DNA of 64,000 bases from Cytophagales bacterium. Lineage in GTDB: Bacteria; Bacteroidota; Bacteroidia; Cytophagales; Cyclobacteriaceae. The notes under the pieces were generated by a model. That model was not told the DNA's origin. It saw only the letters and a program-made list of their open reading frames with translations, and searched no databases. Below, in pieces: positions 1-64,000 of this stretch (position 1 is the first letter of the stretch; each line of letters opens with the position of its first letter). A program made the translations under genes and the position numbers. The DNA is taken from the NCBI GenBank assembly GCA_020403045.1, contig JADBYK010000031.1, forward strand, positions 1 to 64,000. Reading direction: 5' to 3'.

Positions 1-36
1 AGCCAGTATGAAAACAAATAAGAATGCTATTTTCAT
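1..36 (-). CDS. 5' end of an exported protein (cut by left edge)
   Basis: An ATG on the minus strand at 36 opens a frame reading MKIAFLFVFILA up to position 1. This is a basic start followed by a hydrophobic run, as in a signal peptide. The gene lies 62 bases downstream of the OmpA-type gene on the same strand and may be the next gene of that run. Only 12 codons are visible, so the product cannot be named. Confidence 0.45.
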   Translation of the reverse strand, partial: MKIAFLFVFILA

Positions 37-98
37 CTGTTAAATGTACTTAAAAAATAAAACCCAAAGAAGTTCTCAGGTTAAGAATTTGTTAAAGG

Positions 99-755
99 CT
101 AGTCTTTTAGCACCCGCATCTCTACACGCCTGTTGAGTGCTTTTGCCTGTTCAGTTCCTTCGGTAGACAGTGGCTGCGTTCCGCCAAAAGCTTTTGTCTT
201 TACCCGGTCTTTTGAAACTCCTTTAGATGTTAAATACTTTTTTACAGCTTCCACACGATCTCTGGATAATTCCATATTTTTTTCTGCATTTCCAATATTG
301 TCGGTGTGACCTTCCAATTGGATAACTACTTTCGTATTCTCTTTCATCATGGCTACCATCTCATCCAAACTTGTATAAGACTTAGGGTTTATGACAGCTC
401 TCCCGACTTCAAAAATAAGGTGTTCCAATCGAATGGCTCGACCAGTGGACGTCAGTGAAATGTCCCTATCAATAACATTGCTCACGGCTTCTTTTGGATC
501 AACAATTATAGTTTGCGGAATATACCCTTCCGCGTCAGCCGTAACCTGATATTTGGACGAACCAAAGATGGTAAATGAAAACGTGGTGTCTGTAGATCTT
601 CCTGAAATGCCACCAGTAGGGTAGCTTTTATAACGAATGGCCGACTTGATGCACTTTCTGGTCAATGCATCGATCACATCTCCCTGCACCGTTATCTCTT
701 GCCCAAACGCAGCCATCACCAAAATTGAAAATAACACTGTCGTTAATAATTTCAT
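99..755 (-). CDS. OmpA-family peptidoglycan-binding protein
   Basis: This 218-residue exported protein has a signal peptide at residues 1-18 ending at an AFGQ-like site. Residues 20-100 look like a beta-rich carboxypeptidase-regulatory-type domain. The C-terminal half (about 105-218) is an OmpA-like domain: the LEGHTDNIGNAEKNMELS stretch and the later LNRRVEMRV are the family's peptidoglycan-binding signature. It probably sits in the periplasm or outer membrane and tethers to the wall. It starts 9 bases after parC and may be co-transcribed with it. A role in topoisomerase function is not implied. Confidence 0.85.
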   Translation of the reverse strand: MKLLTTVLFSILVMAAFGQEITVQGDVIDALTRKCIKSAIRYKSYPTGGISGRSTDTTFSFTIFGSSKYQVTADAEGYIPQTIIVDPKEAVSNVIDRDISLTSTGRAIRLEHLIFEVGRAVINPKSYTSLDEMVAMMKENTKVVIQLEGHTDNIGNAEKNMELSRDRVEAVKKYLTSKGVSKDRVKTKAFGGTQPLSTEGTEQAKALNRRVEMRVLKD

Positions 756-764
756 TTTGACTCT

Positions 765-3611
765 TTAAAAATCCAGTTCAACGGTTTGTCCAGGAGTATA
801 CCCCTTTTCGTCATCATCTTTTTTTACTTCCTTTTTTTGGCTTTGATTTTCCTCGAAGAGGTTTGCTTGCTCGGCTCTTGGTCTTTTTTCCTTTGGCTTC
901 GGGGGCTGGCCGTTGACGAGCGGCTGGTTTTGATTTGCTTGGGACTGACTTTCCTCGAAGAGGCTTGCTTGCTCTCCCTCCTCTGGTTCTTCCCACCTGT
1001 TGCCCGAGGCCGGAGCGAAGGGGAATTTTTTTTTTGACGGTTGAGAACTTTTTGAGGTTTCAACAGTCGCCACCTCGTTATCCGAGTCGCCCTCTTCAAA
1101 GCCAGTTTCATCGGGATCTTCCAGTGACTTAATCTTAGTCACCTTGTATTGCGACAATCGATTTCCCAATGCCTTCCAACCTTTCACATCGACAATCTCA
1201 TCCAGACTTACCACTTCCGCCTCTTTATCCTTCCCTTTCCCTTTAACCACGTCCATCTCAATCTCTGGCGAATCCGAAGTACTGGCATACTCCAACCGTG
1301 AGCCAATGCCTTCGGAAATAAAACCAAATTCTTTATCTAATGTATTAGTCTCGATTAAGAATCGTTTAACAAAATACTGTTTGCTTTCGCCATCCAAATA
1401 AACAGCTGTAACCACTTTTTTAGGATTGTACTTCTGTACTAGAATGGTTTTTTCTGGTTCGTAGCGATTCGTCAATTCATAGCTGGTAATTTTGTATGTA
1501 CCACTTTTTGTGATGGCTATGATCTGATCGTCTCCATCAAATTTTCCAACATATTTACCACGCTTATCTTTATTCAATCGGCCGCTTGCCTCATCAAACC
1601 ACAAATCCAATCCGCTTAATGTCGAACCTCGCGATTCTTTAAAATCTACTTTACGCACAGGATATTTAGTAATCATATTACCACGTACCCCTCTCCCCTT
1701 CACTTCCAACTCTGAAAAATCAAAATCAAAAATCTTTTTACGGGCCGAACTTGCTGGTGTCAACTTAACTTCAACCACTTCCGCTTCCCCATTTGGATTG
1801 GCACTCAGGTAATGCACCTTGCTATTGGGATTTCCCATATCAAGATTATATTCTTTATCTCGCGTAATCGCAGGCATGGCAAAACGCTTGGCATACGTAA
1901 TTCCGCCCTTGCCGTCACTATAAACGAGATTGTAGATCATTCGCTCATCACCTTTACGCCAAATGCCCACGTGCAAAATGTCCTTGCCCATAAACACTTT
2001 TTCGTTGATGCGACTTACTTTCGCTTTGCCATCTCTACGGATAACGATTACGTCATCTAATTCAGAACAATCGGCAATAAACTCGTCCTTTTTCAAACTC
2101 CAGCCAATAAAACCATCTTCACGGTTTACATATAGTTTTTGGTTGTTGGCAATTACTTCAGTAGCGGCAACTGAGGTGAAGCTCTTAATCTCTGTTTTTC
2201 GCTCACGCCCTTTACCATATTTATCCAACAGATTTTGATAATAAGCAATCGCGTAGTCAGTTAAGTGTTTGAGATGATGTAGTGTTTCTTTCAGTTCTTT
2301 CTCCAAATCACGCATCAACTCATCCGCTTTAAACGAATCGTATTTAGAAATGCGTTTGATCCGAATCTCCAGCAAGCGCAAGATGTCATCACGAGTAATC
2401 TCCCGATAGAATTGTTTTTTATAGGGCCTCAGTCCTTTGTCAACAGTTGTAATTACCTCTTCAAAAGTTTCGACATCTTCAATATTTCTATAAATTCTTT
2501 TTTCAATGAAAATCTTTTCCAACGAAGAGAACAATATCTTCTCCATTAGCTCGGCTTTTCGGATCTCCAGTTCTTGTTTTAGAAGCTTTACCGTCAGCTC
2601 AGTATTATACTTCAAAATCTCATTCACTTTCATGAACTGAGGCCTATCGGCTACAATAACACAAGCATTGGGAGAAATAGAAACTTCGCAATCGGTAAAT
2701 GCATAAAGCGCATCAATGGCAATTTCGGGCGAAATACCAGCCTGCAAGCTCACGGAAATTTCAACGTCCTTAGCAGTGTTGTCCACCACTTGTTTCACCT
2801 TGATCTTACCCTTTTCGCTGGCCTTTACAATAGACTCCATCAGCGAAGCAGTTGTGGTGCCAAAAGGAATTTCTTTGATCAGCAGTGTCTTCTTATCTTC
2901 TATTTCAATTTTTGCCCTCACCTTTATTTTTCCTCCACGGAAACCCTGTTCGTATTCCGAGAAATCACCAATGCCGCCAGTAGGAAAATCAGGGTAGATT
3001 TTTGGGTTCTTCCCTTTCAACACATCGATGGATGCTTTAATCAGCTCGCAAAAATTATGAGGTAAAATTTTGGTCGACAAACCTACTGCAATCCCCTCAA
3101 CACCTTGTGCGAGTAGCAATGGGAATTTTACCGGAAGTGTGACAGGTTCTTTTTTTCGACCATCATACGAAAGCTGCCACTCTGTTGTCTGTGGATTGTA
3201 GACTACGTCCAACGCAAACTTTGAAAGGCGCGCTTCGATGTAACGAGGCGCTGCCGCACTGTCTCCCGTGCGAACGTCACCCCAGTTACCCTGGGTATCA
3301 AGTAACAAATCTTTCTGTCCTATATTAACAATCGCCTCACCAATAGCAGCATCTCCATGGGGGTGATACTGCATAGTGCTACCGATCACATTGGCCACTT
3401 TATTAAAACGGCCATCATCCATTTCTTTAATGGCATGAGCTATCCTGCGTTGTACCGGCTTTAGTCCATCCTCAATTCGTGGAACGGCACGCTCCAGAAT
3501 CACATACGAAGCGTAGTCCAGAAACCAATTTTCGTACATACCATCAATTGCGATCGAATGAACGTTCCCGTCTTTGTCTGTTGTTTCGTTAGGTATTTGC
3601 TTTTTACTCAT
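765..3611 (-). CDS. parC: DNA topoisomerase IV subunit A
   Basis: This is the breakage-reunion subunit of a type IIA topoisomerase, which passes one duplex through another to decatenate daughter chromosomes. The active-site tyrosine is Y124 within AAAPRYIEARLS, followed by the tower and coiled-coil regions and a C-terminal beta-pinwheel-like region (about 520-830). At 948 residues it is longer than a typical GyrA or ParC because of an acidic, Q/P-rich tail after about residue 850. That tail holds a duplicated motif, QASLFEE (881-887) and QANLFEE (915-921). parE lies 71 bases upstream on the same strand, which favours topoisomerase IV over gyrase. GyrA is the alternative, less likely because of the parE partner and the tail. 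Confidence 0.93.
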   Translation of the reverse strand: MSKKQIPNETTDKDGNVHSIAIDGMYENWFLDYASYVILERAVPRIEDGLKPVQRRIAHAIKEMDDGRFNKVANVIGSTMQYHPHGDAAIGEAIVNIGQKDLLLDTQGNWGDVRTGDSAAAPRYIEARLSKFALDVVYNPQTTEWQLSYDGRKKEPVTLPVKFPLLLAQGVEGIAVGLSTKILPHNFCELIKASIDVLKGKNPKIYPDFPTGGIGDFSEYEQGFRGGKIKVRAKIEIEDKKTLLIKEIPFGTTTASLMESIVKASEKGKIKVKQVVDNTAKDVEISVSLQAGISPEIAIDALYAFTDCEVSISPNACVIVADRPQFMKVNEILKYNTELTVKLLKQELEIRKAELMEKILFSSLEKIFIEKRIYRNIEDVETFEEVITTVDKGLRPYKKQFYREITRDDILRLLEIRIKRISKYDSFKADELMRDLEKELKETLHHLKHLTDYAIAYYQNLLDKYGKGRERKTEIKSFTSVAATEVIANNQKLYVNREDGFIGWSLKKDEFIADCSELDDVIVIRRDGKAKVSRINEKVFMGKDILHVGIWRKGDERMIYNLVYSDGKGGITYAKRFAMPAITRDKEYNLDMGNPNSKVHYLSANPNGEAEVVEVKLTPASSARKKIFDFDFSELEVKGRGVRGNMITKYPVRKVDFKESRGSTLSGLDLWFDEASGRLNKDKRGKYVGKFDGDDQIIAITKSGTYKITSYELTNRYEPEKTILVQKYNPKKVVTAVYLDGESKQYFVKRFLIETNTLDKEFGFISEGIGSRLEYASTSDSPEIEMDVVKGKGKDKEAEVVSLDEIVDVKGWKALGNRLSQYKVTKIKSLEDPDETGFEEGDSDNEVATVETSKSSQPSKKKFPFAPASGNRWEEPEEGEQASLFEESQSQANQNQPLVNGQPPKPKEKRPRAEQANLFEENQSQKKEVKKDDDEKGYTPGQTVELDF

Positions 3612-3682
3612 TGCGTTACTTCTCTTCGTTTGAAAACTCCAATCTATCGTGGTGTCACAGACCGTGATACCATCTGCGCTTG

Positions 3683-5566
3683 TTATTCAATATCGACAAT
3701 CTCCTCCTCTTTTATCTCTACTTTATCCAATTCAATTCTCAAGTTCTCTATAATAAATTCCTGACGATCAGGTGTATTTTTGCCCATATAGAACTCAAGT
3801 AACTTAGCCAAGTGACTTTCTTTATTTAACAGCACCGGCTGCAAGCGAATGCTTTCGCCAATAAACTTTCCAAACTCATCGGGAGAAATTTCGCCTAAGC
3901 CCTTGAAGCGGGTGATTTCCGGTTTATTACCCAACTTAACTACGGCACTTTGTTTCTCTTCTTCACTGTAACAGTAGATCGTCTCCTTTTTATTCCGAAC
4001 TCTGAATAGTGGCGTCTCCAACACATAAACGTGATTTGCTTTCACCAGATCAGGGAAAAATTGTAAAAAGAAGGTCATCAACAAAAGTCGAATATGCATC
4101 CCGTCCACATCGGCATCAGTGGCGATAATCACTTTGTTGTAGCGTAGCCCATCCAACCCATCTTCAATATTGAGTGCATGCTGAAGCAGATTGAATTCCT
4201 CATTTTCGTACACCACTTTTTTAGTCAGGCCGTAGCAATTCAATGGCTTTCCACGCAAACTAAAGACAGCCTGCGTTTCCACATTACGCGATTTGGTGAT
4301 CGACCCGCTTGCAGAATCTCCCTCTGTAATAAAGACCACCGAATCCATCCCCTTCTCCCCTTTTTCATCATCAAAATGAAAACGGCAATCTCTTAGTTTC
4401 TTGTTATGGAGATTGGCTTTCTTCGCACGTTCATTAGCTAATTTTTTAATACCAGCAATTTCTTTTCGCTCGCGCTCTGATTGCAAAATTCTCTTTTGCA
4501 AGGCATCTGCCGAAGCGGGATTCTTGTGGAGATAAATTTCTACTTCTTTTGCCACAAAATCACCAACAAAGTTTTTCACGCTTTGTCCGCCTTCCGGTGC
4601 CATGTTAATGGAACCCAACTTGGTTTTTGTTTGTGATTCAAAGACAGGTTCTTGCACACGCACGGCTACTGCACCCACAATACTTGCGCGGATATCTGCC
4701 GCATCAAAATCTTTTTTGTAAAAATCACGAATACCCCTCACCACACCTTCGCGAAAAGCGGCCAGGTGAGTGCCTCCCTGGGTTGTATTTTGGCCGTTTA
4801 CGAATGAGTAATACTCTTCTCCATATTGATTTCCGTGAGTCAATGCAAATTCAATATCATCGCCCTTGCAATGAATTATTGGGTAGCGCATTTCCTCGGC
4901 ATCGGCTTTTTGCTTCAATAAGTCAAGTAGACCATCTTTTGAAAAGAACTTTCTGCCATTATAGTTGATCGTAAGTCCGGCATTTAGGAACGCATAGTTC
5001 CACATCAAATCGTCCAAATATTCTGGAATGAAATGGTAGTTTTTGAACATGGTGTTATCCGGTTCAAATTCTACCAAAGTCCCATTTTTCTCGTCACTCT
5101 TGCCTACTTTAGGATCGGCCGTAAGTACACCCTTCTTGAACTCTGCCAGTTTGGTTTGGCCTTCGCGGAAAGCTTGTACTTTGAAGAAATTTGACAAAGC
5201 GTTTACCGCCTTGGTACCAACGCCATTTAACCCAACCGATTTTTGAAAAGCGCCCGAGTCATACTTTGCTCCGGTATTTATTTTCGAAACTACATCCACC
5301 ACTTTGCCGAGCGGTATTCCACGGCCGTAGTCACGTACCATCACGTGTTGATCGGTAATTTTTACATCGATGGTTTTGCCATACCCCATCATGTGCTCAT
5401 CGATACAATTGTCGATAACTTCTTTTACTAACACGTAAATGCCATCGTCTTTGGCAGAGCCATCGCCCAACTTACCAATATACATTCCCGGCCTGAGTCG
5501 AATATGCTCTCTCCAATCGAGGGACCGGATACTGGATTCATCGTATTCACTTGTTTCCTTCGCCAT
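3683..5566 (-). CDS. parE: DNA topoisomerase IV subunit B
   Basis: This is the ATPase subunit that pairs with ParC. The N-terminal GHKL ATPase region contains RPGMYIG and the GRGIPLG loop, followed by the transducer domain. The TOPRIM domain shows [10 protein letters not shown] and the metal-binding [10 protein letters not shown]. The 627-residue length fits ParE and is shorter than most GyrB proteins. It is the first gene of a minus-strand run parE-parC-ompA, with an unusual G+C-rich inverted repeat just upstream of its start. The start codon ATG at 5566 gives [18 protein letters not shown], a normal ParE beginning. Confidence 0.93.
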
Positions 5567-5592
5567 AGCAGTTCAAAACTTAAGAGTTTAAT

Positions 5593-5627
5593 CGCCCGCC
5601 CTCCATAACGACTTAGGCTGGCGGGCG
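5593..5627. repeat. Inverted repeat upstream of parE
   Basis: The perfect 8-bp arms CGCCCGCC (5593-5600) and GGCGGGCG (5620-5627) flank 19 bases. The arms are much richer in G+C than the surrounding leader, which suggests a dispersed palindromic element or an mRNA hairpin in the parE leader. No protein-binding role can be assigned. The rest of the 5567-5814 gap shows nothing I recognise. Confidence 0.5.
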
Positions 5628-5814
5628 CAAAGATGAAAAATTTATCGGGTCTGACTTAAAAATTCTACTGGCAAACGCCAATGTATAGTTCGAAGAAAAT
5701 ATTTTTCTGCGAGAATTCCTCGTAGAGTAGAATGGGGATTACAGCAAAAAAAATCAGGGACAACCGAACTAATTGGCTGATTTACAACTGGTAAAAAGAA
5801 TTGATTAAAACTGA

Positions 5815-6243
5815 TTATTTAGAAAAAAGTTTTCTGGCCACTGCATAGAGGGGCCAACTAATAGCCCAACCCACCACAAGCACGATGCCGCCATAGATAA
5901 TAGGTCCAATCGCCTGATAGTCAAATTTTTCTGCACTATTGTAGAGGGCTACAAAATTGATACCGATGATCAAAAAGATATTGAGTGAAATAACCAAGCC
6001 GTAGAACCAAGCTCTAAACCCCAATTGAACAGCAAACAATTTGTTAATAACAAATACAAACAGGTTAAAAATTGCTGCAACCGCCAAAACGCAGTAGAAT
6101 AAAGCATCACGTGTAAGCGAAAATGGCGTTTCGGACTCCAAAACCGTAATTGTCTCGGGCAAAGAGGCGTAGTTGTACATAAACACACCCAAAAAAATAA
6201 CCAACGAAAGAAACCAGATCGCTTTAAATACCTTTAGTGTCAT
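5815..6243 (-). CDS. Four-helix membrane protein of unknown function
   Basis: From ATG 6243 the product is 142 residues with about four hydrophobic helices (near 5-25, 45-70, 78-100 and 112-135) and a short extracytoplasmic loop between the first two. I do not recognise a family beyond a small DUF-type integral membrane protein. An upstream TTG at 6264 would extend it by seven residues and overlap the divergent lipoprotein frame. The ATG is preferred because it begins right before the first helix. Confidence 0.6.
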   Translation of the reverse strand: MTLKVFKAIWFLSLVIFLGVFMYNYASLPETITVLESETPFSLTRDALFYCVLAVAAIFNLFVFVINKLFAVQLGFRAWFYGLVISLNIFLIIGINFVALYNSAEKFDYQAIGPIIYGGIVLVVGWAISWPLYAVARKLFSK

Positions 6244-6280
6244 GTAACTACATTTGTGGTACAAATTAAATGCAAATACA

Positions 6281-6649
6281 TTGAACTATCGGTGCCTTTT
6301 CTTCTTTACTATTTTGTTATTGGTGTTACTGGGTTGCTCGAAGCCGCTGCCAACCCTCGAAAAAATAGACCTGGCAAAATGGAAGAATGACAAATGGGGC
6401 TGCTCGAAAGATCGGCTCGCAGCATTGCCCCAGTTGGTGAATCAAAAAGAAAAGTTAAAAGGCCTCTCGCAAGACGACATCGTCAAGCTTTTAGGCAGAC
6501 CCGACAAAAACGAACTGTATAAGCGCAACCAGAAGTTCTTCTATTACTATTTGACACCCGGAACGAATTGCGGGAGAGATACAATTACTCAACGACTTTC
6601 ACTTAGGTTCAATGCAATGGGGTTTGCGAAAGAAGTCCTCGTTGAATAA
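6281..6649 (+). CDS. Small lipoprotein
   Basis: A TTG start at 6281 gives MNYRCLFFFTILLLVLLGC, a lipoprotein signal peptide ending in the lipobox LLGC, so the mature chain starts at the cysteine. A TTG at 6254 is also open but puts nine extra residues before the signal and overlaps the divergent gene. The mature part (about 105 residues) contains GLSQDDIVKLLGRPD, which resembles the SmpA/BamE-type fold of small outer-membrane lipoproteins. The identity is uncertain. The frame stops exactly at the start of a tandem repeat. Confidence 0.6.
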   Translation: MNYRCLFFFTILLLVLLGCSKPLPTLEKIDLAKWKNDKWGCSKDRLAALPQLVNQKEKLKGLSQDDIVKLLGRPDKNELYKRNQKFFYYYLTPGTNCGRDTITQRLSLRFNAMGFAKEVLVE

Positions 6650-6722
6650 TCAAGATTCAAAGTTCAAGATTCAAAGTTTAGAGTTTAATGCCAAAGTTCA
6701 ATTTTGAGTTTTGAATCTTGAA
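6650..6722. repeat. Heptamer-type repeat and hairpin between convergent genes
   Basis: The 14-base unit TCAAGATTCAAAGT occurs twice in exact tandem (6650-6677), a doubled 7-bp period of related words. It is followed by degenerate TTAGAGT and CAAAGTTC words. TTCAAGATTCAA (6663-6674) is the reverse complement of TTGAATCTTGAA (6711-6722), so transcripts from either side could fold into a 12-bp stem. The block fills the whole gap between two converging genes and may act as a bidirectional terminator. It belongs to the window-wide heptamer family. Confidence 0.7.
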
Positions 6723-7223
6723 TTAACTGTGAAGAGCGTTTCTTTGAAAATGCTGTTTTTTCCTTTTCGCCTTTTCAATATTTGCCCAAAGAACATCCAC
6801 CAATGCTTCCTTCTTTTTGTGGTTGAAAGGGTAGAGAAGTGATGGCTTGAAATAAAACGTATCACCAAACAACTCTTTGGCATAAAGATCGACTTTGTAC
6901 ACCCCTTCTATTGAAGCTAAGTTAACGTCTTTAATGTTTTCAAGCGGTATTAGTAAATCTTGCTCTTTCTGCCTTACATACATAAATTCATGATCAAACT
7001 CCACATGAAATACCTTCTTGTTTACCCTCAGCCAAAGGTAAAAGAGATAAGCCCAATACAACGGTAAATACCAACTACTAAAACTACCCCTTTCAAATAA
7101 ATTCTCTCGATAGTAATAAGCGATGCTTGAGCAAACTACTAAGATGATTACCATCAATCCATACTTGTAAAAACTGAGGTAACGAGTCGACAAATTTCTA
7201 ATTCTGGATTTTTCTGGCACCAT
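6723..7223 (-). CDS. Two-helix membrane protein of unknown function
   Basis: ATG 7223 gives MVPEKSRIRNLSTRYLSF and a 166-residue product. A longer frame to 7304 would run into the start of the divergent dehydrogenase gene and is unlikely. Two hydrophobic helices (near 22-40 and 55-72) are followed by a soluble domain of about 90 residues with alternating charged strands, an arrangement seen in PH-like (bacterial pleckstrin) membrane proteins. I do not recognise the family with certainty. Confidence 0.6.
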   Translation of the reverse strand: MVPEKSRIRNLSTRYLSFYKYGLMVIILVVCSSIAYYYRENLFERGSFSSWYLPLYWAYLFYLWLRVNKKVFHVEFDHEFMYVRQKEQDLLIPLENIKDVNLASIEGVYKVDLYAKELFGDTFYFKPSLLYPFNHKKKEALVDVLWANIEKAKRKKQHFQRNALHS

Positions 7224-7263
7224 CGAAACTCTATCTTTACAGCTAACAAAAATAGTCAACTCA

Positions 7264-8151
7264 ATGAATAAAATAGCGGTTATTGGTTCCGGAACCATGG
7301 GCAACGGTATTGCGCATGTATTTGCTCAACATGGATTCAAGGTTTCCATCATAGATATTTCTGAAGATGCCTTAAAAAAAGCGATCTCTACCATTGACAA
7401 AAACCTTTCCCGGCAGGTAGAAAAGGGAACGATTACTGCCGATGCGAAGCAGCTAACTTTGTCGAATCTTTCTACCACCACATTTATAAAAGAAGGGCTA
7501 CAGGATGTAGAATTGGTGGTAGAGGCGGCTACTGAAAATCTGGAATTAAAATTAAAAATATTTAAAGACTTGGATGAAGTTACCAGACCAGGAACCATTC
7601 TTGCCTCCAACACTTCTTCTATCTCGATTACGAAAATAGCGTCAGTCACCAAAAGTCCGGGGAACGTGATTGGGATGCACTTTATGAACCCAGTACCCAT
7701 AATGAAACTGGTTGAGGTCATCAGAGGCTACAGCACCACCAATGAGACGACCCATACAATCATGGAGCTTTCCAAAAAATTGGGCAAAATTCCAGTAGAA
7801 GTAAACGACTACCCTGGCTTTGTGGCCAACCGGATTTTGATGCCCATGATCAATGAGGCAATATACTCCTTGTATGAGGGGGTAGCCGGTGTTGAAGAAA
7901 TCGACAACGTGATGAAATTAGGAATGGCCCACCCGATGGGACCACTTCAACTAGCCGATTTTATTGGGCTAGATATCTGCCTTTCTATTCTGCGTGTATT
8001 GCACGATGGGTTCGGAAATCCAAAGTATGCACCCTGCCCGCTGCTTGTTAACATGGTGCAAGCCGGAAACAAAGGAGTAAAATCGGGAAGTGGATTTTAC
8101 CAGTACATGACTGGAAACAAAGAACTTGTTGTAGCGGAAAAGTTCAAATAG
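7264..8151 (+). CDS. 3-hydroxybutyryl-CoA dehydrogenase
   Basis: This enzyme catalyses NAD(P)-dependent oxidation of 3-hydroxyacyl-CoA to 3-oxoacyl-CoA, or the reverse, in fatty-acid or butyrate metabolism. The N-terminal Rossmann motif is GSGTMGNGIAHVFAQHG (residues 8-24). The catalytic histidine is H139 in GMHFMNPVPIMKLVEV, with the partner glutamate about residue 151. The C-terminal helical dimerisation domain contains DYPGFVANRILMPMINEA. The length of 295 residues is standard for stand-alone Hbd/PaaH enzymes. The gene is monocistronic, closed by a strong hairpin terminator. Confidence 0.92.
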   Translation: MNKIAVIGSGTMGNGIAHVFAQHGFKVSIIDISEDALKKAISTIDKNLSRQVEKGTITADAKQLTLSNLSTTTFIKEGLQDVELVVEAATENLELKLKIFKDLDEVTRPGTILASNTSSISITKIASVTKSPGNVIGMHFMNPVPIMKLVEVIRGYSTTNETTHTIMELSKKLGKIPVEVNDYPGFVANRILMPMINEAIYSLYEGVAGVEEIDNVMKLGMAHPMGPLQLADFIGLDICLSILRVLHDGFGNPKYAPCPLLVNMVQAGNKGVKSGSGFYQYMTGNKELVVAEKFK

Positions 8152-8161
8152 TCTTAAGTGC

Positions 8162-8199
8162 AAAAAAAATCCGGTGAGGCTTTTCACCGGATTTTTTTT
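8162..8199. terminator. Bidirectional intrinsic terminator
   Basis: A perfect 16-bp inverted repeat has A-rich outer ends and the core ATCCGGTGA (arms 8162-8177 and 8184-8199, six-base loop). It yields a stem with a U tract in both directions and lies between the convergent dehydrogenase and mscL genes. Confidence 0.92.
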
Positions 8200-8205
8200 G
8201 AATTT

Positions 8206-8574
8206 CTATTTTTTCAGTAGGTCTCGTATCTCGGTCAATAAAACTACATCAGCGGGAGGTGCCGGTGCAGGTGCTGATTCTTCCTTTTTCCTGCTCGCTG
8301 CATTCATACCCTTCACAACTAGAAAAAGGACAAAAGAAATCACTACGAAAGAAATTACTGCAGAAATAAATTTGCCGAGAAGCATGCCACCCGGCTTCCA
8401 AGAGGCAATATCGGCTGCACCGGCTGCTTCAAGTGCAGGTTGAAGGATTATTGGGGTGATTACATCTGCCACCAGCGAATTCACGATAGCGCCAAACGCC
8501 CCGCCAATAATTACGCCAACAGCCAGATCAACCACGTTGCCGCGCATCACGAATGACTTAAATTCTTTTAACAT
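8206..8574 (-). CDS. mscL: Large-conductance mechanosensitive channel
   Basis: MscL opens under membrane tension and releases solutes during osmotic downshock. The N-terminal signature [20 protein letters not shown] covers the amphipathic helix and TM1. TM2 is about residues 70-92 ([19 protein letters not shown]). A periplasmic loop and a short C-terminal helix ([13 protein letters not shown]) follow the family plan, with an A/P-rich linker before it. Length is 122 residues, slightly short of E. coli MscL. It is a single-gene unit ending at the terminator at 8162-8199. Confidence 0.96.
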
Positions 8575-8660
8575 AATGTAAGGAATTAGGTAATGTTTGC
8601 CCGAAAATACAACTTTTCTAAAACGATTTAAAAATTAGATTTACTGTTCGAACCAAATTT

Positions 8661-11600
8661 ATGCCTAGCCCTTTTTTATCTACTGCTATAGAAAACTCAA
8701 CCGGGGTAATTGCCTTTTCGTTAGATCGACAGTATCGCTATACTTCCTTTACAAACTCCCATTACCAGACCATGAAAAAAATATGGAATGTGGAGATTGC
8801 TATTGGCGTGAATTTTCTTGCCTTATTGGAAAAATTAAATACAAGCGATTATTTAAAAGCAAAAGGAAATTTTGACAGAGCATTGGCGGGTGAGCATTTC
8901 ACGAAAACAGAAGACTATGGAGATGGAATCCAACGCCTCTTTTGGGAGGATCGGTACGACCCTATTTACGATGAGAATAAAAACATTATTGGATTGGTTG
9001 TGATTGTTATCGAGGTAACTGATCGGATTGAACTCATTAATAAAAATGCTATTTCGAGTGAACGACTCAACCTTGCATTGAATGCAGGAAACATTGGAAT
9101 ATGGGAGTGGAACATGAGCACCAATGACGTTTTCTGGTCAGACGAGATTTTAAGAATATATGGCCTGGATCAAGCGTTCCGCACCTTAACATTTGAAGAC
9201 TACCTGACGTATGTCCATCCGGAAGACATTGACAGATTGAAGCAGGACATCGATATGTGCCTTCAAACAAACGGTCAATACAAGACAGAACACAGAGTTA
9301 TACCACCGGATGGCATCATGCGGTGGATTTCGGGGACAGGAAAAGTGTTCCTGAAAAATGGGGTTCCAACCAAAATGACTGGAACAATCATTGACATCAC
9401 TCAACAAAAAACAGACGCAAAGGCATTACTCGAAAGTCAAGAGGTTTACCGGACTCTTACAAACAATATGCACGATATGGTGGCGCAAGCCGACATCAAC
9501 GGCAATTTTATTTATGTCAGCCCCTCTCACAAAAGAATTCTCGGCTTTGATTCGGAAAAGCTATTTGGGCGATCGATTTTTGAACTTATACATCCCCAAG
9601 ATTTGCCTTTGGTTGCCACAAAATTTGAAGTTTCAATTAAAAATAAGAATCCTGAAAAAGCCGAGTTTCGATATAAGAATGCAAATGGGGAGTATGTTTG
9701 GATAGAAACACAGGGAAACCCGATATTGAATCCAAAGGGCGAAGTAGAAACAATCATTCTCTCAAGCCGCGATATTTCTGAAAGAAAGGCCAACGAAGAA
9801 GCACTACGTCACCGTGACGCCATGGTTTCGGCATTGGCAGAAGCAACGAGTTACCTCGCTGTAGAAACCAATGTTTGGATCGGTCTACAAAAAGCCATCG
9901 GTGTATTGGGCGAAAAAACAGGGGCCGATCGCATACTTATTTTTCAAAATGATCCAACTACTGCTACAGCAGCTTGTACACTAAAAGTGAAATGGACTTC
10001 AAACGAAATGGAAGGAAAATTTGAGTATGCAGGAACAGCACAGTTTCCTTATCGACTTGCTCCCTCTTTGGAAAAAAGCCTTTCTTCTAAAAAAACGTTT
10101 TTGAGCCATGTTGCAGACATTCAAGATGACGCCTACCGAACTGAATTGGCAGCGCTCCATGTAAAATCAGTGATTAATGTACCTATTCAGGTCTACGGCC
10201 AGTTTTGGGGATTTTTAGGAGTTGATGAATGTAAAGCGGAGCGACAAATTACTAATTCAGAATTCGCGATCCTGAAGTCTTTCGTTGCCACAGTAGGAAC
10301 CGTATTAGAGCGAAAGGAAATTGAGCGTGAGAATAAAGAGTGGCAGACTCGCTACGAAATTATTGCCGCGTCTTCCGGGCAAGTGATTTATGATTATGAC
10401 GTGCCCTCAGGCCAAATTGTATGGAGTGGCAACAGCAAAGATGTGCTAGGGCTTGAGACGGGCGAGATGGGCAATGCGAAGGAGTGGGAAAAACGAATCC
10501 ACGCTGAAGACAGAGAACGCGTAACAGCTGAGTTAGAAACCTGCCGACAGGAAGGAAAGAGCTTTCAGATTGAATATCGTTTCCAGACAAAATCAAGTAG
10601 CTTCACCCAACTTTCCGACCGCGGGTTTTTTCTGAAAGATGCAAACGGAGTCGCATACCGAATGTTGGGCATTATGACTGACATCTCGCAGCAAAAAAAG
10701 GCTGAGTTTGAGCTAAAAGAGAGTGAAACCCGATTCCGCACATTGCAAGAAGCTTCTTTTGGCGGTATCGGTCTACATTATCAGGGTGAAATATTAGACG
10801 CTAACAAAGGACTAAGTGATATTACCGGGTTTAGTTACGATGAGTTGATCGGCATGAATGGCGTGAATCTTATTGCGCCCGAATCACAGTCGGTGGTAAA
10901 AGAAAAGATCAATATGGGATATGAAAAGCCCTATGATGTCATTGGAATTCGCAAGGACGGCACTCGCTACAATTTAGAAATTCACAGCAGAAATATTCCC
11001 TATCAAGGGAAAACAATTCGAGTAACCGAATTCAGGGACATCACTGAAAGAAAGCAAAACGAGGAGAAAATTATTGATCAAAATAACAAGCTTTCGCTCT
11101 TCGCTGAGGATTTAAAAAGAAAGAATGAACAGCTTGACGAGTTTACTCAAATTGTTTCGCACAACTTGCGATCACCCGTATCGAATATTCTGAGCTTACT
11201 TGATTTTTACGAAAAAACGGAAGATCCTGCAGAAAAGAAGATGTTTATCAAAATGCTCCATGACTCTGGAACCAAAATTCTTACAAGCCTACAGGAATTA
11301 AATGAAGTGTTAAAAATCAAACAGGACAAGGATATTGCCAGACAGGATCTGCTATTTGAAAATGTACTTGATGGAGTAAGAAAACAACTAAGCTCCCAGA
11401 TTGCCGAGGCAAAAGCAGTGGTTAGTACGGATTTTGAAAGAGTACCAAAAGTGAAGTACCCAAATATTTATCTGGAAAGCGTTTTAATTAATCTGCTAAG
11501 CAATGCGCTCAAATACAGGCATCCTGACAGAACCCCGGAAATCAGGCTAAAAAGTACAGTTGAGAATGAGAGAGTAATACTAACGGTGACTGATAACGGA

Positions 11601-11783
11601 CTTGGAATAGATCTAAAACGATACGGGCACCACATTTTTAAATTGAGAAAAACATTTCACAAACACCCAGAAAGCCGTGGAATAGGGCTTTTTATGATAA
11701 AAAGCCAAATCGAAGCATTGGGAGGAGAGATTACAATTTCCAGTGAACAAAACATTGGAACCACTTTTATTGTTAAATTTTAA
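8661..11783 (+). CDS. Multi-PAS/GAF cytosolic sensor histidine kinase
   Basis: This 1040-residue sensor kinase has no membrane segment. Domain order by residue: PAS (about 1-120), PAS of the PAS_3 type with HPEDIDRLKQDI (130-250), PAS (260-375, HPQDLPLV), GAF (385-555), PAS (565-690), PAS (700-805), a short coiled coil, the phosphoacceptor region with H834 in IVSHNLRSPVSNI, and a HATPase domain (N box LLSNALKYRHPD, G1 DNGLGIDL). The ligand is unknown; the domains point to intracellular redox, light or small-molecule sensing. A single-domain response regulator follows 21 bases downstream and is the likely phosphate acceptor. The H box matches that of the kinase at 47769-49919. Confidence 0.9.
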   Translation: MPSPFLSTAIENSTGVIAFSLDRQYRYTSFTNSHYQTMKKIWNVEIAIGVNFLALLEKLNTSDYLKAKGNFDRALAGEHFTKTEDYGDGIQRLFWEDRYDPIYDENKNIIGLVVIVIEVTDRIELINKNAISSERLNLALNAGNIGIWEWNMSTNDVFWSDEILRIYGLDQAFRTLTFEDYLTYVHPEDIDRLKQDIDMCLQTNGQYKTEHRVIPPDGIMRWISGTGKVFLKNGVPTKMTGTIIDITQQKTDAKALLESQEVYRTLTNNMHDMVAQADINGNFIYVSPSHKRILGFDSEKLFGRSIFELIHPQDLPLVATKFEVSIKNKNPEKAEFRYKNANGEYVWIETQGNPILNPKGEVETIILSSRDISERKANEEALRHRDAMVSALAEATSYLAVETNVWIGLQKAIGVLGEKTGADRILIFQNDPTTATAACTLKVKWTSNEMEGKFEYAGTAQFPYRLAPSLEKSLSSKKTFLSHVADIQDDAYRTELAALHVKSVINVPIQVYGQFWGFLGVDECKAERQITNSEFAILKSFVATVGTVLERKEIERENKEWQTRYEIIAASSGQVIYDYDVPSGQIVWSGNSKDVLGLETGEMGNAKEWEKRIHAEDRERVTAELETCRQEGKSFQIEYRFQTKSSSFTQLSDRGFFLKDANGVAYRMLGIMTDISQQKKAEFELKESETRFRTLQEASFGGIGLHYQGEILDANKGLSDITGFSYDELIGMNGVNLIAPESQSVVKEKINMGYEKPYDVIGIRKDGTRYNLEIHSRNIPYQGKTIRVTEFRDITERKQNEEKIIDQNNKLSLFAEDLKRKNEQLDEFTQIVSHNLRSPVSNILSLLDFYEKTEDPAEKKMFIKMLHDSGTKILTSLQELNEVLKIKQDKDIARQDLLFENVLDGVRKQLSSQIAEAKAVVSTDFERVPKVKYPNIYLESVLINLLSNALKYRHPDRTPEIRLKSTVENERVILTVTDNGLGIDLKRYGHHIFKLRKTFHKHPESRGIGLFMIKSQIEALGGEITISSEQNIGTTFIVKF

Positions 11784-11804
11784 ATACGCTTAAATTCTCA
11801 CGCA

Positions 11805-12206
11805 ATGGCAATTATAGCTTTAGTAGACGATGATTCTATCTTTCAGTTCACGGCTACACGATTGCTTGAATCATCCAAATTGGCTCAAAATATATTGCAT
11901 TTCGAAAATGGAGCCGAGGCGCTGACTTTTTTAAGAGAAAAGGCCTTGCAGAAAGAACTTCTACCTGATTATCTGTTTCTAGACATCAATATGCCATTTG
12001 TAGATGGCTGGATGTTCTTAGAGGATTTTACAACACTAAAATCTTCCCTGGCCAAAGATATTTCCATCTTTATGGTCAGTTCCTCGATAGATCCAAGAGA
12101 TTTAAATCGCGCCAAAAGTTTTTCTGAGGTTACCGATTTTATTATTAAGCCGATTTCGTTAGAACGTTTTCAAGAGCTCCTGAAGTCGGCTCAAACTATC
12201 GAATAA
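11805..12206 (+). CDS. Single-domain (CheY-like) response regulator
   Basis: This 133-residue receiver domain has no output domain. The acidic pair lies in ALVDDDSIF, the phospho-acceptor aspartate in YLFLDINMPFVDG, the conserved Ser in MVSSSID and the switch lysine in FIIKPIS. It should receive phosphate from the upstream kinase and act by protein-protein contact. Its last 11 bases overlap the end of the convergent DUF3108 gene. Confidence 0.92.
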   Translation: MAIIALVDDDSIFQFTATRLLESSKLAQNILHFENGAEALTFLREKALQKELLPDYLFLDINMPFVDGWMFLEDFTTLKSSLAKDISIFMVSSSIDPRDLNRAKSFSEVTDFIIKPISLERFQELLKSAQTIE

Positions 12207-13002
12207 TTTTTAACTGATTTTTCAATCCCCTAAAGCCGACCATTTCAGTGCCAGCATGGCCAACAAACATTTTGGCGTCTACTTTAACTGGTATTTGATT
12301 GCGATCAGCAGAAATCCATGCGGTGACGGAGTTCTCACCCCGAAAAAGGGTGTTGTCGGGCATTATGGGAACCAGCTTGTGGCAAAGAATCTTGCCCAAG
12401 TCGGTCTCAACTACTTCCTTACCAAAATAGATAATTTTAAAGCTATACGCCTTGTCTTCAAAAAATCCCGAAACAGTGAGTGTATCTTTCATTTTGAATT
12501 TTGAAAAATCAATGACCCTCAAATACATAAAGCCGGTAACCACATCCCGTACCTTATCTGGTGTCTTATACTCTTTTGGCTCATTGAACTTGCCGGTGGC
12601 TTTATCTGCTATTTGAACAAATGCTTTGTTCTGTGTATGATCGTACTTGATAAGCTCGTCTAATCTATATTTTCCTTCCTTTAATTTTCGATACGACTCG
12701 TGGGTGATAATTTCGGATGAATCAATATAGGCACCCCAATTGTCATTTACGTTAGAAACCCAGGTCGCCATACCGAGAGTCTCCATATATGCGTCCACCT
12801 TAAAGCAGGTCCGGCTGTTTTTTGTGTGGAATTTTTTATCCACCTCAGCGGCCCCTTTTCCAACGGTAATGCCCCACAAATACATTTCATAATCAACTCG
12901 CTCTCCGATTCCGAACGATGTATTCTCCTTGCGAACTATACCTGACTCCTGGACGAATCCGAAACAAGCCAAAGCCACTAGCAAAAGTAAAAACAAACGC
13001 AT
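12196..13002 (-). CDS. DUF3108 family exported protein
   Basis: ATG 13002 gives a signal peptide (MRLFLLLLVALACFGF) and a 268-residue product. The open frame continues upstream to 13140, but that part lies inside dapD in another frame and has no protein-like start. The mature protein is beta-rich with GERVDYEMYLWGITVGKGAAEVD near its N terminus, typical of DUF3108 periplasmic or outer-membrane proteins of unknown function. It follows dapD by 47 bases on the same strand. Confidence 0.8.
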   Translation of the reverse strand: MRLFLLLLVALACFGFVQESGIVRKENTSFGIGERVDYEMYLWGITVGKGAAEVDKKFHTKNSRTCFKVDAYMETLGMATWVSNVNDNWGAYIDSSEIITHESYRKLKEGKYRLDELIKYDHTQNKAFVQIADKATGKFNEPKEYKTPDKVRDVVTGFMYLRVIDFSKFKMKDTLTVSGFFEDKAYSFKIIYFGKEVVETDLGKILCHKLVPIMPDNTLFRGENSVTAWISADRNQIPVKVDAKMFVGHAGTEMVGFRGLKNQLKIIR

Positions 13003-13049
13003 ATGCAAATTTATCTTATCTGTACTTCTTAGACAAAGCCTGTGCCACT

Positions 13050-13862
13050 CTACACCGAGACACCATTTTCGCGCAGCGCATCGTTCAAGGAAGTCTTTTT
13101 GTCGGTGCTTTCTTTTCTGGTTCCAATAATCAGAGCGCATGGAACCTGAAATGTTCCGGCCGCAAATGCTTTTGGAATCGTGCCGGGTATAACCACTGAC
13201 CGCGGGGGCACAAATCCTTTATGCTCTACCGGCTGCGCGCCTGTTACATCAATGATCTTGGAACTCCCCGTCAAAACCACATTGGCACCCAAAACTGCCT
13301 CGCGCCCTATTCTGATGCCTTCCACAATAATACAACGAGAGCCGATGAAAGCATTGTCCTCAATGATAACGGGGGCGGCCTGAACAGGTTCCAGTACACC
13401 GCCAATTCCTACCCCGCCACTTAAATGAACATTCTTTCCGATTTGCGCACAACTACCCACCGTTGCCCATGTATCTACCATGGTGCCCTCATCTACGTAG
13501 GCGCCAATGTTTACATAAGATGGCATCATGATAACACCTCTGCTTAGGTAAGACCCATGCCGCGCGATGGCATGCGGAACAACGCGAACACCCAGTTCTT
13601 TGTAGTTTTTCTTCAGGGGAATTTTATCGTGAAACTCAAAAGGTCCAACCTCGATTGTCTCCATTTGTTGGATGGGGAAATACAAAATAACGGCCTTCTT
13701 CACCCACTCATTTACTTTCCATACATCACCATTCGGCTCGGCCACGCGCAGCTTGCCCTTATCCAGTTGTTCCACTACTTCGCGGATAGCAGACTGGGTT
13801 TCTGCTTGCTTCAATAGGTCGCGATTATCCCAGGCATTTTCTATTAGTTCTTTGAGTTGCAT
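13050..13862 (-). CDS. dapD: Tetrahydrodipicolinate N-succinyltransferase
   Basis: DapD transfers succinate from succinyl-CoA to tetrahydrodipicolinate in the succinylase branch of lysine and diaminopimelate synthesis. The 270-residue protein has an N-terminal helical domain and then a left-handed beta-helix of hexapeptide repeats (about 110-230, with NIGAYVDEGTMVDTWATVGS and HLSGGVGIGGVLEP). The conserved EDNAFIGSRCIIVEG is present. dapA, an earlier step of the same pathway, is in the same window at 26998-27873 but not linked. Confidence 0.95.
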   Translation of the reverse strand: MQLKELIENAWDNRDLLKQAETQSAIREVVEQLDKGKLRVAEPNGDVWKVNEWVKKAVILYFPIQQMETIEVGPFEFHDKIPLKKNYKELGVRVVPHAIARHGSYLSRGVIMMPSYVNIGAYVDEGTMVDTWATVGSCAQIGKNVHLSGGVGIGGVLEPVQAAPVIIEDNAFIGSRCIIVEGIRIGREAVLGANVVLTGSSKIIDVTGAQPVEHKGFVPPRSVVIPGTIPKAFAAGTFQVPCALIIGTRKESTDKKTSLNDALRENGVSV

Positions 13863-13931
13863 TTATGTTCTAATTTTAAAACGGATTGCAATATAGAAAG
13901 GTCAAATCGAAATTGGCCGTTTGGTGCTTAA

Positions 13932-15065
13932 ATGGAATCAAAACCAGCTGTTGGTAAAAAGCGAATTCTGCTCGCATCGGTGCTAAAGCCGATCGATGAT
14001 ACGCGCATGTTCGAGAAGCTAGGAAAGTCACTTTCTGCTACAGGAATTTATGAGGTTTTTATTGTTGGTTTTCCGGCTAAAAAAACCCCTAATAACACAA
14101 ACAATATTCACTTTCTACCACTCCAGCATTTTAAGCGACTGAGCTTTCGAAGGCTTTGGGCACCCCTCAATGTGTTGAAAAAGATGCTTAAAGTAAAACC
14201 AGATATATTGATAGTTAACACCCATGAATTACTGATAGTTGCTATTCTAAACAGAATATTATTTGGCACCAAGATCGTGTACGACATCCAGGAAAATTAC
14301 TGGCGGAATATTCTCTACACAGACGCTTTTCCCAAACCACTTCGACCGGCTCTGGCTATTTGGGTTAGATTAAAAGAGGTGATCACATCGCCTCTCTTTC
14401 ACTGGAACTTACTGGCAGAAAAAGGTTATGAAAAAGAGATGTCGTTCTTCGGTGGCAAGGCAACCACATTAGAGAATAAGGTTAGCATACCGAGAGGGTT
14501 TTTTCGCGATGCGAGTAAGACCCAATTCAAGCTGTTGTTTAGTGGCACGCTGGCCGAGGGTACAGGGGTTTTTGAGAGCATTGAACTCGCCAAAAAACTT
14601 AAGGCTTTGGAGCCCACTGTTCAACTTTTATTAATTGGCTATTGCGCAAAAGGAAATACGCTCGAAAGAATTCGCAAAGAAATAGAAAGCTTCCCGTTTA
14701 TTAACTTGGTTGGCGGTGATGTTCTTGTTCCGCATGCTGAAATTCTTCGCGCCATTTCCACATGTAACTTTGGATTGATTTATTACCCGCCTTCGCCCGA
14801 CACTACAAACTCGATCCCTACAAAACTGTATGAATACCTCGGTTGTCAACTACCGATTCTTCTGCATGACTACAAACCATGGTCAGAAATAACGGCCCCG
14901 TTTAAAGGTTCAATTAATCTCAATTTCGCGAACCCAAATGTGGAGGCCATCCTAGATCAAATTCGGTCAACTACTTTTTATGAGAAGGCTCCATCGAATG
15001 TCATTTGGGAAAGTGAAGAGCAAAAGCTCCTTGAAATCATTGGCAGGGTGTTAAAAGTTGGGTAA
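13932..15065 (+). CDS. Family 4-like glycosyltransferase
   Basis: This 377-residue GT-B protein has an N-terminal half that starts with LLASVLKPIDDTRMFEKLG and contains VYDIQENYW. The C-terminal nucleotide-sugar half has LLFSGTLAEGTGVFESI and the family signature IPTKLYEYLGCQLPILLHD near residue 300. It probably adds a sugar to a cell-surface glycan. Donor and acceptor cannot be read from the sequence. It stands alone, divergent from dapD, with mntR following after 66 bases under its own promoter. Confidence 0.78.
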   Translation: MESKPAVGKKRILLASVLKPIDDTRMFEKLGKSLSATGIYEVFIVGFPAKKTPNNTNNIHFLPLQHFKRLSFRRLWAPLNVLKKMLKVKPDILIVNTHELLIVAILNRILFGTKIVYDIQENYWRNILYTDAFPKPLRPALAIWVRLKEVITSPLFHWNLLAEKGYEKEMSFFGGKATTLENKVSIPRGFFRDASKTQFKLLFSGTLAEGTGVFESIELAKKLKALEPTVQLLLIGYCAKGNTLERIRKEIESFPFINLVGGDVLVPHAEILRAISTCNFGLIYYPPSPDTTNSIPTKLYEYLGCQLPILLHDYKPWSEITAPFKGSINLNFANPNVEAILDQIRSTTFYEKAPSNVIWESEEQKLLEIIGRVLKVG

Positions 15066-15081
15066 AATAATTAGCCTAAAT

Positions 15082-15114
15082 ATTATTTTAGACAAGCCTA
15101 AAATAATATATTTG
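15082..15114 (+). promoter_or_regulatory. Palindromic operator overlapping the mntR promoter
   Basis: The 10-bp arms ATTATTTTAG (15082-15091) and CTAAAATAAT (15098-15107) are perfect inverted repeats with a 6-base centre. A further TTAGCCTAAA half-site lies just upstream at 15071-15080. The right arm overlaps TATATTTG (15107-15114), an exact match to the Bacteroidota -7 box TAnnTTTG, 17 bases before the mntR start. The TTAG/CTAA half-sites resemble those of DtxR-family regulators. This predicts metal-dependent self-repression of mntR and, by read-through, of mntH. Confidence 0.75.
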
Positions 15115-15131
15115 CCAGCAATCGTTCGCTC

Positions 15132-15785
15132 ATGATAAGTTTGGCTGAAGAAAACTACCTCAAATCAATCTACCATCTTTCACAAGCTGGCAGCCAATCA
15201 GTGTTGACAAATGAACTGGCAGAGGCAATGAACACCAAGGCCGCTTCAGTAACGGACATGATAAAAAAGCTTTCCACCAAAGAATTTATCTCTTACGAGA
15301 AATATTATGGCGTGAACCTAACCACCAAAGGGAAAGTGGTGGCACTCTCTGTCATTCGAAAGCACCGCTTGTGGGAAACGTTTTTAGTTGAAAAGCTGGG
15401 TTTTTCTTGGGACGAGGTGCATGAGGTAGCTGAACAATTGGAACATATTCAGTCAAAACGGTTGATTGAAAAACTAGACGAATACCTGGGCTTTCCAAAG
15501 GTTGATCCACACGGTGATCCGATCCCCGACACCAACGGCAAGATCAAAGCACTTCAACAAGTGATGTTAGCGTCTCTAAAGCCGGGTGCCGCCAGTATGA
15601 TCGTAGCAGTTAAAGACTCAGACTCTCAATTGTTAAAATACCTCGACAAAATTGGTGCTCGCCCCGGCAAAACAATTAAGGTGATTGAGCGAGAAGAGTA
15701 CGATGGCTCGATGGAAGTGAGCATCAATAATCAACGATTTTTCCTGTCGAAGGAAGTGTCAGAAAATATTCTGGTAAACGCATGA
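15132..15785 (+). CDS. mntR: DtxR/MntR-family metal-dependent repressor
   Basis: This 217-residue regulator has an N-terminal winged helix (residues 1-65, including MNTKAASVTDMIKKLSTKEF), a metal-binding dimerisation domain (about 66-140, with RKHRLWETFLVEKLG and the HEVAEQLEH helix), and a C-terminal FeoA/SH3-like domain (about 145-217). The residues of a DtxR-type metal site are visible. It precedes an Mn2+/Fe2+ importer by 31 bases, so the likely role is repression of uptake when metal is plentiful. Mn2+ is favoured over Fe2+ only because of the neighbour. Confidence 0.87.
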   Translation: MISLAEENYLKSIYHLSQAGSQSVLTNELAEAMNTKAASVTDMIKKLSTKEFISYEKYYGVNLTTKGKVVALSVIRKHRLWETFLVEKLGFSWDEVHEVAEQLEHIQSKRLIEKLDEYLGFPKVDPHGDPIPDTNGKIKALQQVMLASLKPGAASMIVAVKDSDSQLLKYLDKIGARPGKTIKVIEREEYDGSMEVSINNQRFFLSKEVSENILVNA

Positions 15786-15816
15786 AAAAGGTAGAAAAAA
15801 GTTTTGGCCGAGTATT

Positions 15817-17700
15817 ATGAGTGATTCTGTGCAACGAAAATCACTCAGTGAAGTACATTCTTCTGTAGATGCTACTAACCGCAGGGGTTGGCGAAAGTTG
15901 CTAGCATTCCTGGGACCTGCGTATTTGGTAAGCGTGGGTTACATGGATCCGGGCAATTGGGCTACCGATATTGCAGGTGGTAGTAAATTCGGTTATTCAC
16001 TGTTGTGGGTCTTGTTAATGAGCAATCTGATGGCTCTGCTACTACAGAGCCTCAGTGCACGTCTGGGTGTAGTTCGTCAGCTTGATCTCGCCCAAGCATC
16101 CAGAAGCTCTTATCACCCGGTGGTCAATTTTTGCTTGTGGATTTTGGCGGAGATCGCCATAGCTGCCTGCGATCTGGCGGAAGTACTGGGTATGGCCATT
16201 GGATTGCAACTTCTGTTTGGCCTTCCTTTGATCTGGGGTGTTTCACTCACTGTGTTAGATACTCTGCTATTGCTAGTGCTTCAAAGCTATGGCATGCGAA
16301 AAATCGAAGCATTCATTATTGCTTTGGTAGCCATTATTGGTATCTCCTTTTTAATGGAAATGATCTGGGCCAAACCCGAAGTGGGGCAATTGATGAAAGG
16401 CTTCGTCCCCACCCTACCCTCTGATGAAGCATTGTACATTGCCATTGGAATCATTGGGGCTACTGTGATGCCCCATAATCTATACCTGCACTCTTCGTTA
16501 GTTCAGACACGGAGGATCGACAGTAGCGAAAAAGGAATATGGTCGGCCATCAAATACAATTTTATTGACTCTGCGATTGCATTGAATGCCGCCTTCTTTG
16601 TCAACTCCGCCATTCTGATTTTGGCTGCGTCTACTTTCTTCCGCGCAGGAATGTTTGAAGTATCCGACATTCAAGACTCTTACAAATTTCTCGCGCCACT
16701 AACAGGAACGGAATGGGCTTCGATCCTTTTTGGTGTTGCACTTGTCGCGGCTGGACAAAGCTCTACGATTACAGGCACACTGGCGGGGCAGGTAGTTATG
16801 GAAGGATATCTTAATCTACGCATTGCCCCCTGGCTACGGAGATTAATCACCCGATTGATTGCGATTATTCCTGCTTATGTGGTTATCTTAATTTATGGAG
16901 AAGGGAAAACCGGTGAGCTTTTGGTTTTCAGCCAAGTGGTTTTAAGTCTTCAACTTGGTTTCGCGGTCATCCCACTAATCCATTTTACGAGTGACAAACA
17001 AAAGATGGGCGTTTTTGCCATTAAGCCCTGGGTGAAAATAGCGGCCTGGACAATTGCTTTCATTATTGTGTCCCTCAACGTAAAATTAGTGGTGCAGGAA
17101 ATAACGGGCTGGCTCGCCAATGCCGGAGAAAACGCATGGCTGATTTGGCTGATTGTCATTCCATTTTGCATGGCAACAGGTGTTCTACTTTTTTATATCA
17201 CCTTCAAGCCTTTGCTGGACAGAAGGAGACAAGAAAAAAATGCACGTCCACCACACGGATCAGCCATTCTCCTGCAAAGTTTAGAAAAGCCCACCTACCG
17301 AAAAATTGCCATTACGATTGACTTTAGTTCGGTCGACTCAATCTGCATTCAAAGCGCCATGGCACAGGGTGGAAAAAGTGCTTCGTACTTGTTGCTTCAT
17401 GTTGTAGAAACAGCAGGTGCCATCTGGTATGGAAGTGAAATAGCTGATAGAGAATCAAGCGTTGATACCGCATCACTTCAAAACTATTTGGATCAGTTGA
17501 AAGAGCAAGGCTATGAAGTTGAAATGCAAATCGGTTACGGCAATCCCAAGCAGATCATTCCAGAACTCGTTACTAAATTTGATGCAGACCTCTTGGTGAT
17601 GGGTGCACATGGACACAAGTGGGCCAAGGATCTAATCTTTGGAACTACTGTAGACACTGTGCGGCACCGGGTAGCCATTCCTGTTCTTATTGTTCGATAA
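15817..17700 (+). CDS. mntH: Nramp metal transporter fused to a UspA domain
   Basis: Residues 1-470 form an Nramp proton-coupled Mn2+/Fe2+ importer with about 11 membrane helices. The metal-binding TM1 motif is DPGN (D44-N47) and the TM6 motif is MPH (M218-H220). After TM11 a linker leads to a universal-stress-protein domain (about 490-627) with the ATP-type motif GAHGHKWAKDLIFGTT, matching GxxG-9x-G(S/T). At 627 residues it is about 200 longer than a plain MntH. The fusion is continuous in one frame without a stop. The cytosolic domain may let nucleotide or stress state tune uptake. The gene follows mntR and is followed by mnmE after 18 bases. Confidence 0.92.
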   Translation: MSDSVQRKSLSEVHSSVDATNRRGWRKLLAFLGPAYLVSVGYMDPGNWATDIAGGSKFGYSLLWVLLMSNLMALLLQSLSARLGVVRQLDLAQASRSSYHPVVNFCLWILAEIAIAACDLAEVLGMAIGLQLLFGLPLIWGVSLTVLDTLLLLVLQSYGMRKIEAFIIALVAIIGISFLMEMIWAKPEVGQLMKGFVPTLPSDEALYIAIGIIGATVMPHNLYLHSSLVQTRRIDSSEKGIWSAIKYNFIDSAIALNAAFFVNSAILILAASTFFRAGMFEVSDIQDSYKFLAPLTGTEWASILFGVALVAAGQSSTITGTLAGQVVMEGYLNLRIAPWLRRLITRLIAIIPAYVVILIYGEGKTGELLVFSQVVLSLQLGFAVIPLIHFTSDKQKMGVFAIKPWVKIAAWTIAFIIVSLNVKLVVQEITGWLANAGENAWLIWLIVIPFCMATGVLLFYITFKPLLDRRRQEKNARPPHGSAILLQSLEKPTYRKIAITIDFSSVDSICIQSAMAQGGKSASYLLLHVVETAGAIWYGSEIADRESSVDTASLQNYLDQLKEQGYEVEMQIGYGNPKQIIPELVTKFDADLLVMGAHGHKWAKDLIFGTTVDTVRHRVAIPVLIVR

Positions 17701-17718
17701 TTTTCAAACGTAAATTTT

Positions 17719-19080
17719 TTGAGCCCAACAGACGACACGATTATTGCACTTGCAACGCCTCCGGGTGTAAGCGCATTGGGCATCATCCGATTATCCGGGA
17801 AAAACGCCATCGCGTTAACGCAAGAAGTCTTTAAAGGCAAAAAGCTCGACCAGCAACCATCGCACACGATTCACCTTGGGGCCATCGGTGACAGCAAAGC
17901 GATTGACGAAGTAATGGTATCACTTTTCAAGGAACCTAATTCGTTCACAAAAGAGAACTCGGTCGAAATTTCGTGCCATGGATCGCCAGTGATCATCAAA
18001 GAAATAATCAAGCTTTTTTTAAGACGTGGTGTGAGGTTGGCAGAGCCTGGCGAATTTACGAAGCGCGCATTTCTGAACGGTCGTTTTGATTTGGCACAAG
18101 CAGAAGCAGTAGCTGACTTAATCCACGCAGAAACCGATAACGCAAGGCAAGCCGCGCTCAACCAAATGCGAGGAGGGTTTTCTAAAGAAATTCAAAAACT
18201 GCGAGAAGAACTTATTCACTTTGCTTCGCTGATTGAATTAGAGTTAGACTTTGGAGAAGAGGATGTGGAATTTGCCAAACGAGAGGATTTGAAAAAATTG
18301 ATTCTTCAAATTCAATCCTACCTTACAACACTCATTCAGTCATTTGATCAGGGTAACGTTATTAAAAATGGAATACCCACTGTCATTGCCGGCAAACCCA
18401 ATGCGGGGAAGTCAACATTACTAAACGCATTGCTTAATGAAGAGAAAGCAATCGTTTCTGAAATACCGGGCACTACGCGTGACGTGATCGAAGATGAAAT
18501 GATTGTGGGAGGGATTGCTTTTCGTTTTATGGATACAGCGGGCCTTCGGGAAACCACGGATGTGGTAGAATCGATTGGCGTAGAAAGAACTCGCGACCGC
18601 ATGAAAAAGGCTTCATTGATTTTATATCTCTTTGACCTGGCCAATACAACGCTGGAGGAGGTACGCGCGGAAGAAGCAGAATTGAAGAAGTTGGGTATCC
18701 CCTATCTAAAAATTGGGAATAAGATGGATAAAGCTAGCGTAGCTTTCATCGAGCTACTGAAAAAAGAAGATTTTCTTTTCATTTCAGCATCCGCCAAAAC
18801 AAACATCCAAGCATTGAAAGAAAAAATTGTTAGTCAATTTCAAATCAAAGAAATCAAACAAGGCGATGTGGTGGTGACCAATCTGCGACACTACCAAAAT
18901 CTCGTGCAGACTCATTTGTCATTGGAACGAGTGCTTGCTGGAATGGAAAAAGGAACCACAGGAGATTTCTTAGCCATGGACATTCGTCAAGCGTTGCATT
19001 ATCTTGGCGAGATCACTGGGACGATCACATCTGACGATCTGCTGGCGAACATCTTCGGGAAATTCTGTATCGGGAAGTAA
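17719..19080 (+). CDS. mnmE: tRNA modification GTPase MnmE
   Basis: MnmE works with MnmG (not in this window) to add the 5-carboxymethylaminomethyl group to wobble U34 of tRNAs. The N-terminal folate-binding domain starts DTIIALATPPGVSALGIIRL. The inserted G domain has G1 GKPNAGKST (from residue 225), G2 GTTRD, G3 DTAG and G4 NKMD. The C-terminal FCIGK is the catalytic CxGK motif. The length of 453 residues is standard. It begins with TTG at 17719; no nearby ATG fits the family start. Confidence 0.96.
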   Translation: MSPTDDTIIALATPPGVSALGIIRLSGKNAIALTQEVFKGKKLDQQPSHTIHLGAIGDSKAIDEVMVSLFKEPNSFTKENSVEISCHGSPVIIKEIIKLFLRRGVRLAEPGEFTKRAFLNGRFDLAQAEAVADLIHAETDNARQAALNQMRGGFSKEIQKLREELIHFASLIELELDFGEEDVEFAKREDLKKLILQIQSYLTTLIQSFDQGNVIKNGIPTVIAGKPNAGKSTLLNALLNEEKAIVSEIPGTTRDVIEDEMIVGGIAFRFMDTAGLRETTDVVESIGVERTRDRMKKASLILYLFDLANTTLEEVRAEEAELKKLGIPYLKIGNKMDKASVAFIELLKKEDFLFISASAKTNIQALKEKIVSQFQIKEIKQGDVVVTNLRHYQNLVQTHLSLERVLAGMEKGTTGDFLAMDIRQALHYLGEITGTITSDDLLANIFGKFCIGK

Positions 19081-19104
19081 AACATAATTCGCTATTTTCG
19101 ACCA

Positions 19105-19815
19105 GTGAAAAAAGCCTCTTTACTGTCCGCATTTGCTCTAGCTTCTACCTTGCTATTTGCGCAAGGTGGCTTAGGAAGTTGGAATATCCTTAGCGCCAAG
19201 GCGTCCGTTTCGGACAAGTGGGGAGTTTTTCTGGAAGGTCAAGTTCGCTCATTGCTATTTTACAATAACTTTCACTACCACGAATTGAAGGGTGGGGTGA
19301 GCTACGCACTCGACAAGAATTTTTCGTTCGCTGTAGCAGCCGGCAAGTACGATACCTATCAAGAGGGCGGAGACTTTGTAACGCCAAAGACTAGTGATGA
19401 AATAAGGCTTTTCGAGCAAATGAGTATGAGTCAATATCTGCACCGCATCAAGTTTGAGCACCGGTACCGGGCAGAACAGCGCTTCACGAAAAACGGATAT
19501 CGAAACCGATTCAGGTATCGAATGCAAGCCATAGTACCACTGAATAGGCTTAAAATTGAGCCCAAGGTTTGGTACGTTACAGGCAGCGGAGAGGTCTTTT
19601 TTACTGATACCCCAGCTTACTTCGAGCGGATTCGAACGTACGTTGGCCTCGGTTATCAGCTTTCAAAAAGTTGGGGGGTACAGGCTGGATACCTACACCA
19701 ATTCGACTACAAATTGGTAGACGAAACGGGCAAAGACTTCCTACAAGTTTCACTATTATGGGATGTCAAGCTCCATAAAAAGGAGCAGGAGAAAATACCT
19801 TCTCATGTCGACTGA
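19105..19815 (+). CDS. DUF2490 outer-membrane protein
   Basis: The GTG start at 19105 gives a signal peptide (MKKASLLSAFALASTLLFAQG) and a 236-residue protein. The mature chain is made of alternating amphipathic strands with LEHRYRAEQRF-like stretches (here FEHRYRAEQRFTKNGYRNR) typical of DUF2490, a small outer-membrane beta-barrel family common in Bacteroidota. Function is unknown. It follows mnmE by 24 bases. Confidence 0.78.
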   Translation: MKKASLLSAFALASTLLFAQGGLGSWNILSAKASVSDKWGVFLEGQVRSLLFYNNFHYHELKGGVSYALDKNFSFAVAAGKYDTYQEGGDFVTPKTSDEIRLFEQMSMSQYLHRIKFEHRYRAEQRFTKNGYRNRFRYRMQAIVPLNRLKIEPKVWYVTGSGEVFFTDTPAYFERIRTYVGLGYQLSKSWGVQAGYLHQFDYKLVDETGKDFLQVSLLWDVKLHKKEQEKIPSHVD

Positions 19816-19844
19816 AAAAACATTTTCATTTTGTTCCCAAACTT

Positions 19845-19877
19845 CTTGTTTATCGACTCAAACTTTCTTTAACTTTA
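19845..19877 (+). promoter_or_regulatory. Candidate promoter of the histone-like gene
   Basis: TTG at 19846-19848 is separated by 21 bases from TAACTTTA (19870-19877), which matches seven of eight positions of the Bacteroidota -7 box. The expected transcript would have a leader of about 55 nucleotides before the ATG at 19940. Confidence 0.45.
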
Positions 19878-19939
19878 AGAGGCTAATGAATGTAGCCTTG
19901 TAAACCAGAAAATAAAACCCACTCTAAACTCATTGTGCT

Positions 19940-20245
19940 ATGGCAAAAAAAGCAAAGAAGGCAGCAAAAAAGAAGGCAAAACCAGCCAAGAAATCAGCGA
20001 AAAAAGCGGTGAAGAAAGTAGTAAAAAAGGCGGCTAAGAAATCTGCGAAAAAAGCAACAAAAAAGGTTGTTAAAAAAGCAGCTCCTAAAAAAGCGGCTCC
20101 TAAGAAACCAGCAGCTAAGAAGAAATCTACGCCAAAACCTGCGCCAGCTCCCAAGCCCGCAGTTGTTGCAGCGGTGCCTGCTCCACCACCTGCTCCCGCC
20201 CCCGAAAGCAATGGTGGCGACATGGGAATGGGAGGCGCAAACTAA
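19940..20245 (+). CDS. Histone H1-like Lys/Ala-rich protein
   Basis: This 101-residue protein is built from KKA, KKAxK and KKVVKKA repeats through residue 70, followed by an A/P-rich stretch and a Gly/Met-rich end (GGDMGMGGAN). The composition matches the C-terminal tails of eukaryotic H1 and the bacterial H1-like proteins such as chlamydial Hc1/Hc2. It should bind DNA through charge, with little fixed structure. It has its own promoter and terminator. The repeated sequence makes the annotation rest on composition rather than homology. Confidence 0.8.
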   Translation: MAKKAKKAAKKKAKPAKKSAKKAVKKVVKKAAKKSAKKATKKVVKKAAPKKAAPKKPAAKKKSTPKPAPAPKPAVVAAVPAPPPAPAPESNGGDMGMGGAN

Positions 20246-20267
20246 AAAGACTCATTACCAATCGAAG

Positions 20268-20294
20268 AAGCGATACGTGTGTATCGCTTTTTTT
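20268..20294 (+). terminator. Intrinsic terminator after the histone-like gene
   Basis: AAGCGATAC (20268-20276) pairs perfectly with GTATCGCTT (20281-20289) across a four-base loop, followed by a T run to 20294. It lies 23 bases after the stop codon. Confidence 0.9.
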
Positions 20295-20352
20295 ATGACC
20301 TTGATTAATCGGCAATAATGGTTTTCGCACACCGTGAATCATTGTAAGCCGC

Positions 20353-21156
20353 ATGGCCAATCCACCACCAAAAAGATATACTTTTGAACAAAACACAGCC
20401 ATGCCCTTTTTCAGCTTGAGAAGTCTCCTCTCGCGTAAGGATCTATTACGAGAGAAAACCAAGGACTACCGCAGAATTGTACTGATCCAAGTGGTGATCG
20501 TATCCTTTGGATTAGTTCTGTCAGAACCTTTGTTGGCCGATTCAAAGAGTGATGCATCTAAACTGATCATTTCAATATTTTCACTTTTTGCAGCGATCTA
20601 TGCTTTTTTACAGTGGGATTTGCTTCGAAATTTTACCGACAATCGTATTGTCTTAAACGTCATTTTTGTCGCGTTGATAGTGGTGATTGTAACCGGTATC
20701 CTGGTTGAATTTCCTTACTATCAAATCATACAGGTACCTAACCGGCAAGCCTATTTGCTAACGCTCCACGGTGTTCTCTTCCCCATCGAAGTGACCGTAA
20801 TCAGCTTTGCAATACATGATCTGTTTTCTGGAAGTCACATGACACCCGACAAGCTTTGGGGCGCTGCCTGCATATTCTTGATGATTGGAATATCCTTTGG
20901 TAGCCTGTACGACCTGATTTCTGTCGCTAAACCCGGAAGCTTGGGCGTTGTCATCGAATTAGGTCTTCCAAATTACGCTGAATGTGTAACTTACAGCTTT
21001 AGCATATTAGGAGGAGTAGACTCCGGATTGCAGCCAAGTCGACTAATTCGAAACATTAGCATTTTAGAAGCCGTTTGGGGAGGCCTTTATGGCATGCTAA
21101 TAATTGGAAAACTATTAGGGCTGCCAAGAGAAGAGGAAAAACCAGAAAATAAATAA
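20353..21156 (+). CDS. Six-helix ion-channel-like membrane protein, altered filter
   Basis: This 267-residue protein has six hydrophobic helices (roughly residues 35-58, 62-85, 92-118, 132-158, 164-190 and 230-252). Between helices 5 and 6 lies AECVTYSFSILGGVDSGLQP, followed by SRLIRNISILEAVWGGLYG. That spacing is the pore loop and inner helix of tetrameric cation channels, whose usual text is TLTTVGYGD...LEAL.G.LY. Here ILGGVD stands where TVGYGD is expected, so potassium selectivity is doubtful. ATG 20353 is used; a start at 20401 is also possible. The next gene, an SPFH protein, follows after 16 bases and may be in the same operon. Confidence 0.6.
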   Translation: MANPPPKRYTFEQNTAMPFFSLRSLLSRKDLLREKTKDYRRIVLIQVVIVSFGLVLSEPLLADSKSDASKLIISIFSLFAAIYAFLQWDLLRNFTDNRIVLNVIFVALIVVIVTGILVEFPYYQIIQVPNRQAYLLTLHGVLFPIEVTVISFAIHDLFSGSHMTPDKLWGAACIFLMIGISFGSLYDLISVAKPGSLGVVIELGLPNYAECVTYSFSILGGVDSGLQPSRLIRNISILEAVWGGLYGMLIIGKLLGLPREEEKPENK

Positions 21157-21172
21157 ATAAAAATAAACTACC

Positions 21173-21988
21173 ATGAATAACAGTAAACTTCCATTTATCA
21201 TCGTGGGCATCATTGCCTTTTTTGTATTGCTTGCGCTTTCTTCAAGCCTTTTCTACAATGTAGCCGCCACCGAACGGGCTATCATCTTTTACCCATTTGG
21301 CAAAGGTCTTGATAAAACAGATGTAATTGGGCCAGGAACACACCTAAAAATGCCCTGGAATGAGGTGGCTACCTATAAGGTAAACGAGACTTCTTCCGAT
21401 GAAAATATGGACGTGCTGGACAAGAACGGTCTTTCGATCCACGTTGATATTACCGTACGTTTCTATCCGGTTCCCAATAAAATTGGCTTTATCCATGAGC
21501 AATTCACCAAAGACTATGTGAATGTGTTGGTTATCCCAGAGGTTCGGTCAACAGTTCGACAGGTGATGGGTAGATATACTGCGGAGGAAATTTACTCTAC
21601 CAAACGGGCAGAAGTTGAAACCGCTATCACCACGGAAACCGAAAATATTTTACACACCAATAACGTGAAAGCTACTGCCGTTCTGATTCGTTCCATTACT
21701 TTGCCCGAACAAATCAAGGCAGCCATAGAAAACAAGCTACAACAACAACAGGAATCACTGGCCTACCAATATCGACTCGACAAAGAAAAGAGTGAGGCGG
21801 AGCGTAAGCGGATTGCTGCAGAAGGTGAATCGAGGGCAAACAACATTATCAACAACAGCTTAACTGACAAACTACTAAAAATGAGGGGGATTGAAGCGAC
21901 TTTAGAGCTTTCTAAATCACCCAACTCAAAGGTGATTGTAGTGGGTTCGGGCAAAGATGGCATGCCGCTAATCTTGGGTAATAACTAA
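21173..21988 (+). CDS. SPFH/prohibitin-family membrane scaffold protein
   Basis: This 271-residue protein has one N-terminal membrane anchor (about 7-29) and a band-7/SPFH domain (about 30-190) containing GPGTHLKMPWNEV and the PEVRSTVRQVMGRYTAEEIYS helix. A charged coiled-coil tail with ALA-like AAEGESRANNIIN follows. Proteins of this kind oligomerise at membranes and organise microdomains or protect proteins from FtsH-like proteases. A direct role here cannot be read. The length and order resemble mitochondrial prohibitins. Confidence 0.88.
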   Translation: MNNSKLPFIIVGIIAFFVLLALSSSLFYNVAATERAIIFYPFGKGLDKTDVIGPGTHLKMPWNEVATYKVNETSSDENMDVLDKNGLSIHVDITVRFYPVPNKIGFIHEQFTKDYVNVLVIPEVRSTVRQVMGRYTAEEIYSTKRAEVETAITTETENILHTNNVKATAVLIRSITLPEQIKAAIENKLQQQQESLAYQYRLDKEKSEAERKRIAAEGESRANNIINNSLTDKLLKMRGIEATLELSKSPNSKVIVVGSGKDGMPLILGNN

Positions 21989-22058
21989 ATATTAAAGACT
22001 ATTTTTTTCTACTAACTCTTCCCTTTATCTTTAGAACCAAAGCATAAACAACATTATT

Positions 22059-23345
22059 ATGGCGAAAACAGCTGAGTTGATTATTAATGGAAAGTCGTAT
22101 AAACTTCCAATAGTAGAGGGTACCGAGAATGAGATAGCAGTAGATATTAGTACACTACTGGAAGATTCTGGTGCCATCACTCTGGACCTTGGTTATAAAA
22201 ACACGGGCGCTACTAAAAGTGCCATTACCTTTTTGGATGGCGACAAGGGAATCCTTCGTCACAGGGGATACTCAATTGAGGAATTGGCATCGATGTCTAG
22301 CTTTTTGGAAGTTTCATATCTGCTGATATTTGGTGAACTGCCCAATAAAGATCAGTTGGACAAGTTTTCGGATGACATCAGACGCCATACCATGGTGCAC
22401 GAGGATATTAAAAAGATATTAGATGGTTTCCCTTCTTCTTCCCATCCAATGGGTGTTTTGGCTTCCATGTTTTGCGCACAGACTGCTTTTTACCCTGAAT
22501 CACTTGACCCGAACCGCTCAGCTGAAGGGGTTTATCTAAGCATCGTGCGCTCGTTGGCCAAGATGCCAACATTTGCTGCATGGGCCTATAAAAACGCAAT
22601 GGGTCACCCCGTAAATTATCCTGACAATTCGCTTAACTATTGCTCCCGTTTTCTAAAAATGTTGTATGCCTTGCCGGCTGAACATTATGAGGTGGATCCC
22701 ATCGTGGCAAGTGCACTCGATAAACTTTTGATTCTTCATGCCGATCACGAACAAAATTGTTCAACATCCACTGTTCGGATCGTAGGCTCTTCCAAAGCAA
22801 GTATCTACTCTTCCATCTCCGCAGGGATCAACGCACTTTGGGGACCTTTGCATGGTGGCGCGAACCAGGAAGTAATCCTAATGCTAGAAGCCATTAAGAA
22901 AGATGGCGGAGATGTTGAAAAATGGATCAACAAAGCAAAAGACAAAAACAGCGGATTCCGCCTGATGGGTTTTGGACATCGTGTCTATAAAAACTTTGAC
23001 CCCCGTGCGAAGATTATTAAACAAACGGCAGATGAAGTACTTGGTAAATTGGGTGTAAATGATCCTGTGTTGGATATTGCTTTGAAACTTGAAGAGGTAG
23101 CTCTAAGAGATCCTTATTTTATTGAACGCAAATTGTATCCAAACGTAGATTTCTACTCTGGTATCATCTACCGGGCGCTAGGAATTCCAGTGGACATGTT
23201 CACTGTAATGTTTGCGATGGGTCGCCTTCCGGGATGGATAGCCCAGTGGAAAGAACTACGTGAAAATAAAGAACCGATTGGTCGTCCTCGTCAAATATAT
23301 ACTGGCCAGAATTTGAGAACGTATGTGCCAATAGGAAAACGATAA
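22059..23345 (+). CDS. gltA: Citrate synthase
   Basis: This enzyme condenses acetyl-CoA with oxaloacetate as the first step of the TCA cycle. Catalytic residues are visible at H265 (GPLHGGANQE), H307 (GFGHRVYKNFDPRAK) and D364 (NVDFYSG), which align with E. coli H264, H305 and D362. The length of 428 residues and the extra N-terminal beta domain (residues 1-45) match the hexameric type II group. A TATCTTTA box at 22026-22033 may be part of its promoter (weak). An acyl-CoA-binding protein gene follows. Confidence 0.96.
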   Translation: MAKTAELIINGKSYKLPIVEGTENEIAVDISTLLEDSGAITLDLGYKNTGATKSAITFLDGDKGILRHRGYSIEELASMSSFLEVSYLLIFGELPNKDQLDKFSDDIRRHTMVHEDIKKILDGFPSSSHPMGVLASMFCAQTAFYPESLDPNRSAEGVYLSIVRSLAKMPTFAAWAYKNAMGHPVNYPDNSLNYCSRFLKMLYALPAEHYEVDPIVASALDKLLILHADHEQNCSTSTVRIVGSSKASIYSSISAGINALWGPLHGGANQEVILMLEAIKKDGGDVEKWINKAKDKNSGFRLMGFGHRVYKNFDPRAKIIKQTADEVLGKLGVNDPVLDIALKLEEVALRDPYFIERKLYPNVDFYSGIIYRALGIPVDMFTVMFAMGRLPGWIAQWKELRENKEPIGRPRQIYTGQNLRTYVPIGKR

Positions 23346-23354
23346 AAATACTAA

Positions 23355-23389
23355 TAGTCCATGGTCGATTGTCCATCGACTATGGACTT
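23355..23389. repeat. Degenerate heptamer repeat after gltA
   Basis: Five 7-bp words of the form TnGTCsA fill the gap between gltA and the acyl-CoA-binding protein gene, starting TAGTCCA then TGGTCGA. The block is also partly self-complementary (AGTCCAT with ATGGACT). Its words resemble those inside icmF at 54838-54872. An ATG at 23361 lies inside it and is not a credible start. Confidence 0.6.
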
Positions 23390-23405
23390 AACCACAGATT
23401 ATTAC

Positions 23406-23669
23406 ATGGCACTACTTGACGATTTTAATACAGCCGTTTCGAAATCTAAAGAACTAACCAAGAGACCTTCTAACGAAGAACTTTTGGATTTGTACGCACT
23501 CTTTAAGCAGGCAACTGATGGCGATGTGAGTGGCGATCGGCCGGGAGGTTTTGACTTTAAGGCCATTGCAAAATTTGACGCTTGGGCAAACAAAAAGGGC
23601 CTTTCCAAAGATCAGGCGATGACAGAGTACGTCTCGCTTATGGATCGTCTGCAAGCTGCTTATTCATAA
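23406..23669 (+). CDS. Acyl-CoA-binding protein
   Basis: From ATG 23406 the product is 87 residues, the normal ACBP length. An earlier in-frame ATG at 23361 lies in repeat DNA. The family core is clear: DLYALFKQATDGDVSGDRPG followed by FDFKAIAKFDAW, with the tyrosine and lysines that contact the CoA and acyl chain. ACBP buffers and carries long-chain acyl-CoA esters in the cytosol. The family is mainly eukaryotic and patchy in bacteria. The citrate synthase neighbour fits acyl-CoA metabolism. Confidence 0.92.
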   Translation: MALLDDFNTAVSKSKELTKRPSNEELLDLYALFKQATDGDVSGDRPGGFDFKAIAKFDAWANKKGLSKDQAMTEYVSLMDRLQAAYS

Positions 23670-23694
23670 TTCCAATATGGCTTAATTTTTAGCC

Positions 23695-24375
23695 GTGAAT
23701 TTATTTTTTCAACCCGCGGTTTCAGAAGGAATCAATCACCTTACCGCAGAAGAATCATATCATGCTTTTCGCGTTTTGAGAATGTCGGCAGGTGACGATA
23801 TTAAAATAACCGATGGCAAAGGTGTTTTTTATCAAGCTCAGATCATTTCTATTGATTCAAAGAAGTGTGTGTTCAAAATCAGCGCACAAGAAAAAATTCC
23901 AAAAAATGACTACCACATCCACATCGCAATTGCACCAACCAAAAATGCTGATCGGATTGAATGGTTTGTTGAGAAGGCGATAGAAATTGGCGTTCATGAA
24001 ATCAGTTTTATCCTTTGCAAAAACTCAGAACGAAAGGTGCTCAATGTTGAACGCATCGAAAAGATCGCAGTTAGTGCGATGAAACAATCTCAGCAAGCGT
24101 GGGTGCCGATACTCCATCCGTTACGACCACTTAGCGAAGTTCTAAAGCAATCGGCAGATCAAAAATTTATTGGCTATGTAGATTCTTCCAACCCTGTTCA
24201 TCTCAAGGCGATCGCTAAACCGAACAACAGCTACTTGGTGTTGATTGGGCCTGAAGGCGATTTTTCTACTGAAGAATTGGAGAGTGCACAACAACTTGGA
24301 TTTGAGAAAGTAAGTCTCGGAGAAAATCGGCTACGAACTGAAACGGCTGGCCTGATTGCCTGCCAAATCTTTCAA

Positions 24376-24390
<15 letters not shown>
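23695..24390 (+). CDS. rsmE: 16S rRNA m3U1498 methyltransferase
   Basis: RsmE methylates N3 of U1498 in 16S rRNA using S-adenosylmethionine. The N-terminal PUA-like domain has the SYHAFRVLRMSAGD stretch. The C-terminal SPOUT domain has the trefoil-knot signature LVLIGPEGDFSTEELE and SLGENRLRTETAGL. The length of 231 residues is normal. The start is GTG at 23695, giving MNLFFQP, the usual family start in Bacteroidota. Confidence 0.95.
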
Positions 24391-26439
<2,049 letters not shown>

Positions 26440-26443
26440 AAAA

Positions 26444-26475
26444 AATGTTGAATGTTGAATTTTAAATGTTGAATT
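26444..26475. repeat. Heptamer repeat after ligA
   Basis: The word AATGTTG occurs twice in tandem and a third time after a short TTTA interruption, filling the 42-base gap between ligA and the next gene. It has the same 7-bp period as the other repeat blocks here but a different word. Confidence 0.65.
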
Positions 26476-26481
26476 TGCAAC

Positions 26482-26991
26482 ATGTTTAAGATGAATTTCC
26501 TAAAAATGCGTACTCGCTCTTCCTTGCGAAAAAACCAGAGTATGCGTGCCAGCATTCCTTATAAACAAACAAAATCAGTGGGCATTGTTTTTTCAGTAGA
26601 AGACAAACAAACGCGTCAAGATGTAAAGGAATTCATTCACATCTTGGAGCTAGACGGAAAGCAAGTAAAAGTATTGGAGTTCTTACCTAATAAAAAAGAA
26701 AACTATGATGTTCTTTTTGACTTCTTTTCGATAGATGACTTATCATTTTGGGGAAAGATCAATTCTGAAACTGCTGACAATTTTTCAAAAATCGGCTTTG
26801 ACCTTTTGTTTTATGTTGACTTAAATTCGAATCCACTGGTACTTGATTTACTGGCACGCTCAAAAGCACATTGCAGAATTGGCCGCTATTGCGAGGAAGA
26901 AAGTCCCTATTTTGAGATGATGATCAAGCAAGAGGGCACCCCGAAGGGATTGATGGAAACAATGTATAAATACGCAAAACAGTTACGATAA
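26482..26991 (+). CDS. Small conserved protein, DUF6913-like
   Basis: This 169-residue soluble protein has a basic N terminus and alternating helices and strands (VGIVFSVEDKQTRQDVKEF, then YDVLFDFFSIDDLSFWG). It looks like the Bacteroidota-restricted family DUF6913 that often lies beside dapA, from memory rather than a search. Function is unknown. It ends 6 bases before dapA, so the two are probably translated from one mRNA. ATG 26491 is an alternative start. Confidence 0.6.
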   Translation: MFKMNFLKMRTRSSLRKNQSMRASIPYKQTKSVGIVFSVEDKQTRQDVKEFIHILELDGKQVKVLEFLPNKKENYDVLFDFFSIDDLSFWGKINSETADNFSKIGFDLLFYVDLNSNPLVLDLLARSKAHCRIGRYCEEESPYFEMMIKQEGTPKGLMETMYKYAKQLR

Positions 26992-26997
26992 CCTTTC

Positions 26998-27873
26998 ATG
27001 CTTACAAAAAAACTTTATGGAACCGGAGTTGCATTGGTGACGCCATTTGACAACCGAGGCGGCATTGATTTTCAAGCACTGAAAAAGCTATTGCGTCATA
27101 CTTCAAAAGGAGTTGATTACTATGTCGTCATGGGCACTACAGGAGAGTCGGCAACGCTTTCCAAAGATGAAAAGAAAGAAGTTCTAAAATTTGTTATCGC
27201 TAACAACGTCAAAAAACTTCCCATCGTGTATGGGATAGGCGGCAATCATACACAAAGTGTGGTGGACGAGATCCGATCAACGGACCTAACAAACGTAGAT
27301 GCACTTTTGTCTGTAAGTCCCTATTACAATAAACCATCTCAAGAAGGAATATATCAACACTTCGTTACGGTTGCAAATGCAAGTCCGATTCCGATCATCC
27401 TTTATAATGTCCCCGGACGGACTGCTTCTAATTTGACTGCAGAAACGACTCTTCGACTTGCCAAACACAAAAACATCATCGGGATCAAAGAGGCGTCTGG
27501 CAATTTGGAGCAATGCATGAAGGTTGCGAAAGAAAAGACGGTTGATTTTCTGCTCATCTCAGGAGATGATATGCTTACTCTTTCCATATACGCCATTGGT
27601 GGCGTGGGAGTAATTTCAGTGCTGGCCAATGCCTATCCTGTGATATTCAAAAAAATAAAAGAGTACATGCAAACAGGCAAATTGAACAGGGCGCAGCAAG
27701 AGCAATTCAAATTATTGGAGATCAATGCATCTATGTACGAAGAGGGAAATCCCGTAGGGCTGAAGCACTTGCTAAAAACCATTAACATTGGTAATGGTCA
27801 CGTTCGGCTTCCATTAGTTCCCGCTTCTAGCGCACTGCAGAAAAAAATTGAAACACTAGCTCAGAAGATCTAG
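26998..27873 (+). CDS. dapA: 4-hydroxy-tetrahydrodipicolinate synthase
   Basis: DapA condenses pyruvate with aspartate semialdehyde, the first committed step toward diaminopimelate and lysine. The TIM barrel shows GTTGESATL, Y136 in ILYNVPGRT and the Schiff-base lysine K164 in GIKEASGN. The length of 291 residues is standard. dapD is at 13050-13862. The gene converges on the S46 peptidase gene with an 11-base gap. Confidence 0.96.
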   Translation: MLTKKLYGTGVALVTPFDNRGGIDFQALKKLLRHTSKGVDYYVVMGTTGESATLSKDEKKEVLKFVIANNVKKLPIVYGIGGNHTQSVVDEIRSTDLTNVDALLSVSPYYNKPSQEGIYQHFVTVANASPIPIILYNVPGRTASNLTAETTLRLAKHKNIIGIKEASGNLEQCMKVAKEKTVDFLLISGDDMLTLSIYAIGGVGVISVLANAYPVIFKKIKEYMQTGKLNRAQQEQFKLLEINASMYEEGNPVGLKHLLKTINIGNGHVRLPLVPASSALQKKIETLAQKI

Positions 27874-27884
27874 CGCTGGTCGAC

Positions 27885-30035
27885 TTATTTCAGGGTCAGC
27901 TCTTGAATAATATTTTTGGCTCCTCCCAACTTATCAATACACCAGAGCACATAGCGCACATCCACACAAATTGTGCGGTTGAGGTCCTTGTCAAAAGCAA
28001 TCTTGTGACTAAGCGCTTCATAGTTACCATCGAACGCTAAGCCTATCAATTCGCCTTTTGCATTCAATACTGGTGACCCTGAATTTCCCCCTGTAATATC
28101 GTTCGTAGTGATAAATGCCACTACGATATCGTTCAACTTGGCATCTTTATACTGACCAAAGTCTTTTTTGTTGTACGCCTCTATGAGATTAGCAGGCAAA
28201 TCAAACTCGTAGTCACCGGGTTTGTATTTTTGCAGTACTCCCGATAAGGTGCAGACATAATCATAAAATACTGCGTCTCTAGGACGATATGATTTGACGT
28301 TTCCAAAACTGGTGCGCATCGTAAAGTTTGCATCAGGGTACATTACCTTGCCAGGGTTCATGGCGATCACGCCTTTCAAATAAGCTTTACCTAAATCATT
28401 ATTCTGAACGGTAAAATTGGTGGCATAGGAGGCGTACTTGGTAGCATAGTTTTTACTAAACGCAGAAGAATACTGGTAGGCCATGTCTTTTTGTAATGTA
28501 GTGGAATCCGGTTTTGCTAAAAAAGCACTCCATTTACTATCGTCCAATAGCATTGTCTTGGAGAACAAGTCTGCCGCATATTTTTTATACGTGGCTTCAT
28601 CATTCAAGTCGCCATAAGCAGAAACGATTCCATAAAAACCAGCAGGATGCTGTGACGGATCAATGTCCCTATGAAAATAATGACTAGTAGCGGCAACAAT
28701 TTTTTGATCCGAAGCACGGTTGCTGCCTTCCAAAAATGACTTACGCGCTTTGTCCAGGCTTTCACTCACCTTCTGAAGTTCATCAGCATTGATTGGCTTT
28801 TTCGTAAGAGCGCGCTCCATCGCACCTAGCGATGCCGAAAACGCGATCAACGGAGATCCAAAAATTCCTTCATTCAAATAAATTCGATGTTTGGCATAGG
28901 GTGCCCATTCCTGATAAATTTTCTCATACTGTTTGAAGATATTCTCATATTCTGGTTTTCCTTTTGCCCACGAATTGAACTTTTCCTCCTCTTTCTTCTT
29001 CTGTCCATAAGTATCAAACTTCAGCAACTGTTTGGCTTCGCCATCAAAGAACTTCCAATAGTTGGCAACCGATGCATAGTTGGACGCCAACTTCAAACGG
29101 ACCGCTGGGTCTTTCCTCATTTCTTCAAACATCAGCTTTAGCCGTATGTCACGTAAGTTCACAATGGCAGGGTTTTCAACATTTGTTTTCAGCTTAACTC
29201 CGAAAGAGGTTTCGTATCGGTTGGTACTTCCAGGATACCCATAGATCATGGCATAGTCACCGTCATTGAATCCTTTTATCGACACCGGCAAAAAATACTT
29301 CGGCTTCAACGGAACATTATCTGCAGAATACTCGGCTGCTTTACCTTCCTTACTCATGTATACACGGAAAACTGAGAAATCTCCGGTATGCCGCGGCCAT
29401 TCCCAATTGTCGGTATCACCTCCAAACTTTCCAACACTTTCAGCAGGAGCGCCAACCAACCGAATGTCGCGGAAACGCTCGTAGACAAACAATAGGTGTT
29501 GATTGCCCTTAAACATAGGGACTAACCTTGCTTCGTAGCCAGTTCCATCAGTTGCCTTTTTAACAATCTCAGCTGAAACTGCTCTTAATTTAGTGGCTGA
29601 TTCCATTCCAGTTAATCCCTTTAATGCTTCATCAACTTGAGCAGTTACGTCATCTATTCGAACCAAAAATTGAACAAACATTCCCTTGGCTGGAATTTCC
29701 TCAGACTTTGATTTTGCATAAAAGCCATCGCGCAAATAGTTATGCTCCACCGAACTGGCAGAAGCAATCGCATCATAGCCGCAATGGTGGTTTGTAAAAA
29801 TCAATCCTTCCGGGCTCACAATCTCTCCGGTGCATCCCCCATTAAAAATGATGATGGCATCTTTAATGCTGACCTTGTTAATACTGTATAATTGCTCTTT
29901 TGAAAGTTTTAACCCCCGCTTGACCATGTCATTGTACACTTGCTCGCCCAGCAGGTACACCAACCACATGCCTTCATCGGCTCTAGCAAAACTGAATACC
30001 AGAACAAAGAACAGGGAAAGAATTCGCTTTTTCAT
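27885..30035 (-). CDS. S46 dipeptidyl-peptidase, DPP7 type
   Basis: This periplasmic serine exopeptidase removes dipeptides from the N terminus of oligopeptides. ATG 30035 gives a signal peptide (MKKRILSLFFVLVFSFARA) and 716 residues; the upstream open extension has no signal logic. The chymotrypsin-like motifs are TNHHCGYDAI (His), the Asp region DTDNWEWPRHTGDFS and the nucleophile S652 in GGNSGSPV. Eighteen residues after the serine, in GLAFDGNYE, the specificity residue is glycine (G670). In this family Gly marks DPP7 (hydrophobic P1) and Arg marks DPP11 (Asp/Glu P1). Confidence 0.92.
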   Translation of the reverse strand: MKKRILSLFFVLVFSFARADEGMWLVYLLGEQVYNDMVKRGLKLSKEQLYSINKVSIKDAIIIFNGGCTGEIVSPEGLIFTNHHCGYDAIASASSVEHNYLRDGFYAKSKSEEIPAKGMFVQFLVRIDDVTAQVDEALKGLTGMESATKLRAVSAEIVKKATDGTGYEARLVPMFKGNQHLLFVYERFRDIRLVGAPAESVGKFGGDTDNWEWPRHTGDFSVFRVYMSKEGKAAEYSADNVPLKPKYFLPVSIKGFNDGDYAMIYGYPGSTNRYETSFGVKLKTNVENPAIVNLRDIRLKLMFEEMRKDPAVRLKLASNYASVANYWKFFDGEAKQLLKFDTYGQKKKEEEKFNSWAKGKPEYENIFKQYEKIYQEWAPYAKHRIYLNEGIFGSPLIAFSASLGAMERALTKKPINADELQKVSESLDKARKSFLEGSNRASDQKIVAATSHYFHRDIDPSQHPAGFYGIVSAYGDLNDEATYKKYAADLFSKTMLLDDSKWSAFLAKPDSTTLQKDMAYQYSSAFSKNYATKYASYATNFTVQNNDLGKAYLKGVIAMNPGKVMYPDANFTMRTSFGNVKSYRPRDAVFYDYVCTLSGVLQKYKPGDYEFDLPANLIEAYNKKDFGQYKDAKLNDIVVAFITTNDITGGNSGSPVLNAKGELIGLAFDGNYEALSHKIAFDKDLNRTICVDVRYVLWCIDKLGGAKNIIQELTLK

Positions 30036-30180
30036 ATCAAAAAGGTTAAGGTTGCGACAATACAATCAACAACAATTGTATACGATTTAAAGAATTTATT
30101 GATAAATTTCAAGTGGCTATCAACGTTCAAATCGAACTGACTGCCAAGTATCTCCATCCAAGAAATAAGCGATAAGCCGA

Positions 30181-30864
30181 ATGTCTGCTCTTTTACTATC
30201 TGATCGTATCATTCAATTCAACCAGCATCTTTCCATTTCCACACGTTTACCAAAAGATATTCAAGTTCTCAATCCATTTAAAGATCCTGTTACCTCTTAT
30301 CTAAGTCAGCTTTTTTACAAAAAGCATTATAACGACACCAAAACCCGAACAATGATTTTAGGGATCAACCCGGGGCGATTTGGATCCGGGCTAACAGGAG
30401 TTCCTTTTACAGACCCTATCAATTTGGAGAAGTATTGCGGCATTGAAAACAAACTCCCAAAGAAACAAGAAATCTCTTCAGAATTTATCTATAAAATGAT
30501 TGATGCCTTTGGCGGGTGTGATCGGTTTTATCAAACATTCTATTTTAGTTCTATCTCGCCATTGGGGTTTATAAAAGAGGGCAAGAATTTAAACTACTAT
30601 GACGTGAAAGGCTTGTCGGATAAATTGATGGAATTCATTCATTCGAGCCTAACTGAACAACTCAGTTGGGGAATGAATAGGGAAGTTGTCTTTTGCCTAG
30701 GTGAAGGGAAGAATTTCGCATTCCTTGAAGAGCTAAATACAAAACACAAATTCTTTAACAGAGTTGTCCCTCTCTCCCACCCTCGCTTCATTATGCAATA
30801 CAAGAGGACACGAGTGAAGGAGTATGTGGATGAGTATGTTAAGAAGTTAGAGGTTAGAGGTTAG
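30181..30864 (+). CDS. SMUG2-type uracil-DNA glycosylase
   Basis: This 227-residue protein carries UDG-superfamily motif 1 GINPGRFGSGLTGVPF (near residue 60) and motif 2 HPRFIMQYK (near residue 200). It resembles the SMUG2/DUF4918 group described from Pedobacter, which removes uracil and some deaminated bases from DNA. The last residues (KLEVRG) and the stop codon are encoded by a heptamer repeat that overruns the gene end, so the original C terminus may have been different. Confidence 0.82.
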   Translation: MSALLLSDRIIQFNQHLSISTRLPKDIQVLNPFKDPVTSYLSQLFYKKHYNDTKTRTMILGINPGRFGSGLTGVPFTDPINLEKYCGIENKLPKKQEISSEFIYKMIDAFGGCDRFYQTFYFSSISPLGFIKEGKNLNYYDVKGLSDKLMEFIHSSLTEQLSWGMNREVVFCLGEGKNFAFLEELNTKHKFFNRVVPLSHPRFIMQYKRTRVKEYVDEYVKKLEVRG

Positions 30865-30912
30865 AGGTTAGAGGTTAGAGGTTAGAGATTGGAGGTTAGA
30901 AGTTAGAGCTAG
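30846..30912. repeat. GTTAGAG heptamer repeat at the end of the SMUG2 gene
   Basis: GTTAGAG is repeated in near-perfect tandem about five to six times and then decays (GGTTAGA, AGTTAGA, GCTAGAA) to about 30912. The first copies are inside the coding sequence and provide its stop at 30862-30864. Looser words of similar length continue toward the helicase start. Confidence 0.85.
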
Positions 30913-30984
30913 AAGCAAACGCTCTAAGCCAACGCTAGCCACTTTTGAACTTTTACACCTACCTTTGAACCTGAACCATTCATC

Positions 30985-32958
30985 TTGGCATCTTCTAAAG
31001 AGCAACTCCGCAAAACACTTGGCCTTCTGCAATTGGAACGTCAGGCAGACCTGGAACAATACCGACAAAAAGTATTACTGCGCCCGTTGCATGCTCGCGT
31101 AAAAGAAGGCATGACTTGGTATCCCGTTCGATTGGCGAAGGAGTACATTGGAACGGGAGAGCGAATCATTGTTGAAGTAGAGCGGACTACCCAAAAAGAT
31201 CAACCTCATGCCTTTCAAAGTGGAAAGATGGTAAGTGTCTTTTCGAATGCATCCGGCAAGTCCGAAAAGCAACATCAAAATGGCGTCATTAACTATGTAC
31301 GTGATAATCTTATGGTAATCACTCTAAATGGGGATGATCTTCCGGAATGGATTGATAGCGGTTCATTGGGCGTAGATGTAATGTTTGATGAGCTGAGTTA
31401 TCGCGAGATGGAGTACACGATAAAAAAAGTGATTGAAGCAGAGGACAATAGAGTAGCCGAGTTTCGGGAGTTGTTACTTGGACAGCAAGTTGCCAGTTAC
31501 CGGTTACCGGTTACCGGTAGCTCGACACCAGCAACTGCCTGCCTGCCGGCAAGGCAGGGAAACCGGGAACCAGAAATCAGCATTCTTAATAATAGTCAGC
31601 TAAAAGCAGCTCAGAAGATTATTGACAGCAAGGACATCGCCTTCATCCACGGTCCACCAGGTACTGGAAAAACTACAACGCTTGTTCAAGCGATCAAATA
31701 CACGGTAAAAGAAGAGGGGCAAGTGCTCGTATGTGCACCAAGCAATGCTGCTATTGACCTACTCGTGGAGAAACTGAGCGATCAAGGATTGAACGTAATC
31801 CGTATTGGCCACCCGGCACGCGTTACCGAACAATCGCTCAGTAAAACAATGGATGCGCGCATTGCAGAACATCCGAACTTTGACGAGTTGCGTTTGCTGC
31901 GCAAAAAAATGGAGCAGACCAAACAAAGAGCAAACAAATACAAACGCAGTTTTGGACATTTTGAAAAAGCAGAGCGGAAGTTGCTAAGGGAAGAGGCCAG
32001 ACAATTAAAGTCAGATGCCGACACGTTGGAATTCTATATTACCAACGACCTACTTCAAAAAAGCGAAGTGATTTGTTCTACTCTCGTTGGCGCATCGCAC
32101 CCTACCTTAAAAGGCAGAAGGTACAAGACTGCATTTATTGATGAAGCCGGACAAGCGCTGGAACCTTCCTGCTGGATACCATTTCTCCGTGCACAACGCG
32201 TCATCCTAGCGGGCGATCATATGCAGCTGCCACCAACCGTAAAATCAAACGAGGCTGCCAAGTTAGGATTGGCAGAAACACTCTTCGAAAAAGGCATTTT
32301 AAAACATCCTTCCCAGGCATCTATGCTTCAAGTGCAATATAGAATGCACGAATCCATCATGAAGTTCTCTTCGAGCTATTTTTACAAAGACGAATTGATC
32401 GCCCATGAATCTGTTCGTACAGAATTGCTGCGCCCCAATCAACCACCCGTTGAATTTATTGATACTGCCGGTGCCGGATTCACCGAAGAGCAAGATCCGG
32501 AAACCTTAAGTCGATTCAACAAAGAAGAAGCAGCACTTCTCATTCGCGTAGTAGAAAAATTAGTCGAAGAAATAGGATTAGAAGATTGGATTACTCAAAA
32601 CATTACGCTGGGTATTATCACTCCCTACAGGGCACAGGTAGACTATCTCCTTCATTTGGCCGAAAGCTCTTCATTCCTGGAACCACTTCAAAAGTTGGTT
32701 ACCATCAACACCGTTGATGCTTTTCAAGGACAGGAGCGTGACGTGATTGCCATAAGTTTCGTGCGTAGCAATGCGAAAGGAGAAGTTGGTTTTCTGGCAG
32801 ACATCCGCAGAACGAATGTAGCCATGACCCGAGCCAAGAAAAAACTAATCATGATTGGCGATAGTGCTACGCTGGGCACACATCTTTTCTATGTGAAATT
32901 GTTAGAGTATGTACAAACAAATGATTTTTATAAAAGTACTTTTGAAGTCAGTTTCTAG
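30985..32958 (+). CDS. UPF1/IGHMBP2-like superfamily 1 helicase
   Basis: This 657-residue SF1B DNA/RNA helicase starts at TTG 30985. A beta-barrel region (about 30-140) precedes the motor. Motif I is GPPGTGKT (223-230), motif II FIDEAGQALEP, motif III ILAGDHMQLPPT, and the C-terminal motifs include VNTVDAFQGQERDVIAIS, read here as INTVDAFQGQERDVI, and TRRTNVAMTRAKK-like RRTNVAMTRAKKK. Close relatives unwind DNA or RNA 5'-3' in an ATP-dependent manner. A low-complexity stretch at residues about 170-196 comes from repeat DNA inserted in frame just before the motor domain. Family members without it would be about 27 residues shorter. Confidence 0.88.
   Translation: MASSKEQLRKTLGLLQLERQADLEQYRQKVLLRPLHARVKEGMTWYPVRLAKEYIGTGERIIVEVERTTQKDQPHAFQSGKMVSVFSNASGKSEKQHQNGVINYVRDNLMVITLNGDDLPEWIDSGSLGVDVMFDELSYREMEYTIKKVIEAEDNRVAEFRELLLGQQVASYRLPVTGSSTPATACLPARQGNREPEISILNNSQLKAAQKIIDSKDIAFIHGPPGTGKTTTLVQAIKYTVKEEGQVLVCAPSNAAIDLLVEKLSDQGLNVIRIGHPARVTEQSLSKTMDARIAEHPNFDELRLLRKKMEQTKQRANKYKRSFGHFEKAERKLLREEARQLKSDADTLEFYITNDLLQKSEVICSTLVGASHPTLKGRRYKTAFIDEAGQALEPSCWIPFLRAQRVILAGDHMQLPPTVKSNEAAKLGLAETLFEKGILKHPSQASMLQVQYRMHESIMKFSSSYFYKDELIAHESVRTELLRPNQPPVEFIDTAGAGFTEEQDPETLSRFNKEEAALLIRVVEKLVEEIGLEDWITQNITLGIITPYRAQVDYLLHLAESSSFLEPLQKLVTINTVDAFQGQERDVIAISFVRSNAKGEVGFLADIRRTNVAMTRAKKKLIMIGDSATLGTHLFYVKLLEYVQTNDFYKSTFEVSF
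31487..31572. repeat. Heptamer and palindrome repeat inside the helicase gene
   Basis: CGGTTAC-type words occur four times in tandem at 31494-31521 and are followed by a CTGCCTGCC/GGCAAGGCAG imperfect palindrome (about 31535-31558). The whole block is translated as a Pro/Ser/Thr/Ala-rich linker between two conserved domains and keeps the frame open. Confidence 0.75.
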
Positions 32959-32962
32959 TGCG

Positions 32963-35446
32963 TTACTTTTTCCGAACTGCACCCCTCACCGCCTCAGCTG
33001 TCCATGGGTCTTCCGGCCAATGGTGGCGGGGATAGCGTCTCTTCAATTCACTTCGTACTTCATGATAAATGGTATGCCAAAAGCTTTTCAGATCTTGAGT
33101 TACCTGTACAGGCTTATAACCCGGAGAAAGCAGGTGCAATACTATTTTAATCTTGCCTTCATTAATTGTTGGAGTTTCTAATAGCCCAAACATTTCCTGA
33201 AGTCTTACTTCCATAAAAGGAAGCTGGCCATCGTTGAAATAGGTAAGCTTTATCATTGAACCGCTGGGGACTTGCAATTTGGCGGGGGCTAATTTATCGA
33301 GTTTGGCATTTAGCTCCCAGGAGAGCAGTGTTGTTAAAATAGTTTTCAAATCCAATCGCTGAAAATCAATTCGCTTCGAGACCTGATTAAGAAAAGGACC
33401 TAGCCATTCTTCCGCATTTGCTAACAATTTTTCTTCGCACACATCTGGCCACCCTTCATTTGGTCGCCACACTCGAATGCACATCAAACGCGCCTGCCAT
33501 TCCGTGTGCTCATCCTGCCAATTCAGCAAACTAAATCCTTCTTCTCGCAGCGCGTCACATAAAACACGTATTTTTATTTCTTCAGAAATTGTTTGCAGTG
33601 GTCGCGTGGAGACCACCACATTTCCTATTCGCTTCTCTACCACGGCCACCAGCATTCCTCTTTCTTTGTCCCATCGCACTGCTTCCTTTTCTTGCGCTCG
33701 CTCCATCAAATCATCGAGGTGAACAGGCGCGGCCAAAAATACTTTGCCCTCACCCTTTGTTCCTGCATCTAATTGTGCTACACACAGCCAACTTTCACGC
33801 GTTAATGGATCATGATCTGGCAACCGTACAACCCGGCCGTTGGCTAACTTGTATCGTTCGGTTTGTTTTTCAATCTGCTGAGCAATTCGCTCGGGATAGG
33901 CCTCTGATAAAAACTTTCCAACATCTGTGTCAGCAACGATCGCGTTGTCCATTTCCAAATTAAATGTCTTTCGCCAGGATGAGGCCAACCGTTCAATTCG
34001 TTGCAGTACGTTTCGATCAGCATTTACTCGCTCCCCTTTTCGCCATTTGCGCAAAACTTCCACGCGTAAACTTAAGTCAGCCCCTGCGTCTTTCGACAGT
34101 GGGTCACGTTCTTCCAACAATGCGGCTACATCAGTTGCCAGCGTATTGCCCTTTGCATCCGCCTCTTTTGCCGACAGCAGCATATGTGCTATTCTCGGAT
34201 GGGTAGGAAGCATTAACATAGCTCTACCCCGCTGTGTAATCAAATCTCCCATGAGTGCGCCCAGATCCTGCAGCAATTGTTTTGCCTGACTAACCGTACC
34301 TATTGGGGGCAACGTGATCCACTGCAACTCGTTCAGGTTTTTTATTCCCCAGTTGCTCAACTCTAAAAGAAGTGGCGACAAATCTGCTTCTAAAATTTCC
34401 GGCTGTCGCATCGGCAACAAATGGCTGTGTGTATTCTCGGCCCACAGACGATAGCAAACTCCCGGTCCCAACCTTCCGGCACGACCTGCTCGCTGATCAG
34501 CTGCATCTCGTGTGACACGTATCGTGTCTAGCTTTGTCATACCACTTCTCGGATCAAAGCGTGCTACCCGAGAATAGCCTGAATCAATAACCGTTGTGAT
34601 GCCTTCTATGGTCAGTGATGTCTCGGCAATAGAAGTAGCTAACACCACTTTGCGTAGGCCTTGCGGATGGGGCAAGATCGCTTGCTGTTGCTCCTTCAAA
34701 GGCAAATCGCCATAAAGCGGTTGAACGACTATGGAGCTTTCATCGCTAATTAAAGCCTCCATCGTTTTTCGAATTTCGCCACTGCCTGGTAAAAAAACCA
34801 ATAAATCACCTGACTGCTCTTTTAACGCCCTACGTATGACCCGAGTAGTTGCAACCGCAATGCCGTCTTCCTTATCAACAGACTGATACTTGATAGTAAC
34901 TGGGAATTGCTTCCCACTACTTGTAATGATGGGCGCATTATCGAGCAATGCAGAAATTTTCTCACCATCTAAGGTGGCCGACATGATCAATAACTTTAAA
35001 TCATTCCGAAGCACTTGCTGACTTTGGTAGCACAATGCCAAGGCTAAATCAGCTTGTAAACTGCGCTCATGGAATTCATCGAAAATCACCAAACCAACGC
35101 CCTCCATTGAATTGTCAGACTGGATCATCCGAGTGAGTATTCCCTCTGTAACCACCTCGATACGAGTTTGAGCACTCACTACCGTTTCAAAACGAATTCG
35201 ATAACCAATGGTCTGCCCAACTTCTTCCCTTAACAAGCTAGCCATGCGTGCGGCAACTGATCTGGCTGCCAGCCTGCGTGGTTCAAGCAAAATGATTTTA
35301 TTGTTTTTTAGGTATGGCGCATTTAAAAGTTCAAGGGGTAGGACGGTAGACTTTCCCGCCCCGGGAGGTGCTTGGAGAATTACGATCGGATACTGACCGA
35401 GGTTTTCAATCAGTTGGGAAAGTACGTCAAGAACGGGGTAAGACAT
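32963..35446 (-). CDS. hrpB: ATP-dependent helicase HrpB
   Basis: This 827-residue DEAH-box helicase has Walker A QAPPGAGKST near residue 28, motif II DEFHERS (FDEFHER), motif III MSATLDG and motif VI DQRAGRAGRLGPG. The helicase-associated region follows, and the C-terminal HrpB-specific domain ends HHWPEDPWTAEAVRG, a clear family mark. RNA is the presumed substrate. The cellular role of HrpB is not settled in any species. The gene converges on the UPF1-like helicase with four bases between stops. Confidence 0.93.
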   Translation of the reverse strand: MSYPVLDVLSQLIENLGQYPIVILQAPPGAGKSTVLPLELLNAPYLKNNKIILLEPRRLAARSVAARMASLLREEVGQTIGYRIRFETVVSAQTRIEVVTEGILTRMIQSDNSMEGVGLVIFDEFHERSLQADLALALCYQSQQVLRNDLKLLIMSATLDGEKISALLDNAPIITSSGKQFPVTIKYQSVDKEDGIAVATTRVIRRALKEQSGDLLVFLPGSGEIRKTMEALISDESSIVVQPLYGDLPLKEQQQAILPHPQGLRKVVLATSIAETSLTIEGITTVIDSGYSRVARFDPRSGMTKLDTIRVTRDAADQRAGRAGRLGPGVCYRLWAENTHSHLLPMRQPEILEADLSPLLLELSNWGIKNLNELQWITLPPIGTVSQAKQLLQDLGALMGDLITQRGRAMLMLPTHPRIAHMLLSAKEADAKGNTLATDVAALLEERDPLSKDAGADLSLRVEVLRKWRKGERVNADRNVLQRIERLASSWRKTFNLEMDNAIVADTDVGKFLSEAYPERIAQQIEKQTERYKLANGRVVRLPDHDPLTRESWLCVAQLDAGTKGEGKVFLAAPVHLDDLMERAQEKEAVRWDKERGMLVAVVEKRIGNVVVSTRPLQTISEEIKIRVLCDALREEGFSLLNWQDEHTEWQARLMCIRVWRPNEGWPDVCEEKLLANAEEWLGPFLNQVSKRIDFQRLDLKTILTTLLSWELNAKLDKLAPAKLQVPSGSMIKLTYFNDGQLPFMEVRLQEMFGLLETPTINEGKIKIVLHLLSPGYKPVQVTQDLKSFWHTIYHEVRSELKRRYPRHHWPEDPWTAEAVRGAVRKK

Positions 35447-35700
35447 CCTGTAAAAGTAACGCGGAATTTGAAATTTTATAAGGGCAACTAACTTTGTGCG
35501 TATACATCGTTGGTGCGGGCGGGCTTAACAGTAATTATTGAGTTCTACGAGTCAACGATTCTTGAGCAATAGATGTACCTCTTCCATTGGTTGGCCTCTT
35601 ACATATTGGGCGAGCTTAGAAACAACACGTTTTGCAAAACTGCAAATTCTTCATAAATAGGCCAACAATAAAGAATCAGTTCTATCTCGAAGTAAAAAGC

Positions 35701-35985
35701 ATGAAAAACAACAGACTTGTCATCATTCTAATTTCAGTGGGAATTTTACCGCTTATTCCATTCATCGCAATGCAGTTTACAGAGGAAGTTAATTGGACCT
35801 TCTTTGATTTTATAGCGATGGGCATTCTATTGCTAATTACAGGAGTTATACTGGAAGTCGTGCTTAGAAAAGTAACACAAACCAAGTATCGAATTCTTTT
35901 TTGTGTATTAGTTATTGGAGCATTTCTGTTAATTTGGGCAGAACTTGCCGTTGGAATTTTCGGGACTCCATTAGCTGGCCATTAG
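35701..35985 (+). CDS. Three-helix small membrane protein
   Basis: ATG 35701 gives MKNNRLVIILISVGILPLI and a 94-residue product with three hydrophobic helices (about 5-22, 33-54 and 63-88). Families of this length and pattern are common in Bacteroidota accessory DNA and have no known function. The open frame extends upstream to 35632 without a credible start. The gap 35447-35700 has no other gene; a stretch rich in G+C (near 35510-35525) may be a remnant repeat. Confidence 0.6.
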   Translation: MKNNRLVIILISVGILPLIPFIAMQFTEEVNWTFFDFIAMGILLLITGVILEVVLRKVTQTKYRILFCVLVIGAFLLIWAELAVGIFGTPLAGH

Positions 35986-36056
35986 CCAATGAAGTAGGCT
36001 AATAGTAACTATTCTACTTATTGCATCGACAACATTATTCAACTCAAATTCACAAG

Positions 36057-36428
36057 ATGAAAAAGTACCCTCTCAATGTGTTAGCCATGGCGCTCTTTTA
36101 CGTTGCTGCCGGCCTTAATCATTTCCTCAATCCTTCCTTTTATCTTCCACTCATTCCGCCCTATTTTCCATATCACGCACTTATTAATTGGAGTAGTGGT
36201 GTCATTGAGGTTGTATTGGGCCTACTATTAATTCCTACTTTTTCTAGAAAATGGGCAGCCTTTGGAATCATAGCTATGCTCATTGCATTTATACCTTCAC
36301 ATGTCTATTTTATTGAAGTTAACAGCTGTGCAGGGGATCTTTGTGTTCCCGTGTGGGTAGGATGGTTCAGGCTCGTTGTGATTCATCCCCTTCTGATTTA
36401 TTGGGCGTGGAGTAATCGTAACACTTAA
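36057..36428 (+). CDS. DoxX-like membrane protein
   Basis: ATG 36057 gives a 123-residue protein with four membrane helices. The early GLNHFLNPSFYLPLIPPYFP motif and the GVIEVVLGLLLIP helix are typical of the DoxX-like family. Members are linked to redox or quinone biology, but no function can be assigned here. It overlaps the end of the convergent FMO gene by four bases. Confidence 0.75.
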   Translation: MKKYPLNVLAMALFYVAAGLNHFLNPSFYLPLIPPYFPYHALINWSSGVIEVVLGLLLIPTFSRKWAAFGIIAMLIAFIPSHVYFIEVNSCAGDLCVPVWVGWFRLVVIHPLLIYWAWSNRNT

Positions 36429-37714
36429 CTACTCTTCGCCAACTCCTTCGACAATCGACCTCTAAAGGAATGATAGTTAACCGTAATAGTGTGCCTTGGC
36501 GTTTTGATTTGCTTGAAATCGGGATGCTTCACTTCGTTGTTAGCTAATGCCGCAACTTTCTTTGGACGCGTCCATTTTCCCACCAACTCTTTGGCCATGA
36601 TTTTACTTTGCAACTCTGCTCCCGGCCATATACACCCCAGTGGTTGAAACAAGCCTATAAAGTATACATTCTCAATTTCCGGATGCAACATTCTTAAGTA
36701 TAGCGGCACATCACCTTCGGAGTAATCAATAAATTTTTTATCAAAAAACGGGTGTGAGATAATGTAGCCGGTGCAAGCTACAATCACATCATAATCGCTT
36801 TTACTTCCATCCTTGAAGAACACAGTTTGCCCCTCATAGCGATCAATATCTTTTCGAGGGTTAATCTTTCCATGACGCAAAAAATAAAACAGTTCACTAT
36901 TAATAGTTGGGTGATGAAATCCAAAATCTTCCTCGGGCTCAGGAAGTCCGTAAGAAGAATTTGTCCCTTGAATTATTTTAATCATCAGACTCGTTGCTTT
37001 GCGCCAAATGAACTTGGGCATAATTCGAAGTATACCACCAACTATGTCGGAAGGCTTACCAAAAATAAATTTAGGTACAATCCAATAACCTCTCCGCCAA
37101 CTGATATCTGTAGATTTCGAAAATCTACTTGACTCCACTGCCACATCACAGGCAGAGTTACCTCCTCCGATGACGAGTACTCGCTGATCTGTTAAATCCG
37201 AAAAGCGCTTCACATCATGTGAGTGCATCATCTTCCCTGAAAAATTTCCCGGATAGGTTGGATAACGCGGCTTCCAATGATGGCCGTTGCAAACGGCAAG
37301 TGCATCAAAAGATTCCATCTTCGTTATTCCACTCTTGGTGGTCGTCACGTTCCATTTCTTTTCATGGTCTAATTCACACTTTTCTACCAGTGTATCAAAC
37401 TGAATATGCTCATACAACTTGAAATGCTTCGCATAATTTTGAAAATAGGCAGCCAACTGCTGATGTGAAGGATAATCCGGATAATCTGCAGGAAATGGAA
37501 AATCATCATACTGAGACAACGTCTTCGAGCTAATTATATGTGTTGTCTCAAATACACTCGAATGTGACGACTTCGCATTGAAAACCCAATTACCACCGAC
37601 TTCTTGTCCGTAATCATATACGACTACATCTATTCCTTCGTCTAACAAATTTTTCGCAGCTGTAATCCCCGAAGGGCCTGCACCAATCACGCAAACTCTT
37701 TTTCTTACACTCAT
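36425..37714 (-). CDS. Flavin-containing monooxygenase
   Basis: This 429-residue FAD and NADPH enzyme has the FAD motif VIGAGPSGITAAKNLLDEG at residues 9-27, the second dinucleotide motif VIGGGNSACDVAVE and the FMO-type sequence FSGKMMHSHDVKRF between them (FxGxxxHxxx). ATG-like Thr and Cys near ACTGYIISHPFF match the C-terminal FMO consensus. It is likely to oxygenate a soft nucleophile (N or S) or act as a Baeyer-Villiger enzyme. The substrate is unknown. It follows the aminotransferase-like gene by 12 bases and shares its transcript. Confidence 0.87.
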   Translation of the reverse strand: MSVRKRVCVIGAGPSGITAAKNLLDEGIDVVVYDYGQEVGGNWVFNAKSSHSSVFETTHIISSKTLSQYDDFPFPADYPDYPSHQQLAAYFQNYAKHFKLYEHIQFDTLVEKCELDHEKKWNVTTTKSGITKMESFDALAVCNGHHWKPRYPTYPGNFSGKMMHSHDVKRFSDLTDQRVLVIGGGNSACDVAVESSRFSKSTDISWRRGYWIVPKFIFGKPSDIVGGILRIMPKFIWRKATSLMIKIIQGTNSSYGLPEPEEDFGFHHPTINSELFYFLRHGKINPRKDIDRYEGQTVFFKDGSKSDYDVIVACTGYIISHPFFDKKFIDYSEGDVPLYLRMLHPEIENVYFIGLFQPLGCIWPGAELQSKIMAKELVGKWTRPKKVAALANNEVKHPDFKQIKTPRHTITVNYHSFRGRLSKELAKSS

Positions 37715-37726
37715 TAGGTCGTATAC

Positions 37727-38998
37727 TTAAGCTGACAATTCGTTTACAATTTTTATGGCTCGGTCAATTTCATCTGTTGAATTAAAGATATGCGTAGAAT
37801 GTCTCACGCCAAAGACATCGCCTTGCGACCGCGGGCGCATCTTCGCTTTCGCCCAATATGCATCCTGGATTTGAGTGCCCGTTAAGCCTTCAATCGTATA
37901 CAAGGTAATGCCCGCGCACATCGCGTCTTCTTTCGGAGAAAAGATTTTGACTTTCTTATTTTGTTTCAGCCCCGTGCGCAAGCGATCTCCTAAAAATTTG
38001 ATACGCTCATATACTTTGTCGGACCCGAGTTGAAAATGAAAATCAAGGGCTGTTTCAAGGGCTAGTAAAACGGAAAAATTGCCCGTTCCTCTTTGTGTAA
38101 ACCGAAAGCCTTCATCTGCATGATCATCCCATCGGTAACTGGCGATGGTAGTCCAGAGGTCTTTCATATGCTCTGCCTTCACAAACATAAAGCCCGTTCC
38201 GGTTGGCGCACCCATCCATTTATGAAAGCAACCTACGTAGGCATCGCAGTCGATGTCTTTCAGATCAATTTTTATGTGACCTACCGTTTGAGCGCCATCC
38301 AATACCGTAAAAATTCCCCTTCTCTTTGCCTCTGCACACAATTCCTTCACGGGAAGAATTGCGCCTGAACCAGAGATCATGTGCGACAGCATCAACACTT
38401 TGGTCTTCGGTGTAAACGCTTTTACAATCGTATCATACACTTCTACCGAACTAGTAATTGGCTTTCCAATAGTCACTGTTTTAAAAACCGCTCCGAAACG
38501 TTTCTCCTTCACTTTCCAGGAAGATTGTCCGCCCCCGTGCTCTTGGTCGGTTGTTAAAATTTCATCACCGGGCTGCAATGTCATTCCATTCGCGATGTAA
38601 CTCATTCCATTTGTTACGTTGTCCGTCATTGCAATCTCGCCCACTTCACAGTTCAACAGTTTTGCCACTTTCGTTCGAATGGGTAATAGATTATTATAGC
38701 CGCTTATGAACTGTTCTTTGTTGTCATCTTTGTATGCCCAATCGGCAACATCGGAAGCCAGGTAGCGAGAATGTTCGGTTAGCTTTTCAAAAACCACGCG
38801 TGGCATCACTCCCACAGTTCCACAATTGAAAAAGACTTTGTCCTTGCTCAACATAAATTGACCGCGCACACTATCCCAAAATTTCGGATCTTCAAAATCA
38901 AGCAAAGGCTGTTGCAGGTCAGCCGCACGCACTTGCAGAGCCGATAGAGAGAGCGCTGAAAGGCCTAACGATTTGAGAACATTTCTGCGAGTTAACAT
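37727..38998 (-). CDS. Class V aminotransferase-like PLP enzyme, Tat-exported
   Basis: This 423-residue fold-type I PLP enzyme of the cysteine desulfurase/isopenicillin N epimerase group has the Schiff-base lysine in CFHKWMGAPTGTGF and the cofactor aspartate in VLDGAQTVGH. The N terminus TRRNVLKSLGLSALSLSA fits the twin-arginine signal (S/T)RRxFLK, implying export of the folded, cofactor-loaded enzyme. It lies upstream of the FMO gene. Substrate unknown. A heptamer repeat fills the region before its start. Confidence 0.85.
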   Translation of the reverse strand: MLTRRNVLKSLGLSALSLSALQVRAADLQQPLLDFEDPKFWDSVRGQFMLSKDKVFFNCGTVGVMPRVVFEKLTEHSRYLASDVADWAYKDDNKEQFISGYNNLLPIRTKVAKLLNCEVGEIAMTDNVTNGMSYIANGMTLQPGDEILTTDQEHGGGQSSWKVKEKRFGAVFKTVTIGKPITSSVEVYDTIVKAFTPKTKVLMLSHMISGSGAILPVKELCAEAKRRGIFTVLDGAQTVGHIKIDLKDIDCDAYVGCFHKWMGAPTGTGFMFVKAEHMKDLWTTIASYRWDDHADEGFRFTQRGTGNFSVLLALETALDFHFQLGSDKVYERIKFLGDRLRTGLKQNKKVKIFSPKEDAMCAGITLYTIEGLTGTQIQDAYWAKAKMRPRSQGDVFGVRHSTHIFNSTDEIDRAIKIVNELSA

Positions 38999-39009
38999 AG
39001 AGGATGGGA

Positions 39010-39083
39010 GTTAGATGTTAGACGGAAGACGGAAGACGTAAGACATAAGAAGTAAAATACAAGTAGTAAGACATAAGACAAAG
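39010..39083. repeat. Nine-copy degenerate heptamer repeat
   Basis: From 39021 nine consecutive 7-bp words can be read without slippage: two copies of GACGGAA, then GACGTAA, GACATAA and further variants ending at 39083. Related GTTAGAT words precede them. The block occupies the gap between the aminotransferase start and the end of the next minus-strand gene, and so would lie in their shared or separate untranslated RNA. Confidence 0.85.
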
Positions 39084-39088
39084 CATCT

Positions 39089-39505
39089 TTAAAGTAGATC
39101 AATGTGATAGACATCTGTTTCGTTGCGCTTGATATTTTTGAAGTGAAAACCGCCCGGCTGCGCAATCTCTTCCACCATATCAAACATCAAACAGCTTTTA
39201 GGAAGACCACCAAAAATTAGTAGAAAGGTAAAATCTCCCTTTCGGGGAATGATCGTCCACTGTGGGGCAAACGAGATGTTTTCTGCATGGACAAGCTGCG
39301 ACCTGGCTACTGAATCACGGTCGACCAAGAATGTAGTCGACCAGATACGAATCAACATGTCATCAGACGTATTGTTGAAATGGCAATGAACATACACAAA
39401 CGAATCCTCCATCGTAGACGGGTCAATAGAAGCCAACGTCTCCACATCCACTTTGGGCTTCACCAGAGGGTCTTTTACTTCAACAGCAGATCGAATCCAA
39501 TTCAT
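39089..39505 (-). CDS. Hypothetical beta-rich protein
   Basis: This 138-residue protein has no signal peptide. It is rich in strands and aromatic residues (DSFVYVHCHFNNTSDDMLIRI, shortened here as FVYVHCHFNN, then WTIIPRKGDFTFLLIF). I do not recognise the family. It starts four bases after the DUF1295 gene ends, so the two are very likely co-translated. Confidence 0.6.
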   Translation of the reverse strand: MNWIRSAVEVKDPLVKPKVDVETLASIDPSTMEDSFVYVHCHFNNTSDDMLIRIWSTTFLVDRDSVARSQLVHAENISFAPQWTIIPRKGDFTFLLIFGGLPKSCLMFDMVEEIAQPGGFHFKNIKRNETDVYHIDLL

Positions 39506-39508
39506 ACT

Positions 39509-40294
39509 TTACTTCTTGGGAAACCAGGGGAAAAAGGATGGTGTTCTGCGAATGTACTCCTCGTATTCCGGTTTGTTTTTTTTCAATGCTCTTTCCAGTA
39601 AAGCTACACCAGATACCTTCAAAAGAAGAAATGTCATGAGCACAGAACTCAATACAGGCCAGTAACTTCCGGCCGCTGTCGCAAACAACGCAAAACCCCA
39701 CCATACGCAGGCATCGCCAAAATAATTTGGGTGGCGCGTATATTTCCAAAAACCGGTATTCAATACTTTGCCTTTGTTGGATACATCTGATTTAAATTTC
39801 GACAGTTGATAGTCACCACCGGCCTCGAATGAGAAGCCGATGATCCAAAGTGTGAGTCCTAAAACATCCAACATCCCAAAAGGGCGATCTGACCCTTGCT
39901 GGGCGACCAGCAATGGCGATGAAATTAGCCATAACAAAATTCCTTGTAACAAAAACACTTGAAAAAAACTGAACCACCAATACCGTTCCGGACCATATTG
40001 TTTTCGGAATTGAGCGTAACGATAATCTTCTGGCTTACCGGCATTTCGAAATAAGAGATACCCAAACAAACGAAGTCCCCATACACTTGTCAAAAGCAAA
40101 ACAACCGCTTTTCGGGATAGATCACCCTCGGCATTGAAATAATAGTAAATCGCCAACAGCACAAATCCCAATCCCCAGAAGGGATCGACTATGCTCGCAT
40201 TGGTCAATTTCACACTCACCATCCATACAAAGGTGAGCATCACCATCACCACGCCAAATCCAAACAAGTAAACTGACCAAAATTCCGAGTGCAT
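39509..40294 (-). CDS. DUF1295 membrane oxidoreductase (steroid reductase-like)
   Basis: This 261-residue polytopic membrane protein has about seven helices. The C-terminal half carries YTRHPNYFGDACVWWGF, the NADPH-binding signature of the steroid 5-alpha-reductase/isoprenylcysteine-methyltransferase superfamily, and the ending RRTPSFFPWFPKK is characteristic of DUF1295. It probably reduces a double bond in a lipid or isoprenoid. The substrate is unknown. Confidence 0.87.
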   Translation of the reverse strand: MHSEFWSVYLFGFGVVMVMLTFVWMVSVKLTNASIVDPFWGLGFVLLAIYYYFNAEGDLSRKAVVLLLTSVWGLRLFGYLLFRNAGKPEDYRYAQFRKQYGPERYWWFSFFQVFLLQGILLWLISSPLLVAQQGSDRPFGMLDVLGLTLWIIGFSFEAGGDYQLSKFKSDVSNKGKVLNTGFWKYTRHPNYFGDACVWWGFALFATAAGSYWPVLSSVLMTFLLLKVSGVALLERALKKNKPEYEEYIRRTPSFFPWFPKK

Positions 40295-40387
40295 CGACCA
40301 AAATTCAAAATTTAGCGGATAATTGCCAAATGGATTTACTTATTGGTGAATGTGATTTCATACTTTAGTGCCCGTAACCTACTATCC

Positions 40388-40861
40388 ATGAGTCAACTCG
40401 TCATCAACAGTCACGAAGAATTCCAAACCTTTTTAGGTAAAGAATTGGGTGTATCTGAATACACGACCATCACGCAGGATCAAATCAACCGGTTTGCTGA
40501 TGCTACCCTCGATCACCAATGGATCCACACCGATCCTGCTCGAGCGGCTGTTGAAACCACTTTCAAAAGCACGATCGCGCATGGCTATTTAACCTTATCG
40601 CTGGTTCCTCATTTGTGGGATCAGATTGCCGAATTTAGAAATATCAAGATGATGATTAACTATGGTATTGAAAAACTAAAATTCAATCAACCCGTGCTGG
40701 TCAATCACGAAGTAAGACTTAGAGCCAAACTTCATTCTATTCTCAACCTCCGCGGAATCACTAAATTTGAGGTGGATGTAACATTAGAGATCAAAGACAA
40801 CGCCAAGCCTGCGTTTAATGGAATCTTAGTATTCTTATATCACTTTATTAATAGCAAATAG
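40388..40861 (+). CDS. MaoC-like (R)-specific enoyl-CoA hydratase
   Basis: ATG 40388 gives a 157-residue hot-dog fold protein. An upstream TTG extension to 40343 is not family-like. The hydratase-2 motif is present as DHQWIHTDPARA with the catalytic Asp and His, followed by AHGYLTLSLVPHLW. It is predicted to hydrate trans-2-enoyl-CoA to (R)-3-hydroxyacyl-CoA. Its stop is followed immediately by a heptamer repeat. Confidence 0.88.
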   Translation: MSQLVINSHEEFQTFLGKELGVSEYTTITQDQINRFADATLDHQWIHTDPARAAVETTFKSTIAHGYLTLSLVPHLWDQIAEFRNIKMMINYGIEKLKFNQPVLVNHEVRLRAKLHSILNLRGITKFEVDVTLEIKDNAKPAFNGILVFLYHFINSK

Positions 40862-40922
40862 GCTGCAAGGTTCATGCTGCACGCCTCACGCTTGTAGCCT
40901 GTAGCTTGCGGCCTGTGGCTCA
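40862..40922. repeat. Heptamer repeat GCnTGnn after the MaoC gene
   Basis: Eight 7-bp words beginning with G run in phase from 40862 to 40917, the clearest being GCTTGTA then GCCTGTA at 40890-40903, and a ninth begins at 40918. The block starts one base after the stop codon and ends 20 bases before the next start. The word is G+C-rich, unlike the A+T-rich words elsewhere. Confidence 0.8.
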
Positions 40923-40937
40923 AATCCGCTCAAAAAA

Positions 40938-41318
40938 ATGAAAGACTTCAAAAAATATTTTACGATAGCCGCACCCCCTGAAGATGTCTATCTGGCACTC
41001 ACCAATCCGAATACCATTCATCTGTGGTCTGGCGAAGAGGCTGAAATGAGTACCGAGCCCGGGAGTGAGTTTTCGCTCTGGGAAGGCAGTATAGCCGGAA
41101 AAAATCTGGAGTTCGAACCTAACAAGAAAATCGTACAACAGTGGTATTTTGGCGACCAAGTCGAACCTTCCATTGTCACCATGAAACTCCATGAAGATAA
41201 AGCCGGAACTTCTGTAGAACTTCGACACACAAATATTCCTGATCAAGATTACGATGATATTGTTGAAGGGTGGATCAACGCATACTTCGGGTCGATCGAA
41301 GAATTCTATGCCGAGTAG
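40938..41318 (+). CDS. SRPBCC (START/AHSA1-like) domain protein
   Basis: This 126-residue single-domain protein begins KKYFTIAAPPEDVYLALTNP and has the GTSVELRHTNIPDQDYDDI C-terminal part typical of AHSA1-type helix-grip proteins, which bind hydrophobic ligands or partner proteins. No ligand can be named. The SET-domain gene begins four bases after it ends, so the two are translationally coupled. Confidence 0.82.
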   Translation: MKDFKKYFTIAAPPEDVYLALTNPNTIHLWSGEEAEMSTEPGSEFSLWEGSIAGKNLEFEPNKKIVQQWYFGDQVEPSIVTMKLHEDKAGTSVELRHTNIPDQDYDDIVEGWINAYFGSIEEFYAE

Positions 41319-41321
41319 CCC

Positions 41322-41738
41322 ATGGCATTGCTAGAAAAAAGTCTTTTTATCAAGAAATCAAACCTACCGAAAGCAGGGAAAGGTCTTTTTACTAAAATAG
41401 AAATTAGTAAGGGAACACGCATCTTGGAATACAAAGGTAAAATGAGAAAATGGAAAGAGGTGAAGCACCTCGATGGCTACAACGGTTATCTGATGTATAT
41501 TACCCGAAGTGCAGTGATCGATGCACTACACTACAAGAAAACCTTAGGCCGATACGCCAACGATGCGAAAGGATTTAGTAGAATTTCCGGACTTCGAAAC
41601 AACTGCGAATATGTAAGCGAAGGTAATCGATGCTACCTCGAAGCAAAACGTTCTATTCGTAAGGATGAAGAATTGCTGGTGGCCTATGGAAAAGAGTTCT
41701 GGCAGCTGCAACGAAAAATAAGAAGGTCTATAAGATAA
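41322..41738 (+). CDS. SET-domain protein (putative lysine methyltransferase)
   Basis: This 138-residue protein consists only of a SET domain. GKGLFTKIEISKGTRILEY is the N-terminal SET strand set, RYANDAKG and NNCEYV correspond to the NHS-type pseudoknot part, and EELLVAYGKEFW corresponds to ELxxDYG. It should use S-adenosylmethionine to methylate a lysine. The substrate is unknown. Because SET proteins in Chlamydia methylate H1-like proteins, the H1-like protein at 19940-20245 is one candidate. Confidence 0.85.
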   Translation: MALLEKSLFIKKSNLPKAGKGLFTKIEISKGTRILEYKGKMRKWKEVKHLDGYNGYLMYITRSAVIDALHYKKTLGRYANDAKGFSRISGLRNNCEYVSEGNRCYLEAKRSIRKDEELLVAYGKEFWQLQRKIRRSIR

Positions 41739-41757
41739 CCCTCAATCACGGCTGTAA

Positions 41758-41788
41758 AAAAAGTCCCCGGTAGTATCGGGGACTTTTT
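41758..41788. terminator. Bidirectional intrinsic terminator
   Basis: The 12-bp perfect arms AAAAAGTCCCCG (41758-41769) and CGGGGACTTTTT (41777-41788) flank a 7-base loop, between the convergent SET and M13 peptidase genes. Confidence 0.92.
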
Positions 41789-41796
41789 CATTTCTT

Positions 41797-43836
41797 CTAC
41801 CAGATTCGAATCCGTTCCTCTGGCTTCTTATACAATTTATTTCCAGGCTTCACCCCAAATGCTTCGTACCAGGCGTCCATGTTTACAGGAGCACCAATGG
41901 TTCTGAACTCAGAAGGTGAATGTGAATCAGTTACAATCAACTGCGCCTTTGTATCTGCCAGGGTATTGCTGCGCCATACTTGTGCCCACGCTAAAAAGAA
42001 CCGTTGATCAGGTGTAAATCCGTCAATCATTTTATTCGATTGTCCCTGTTTTGTCATCTTAAATGCTTCGTAAGCAGCGTTCAATCCACCTAAATCTCCA
42101 ATATTTTCGCCAAGCGTAAGTTTGCCGTTCACATGCACTGAATCCAAAACCGTATATGCATCGTACTGCTCTTGTAAAAGCTTTGCGCGTGCTTTAAATT
42201 TCGTAAGATCTTCGGGTGTCCACCAATTGCGAAGGGTGCCATCTTTATCGTATTGACTTCCTGAATCATCAAAGCCATGCGAGATCTCATGTCCAATCAC
42301 CGCGCCAATACCACCATAATTAAATGCATCGTCTGCGTCCATATGAAAGAAAGGAAACTGAAGTATCCCCGCTGGGAAAACGATCTCGTTATTGACAGGA
42401 TTGTAGTAGGCATTCACCGTTGGTGGTGTCATTCCGAATCTCTTCTTGTCAACTGGTTTACCCAGTTGGCTCACCATATCCTCATAGCTCCATCTGCCCG
42501 CGTTGCGTAGGTTTTGGTAAAAGGTTTGACTAGAGATTTCCAAGCCGTCATAGGTTCTCCATTTTTCGGGATATCCGATTTTTGGAGTAAAAGCCTTTAG
42601 CTTATCTAACGCTTTTTGTTTGGTCACATCACTCATCCATTCCAACTTTTTGATTCTGATCTCATATGCCTTCACCAAATTCTTGATCAACTCATCCATT
42701 CGCTTTTTCGCCTCTGGCTTAAAATGCTTCTCCACATAAATCTGACCCAGCAATTCACCAATCGTCCCATCCGTTAAAGATGACATACGCTGCCAACGGG
42801 GCGTTTGAATTTTTTGCCCGCTCAATGCCTGGTTATAGGCAAAGTTTGCGTCCACAAAAGGTTTGCTCAAATAGGGAGCTGCTGACCGAAGTACATTCCA
42901 TTGCAAGTACGCTTGCCACTCTGTTATCGGCACTGCCTTTAATAGACTATCGGCTACAGAAAAAAACTTGGGCGAATTAACCAAAATGCTATCCTGGCCG
43001 GTGGCTTTTAATTTTGTCAGTGTTGTTGCCCAGTCAAAGGAAGGAGATCTTTTGGTAAAATCTCCAACGGAAAACTTATTATAGGTTTTGTAAGGATCGC
43101 GCATTTCTACGCGACTCATTTGCGCAGCGGCTAACTTCTTTTCCAAGGCAAAAATGATTTCGGCCTTTTTCTTTGCAGCATCTTCTGTTTCCCCGGCTAA
43201 TGCAAACAAGGTGGTTATGTATGCATTGTGAGCAGCTTGAATTTTTTTAGTGCGGGCGTCAGCCTTCAAATAGTAATCACGATCTGGCATTGAAGTGCCT
43301 CCTTGTGAAAACTGGGCGACCATCACGGTAGGCTGTTTGCGATCCTGTCCCACAAAGAAACCGAACAATGGGTTTGCAACACCATTAGTGCGTTCGTAAA
43401 CAACTTCGTCAATTACCTGAGCAGCATTTTGTACACCACCGGCACGTTGATAGTCAGGGAGGACAGGAGTAAATCCCGCCTTCTCAATAGTGAGGCTATC
43501 CATAGCCGCAGTGTAGAAATCACCCACCCGTCTTTTAACAGAGCCCGATGCGGCACTTTTGTCTGCCGCAGATTCCATCAATATCTCACGCACCGCCTTC
43601 ACGTTAAAATCGCGCAGAATAGTGAAACTGCCCCAGCGTGTCTCTTTGGCGGGTACAGGATTGTTTTTTATCCAAATGCCCCCGGCATAGTTTTCAAAAT
43701 CATCACCGGGCTTGATTGTAAAATCCATATTGGCCGGGTCAATGTACTTGGCCTTGGACGGCTCTTGCTGTGCAAATGCTTGGAGCCCCAGCGTGAGGAA
43801 CAGCATAGTTAATATGCGTTGTTTGAGTACGTGCAT
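41797..43836 (-). CDS. M13-family (neprilysin-like) zinc metallopeptidase
   Basis: This exported endopeptidase has a signal peptide (residues 1-22, ending LQAFAQQ). The mature enzyme has the N-terminal M13 domain beginning DFTIKPGDDFENYAGG and the catalytic domain with H516-E517-x-x-H520 in VIGHEISHGFDD. The third zinc ligand lies in GENIGDLGGLNAAYEA. The ending is RIW, the usual family C terminus. The length of 679 residues is normal. It probably degrades peptides in the periplasm. It is a single gene. Confidence 0.95.
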   Translation of the reverse strand: MHVLKQRILTMLFLTLGLQAFAQQEPSKAKYIDPANMDFTIKPGDDFENYAGGIWIKNNPVPAKETRWGSFTILRDFNVKAVREILMESAADKSAASGSVKRRVGDFYTAAMDSLTIEKAGFTPVLPDYQRAGGVQNAAQVIDEVVYERTNGVANPLFGFFVGQDRKQPTVMVAQFSQGGTSMPDRDYYLKADARTKKIQAAHNAYITTLFALAGETEDAAKKKAEIIFALEKKLAAAQMSRVEMRDPYKTYNKFSVGDFTKRSPSFDWATTLTKLKATGQDSILVNSPKFFSVADSLLKAVPITEWQAYLQWNVLRSAAPYLSKPFVDANFAYNQALSGQKIQTPRWQRMSSLTDGTIGELLGQIYVEKHFKPEAKKRMDELIKNLVKAYEIRIKKLEWMSDVTKQKALDKLKAFTPKIGYPEKWRTYDGLEISSQTFYQNLRNAGRWSYEDMVSQLGKPVDKKRFGMTPPTVNAYYNPVNNEIVFPAGILQFPFFHMDADDAFNYGGIGAVIGHEISHGFDDSGSQYDKDGTLRNWWTPEDLTKFKARAKLLQEQYDAYTVLDSVHVNGKLTLGENIGDLGGLNAAYEAFKMTKQGQSNKMIDGFTPDQRFFLAWAQVWRSNTLADTKAQLIVTDSHSPSEFRTIGAPVNMDAWYEAFGVKPGNKLYKKPEERIRIW

Positions 43837-44039
43837 GGTCTAATTTGCTTTTTTGGTCAGCAATATAGGAATCAATTCTCTTTGACTACCAATTGTTGTT
43901 TCGATGGTCATTTATTGGTATTAATGACATCCAATTTTGTTCGATGATTCTGGTCGATATTCCAAAAACGTTGACTATATTACTAATAATGGCTTCTATC
44001 GTTCAAAGATGGGCTGCTGGTGACTCCTAAAACACAAAC

Positions 44040-44333
44040 CTACTTATTCGCAAAAGCCAAACTAGAAAGAATTGCTGTTTTTACTCGGCCAAGGTATTTA
44101 GGTATCTCACCTGGGTAATTTTGAATGCCACTTAAATCGTCCCGATTCGTTAAATGTATCAAGCGAGTCGCGTCTGTAACGTCTCTGGAAATTTGTTCTC
44201 CTTGTAAAGCAGCTAACTTCAATAGTTCAACTTTTATATCCCGAATCGTTTTTTCATAAAACGGAATCGACTTATATGTCAAATCGGAGTGATTTTTTAC
44301 TTCGTTGTAGAGTTGCTTTAACCTTACTGACAT
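44040..44333 (-). CDS. Small helical hypothetical protein
   Basis: This 97-residue, mostly helical soluble protein contains FYEKTIRDIKVELLKLAALQ. I recognise no family. It lies 83 bases after the PLD-like gene on the same strand and has a perfect -7 box upstream of its own start, so it may be transcribed alone. The gap from 43837 to 44039 holds no other gene. Confidence 0.5.
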   Translation of the reverse strand: MSVRLKQLYNEVKNHSDLTYKSIPFYEKTIRDIKVELLKLAALQGEQISRDVTDATRLIHLTNRDDLSGIQNYPGEIPKYLGRVKTAILSSLAFANK

Positions 44334-44374
44334 GATTTCGTATTATACTGTTGTTGTATGTATAAAAATGCAAA

Positions 44375-44382
44375 CAAATATA
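44375..44382 (-). promoter_or_regulatory. -7 box before the 97-residue protein
   Basis: CAAATATA on the plus strand reads TATATTTG on the minus strand, an exact match to the Bacteroidota -7 box, 41 bases before the start at 44333. No good -33 element was found at 19-21 bases, so support is partial. Confidence 0.4.
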
Positions 44383-44416
44383 ACGCATTAATTACAGAAG
44401 GTAGCCTACAACTTGA

Positions 44417-45667
44417 TTAGGCTTTCAAGAATAATCGGTACAGCAAAACAAGTTTATCAAATTCCTGCATCATCGTTTTGCTAATGTTGTCTGAACTAAT
44501 GGCCGGATCGCCCGGTGAATATTTCGTGGCAACACTAAATGCATAGTACCGCCAATCATCGGCCTTTATAAATTCAGCCAGTAGCTCGGGTTTTAGGAAA
44601 GACTCAACCTTTCGTTTGTCTCCAACCACTTCAATCCAATAACCCGAACCTAAACCAGTCAATAATTTAAAGAATTGGTTCCTGTACTCCTCTTCGAACA
44701 TCTTATCTTTCAAATATGCCCGATCTTCTCTTCCTTTCCCGATCCCGCAAAACAAAGAAACTTCTATCGATTGTGACTTGATGCTTAGTTGAAACTGAAC
44801 TACGTCCTCCAACTTAATCTCTTGATTGATCTTTTTGAACTCAGCTTCTCCCCTTCCATAACTAATAGAAAGACTTCTTACCTTTTGGTTAGAATAGTGA
44901 GGCGGATCAATACTGTTAACAAGACAATTAATATCTGCATTTTCAAACAACTTTAGTTTGTGTACATGCTCTTTTATGGAGTCATGCAGTTGAACAAGTT
45001 TAGTTCTCACCTCTTCGCGCTGCGCAACCACCTCTTGTGTAGTCAAGTTCGCTCTGTCATTGGCAAACGTGAGGTAATGCTCTTTTTTAAAAAATTGGTT
45101 CTTGAACTTGATGGCCTCCCAACTAAATCCGGCTGTGGTAAGCGAAACAAATTCTTCTTTCTCTTGCCGCGAAGCAATCTCTCGCTGCTTGAAGGAAGGA
45201 TAAAGCAATTCATACTCCTGGATCAACGCCTCTGTCAAGGGCTCTGCAAACTCGAAGTATCCGGTGAACCATGATTTCAACTCTTCGATTTGTTTTGCGT
45301 CTGTAATCTTATAGAAAAGCTCTTCCCGATCCTTGATCCCCTCCAGCGTAAAATCTCCAGAGCCAACAAAAGCCACCGCTTTGCGAAAGGGCAAATCGAA
45401 AATGTACACGTTAGCGTGAAATACGTTTCTCGTATAAATATTCAGCGTAATCCTCCCTTGATAGTTTCGCCAAATCCGTCTGAGTACTTGTGGTGACGTA
45501 GGCACATCCAATCCTGTCACCATATCCATTTTACATTTAGGTGGAATCCGGCTACGGATAAAATCAAATCCTGCCTCCGAAATAGAAGCCGAAGCGATGT
45601 AGCAATGCTCTGCCTCTTGCAATAATTTTTCGTTGATTAAAGGTGCTGCGAGTTTTTTTATGATCAT
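44417..45667 (-). CDS. PLD-superfamily protein with altered HKD motif
   Basis: This 416-residue protein has an N-terminal phospholipase-D-like half (about 1-150). The HKD-like motif is H84-A-N86-V-Y-I-F-D91 followed by AFVGSGDFTLEGI. The position of the catalytic lysine (HxK) is asparagine, while the H and D are kept. Single-HKD proteins of this type are dimeric nucleases, as in BfiI/NgoFVII-like enzymes. The C-terminal half (about 190-416) is unrecognised, with helices rich in Lys/Glu. The gene starts 10 bases after the dienoyl-CoA-reductase-like gene. Confidence 0.65.
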   Translation of the reverse strand: MIIKKLAAPLINEKLLQEAEHCYIASASISEAGFDFIRSRIPPKCKMDMVTGLDVPTSPQVLRRIWRNYQGRITLNIYTRNVFHANVYIFDLPFRKAVAFVGSGDFTLEGIKDREELFYKITDAKQIEELKSWFTGYFEFAEPLTEALIQEYELLYPSFKQREIASRQEKEEFVSLTTAGFSWEAIKFKNQFFKKEHYLTFANDRANLTTQEVVAQREEVRTKLVQLHDSIKEHVHKLKLFENADINCLVNSIDPPHYSNQKVRSLSISYGRGEAEFKKINQEIKLEDVVQFQLSIKSQSIEVSLFCGIGKGREDRAYLKDKMFEEEYRNQFFKLLTGLGSGYWIEVVGDKRKVESFLKPELLAEFIKADDWRYYAFSVATKYSPGDPAISSDNISKTMMQEFDKLVLLYRLFLKA

Positions 45668-45677
45668 GGACTTTCCC

Positions 45678-47711
<2,034 letters not shown>

Positions 47712-47768
47712 TTATAGAAAGTTCTGATTATAATTTTTTTAAATAGTTTGTGAAGATAGCAAAGGCAA

Positions 47769-49919
47769 CTAATTTTTTAGGAATATCTTAAAAACTGTTC
47801 CTTCATTCACCTTGCTTTGCACCACCAGCGTTCCACCCATAGCATCAACATGGGTTTTCACCAGAAACAATCCTTTGCCCTTGCCTTCCACATGAAAATG
47901 AAATCGGCTGTAGAGCTTAAAAAGTTTTTCACCGTATTGTGGCAAGTCGATACCCAACCCATTATCGCGGAAATCAATTTCTACTTTATTGTCTACAATA
48001 GCTGAAGAAATTTGTATGTGAGGAGGTCGATCCGGATGACGATACTTGATGGCATTGCTTAATAGATTTAACAGGATGCTTTGTAAATACGGCCGAATGG
48101 TATGCACCGTATCAACCTTTTCAAAGTCGATATCTATCACTGCCTTGGATTGCAGAATATCGTTTTCGAGGCCATTTAATGTGATTGCTAACTCCTTCTG
48201 GAGATTAACTTCTGTTATTGTTTGGTTAAGATTTTCGCGTATCTCCAAGATTTGTCCAAGGTCTTTCACGATCGTGTCTAACTCAGCACAACTGAAAATC
48301 ATTTTCTGTGTGATCAATTCTTTTTCCGTCAGATTTACTTGTTGTAGGGCAAGCAAATGTGACAATCCCAGAATCCTTGCAACAGGCGCACGTAGGTTAT
48401 GCGATGCAATGAAAGCAAATTGCTCCAATTGAAGATTGTAGTCGGTAAGTTCTCTTGTTCTCTTTCTTACTTCCTCTTCCAAATTCGCATTTCTAGAAAG
48501 GATCTTCTGATTTTGTTCTTCAATAATAGTCTGAGCCTCTTTCAGTTTCACATTTTGATAGGCCATTTGGTCACGCTGGGCGGCTATCTCTTCTTGCCCT
48601 TGTATTAGTTCCTCGTTTTGCGCAGCAATTTCTTCGCGTTGACTTATTAGTTCCTCGTTCTGTGTAACTATCTCTTCTTTCTGCTCTTGAATCTGGCGTG
48701 TCCGTTGCAATACCTGCTCCTCCAGTTCCTCGTTAAATTTAACCTGCTGAACAATTCTTGCCCGTGTTTCTAGCTGTAACTTGTACCCTATACCCAAAGC
48801 GAAAATTAGGATTTCGAAAATTGTCCCATAAGCGATGATCAGAAAAATATCGGTATAGAACGCTTTGTAAAGAATGTATATACCAAAAAGTATGCTGCTC
48901 CATAGGACCAGAGATCCAACGAGTAGAAAATAATCTGCTCTGACATTTTTTCTAAACGCTATAAAGAGGAAGGCAGTTATTGTAACAAACAAGATAAGAC
49001 ATAACCCAACAGTAATATCGCGTGAAATGAAAAAAGCATTGTACCGAACCTGAATGTAAATAATTAGTAAGGTGGATAAGATGGTTAAAATAAGAAATCC
49101 TGAATGCCATTTCCGCAATTGAGGGAACCGGGTCTTTGCATCTAAGAAAACATAAACAAATTCCCCATAAGCACCAAGCACAAGTACTGAAGAAATGAGA
49201 TTGATATCAAATAGCAATTTGATGCTAAAAAGGCTGCTCACCCAATAATACAGCCACGGGTTTGTAGTGACCATAAATACAACAAAAAGAATTGAGTAGA
49301 GCGCATGAATGAGGTATATTCTCACTTTGCTGAGCAGATAGATGGCAAAATGATAAAGGGCTATCATGGTCAGGGCAATGGCAAGAAAAATTGAAATGTG
49401 GTTCTTGCCGCCATCATACTGCAAATGGAAAGGAATAACAGCTAGGTAGGTAACCTTTTCATATGGGTTTCTGGCGAACCTCAGCAGAAACTGCCGGGAA
49501 GTTCCCTTAGGCACCACAACCGCCCTTCCGAATACATTGACAGGAAAACGAACGTGGCCATTGTTTGAAACAGGAAGCCACAAGTCACCATCAACACTTT
49601 TCTGATAAAGACTAAAGATGGGATTATTATTAGCGCGATCCTGAATAACAAAAATGGAATCCTTCACATCCTGATTGGAAACATTAAACCTTAACCAGCC
49701 GTTAAAATCTTTGAACGTTTCATCATTAAACTTAGAAAAACTCAGGCTTGCTGCTTTGGCCGGATCAGGTTCTTGCGATTGAACTATTTCGGCTGCTTTT
49801 AAGATATCTGTAATTCCGTTCCCTGCCGAAACCACAACATCAGGTGCTCCTTGTGCCAAAAGGAGTGTGGGAAACAAGAACAATAAACCCACGAAGATCG
49901 ATTTTACAATCTTTAACAT
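47769..49919 (-). CDS. 7TMR-DISM membrane sensor histidine kinase
   Basis: This 716-residue kinase has a signal peptide (1-22), a periplasmic 7TMR-DISMED2-type beta domain (about 25-175), seven membrane helices (about 180-390), a long coiled coil (about 400-490) and the kinase core. The phosphoacceptor is H507 in FIASHNLRAPVARI; the N box is LLSNAIKYRHPD and G1 is DNGLGIDL. The coiled coil repeats EEIxxQNEELI-type 14-residue units. It should sense a periplasmic ligand, possibly a carbohydrate. There is no response regulator beside it. Confidence 0.9.
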   Translation of the reverse strand: MLKIVKSIFVGLLFLFPTLLLAQGAPDVVVSAGNGITDILKAAEIVQSQEPDPAKAASLSFSKFNDETFKDFNGWLRFNVSNQDVKDSIFVIQDRANNNPIFSLYQKSVDGDLWLPVSNNGHVRFPVNVFGRAVVVPKGTSRQFLLRFARNPYEKVTYLAVIPFHLQYDGGKNHISIFLAIALTMIALYHFAIYLLSKVRIYLIHALYSILFVVFMVTTNPWLYYWVSSLFSIKLLFDINLISSVLVLGAYGEFVYVFLDAKTRFPQLRKWHSGFLILTILSTLLIIYIQVRYNAFFISRDITVGLCLILFVTITAFLFIAFRKNVRADYFLLVGSLVLWSSILFGIYILYKAFYTDIFLIIAYGTIFEILIFALGIGYKLQLETRARIVQQVKFNEELEEQVLQRTRQIQEQKEEIVTQNEELISQREEIAAQNEELIQGQEEIAAQRDQMAYQNVKLKEAQTIIEEQNQKILSRNANLEEEVRKRTRELTDYNLQLEQFAFIASHNLRAPVARILGLSHLLALQQVNLTEKELITQKMIFSCAELDTIVKDLGQILEIRENLNQTITEVNLQKELAITLNGLENDILQSKAVIDIDFEKVDTVHTIRPYLQSILLNLLSNAIKYRHPDRPPHIQISSAIVDNKVEIDFRDNGLGIDLPQYGEKLFKLYSRFHFHVEGKGKGLFLVKTHVDAMGGTLVVQSKVNEGTVFKIFLKN

Positions 49920-50034
49920 TATTCGAAATATATCAAATAGTAGAATTTTTTTAAAAAGTATAATTTTTTATACTGTCACCCGACTAAAAAGTTAAAATGA
50001 AAAGGCGGAAGTATTTCAACTGACCGTCTTTTTT

Positions 50035-50355
50035 ATGATGTTTAAGTTACCACACAAAAGCATGATGGGTAAAAATATAAAATTATCGGGTCAGCCTATT
50101 GTTTCCCAACTGTTTTCTTTCATTCCCGATCATTTAATCCAGCAAGCCGTTGCCGTTTACAAGTCCGATCACTATTACAAGACCATGACAACGCGCAAGT
50201 AATTGGCGCTTATTCTATATGGGGTGATCACCCGCTGCCATTACCTACAGGGGTTGTGCAAGAGCCTGCTTGTTTTGGATAACAAACTTCTCTATGTCGA
50301 CATTGATAAACTTCCTGTTCCCAGCACACTTAGTGATGCCAACGTTAAGCGCAAC
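50035..50355 (+). pseudogene. IS4-family (DUF4372-type) transposase remnant
   Basis: The first 56 codons from ATG 50035 encode a DUF4372-like domain (GQPIVSQLFSFIPDHLIQQA, then DHYYKTMTTRK). A TAA at 50200-50202 interrupts the frame, probably a CAA (Gln) changed by one base. The same frame continues with LALILYGVITRCHYLQGLCK and ends with LPVPSTLSDANVKRN at 50355. The catalytic part of an IS4 transposase is absent, so this is a dead N-terminal fragment. An imperfect AAAAGGCGG/CCGTCTTTT inverted repeat at 50000-50033 may be the element's left end. Confidence 0.8.
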
Positions 50356-50390
50356 AGATTGTTAAAGGATAGCCTTTTAATCCCATGCTG

Positions 50391-50419
50391 TCAGGTCTTC
50401 CGACAGTCGAAAGACCTGA
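50391..50419. repeat. Near-perfect palindrome after the transposase remnant
   Basis: TCAGGTCTTCCGAC (50391-50404) and GTCGAAAGACCTGA (50406-50419) pair at 13 of 14 positions with a one-base centre. It lies between the remnant and the convergent serine-hydrolase gene and may be part of the inserted element or a dispersed palindromic repeat. Confidence 0.7.
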
Positions 50420-50451
50420 GCACACAGAAAAAAGGAAACTCATTTAATTCT

Positions 50452-51573
50452 TCAATTCTTGTTTTTCTTTCGTGTATCATCGCTATACAAAATATGCCTC
50501 AATGCCTTAAGTAGTCTCGGTATTTCATCATAGTTTGTGTGAATGATGATGACTTTATCGCTGGTGATATGCCGCTCGATAAATGTTGCATAACCAGGCC
50601 ACCCGTCAGTATTGCTTGCGTAGTAACCAAAGGTATTATCGTTAATCAAAAACAAACCTAGTCCGTATTTAGTCTTTGCACCATCCATTAACGTAGCGGG
50701 AACATATAAGTCTTTTTTGCTCTCTTTAGTAATTAACGTGTTTTGATATAAAGCCCTGTCCCACTTCACCAAATCACTAACGGTAGAGTTTATCGTTCCA
50801 TCTCCAACAATACCATTTAACCATATCACTATCTTATTGGAGTTGTGATCGTAGTTCTTAGCCAATACAAATCGATTTGAACTAAAATCGTAGACATATC
50901 CAGAAGCATCACTAATAACTCTTTTTGGCGCATATCTACGATAGAATATAAATGTGTTTGACATTTTTAGTGGTGTAAAATATTTTTTCTCTAGATAAGT
51001 GCCATAAGATAATCCCGACAATTTTTCTATAATAGACGCCAATAAAGTATAACCTGTATTGCAGTATTCAAATTTTGTATTCGGTTCAAATAACAATGGC
51101 GGGCGATAGGCTTCAAACAAATAGATGATATCCTGATTGGTAGCAATCTTAGCCTTGTCCCACAAGCTATCCATCAGCTGCATATAGTCGGGCATTCCAC
51201 TTGTGTGATTTAACAAATGCCTTACCGTTACCTTGTGATATTCTCTTAATTCAGGAAGGTGTTTGTCAATAGTATCATCGTAATTCAACTTGCCTTGTTC
51301 TTTTAGTTGAACAATGGCCAGTGCAGTGAATTGTTTTGCACAAGAAGCCAATTCAGAAACCGATTTTTCGTTTAGTTCTTCCTTGCTCTCTTCATTCGCC
51401 AAACCAAAACTCTTCTGATAAATTGGCTTTCCTTTTTCAGTTATTAAAACATTACCATTGAACTGCCCATGCTCGCGAAAAGAATTAAAGAGGCTGTCAA
51501 TTCTTTGAATTTCCTTTTGACCAAAGAGAAAGTGACTGAAAAGTATAGCGATTAAAAATAGCTTAAATTTCAT
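50452..51573 (-). CDS. Serine hydrolase of the beta-lactamase/class C type
   Basis: This 373-residue exported protein has a signal peptide at 1-18 (LFLIAILFSHFLFG). The SxxK motif is S77-C-A-K80 in ASCAKQFTALA, and YCNTGYTLL is the YxN motif. HTSGMPDYM is also typical of class C/DD-peptidase-like esterases. Members act as peptidases or esterases more often than true beta-lactamases, so no resistance role should be assumed. Confidence 0.85.
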   Translation of the reverse strand: MKFKLFLIAILFSHFLFGQKEIQRIDSLFNSFREHGQFNGNVLITEKGKPIYQKSFGLANEESKEELNEKSVSELASCAKQFTALAIVQLKEQGKLNYDDTIDKHLPELREYHKVTVRHLLNHTSGMPDYMQLMDSLWDKAKIATNQDIIYLFEAYRPPLLFEPNTKFEYCNTGYTLLASIIEKLSGLSYGTYLEKKYFTPLKMSNTFIFYRRYAPKRVISDASGYVYDFSSNRFVLAKNYDHNSNKIVIWLNGIVGDGTINSTVSDLVKWDRALYQNTLITKESKKDLYVPATLMDGAKTKYGLGLFLINDNTFGYYASNTDGWPGYATFIERHITSDKVIIIHTNYDEIPRLLKALRHILYSDDTRKKNKN

Positions 51574-51878
51574 TTTAATTTTCGTGTCAAATCAAAGTAT
51601 TAGAGTTCGTTGAAAAGAAAGTCGGCAATTAATGTAGCTACCTGTTGCAATATGAAAATCAAACTAATCGGAGTATCTATTTAAAGGATACCCTGCCAAT
51701 GTTGATGTTCTTCACCAACATGTACGCTAAACGTTTTTCGGACCAAAACTTTCATAGTTTGCTCAGTGTTTCACAGCTTACCTCATCCATTAACCTAGTT
51801 CATCGTGTTTCTTGAAGAAGAACACGTATAAAGACAAGTCATTGGTGTGGTTGTTCGGAGAGATAAAAGTCGCCCTTC
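51574..51878. other. 305-base intergenic stretch without a gene
   Basis: I see no convincing coding frame, promoter or terminator here. An imperfect ATGTTG...CAACAT inverted repeat lies near 51699-51721. The region separates two minus-strand accessory genes. Confidence 0.5.
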
Positions 51879-53774
51879 TCAGTATTTTGCTGTAACATTA
51901 AATCCAACGCCCATTGGGAATTTCTTCCACCTTCCTTGACTTGCTTTACGATAAAATGTCCCCTTATTTGCGAAACCTGATGAAAATACAACTCCAGAAT
52001 TACTTTTACCTTCAACCCACTCAAGTCCTATAAAGAAATCACCATTTACAATCGCATTGTATCTTGATAAGTCAACATCAATTTTTCCTGTTTGACCGCT
52101 TATTTTTACAAGGATATTGTCCGCCAGAACATTTTTATCAGGAAGCCCATTTTTTATTTCATAAATATTTACTCTGAAAGTCGATGTGTCTCCTTCGTTA
52201 TATGAAATATTAAAACTAAAGGTATCTAGATAGGTTGGAGCACCTTTGATTTTTATCTTGATAACAATTTCGCTTCCCAAATCTCCTGAGGCAAATCTTC
52301 CGCCAAAGAACTTCGATTCAGTCTTATTTCCTAACACTCTTTTGGTCAGCTTCTTGTCAGTGATTACGATTTCTCTTAATTCATCTGTCCTTTCTTGTAA
52401 TTGAACATTTAAAGTCAACCTCTGCTTTTTAAACAAGTCCTTCAAATAAATTACAGCGGGTTCGTAGCCAACCATTGAAACTCTAAGAGTGTCATTTGCA
52501 TTTGATTCCAACAACGGAAGCTCAAATTCACCTTTTGTATTGGAAGTAGTGCCTACATCCTTGTTAAGAATACCAATATTTACGTAGGGCAAAGGAAGAT
52601 TTAACTTTCTGTCCTTTATAGCTCCCGTCAATCTATTTTTTTTAATTGGCTCTAAAACACTCTTTGGTGTCGGCTGTGAAAACTGTTTGGTTATTCCTTG
52701 ATTCGGAATATTCTTATAAAAAAAATTCTCTCCTCTTAGCTTATCCATTAAGTAATCAATAGTCAGTTTTTGAATTATAGAATACTTAGAGTCAGTTTTA
52801 TTATCTTTCAAAACGATGCTTAGACTTGAGAAATCCTCATGTGTTGAATGGTCGATTTTCAGATACAACTTATCCTTCAGAATATAGTCGGTAATGTTAT
52901 AGATTGAGTCTGGTAAACTATTCCATTTCGAAATGTCACTATCCAAATGAAGAAATGAAGAACTGATTGCTTCTGGTTTAAAGAAACTTGCGTTCCGTAT
53001 ACGAGTTATTTTCTCATTCTCTTCTTCGTCTACATAGGCAAATTGTCCAGAACCATCAAGTGAAACAACAGCCTTGATTCTACTCGTTTTGTTCATGGCC
53101 ATTATTGTAGCAGCAAGTCCACCCCAGCTATAGCCAACTAAACCAATATCTTGCGAGGCTAAATTCCGTTTAGTCAAATAATCAATAATAAAGTCAGCAT
53201 CGTTTATTTGCTCAAAGACATCTTCAGGCGCCATTGTCATATTGCCAGGAAATCGGCCAATTGAGCTAACGGAGGCCACAACGAAACCTTTCTTTGTCAA
53301 TGACTCAAATAGCAAATAGTTTTCATAACTCATTCCATTAAATCCAGCTAAGTAAATTATCAACGGAAACTGTTGTGCAATTGGTTTTGCATTTACATAA
53401 CTTTTCGTTTGTACTCTTCTTAGGGTATCGTGGTTTGTACAATTTAAACTAGCACAAATGTATTGAAGCAGTTCTGTCGTGAATCCATTATACGTTCTTG
53501 TGTCATCATAAAAATTACTCCTTTGTTCAAGCAGATTTACCAAATCTACAAACGAGGCAGTTGTATCAGATGAGGTAATGTAAGCAGGATACCAAAGATC
53601 TATTTCAATTGGTCTATAATGTAATTTGTCAGATATGGTGGTATTTGGTTTATAAGTCCGACTTGAATCATAAGTGCTAATGACTTTGAACCCTACCTGA
53701 TAGTCCCCACGTTGTCCGATTACAGCTAATGATGTGAGTAAAAACAGTCCAGTAAATAGTATTATTCTCCCCAA
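51879..53774 (-). CDS. Alpha/beta hydrolase with C-terminal carboxypeptidase-regulatory-like domain
   Basis: This 631-residue exported protein has a signal peptide (1-20, ending AVIGQRG). The N-terminal hydrolase (about 25-340) shows the nucleophile elbow GLVGYSWGGLAATIMA and resembles dienelactone-hydrolase/platelet-activating-factor-acetylhydrolase-like esterases. From about 370 a CarboxypepD_reg-like domain (LPYVNIGILNKDVGTTSNTK) follows, then a beta-rich C-terminal module. The substrate is unknown. The regulatory-like domain resembles the plug-proximal N-terminal extension of TonB receptors, but no barrel is present. Confidence 0.75.
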   Translation of the reverse strand: MGRIILFTGLFLLTSLAVIGQRGDYQVGFKVISTYDSSRTYKPNTTISDKLHYRPIEIDLWYPAYITSSDTTASFVDLVNLLEQRSNFYDDTRTYNGFTTELLQYICASLNCTNHDTLRRVQTKSYVNAKPIAQQFPLIIYLAGFNGMSYENYLLFESLTKKGFVVASVSSIGRFPGNMTMAPEDVFEQINDADFIIDYLTKRNLASQDIGLVGYSWGGLAATIMAMNKTSRIKAVVSLDGSGQFAYVDEEENEKITRIRNASFFKPEAISSSFLHLDSDISKWNSLPDSIYNITDYILKDKLYLKIDHSTHEDFSSLSIVLKDNKTDSKYSIIQKLTIDYLMDKLRGENFFYKNIPNQGITKQFSQPTPKSVLEPIKKNRLTGAIKDRKLNLPLPYVNIGILNKDVGTTSNTKGEFELPLLESNANDTLRVSMVGYEPAVIYLKDLFKKQRLTLNVQLQERTDELREIVITDKKLTKRVLGNKTESKFFGGRFASGDLGSEIVIKIKIKGAPTYLDTFSFNISYNEGDTSTFRVNIYEIKNGLPDKNVLADNILVKISGQTGKIDVDLSRYNAIVNGDFFIGLEWVEGKSNSGVVFSSGFANKGTFYRKASQGRWKKFPMGVGFNVTAKY

Positions 53775-53984
53775 TGGCTATATCATTTTAGATTTCTTTA
53801 CAACGAAAATATCTTTTGTACGATGTTCGAATAAGAAAAATAGTTCTAAGTCAGTCAGTTTATTGAGCGTAGTATGAATTGGCTCTTTTGCTTGCTTTGA
53901 TGTCGCGCGGGAATGAGCGGCAAGTAAAAGTATCTATGTTGAATCTGTCTCGTGGCATTGTGCACAACTATGTGCTGGCATCGG

Positions 53985-54265
53985 CCAGCGATAGTAGCGG
54001 AAAGCCTCCCGAGGCTGCGCTCGGGATAAACTGCCCGAACTTAAACGAGGGAGCTTGTAGCGGATAGCGCGGCCCCGATGGCACCGTGTGTAGGAAGGTG
54101 TGCATCGGGGGGCCGTCCAACTCCGCCACGGCTTCGTTCGACAAGCCCAAACAAACCCAAAGTCGTCTGACCGCTTATTGCGAGAATTCATAGCGGTCTG
54201 ACGACTAGGAACAACTCCGCTTTCGCCAAGCCTTCGACCAGCCTTCGACAGGCTCAGGCTTACAG
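53985..54265. repeat. Block of structured intergenic repeats
   Basis: Two related words, AGTAGCGGAAAGCC (about 53993-54006) and TGTAGCGGATAGCG (54056-54069), each precede a hairpin: CCCGAG/CTCGGG (54008-54025) and a long GGCCCCGATG/CATCGGGGGGCC stem (54071-54114). A third stem, GTCGTCTGACCGCT/AGCGGTCTGACGAC (54162-54205, 13 of 14 paired), and a GCCTTCGACAGGCTCAGG palindrome (about 54240-54258) follow. The layout resembles the dispersed intergenic element found in many Bacteroidota genomes. The remaining bases 53775-53984 and 54266-54287 hold no gene I can support. Confidence 0.7.
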
Positions 54266-54287
54266 GTGGTTAAGAAGCTACCACCCG

Positions 54288-54319
54288 TTAGCTAAATAAA
54301 CACGTAATCCGTACTTTTG
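54288..54319 (+). promoter_or_regulatory. Candidate icmF promoter
   Basis: TTAG (54288-54291), a 20-base spacer and TACTTTTG (54312-54319), which matches the -7 box TAnnTTTG exactly, lie 20 bases before the ATG at 54340. The leader would be about 14 nucleotides, leaving the structured repeat block outside the transcript. Confidence 0.6.
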
Positions 54320-54339
54320 AGGCCTAAAACCGCTTTCCG

Positions 54340-57300
54340 ATGGCTGCTGCTACTTCCGAGAAAAAAGAGAAATCCGTTTCGCTGGCCGGGCATACCGCGC
54401 CCGAGTCGTACAAGCCCAAAAACAAAGTGCGCATCGTCACTGCGGCCAGCTTGTTTGATGGGCACGATGCAGCCATCAACATCATGCGCAGGATCATTCA
54501 GGCCACGGGCGTAGAGGTGATTCACCTCGGCCACGACCGCAGTGTGGAAGAAGTAGTGAACACTGCCATACAAGAAGATGCGCAGGCCATCGCGATGACG
54601 AGCTACCAGGGAGGCCACACAGAATACTTTAAATACATGTACGACTTGCTGCAAGAAAAGGGCGCGGGTCACATCAAAATATTTGGCGGTGGCGGAGGCG
54701 TGATCTTGCCCGATGAAATCAAAGAGCTGATGGACTACGGCATCACTAAAATTTATTCTCCCGATGATGGCCGCGCCATGGGTTTGCAGGGGATGATCAA
54801 TGATTTGGTGGAGCGGAGCGATTTTGCTACCGGCAAGACCATTGACCATGGTCCGTTGACCATCGACAACCACGTGCGCATTGCGCAATACATTTCAGGA
54901 GCAGAGAATTATTTTGACGATCATAAAAAAGCATTTGAAGAGATCAACCAAAAAGCTACGCTGTCCAAAGCACCGGTGTTGGGCATTACGGGCACGGGTG
55001 GCTCGGGCAAATCTTCGATGGTGGATGAAATTGTGAGACGATTTTTAATTGACTTTAAGGATAAAACAATCGGGTTAATTTCGGTCGATCCATCGAAACG
55101 CAAAACGGGTGGTGCGCTGTTGGGTGATCGTATTCGTATGAATGCCATCAACAACTCGCGCGTGTACATGCGCTCGTTGGCCACACGGCAAAGTAATTTG
55201 GCACTATCGGCTTATGTGAAAGAAGCAGTGCAAGTGTTGAAGGCTGCTGGTTTCGATATTATTATTTTAGAGACATCGGGCATTGGGCAGAGTGATACCG
55301 AAATCCTAGACCACAGCGATGTATCGCTCTATGTTATGACACCTGAATATGGTGCGGCTACGCAATTGGAAAAAATCGATATGCTCGATTTTGCCGATGT
55401 GATTGCACTCAACAAATTTGACAAGCGAGGTGCATTAGATGCTTTGCGCGATGTAAAAAAACAGTATCAGCGCAATCATAATCTCTGGGACAAAAAGCCG
55501 GAAGATATGCCGGTGTATGGCACGATTGCATCGCAGTTTAACGACCCGGGCACAAACCAACTTTACAAACATTTGATTGATACGCTCAACGCGAAGACGA
55601 ATGCAGATTTAACGTCTTCATTTGAAATCACCCGCGAAATGAGTGAGAAGATTTTTGTGATCCCTCCGCACCGCACTCGCTACCTCAGCGAGATATCGGA
55701 GACGAACCGCAAATACGACCAGTGGGTAAACGAGCAAGCGGAAGTGGCTCAGAATTTATATGCGATTGAAAAAGTGAAGTCGCTGCTCAAGAGCAAAGCA
55801 GAATTGGAAAGCGAAGAAGGCAATTTGAGATTGAGCTTGAATCCGAAGAACTGGAAACTGATTGAAGAGTGGCCAGCCAAAGTGCAACAATACAAAGCAC
55901 CATTGTTCAAGTTTAAAGTAAGAGATAAAGAACTCGCCATTCAAACCCACACCGAATCGTTGTCGCATTCGCAAATACCAAAAGTAGTTTTGCCTTCTTA
56001 CAAAGCGTGGGGCGATTTGTTGAAATGGATGCTGCAAGAAAATGTGCCGGGAGAATTTCCGTACACGGCAGGCATTTATCCTTTCAAGCGCGAAGGCGAA
56101 GATCCTACCCGCATGTTTGCAGGTGAAGGTGGCCCCGAGCGCACGAACAGACGCTTTCACTATGTAAGCAAGTCGATGCCCGCGAAGAGATTATCGACTG
56201 CCTTTGACTCGGTAACACTTTACGGAAATGATCCAGACTACCGTCCGGATATTTATGGCAAGATCGGCAACTCGGGCGTTTCGATCTGTTGCTTAGATGA
56301 CGCCAAGAAATTGTATAGCGGCTTTGATTTGTCTGATCCAAAGACTTCTGTATCGATGACGATCAACGGTCCCGCACCGATGCTACTCGCCTACTTCATG
56401 AATGCGGCCATCGATCAGCAATGCGAGATTTACATCAAGAAGAATGGATTGGAGGAGGAAGTACGTAAGAAGATTAAAGCGATGTATGCCAAAGGCGATG
56501 CACCTGCTTATCAGGGAGAATTGCCGGAAGGAAATAATGGGTTGGGATTAATGCTGCTCGGAACTACAGGAGATCAGGTGTTGCCGAAAGATGTTTACGA
56601 AAAAATCAAAGCCGACACACTCACGCAAGTGCGTGGCACGGTGCAAGCCGATATTTTAAAAGAAGATCAGGCACAGAACACGTGTATCTTCTCCACAGAG
56701 TTTGCCTTGCGCTTGATGGGTGATGTGCAACAGTATTTTATTGATAAGAGTGTTCGGAATTTTTATTCGGTATCGATCTCGGGCTATCACATTGCCGAGG
56801 CGGGCGCAAATCCGATCACACAGTTGGCATTTACTCTTTCAAATGGTTTCACCTACGTGGAATATTATTTGAGCAGAGGGATGGACATCAACGAGTTTGC
56901 GCCCAACCTTTCGTTCTTTTTCTCGAATGGCATCGATCCGGAATATGCCGTGATCGGTCGAGTAGCCAGAAGAATTTGGGCGAAGGCGATGCGCGAAAAA
57001 TACGGAGCGAATGCGCGCAGCCAAATGATGAAGTATCATATTCAAACTTCTGGTCGCTCGTTGCATGCGCAAGAGATTGACTTCAACGATATTCGTACTA
57101 CGCTGCAAGCACTGTATGCGATTTATGATAACTGTAATTCGTTACACACCAATGCCTACGATGAAGCCATCACCACTCCCACCGAGGGATCCGTTCGCAG
57201 GGCAATGGCTATCCAATTGATCATCAACAAAGAGTTGGGTCTGGCCAAAAATGAAAATCCGTTACAGGGGTCTTTCATCATTGAAGAGCTCACCGACTTA

Positions 57301-57732
57301 GTAGAAGAAGCGGTTCTCTTAGAATTTGATAAAATAACAGAACGCGGTGGAGTATTAGGTGCCATGGAAACGATGTACCAGCGCGGAAAAATTCAGGAAG
57401 AAAGTTTGTACTATGAAACACTGAAGCATACAGGCGAATATCCAATTATTGGTGTAAATACTTTTTTGAGTTCACAGGGCTCTCCTACTATTATTCCGGG
57501 AGAAGTAATCCGCGCTACGACCGAAGAGAAAGAATATCAAATCAAGATGTTGCGAAATCTCCACACTTTTCAGGGAAACAAAATCGATATCTCTATCAAT
57601 AAAGTGCAGGAAGCCGCAGTTCAAAACAAAAACATTTTTATTGAATTGATGGAAGCGGCAAAGGTTTGCTCACTGGGGCAGATAACGAGGGCCTTATTTG
57701 AAGTGGGCGGGCAGTATCGGAGGAATATGTAG
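54340..57732 (+). CDS. icmF: Fused isobutyryl-CoA mutase IcmF
   Basis: IcmF interconverts isobutyryl-CoA and n-butyryl-CoA with adenosylcobalamin. The 1130-residue chain has a B12-binding domain (about 20-155, with D40-G-H42-D), a MeaB-like GTPase (about 205-420, Walker [14 protein letters not shown]) and a mutase TIM barrel (about 560-1130). Two specificity positions agree with IcmF rather than methylmalonyl-CoA mutase: F593 in RMFAGEG (Tyr in MCM) and Q779 in DQAQNTC (Arg in MCM). A short repeat-derived stretch sits in the linker after the B12 domain. Expression as one chain couples G-protein editing to cofactor loading. No separate MCM genes are seen. Confidence 0.95.
54838..54872. repeat. 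Heptamer repeat inside icmF
   Basis: Five 7-bp words, beginning ACCATTG then ACCATGG, occur at the linker between the B12 and GTPase domains and are translated as [12 protein letters not shown]. The words resemble those in the gap after gltA (23355-23389). Confidence 0.65.
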
Positions 57733-57736
57733 GCAA

Positions 57737-57770
57737 AAAAAAGAAAGCCCCGAACGGAGCTTTCTTTTTT
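57737..57770. terminator. Bidirectional terminator after icmF
   Basis: The 12-bp perfect arms AAAAAAGAAAGC (57737-57748) and GCTTTCTTTTTT (57759-57770) enclose a loop with an inner CCG/CGG pair. It lies between convergent icmF and a secreted-protein gene. Confidence 0.92.
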
Positions 57771-57786
57771 CTATCCATTAGTAGCC

Positions 57787-58380
57787 TTATTTTTTAACTG
57801 ATGCAGTTACATTCTTGTCACTCACTTCGAATGTAGGAGTGCCCACTAACTGTTTCAAGCTATATATTACGCCAACATTACCGGCAATCTTCATGCTCGT
57901 ATTGTAAACCAATTCTTTAGCGCCATCATAAATTTTAACGTTTACGCGATTCGTTCCCTCGTTAGAGATAGCAAGTAAATACTTGTTGTCACCAGCTAAT
58001 TTCGAAACGTGGATAGACTTTACAGTTCCGTCTATTACCTTTTCTTCAGTAGATGCAGTAGAATAAGTGATCATTTGCTCAGTAACCTGGTTGCCTGATT
58101 TCAACTCAACTTTATAAGCACCTGATTCCATTCCTAAGAAATTCAAGGGACGTATAAAACCATTTGAAGATCTGATGTAGTCAGCAAATACGATTTCTCC
58201 TTGTTGGTTATATACTTTGAACGCCACGCTGTTTTGACCTGGCTGTTGATAGATCACTTTAAAAACACCCGTTGTATTCGTGTTTAATACAACAAGTTGT
58301 GAGTTGCTTGGATCAATGGCGAATGCAAATACGCTAACCAACACCATCATTACGCTCAATACAATTGACTTCATTTTCAT
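57787..58380 (-). CDS. Secreted beta-rich protein of unknown function
   Basis: This 197-residue protein has a clean signal peptide (1-22, ending SVFAFAIDP). The mature part looks like two Ig- or T9SS-tail-like beta sandwiches (VFKVIYQQPGQNSVAFKVYN and VNVKIYDGAKELVYN), each resembling the C-terminal sorting-domain fold, but without a clear cargo domain. It is a single gene with a perfect -7 promoter box (58407-58414) and a strong terminator, which suggests a well-expressed protein. Family not recognised. Confidence 0.7.
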   Translation of the reverse strand: MKMKSIVLSVMMVLVSVFAFAIDPSNSQLVVLNTNTTGVFKVIYQQPGQNSVAFKVYNQQGEIVFADYIRSSNGFIRPLNFLGMESGAYKVELKSGNQVTEQMITYSTASTEEKVIDGTVKSIHVSKLAGDNKYLLAISNEGTNRVNVKIYDGAKELVYNTSMKIAGNVGVIYSLKQLVGTPTFEVSDKNVTASVKK

Positions 58381-58406
58381 AATTTTTTTTCGTTTTGTTT
58401 ATGATG

Positions 58407-58414
58407 CAAATGTA
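58407..58414 (-). promoter_or_regulatory. -7 box of the secreted-protein gene
   Basis: CAAATGTA on the plus strand reads TACATTTG on the minus strand, an exact TAnnTTTG match, 27 bases before the start. No -33 element at the standard distance is convincing. Confidence 0.5.
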
Positions 58415-58730
58415 CGGGGCTCAGCCACGCAAGGCCGAAAGTTGTAAGTAAACTTGATTTTTAATCGAAAAAATCGTTTGCATATAGTCAACCACAAAAA
58501 CAAACCGTAGCCTCCACCATACCAAAGGGAAAAAACGAGAAAATAGAAAATGAACGAAGAAATAATTCCGAACTCGATTGCGTTGATTTTTACGCGAAAG
58601 ACTGCTCGTTAATCAAGTTTAAAGTCATTTAGCATATCATGCTAATACTTTTGATGCGGCTGATTTGACTTTTTATAAAATACACATGACACTCTCTAGC
58701 GAGCGATCACCAATACCGGTAAACCAAAAT
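58415..58730. other. 316-base intergenic stretch without a gene
   Basis: Apart from the promoter at its left edge I see no coding frame, hairpin or repeat. It is A+T-rich and may carry further regulatory sites for the secreted-protein gene. Confidence 0.5.
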
Positions 58731-59318
58731 TTAGTTTAAATGAAAAACATCCTTCGATTTCTCAGCTTGTAGAAGGAGCTGATGATGATAGTTCAATTGA
58801 TTGAATAAAAAACTTTCCTTTCGCTCGTCTTCTGCTGACACAAATTTCAATTTGCTTTCAAAATCCATACTCAGATCATTAGCGATATGGTATATCGAAA
58901 TGTTTTTTGTTGACGGGGTAATGTTCATTTGAGCCGCATATTCTTTATACTTCTCAGTGAGCTTTACTGAAGTAGGTGCGTACATGTCTGTATTCATCAT
59001 CGTTACATCCCCACCCGGATATAATTTATCTCTGAACGTGCGATAGAGAGTGTCCATCAAAAAAAGATCAGTGCATTTAACAATGATGTCGGACTCACCA
59101 CCGGGATAACGCTTAATGATGCTTTCCAATTTTACCAAAGAACCAAACTTCTCACGGTTTAGTGTATGATTAAAATAAATTCCGAAACTTATGTCCTTTG
59201 TCTCTGCATCATCCAGCAATTGGCGGTAGCGAGGCTCAAAAATATGAAGAGGGACCAGCTCCCCCGGAAGTGGGAAAATAGTCAGGGGAAACATCGGAAT
59301 CTTGATTAAATCACTCAT
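58731..59318 (-). CDS. LON substrate-binding-domain protein
   Basis: This 195-residue stand-alone LON N-terminal (PUA-like) domain begins IPMFPLTIFPLPGELVPLHIF, followed by EPRYRQLLDDA. It lacks the ATPase and protease domains of Lon. Such proteins may bind unfolded substrates, but their function is not defined. It is the last gene of a minus-strand run that includes apt and hutI, with a 59-base gap after apt. Confidence 0.85.
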   Translation of the reverse strand: MSDLIKIPMFPLTIFPLPGELVPLHIFEPRYRQLLDDAETKDISFGIYFNHTLNREKFGSLVKLESIIKRYPGGESDIIVKCTDLFLMDTLYRTFRDKLYPGGDVTMMNTDMYAPTSVKLTEKYKEYAAQMNITPSTKNISIYHIANDLSMDFESKLKFVSAEDERKESFLFNQLNYHHQLLLQAEKSKDVFHLN

Positions 59319-59377
59319 TAGGCAATTAAAACACTAAAATCAACGTAAAGTTGCGGTAGCTGTAAAAAAAACCAAGG

Positions 59378-59914
59378 TTAGAAGGTAATTAAGTAGTGCG
59401 GCCTAACGTTAAACCGGCTTTTTAACAAGGTATCTCCGGGCAGAAAACTAAGATTTATAATGAATGAGTAGCCCGCTACTGTTGCACCCAATCGCTGGAT
59501 CATGGTTCCCGCTGCGGTGGCCGTGCCCCCGGTGGCTAGCAGATCATCGTGCAATAAAACTCTAGTTCCACTAGAGACCGCATCTTCATGCATTTCAATC
59601 GAAGCAGTTCCATATTCAAGGGCATATTCTTCTCTTATTTTTTTATAAGGGAGTTTACCCGCCTTGCGAATGGGTATGAATGGGAGGGACATCTTCTGGG
59701 CGATGAGCGAACCGAAAATAAAGCCACGAGCCTCTACTCCTGCCACAGCATCAATCCGGTAGTTTTTGAAGTGATCGGCAATGGTATTAACCACGCGTTC
59801 GCGCGCAGATGGACTTGCCAGCAAGGGAGTAATATCTTTAAATAAAATACCCGGCTTAGGAAAGTCGGCCACATCACGCAGCAAAGGCTTCAGCTCTTCT
59901 TCCAATGTAATCAT
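59378..59914 (-). CDS. apt: Adenine phosphoribosyltransferase
   Basis: Apt salvages adenine with PRPP to make AMP. The 178-residue enzyme shows PKPGILFKDITPLL, the adenine-site AGVEARGFIFGS, and the PRPP motif VLLHDDLLATGGTATAA. The start ATG overlaps the hutI stop (ATGA), so it is translationally coupled to hutI. Confidence 0.95.
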   Translation of the reverse strand: MITLEEELKPLLRDVADFPKPGILFKDITPLLASPSARERVVNTIADHFKNYRIDAVAGVEARGFIFGSLIAQKMSLPFIPIRKAGKLPYKKIREEYALEYGTASIEMHEDAVSSGTRVLLHDDLLATGGTATAAGTMIQRLGATVAGYSFIINLSFLPGDTLLKSRFNVRPHYLITF

Positions 59915-61152
59915 GTATAACTAATTCTTTTTCCGTTTAAAAAAATCTCATCAATCCAATTGTAGCCAAGGCGATAGGGTAAATACGCAAAGGAGGGAGC
60001 AGGCTTGGTGATAATCAGGTTCGCTTTCTTTCCTTTCGTGATACTTCCATGCGAACCCAACAGTTCTAAACAACCGGCCGTGTTAACAGTTACAGCATTA
60101 AATGCTTCTTCGGGCGTCATTTTCATTTTTATGCAAGCAAGCGAAAACATCAGCGGCATACTGCCACTGGGAGAACTACCCGGATTGTAATCGGATGCAA
60201 CTGCGATCGGCAACCCCGCATTCAACATTTTGCGAATTGGTGGAAAGGGTAAGCCAAGAAAGAAGGCAGCAAATGGCAAAGCGGTTGGCATCACTTGTGT
60301 GTTCTTAAGTAATTCAATCTCCTCGTCACCAATATTTTCCAAATGATCTACACTCAACGCCTTTGTGGCCACACCTACTTGCACACCTCCTGATCTGGAA
60401 AGTTGATTCGCATGGATACGTGGTTTCATGCCGAATTTTTTTCCTTGTTCTACAATTGAAATTGATTCGTCCGGACTGAAAAAACCTTGTTCACAAAAAA
60501 CATCGATGTAGTCGGCCAGTTTTTCTTCCGCAATGGCCGGAATCATTTCTTCTAAAACCAATTTTAGATAATTGGGTTTGGTCATTTCTCTTGGCACTGC
60601 GTGCGCACCCAAAAAAGTGGTCTTTACCGTCAGACCTGTTTCCAACCGGATCTTCTTTGCTACCCGCAACATTTTGATTTCGTCTTTCACAGTAAGTCCG
60701 TAGCCGCTTTTAATCTCCACGGCTCCTGTCCCCGTTTGGATAATTTCGATGGCCCTGGGCATTGAGCGATCGAACAATTCTTGCTCAGAAACAGCCTGCA
60801 GTTTTTTCGCGGAGTTGAGTATGCCGCCACCGGCCGCTGCAATCTCCTCATAGCTGGCGCCTTTAATTTTCAGCACAAATTCCTCCTCACGTGTAGCTGC
60901 AAACACAAGATGAGTGTGGCTGTCCACAAAACTGGGTAACACAAATTTGCCCGAAGCATCTACTCTTTCGATAGCCTCTGCGGGAGCGTCTTGCTGCACA
61001 CCATAGTCTGCAATCAATCCGTCTTTAACAGCCAAATAAGCATTGGAAAGGATGGGCAAATCGCTCATTGAAGCACCGGAAAGAAAAGTGGGTGTTGAAT
61101 CTCTAACCTGAACCAGACCTTTGATATTCTCGATCAGCAGATCAAAAGCCAT
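59911..61152 (-). CDS. hutI: Imidazolonepropionase
   Basis: HutI hydrolyses 4-imidazolone-5-propionate to formiminoglutamate, the third step of histidine degradation. The 413-residue metal-dependent amidohydrolase has SHTHLVFAATREEEF with the HxH ligands, GSYGLTVKDE-like KSGYGLTVKDE, HANQLSRSGGVQVG and the metal Asp in AVASDYNPGSSPS. Other hut genes are absent here. The gene sits between an outer-membrane protein (12 bases upstream) and apt. Confidence 0.95.
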   Translation of the reverse strand: MAFDLLIENIKGLVQVRDSTPTFLSGASMSDLPILSNAYLAVKDGLIADYGVQQDAPAEAIERVDASGKFVLPSFVDSHTHLVFAATREEEFVLKIKGASYEEIAAAGGGILNSAKKLQAVSEQELFDRSMPRAIEIIQTGTGAVEIKSGYGLTVKDEIKMLRVAKKIRLETGLTVKTTFLGAHAVPREMTKPNYLKLVLEEMIPAIAEEKLADYIDVFCEQGFFSPDESISIVEQGKKFGMKPRIHANQLSRSGGVQVGVATKALSVDHLENIGDEEIELLKNTQVMPTALPFAAFFLGLPFPPIRKMLNAGLPIAVASDYNPGSSPSGSMPLMFSLACIKMKMTPEEAFNAVTVNTAGCLELLGSHGSITKGKKANLIITKPAPSFAYLPYRLGYNWIDEIFLNGKRISYT

Positions 61153-61163
61153 TCTACCAAAAA

Positions 61164-62210
61164 TTACTTGCCGAATGATTCAACTTTGTAGTCGAGATTG
61201 GTGCCAAATACAGGGAAAGCAATTTTAAACATAATGTAAAAACCCTGACCGGCAATCGAAGGCCGTATACCGACTTCACCACCATAAGACCAGCTCATAG
61301 TGCGATTGAATTTACCATCAATGCCTGCACGAAACCCAAACGAACTGGTTTTAACTGCATTTGTTGCATAGTCTTGTCCTAAATAAGTAACCGGATCCAG
61401 CGTTAACCCTGGTGCAAAAATTACATCGAAAAATAAGGTCAATAATCCATCGTCAAGCCCCTCCTCATATTTTTCAAAACTGACGGCCACATTTCTAAAC
61501 CAGGCTGCCGATCCTCCTATGTAGATATTGGTGGTTGACAGATTACTGAAGACTGCCACATTTCTAACTGCGCCTGTAATAGGATTTATAGGAAGAAGTC
61601 CTTCTCCGTTGTTATTCACCAAATCTGCATTGGTAAGCCCTTGCTCTTTCAAAGCACGATTTAAATCAACTGTACTCTTCCAATGTATTCCGCCTAGCCT
61701 AACTCCATAGATCTTTCTCACCTTGCACGGCACTTCCGCCCGGAGGGGCACGTTGGCAGCCCACTTGTTACCTCGAAGACTCTTTTTGTAGAGAACCATC
61801 TTCGTCTTTCCTGCTTCATCAAAATCTTTAATATGGTAGGTTCCTCCGAGCTCAAAATAGTTAAAAATCTGTGGTTTGTTGGTAAAATCTAAATCGCTAT
61901 TGTCCAATGCAGCCTGGCGATTAAAGTCAAAAAAATTGCTGCTATAGGTTTTTCTAAAATGGGCTTTGAAGTCAAGTTTGTCCTTGTAATAATAACTTGC
62001 TTCTACCCCAAATCCTGCGTTTGCATTGGTGGCGAAAAGCTCACCATACAATGGCTGAAACCCAATAAAAAACTTATTGACAGAATAAGGTTCGTCATAA
62101 AGTTCCTCATAAGTGACCGCAGGCTTCTCTTTGTTGGCCTGAGCAACCATTGAAAACGGGAGTAACAGCGGCAGGCAAAAAATCAGGAACCTGTTCATAG
62201 AGTTATTCAT
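61164..62210 (-). CDS. Outer-membrane beta-barrel-like protein
   Basis: ATG 62210 (or 62198) gives a signal peptide around MNRFLIFCLPLLLPFSMVAQA and about 348 residues. The open frame extends 42 residues further without a plausible start. The mature part is rich in alternating aromatic strands (FGVEASYYYKDKLDFKAHF), suggesting an outer-membrane barrel. A family name is not clear to me. It is 12 bases upstream of hutI. Confidence 0.7.
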   Translation of the reverse strand: MNNSMNRFLIFCLPLLLPFSMVAQANKEKPAVTYEELYDEPYSVNKFFIGFQPLYGELFATNANAGFGVEASYYYKDKLDFKAHFRKTYSSNFFDFNRQAALDNSDLDFTNKPQIFNYFELGGTYHIKDFDEAGKTKMVLYKKSLRGNKWAANVPLRAEVPCKVRKIYGVRLGGIHWKSTVDLNRALKEQGLTNADLVNNNGEGLLPINPITGAVRNVAVFSNLSTTNIYIGGSAAWFRNVAVSFEKYEEGLDDGLLTLFFDVIFAPGLTLDPVTYLGQDYATNAVKTSSFGFRAGIDGKFNRTMSWSYGGEVGIRPSIAGQGFYIMFKIAFPVFGTNLDYKVESFGK

Positions 62211-62352
62211 TATACGCCAAGTTAACAAAAAAAGAAGCTTCGAAAAAAGTTTGAAAGACTCCTTGAATATCCAATTAACACGAAAGGTAATTAAAAACGG
62301 ACTTACAACTAATTGAGGCGTAACTATTTCAATCAATTTGAATCAAAAAAAG

Positions 62353-64000
62353 CTATTTGATCACCTTCAGTTGCCCCTCTTTGAAGTGAACAAAGGGGAC
62401 CAATCCGTTGTCACGGCCAGGCTGTAGCAAGTAACCAGACGTGAGTACACCCGGCAAAACACCAGCTACGAGCAATCCATCTTGAAAGTAATTGCCATAG
62501 AGCTGCAGAGCCCTCCCAATATTCATCATTACCTCATAACCTTTTATCGCATTATCTGGCGGCATCATTCCATGTTTATTGATATACGATGAACGGAAAT
62601 TCAGAAAGGCCGGATTGCCGGGCGAGTAATAATTGGGAGCAATAAATACCACTCCGTTATCATCAAATTTTCCGTATTCAACTGCGTTATCTTGAAGCCA
62701 AGACTCCTGTCCAATAACAATGATTGAATCACCTCTGGATTCTACACTGTTGATGATCTTTGTATAAATAACAGGTTCATCAGATGCCACAAAAATAGAT
62801 CCAATGCTGTCCTTTTTCAACGTGAACTCCAATGGATTTTTCCACTCATCGTATTTTGTAGCCTTCGCTAATTTTTCAAATATGCCGGCCGAAGTTTCAC
62901 GCCTTACTTCCTCAGCGTACACAACCTTCACACCCAAGTCTAGCGCTCGCTTGATATAGTTGAAGGCCAGTATCGAATCTTTAGGACTGGTGCCATAGTA
63001 TACCATCGAGGTTTTTTTTCGAGGCATTTTGGCCACCATTTCTGCGACTTTTTTGCCCATCGTTGCGTGGCTGGGTTGATAGAGAAATGAGAATGGATTT
63101 TGCTGAATAAAATCACTGTTGCTCGAAACGGGGTTAACGATCAGATTAATCTCATTTTTTTGTGAAAAAAGTTGAACTGCTTTGACGTCTTCCGAAAACA
63201 ACGGTCCAATGATGAGGTCTACGCCCATTAACTCGGGTCGGGCTAGAAGTGTTTTTGTCGCCTCGGTATTTCGCTCTGTATCATAGGCAATCAGATCAAT
63301 GCCAATAGCGGCCCTGTTCAAAGAATCTGCTGCGAGTCGCATCCCCTGATACAAATCGAGAATGGGTTGATTTCTTTTTTTCTCAGGACTTGGCTCGAGG
63401 GTAGCAGTTTGAAAAGGGAACAACAACGCCACTCGATATCGATCTTTCTTAATAGATCTCTTTTGATCGGGCACCAGAAACTCATCACGTCTCCAAGCGT
63501 ATTTTGTTAGCAACGAATCAAAAAGATTATTTTCTAACGTTGATAAACCTTTTCTTCCGATGGCTCTGGCCAAGGCACGATCCACTTCTTTATCATTGGG
63601 GTGGTTTTCCCGAAGCATCTTCATCGTCTCCACGTCTTCGATCTTTGAAAGATAGAATCGCTTTAGCGAATCGCACTTGGGGCCGAGCGAACTGTCTTTT
63701 ATATCGGCCAGCAAAAGCATCGCTTGAAAAAAATCAGACTGCTGAAAAAACAAACTGGCCAGCCAGAGATTCACTTCATTCAACTGAACCCAAGTGGGGT
63801 ATGTTTTCCGTATAGCCGAAAATTGATTCTTTGCCAATGTGGTAAACCCCAGCCGTTGTGCGGATAGCGCATAATAAAAAGAGGCGTACTCCGGATAGGG
63901 ATTGTTTTTATCGTAAACAATCAGCGCGTTGAACCCATCCATGGCAGCACTATAGTTGCCTTTTTCGAATTGATCTTTTGCTTTGTTGAATTGCTTTTTA
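62353..64000 (-). CDS. TPR plus periplasmic-binding-protein fold (5' end outside)
   Basis: The C-terminal 400 residues are a type 1 periplasmic-binding fold (RYRVALLFPFQTATLE, then LDLYQGMRLAADSLNRA and GVDLIIGPLFSEDVKAV) as in LivJ-like and LpoA/LppC-like proteins. It is preceded by TPR-type helices (QFEKGNYSAAMDGFNALIVY). An ATG at 63942 is open, but the same frame runs uninterrupted to position 64000 with TPR-like sequence, so the true start lies beyond the window. It is probably a periplasmic or lipoprotein component that binds a small molecule or activates a peptidoglycan enzyme. Confidence 0.8.
   Translation of the reverse strand, partial: KKQFNKAKDQFEKGNYSAAMDGFNALIVYDKNNPYPEYASFYYALSAQRLGFTTLAKNQFSAIRKTYPTWVQLNEVNLWLASLFFQQSDFFQAMLLLADIKDSSLGPKCDSLKRFYLSKIEDVETMKMLRENHPNDKEVDRALARAIGRKGLSTLENNLFDSLLTKYAWRRDEFLVPDQKRSIKKDRYRVALLFPFQTATLEPSPEKKRNQPILDLYQGMRLAADSLNRAAIGIDLIAYDTERNTEATKTLLARPELMGVDLIIGPLFSEDVKAVQLFSQKNEINLIVNPVSSNSDFIQQNPFSFLYQPSHATMGKKVAEMVAKMPRKKTSMVYYGTSPKDSILAFNYIKRALDLGVKVVYAEEVRRETSAGIFEKLAKATKYDEWKNPLEFTLKKDSIGSIFVASDEPVIYTKIINSVESRGDSIIVIGQESWLQDNAVEYGKFDDNGVVFIAPNYYSPGNPAFLNFRSSYINKHGMMPPDNAIKGYEVMMNIGRALQLYGNYFQDGLLVAGVLPGVLTSGYLLQPGRDNGLVPFVHFKEGQLKVIK

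Follow-up and report, generated by a model that had tools for sequence, protein, structure and literature searches.

Period-7 arrays at gene ends in an uncultured Cytophagales genome: possible REP-like hairpins with heptad arms

Why should a bacterial genome carry, in several of its short intergenic gaps, tandem arrays that share a period of seven bases and are nevertheless written in different words? This question is raised by a 64,000-nucleotide stretch of DNA (hereafter, the window), which is part of contig C50 of the draft genome of an uncultured, Cyclobacteriaceae-like member of the Cytophagales (4.02 Mb in 124 contigs; hereafter, G000). The nearest named matches of its ligA gene are MAGs labelled Cytophagales, Cyclobacteriaceae or Flammeovirgaceae, with protein identities of 91-94%. 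An earlier note had listed eight period-7 blocks in the window. When a lag-7 cluster is defined as a 28-bp frame with at least 20 of 28 matches at lag 7, six of the eight pass, with best identities of 20/28 (blocks 6650 and 23355), 21/28 (26444), 28/28 (30846) and 24/28 (31494 and 39021), whereas blocks 40862 and 54838 reach only 19/28. The window contains six lag-7 clusters and none at each of lags 2-6 and 8-10. The four clusters at lag 14 are the lag-7 arrays again, and there is one cluster each at lags 11, 12, 13, 15, 18, 20, 21 and 24; in 40 first-order Markov windows, zero lag-7 clusters were found. Across a sample of 938.7 kb of G000 (60 stretches, with the window counted in), 41 clusters at lag 7 compare with 4 at lag 6, 9 at lag 8, 5 at lag 9 and 1 each at lags 10 and 11, and multiples of 3 or 7 are also raised (5 at lag 3, 11 at lag 12, 26 at lag 14 and 23 at lag 21). 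The excess at lag 7 over shuffled sequence and over lags 6 and 8, which the earlier note had expected in gaps shorter than 150 bp, is present: in 224 short gaps of G000 (40-149 bp, 18623 bp in all), z against 60 mononucleotide shuffles is 11.1 at lag 7, 1.4 at lag 6, 4.9 at lag 8 and 6.9 at lag 14, and ranges from -4.6 to 1.3 at the rest of lags 3-15. The period-7 blocks are real, and because of this excess they belong, by period, with the heptanucleotide SSR/STRR repeats.

Where do these blocks lie? Six had been placed in gaps and two in genes, and this description holds: 31494 and 54838 are genic, 30846 begins in the end of an ORF and the five others are in gaps. The gap between the convergent ORFs 6254-6649 (plus strand) and 6723-7304 (minus strand), neither of which has a Pfam match, is filled by a TTCAARR-armed hairpin (6650..6722; fold z -4.5) that belongs to a word family found at many loci. 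A GTCNATN-type hairpin (23354..23388; fold z -5.9) lies between the citrate synthase and ACBP genes; the start of an ORF called at 23361 is an ATG within this array, and the start kept in relatives sits right after the array. The AATGTTG array (26444..26474, plus strand) is located 4 bp 3′ of the ligA stop and 7 bp 5′ of the next start. The GTTAGAG array (30842..30907, plus strand; 28/28 at lag 7) forms no hairpin (fold z 0.71); it starts within the 3′ end of the UDG-family ORF 30181-30864 and provides the stop codon of that ORF. The GTTACCG array (31485..31518, plus strand) is part of the coding sequence of the helicase gene (30985-32958), where it sits in a hypervariable in-frame linker. The AAGACRT array (39010..39083, plus strand) lies between two minus-strand genes, with a core at 39010-39050 and degenerate copies up to 39083. 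Right after the stop of a MaoC-like gene there is a hairpin with GCYTGTA-type degenerate heptad arms (40862..40922; fold z -3.7), in which the period of seven shows wobble. The last block (54838..54872, plus strand) is a weak lag-7 stretch (19/28) within a poorly conserved linker of an IcmF-like mutase gene; its fold is ordinary (z 0.27), and the block is probably due to chance. A repeat of another kind is found at 19940-20245, where tandem periods of 24, 33 and 48 bp overlap in the gene for a 101-residue, Lys/Ala/Pro-rich, repetitive basic protein (MAKKAKKAAKK...), which looks histone-H1-like by eye.

The preference for gene ends extends to the sampled genome. Among the 41 G000 blocks, 24 are in co-directional gaps, 5 in convergent gaps, 1 in a divergent gap and 2 at stretch ends; the other 9 are in called ORFs, some of which are probably intergenic, because ORFs were called with a simple longest-ORF script rather than a gene finder. 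A stop codon is overlapped or lies at most 5 bp away in 19 of the 30 intergenic blocks, compared with 10.1 expected (p = 0.0002; the 30 blocks sit in 26 gaps and so are not all independent), whereas start codons are close to 4 blocks, with 7.4 expected. The single block in a divergent gap represents a deficit, as such gaps account for 94 of the 408 gaps and for 23909 of the 81260 intergenic bp (p 0.004 by gap number and 0.0004 by bp). We considered the end of ligA as a hotspot and do not count it as one: 8 of the 35 blocks in 80 named loci are directly after ligA, and related species are included among them. Beside these counts, a TTCAARR hairpin in a relative (centre of locus L367, genome G013) appears by eye to lie between two tRNA genes.

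Inverted partners, which are absent from the earlier note, were found here within 150 bp (score at least 12) for 15 of the 41 G000 blocks, in 11 gaps, whereas a direct partner was found for 1 of 41; 14 of 41 blocks score at or above the 95th percentile in a cross-flank null drawn from the flanks of other blocks. At this threshold 26 blocks have no inverted partner, a count that includes hairpins within one block, such as 23354, which the test misses. The reading that we prefer, at a little under an even chance, is that the blocks are REP-like gene-end hairpins with slippage-prone heptad arms and constitute one element class. According to this reading, degenerate arrays of a seven-base word, often two of them facing each other across an unrelated loop, would let the gap fold as a hairpin; the arms would gain or lose length through slippage or unequal exchange, usually in seven-unit steps; and, as far as sequence can suggest, the hairpins might be kept or tolerated at gene ends as REP-like transcript structures that provide 3′-end protection, attenuation or a weak barrier. 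The REPs of Escherichia coli and other bacteria are described as extragenic palindromes, some of them near stop codons, and those no more than 15 nt from a stop reportedly cause ribosome stalling and lowered translation (PMC12306157). The present hairpins resemble REPs in being palindromes at many extragenic sites, a share of them near stop codons, and differ in having no RAYT link, arms that are heptad arrays and loops that are unrelated. Against the REP-like reading, the gene-sense folds of three arrays are unremarkable (26444, z -1.45; 30842, z +0.71; 39010, z +0.10). The opposite strand of 39010 folds with z -3.2, and 31485 has z -2.4. Two properties of the words fared poorly as candidates: a mini-hairpin inside a single 7-nt word gave no general fit in the few words checked by hand, and a word that supplies stops in all three frames is a misfit, in the gene sense, to TTCAARR and to the 39010 array.

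Could these hairpins be plain intrinsic terminators whose periodicity is a matter of chance? They do lie beside stop codons and are nearly absent from divergent gaps, and the 23354 gap is a case in point: in the window and six aligned relatives, the orthologous gaps hold conserved terminator-like stems with compensated changes (AAGTCC...GGACTT), several of which are followed by T-runs. The relatives' stems may indicate how one array was seeded, and also under the REP-like reading some hairpins, such as this one, would be intrinsic terminators or derive from them. As a general explanation, however, chance periodicity conflicts with the lag-7 excess in gaps and with the existence of single arrays that have no hairpin, and we consider it very improbable. 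None of the six blocks between 23000 and 42000 was flagged when that range was scanned for terminators, a result that counts against the REP-like reading as well. A known RNA family was also rejected as a candidate, as Rfam 15 gave no match above the gathering score in the window.

The paired arms have a fixed polarity. TTCAARR pairs are inward in 10 cases and outward in none, and the corresponding ratios are 34:0 for TTRNTNG, 2:0 for GTCNATN and 2:0 for GATTTNN; when hairpins with like loops are merged, 10 (TTCAARR) and 25 (TTRNTNG) independent hairpins remain, all 35 of them inward. Because the strand of each word was set by the first hairpins seen in its family, the evidence consists only of the agreement of the later ones. 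Five further words gave at most one pair each (GTTCTNA 1:0, GATGACN 1:0 and, in L127, ATTCTNA 0:1), and single pairs are uninformative. Across the four families, the word is directed away from the closer gene edge in 56 of 61 paired arrays and 24 of 29 single arrays, and in 29 of 31 arrays in G000; by family, the rule reads 2:2 for GTCNATN and 13:3 for GATTTNN. This rule was judged on 90 of 202 arrays, the other 112 being dropped (79 in ORFs, 19 in gaps longer than 250 bp, 10 at stretch ends and 4 ties). In hairpins that fill their gap, the orientation away from genes follows from the inward polarity; in single arrays, it may reflect decayed hairpins.

Neither the arms nor the loops behave as copies of one palindrome. 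At the variable positions, arms match their partners no better than re-dealt arms (0.692 versus 0.683, p 0.46; 0.609 versus 0.584, p 0.17), and an earlier, more biased set of 19 loci gave the same result (0.66 versus 0.67, p 0.64). Therefore, exact pairing at these positions is not maintained, and this lack of agreement rules out exact palindrome copying between the arms. Loops more than 80% alike were merged for the comparison of distinct loops, which was repeated unmerged. The 27 distinct TTRNTNG loops are alike at the shuffled level (0.345 versus 0.339), and the 8 distinct TTCAARR loops are slightly more alike than shuffled ones (0.299 versus 0.238). In the unmerged set (18 and 35 pairs), any two loops that are at least 80% alike also have alike flanks (0.84-1.00), and such hairpins are therefore the same or an orthologous locus; between hairpins with unrelated flanks, a loop likeness of 0.6-0.8 is seen only if one loop has 9-14 bases.

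These observations bear on whether a REP- or MITE-like palindrome was spread by copying and pasting, through a RAYT or some other transposase. REP elements are linked to RAYT; the spread of a unit would explain the fixed polarity, and the 6650 hairpin and an arm at locus L022 do match many loci in G000, G010, G011, G013, G155 and G156. Against this, strongly alike loops occur in both families only at the same or orthologous loci. The transposase also fails to accompany the arrays. First, of 12 RAYT loci examined, 7 of which lie in genomes that carry arrays, not one is flanked by a lag-7 array within 1-1.5 kb. Second, across ten genomes Y1_Tnp does not track the arrays: G010 is rich in TTCAARR and has zero Y1_Tnp matches (in a genome 81% complete), whereas G012, G008 and G009 have 4, 3 and 3 Y1_Tnp matches and 0, 1 and 0 TTCAARR matches, respectively. 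We rejected RAYT/REP mobility on these two grounds. Third, the alignments of orthologous gaps include no clean empty site with a target duplication. Dispersal of this kind is thus improbable. The earlier note had favoured local slippage over the dispersal of one element, and it was right insofar as whole elements are not copied, since hairpins with unrelated flanks share no loops; it went too far in treating the words as independent.

How independent, then, are the words? Each block had been thought to have a word of its own. Genome-wide this is not so: 14 of the 41 G000 blocks have an exact word (up to rotation and strand) in common with an independent block, compared with 3.9 ± 2.6 (at most 11 in any of 100 draws) for random 7-mers from intergenic sequence matched in AT content. 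When one mismatch is allowed, sharing is not significantly above expectation (36/41 versus 31.1 ± 2.9, maximum 38). The degenerate words TTCAARR and TTRNTNG recur at many loci in several species, although the loci for these two words came partly from similarity and pattern searches, which biases their word content. The copies within an array are degenerate, with an average of 5.2 mismatches per array over 35 arrays of G000, and their variation sits in set columns, with summed chi values of 306 versus 184 ± 14 in these 35 arrays (the 41 blocks less those that are shorter than 28 bp or identical), 57 versus 31 ± 6 in 7 arrays of G024 and 228 versus 158 ± 14 in 35 other arrays, a set that includes some orthologues. 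Column by column, ten TTCAA arrays that were detected from lag alone have mismatch fractions of 0.12, 0.05, 0.17, 0.02, 0.07, 0.31 and 0.12. Because slippage that copies variants would also cluster changes, this clustering supports, and does not prove, set variable positions.

The vocabulary differs among species of the genus: G013 and G024 are rich in TTCAARR and poor in TTRNTNG, and G012 is the opposite. Triple TTCAARR, counted in ten genomes on both strands with overlapping matches, occurs 35 times in both G013 and G024, 30 times in G000, 20 times in both G010 and G011, 18 times in G155, 13 times in G156, once in G008 and not at all in G009 and G012; the reversed control is 0 except for 1 in G155. 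Triple CNANYAA, the reverse complement of TTRNTNG, was counted in 21 genomes: 88 in G011, 43 in G000, 40 in G010, 35 in G007, 32 in G006, 31 in G012, 28 in G156, 27 in G018, 26 in G005, 24 in G155, 16 in G015, 9 in G008, 8 in G020, 7 in G009, 2 in both G013 and G024, 1 in both G001 and G002 and 0 in G016, G017 and G023, with a reversed control that is not clean (9 in G000, 17 in G007 and 8 in G006). Words may also meet in one gap: at the centre of L369 (G011), a TTGAATC array appears by eye to face an array of a different, AGAAGTTAGGAGT-type word, and in a convergent gap of G024 (L192:17263-17414) there is a long compound AAAGCGG/AAAGCTGT array in which steps of 7 and 8 bases are mixed.

Comparison with close relatives reveals that the arrays turn over rapidly. 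At orthologous gaps they change length, appear, vanish or bear another word. Over 38000-41500, identity to the window is 96% for G155 and 89% for G156. The 39010 gap spans 90 bp in the window and 81 bp in G155, a difference of -9 that consists of several indels whose placement depends on the alignment; in G156 it is 67 bp, with a clean 21-bp (three-heptad) difference between two GTAAGAC units. The same gap measures approximately 15 bp in G011 and 39 bp in G012, and the array is absent in both (gap lengths in these two genomes are extrapolated where the flank alignment ends early). The 40862 hairpin is present at equal length in G155 (gap 76 bp) and absent in G156 (32 bp), G011 (approximately 18 bp) and G012 (approximately 10 bp). 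The 6650 gap grows from 73 bp in the window to 124 bp in G155 (+51), with a longer TTCAARR arm between flanks that are 91% and 80% identical, and in G011 it is 29 bp long, without the array. The 30842 array, between flanks 95.7% and 99.3% identical, is 71 bp long as against 79 bp in G010 (+8, one heptad plus one base). The helicase linker (window 31485-31640, compared with L083 and L182) lies between the N-terminal and AAA regions, and among close species its length and sequence vary while the frame is kept; the 31494 array was compared with its orthologues in G010 and G155, and a 21-bp difference to G010 adjoins the array rather than lying inside it. The earlier note had anticipated changes in copy number at orthologous loci. 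Length does vary, and the clean three-heptad change at 39010 in G156 fits this expectation, whereas the other differences, namely +8, -9 and +51, are not multiples of seven.

The word itself also changes from relative to relative. The word AATGTTG of the 26444 array, which follows ligA, is present in L083 and L085 and not in G010 (here the locus set overlaps with the genome set: L084, L087 and L089 are G010, G012 and G011, respectively, one genome each). The ligA gap holds TTGAATC in G002 and GTTCTCA in G023, and a long GCAGTTA array follows ligA in Labilibaculum-type loci (L137, L140 and L143), as does a long GTTATTG array in Emticicia aquatilis (L127). Such drift of length and word is what would be expected from neutral local slippage, in which chance repeats seed heptad arrays that grow and decay without function and share words only via composition. 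The general abundance of heptanucleotides, which are reported to outnumber other long simple repeats in most of the genomes surveyed (Mrazek 2007, as cited in PMC4679880), points the same way. Three results argue against it: exact word sharing in 14 of 41 blocks, even though sharing at one mismatch is not significant; the 35:0 inward polarity in two families, which slippage of arbitrary local seeds does not explain; and the 15 inverted partners against 1 direct one. The confinement of variation to set columns is a fourth, although variant-copying slippage would have the same effect. We regard neutral slippage as unlikely. Slippage gives a good account of the changes in arm length and none of the shared words and polarity; the REP-like reading that we prefer likewise does not account for the same words with the same polarity at unrelated loci.

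These features would fit a trans-acting machine: a polar protein that reads the framework positions, or else a polymerase that copies a short degenerate template onto the ends of DNA. As a consequence, each arm would be made separately and always in the same direction, and the same word and polarity at unrelated loci, the independent arms, the unrelated loops, the set variable columns and the vocabularies that differ between species of the genus would all be in keeping with it. The arrays abut gene edges, however, rather than random break points; arrays of eight-base words exist too; and the reader or writer is still hypothetical, Y1_Tnp having been the sole candidate sought. Taken as a whole, such a machine is quite unlikely. 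A bolder formulation is that the heptads are a directional degenerate code: a few framework words, foremost TTCAARR and TTRNTNG, would be written or retained at the edges of genes, on both strands and directed into the gap, with independent arms and free variable positions, and this would call for a polar array-binding reader or a templated 3′-end-extension writer, the heptads of Xanthomonas and Nostoc being one dialect. This proposal we judge unlikely.

How far does the class extend? Loci around ligA were collected from 80 named records, with taxonomic groups assigned from the record titles. Lag-7 clusters number 10 in the 19 near relatives, 0 in the 7 Roseivirga-type loci, 10 in the 26 other Cytophagales (lag 8: 9), 7 in the 13 Bacteroidales-type, 5 in the 11 Flavobacteriales-type (lag 8: 2) and 3 in the 4 Sphingobacteriales-type loci (lag 8: 3). 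Among 20 genomes sampled from family to phylum rank, at 20 kb each, 3 have lag-7 clusters (10 in total, compared with 2 at lag 6 and 1 at lag 8). The heptad class is widespread yet patchy. Long arrays were also seen further afield: TTTCGAA/TTTCGAG/TTTCGGT heptads at L052:277-459 and 2961-3016 (G026, from another family within the order), and, where the locus of a Crocinitomicaceae MAG begins (L139:1-190), a long run of ATTCATA with AATCACA heptads after it.

Among known systems, the nearest are the G-rich heptads of Xanthomonas and Nostoc, GGGNATC and GGGGAYT (Rehm et al. 2015, PMC4692102). As described there, they have a period of seven, are degenerate at set positions and are mostly intergenic, near or overlapping stop codons, with 7-9% between divergent genes; they vary in length and sequence between related species; convergent pairs number 70 and 75 in two Xanthomonas genomes and are few in Nostoc; and the word is carried by the coding strand just past stops and by the non-coding strand shortly before starts. 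The present arrays resemble them in period, placement, convergent pairs, variation between species and the strand rule around genes: their pairs are inward (10:0 and 34:0), and 19 of 30 intergenic blocks are close to stop codons and 1 of 30 lies in a divergent gap. They differ in that several non-G-rich words occur per genome, whereas in that study a single G-rich, quadruplex-forming word is examined in each genome. Its authors investigate how quadruplexes form and cite, to explain why heptamers are abundant, the idea of a polymerase footprint. By inspection, the frameworks of TTCAARR, TTRNTNG, GTCNATN, GATTTNN and GTTAGAG contain no GGG, so a quadruplex, which we rejected as an explanation here, cannot be the cause common to both sets; and a strict footprint of 7 nt is at odds with the existence of an octad class (lag 8, z 4.9). 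We suggest, from sequence comparison, that the heptads described here may be a variant of this known heptad-repeat class that works like REP hairpins.

Cyanobacterial STRRs consist of near-perfect heptamer copies with the same few words throughout a genome. The arrays reported here are like them in being heptamer tandem arrays with more than one word per genome, and unlike them in being short, degenerate and often paired as hairpins, with words that differ among species of one genus. For Calothrix, three STRR heptanucleotide words are mentioned in PMC4692102. The TAACTGA repeats of Beggiatoaceae, Cyanobacteria and five Bacteroidetes (MacGregor 2015, PMC4679880) share with the present arrays the heptamer direct repeats in gaps and the patchy distribution; according to the accounts of them in that paper, they differ in having one fixed word that lies mostly just upstream of starts in the main genome and in that related heptamers are rarely repeated. 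A GTTATCA array in L122 is a rotation of the reverse complement of TAACTGA. Our literature search found no paper on multi-word heptad hairpins in Bacteroidota. Heptamers dominate the long simple repeats of bacteria, and we have here a similar placement and convergent polarity with words free of G-runs, several to a genome, in arrays that turn over between close relatives. These arrays separate period, word and function, and each of the three can be tested in Bacteroidota, some of which are cultured.

Finally, a second and weaker class of arrays has a period of eight. It is likewise degenerate and recurrent, with words such as AATTTGAA in the genome of the window and AATGAGTG/CACTCAAT in Emticicia relatives, and its arrays were found at L164:13734-13821, L020:14871-14909, L231:5052-5094 and L235:14866-14902, and also at L130:9847-9916, L128:9070-9111 and L132:9026-9071.
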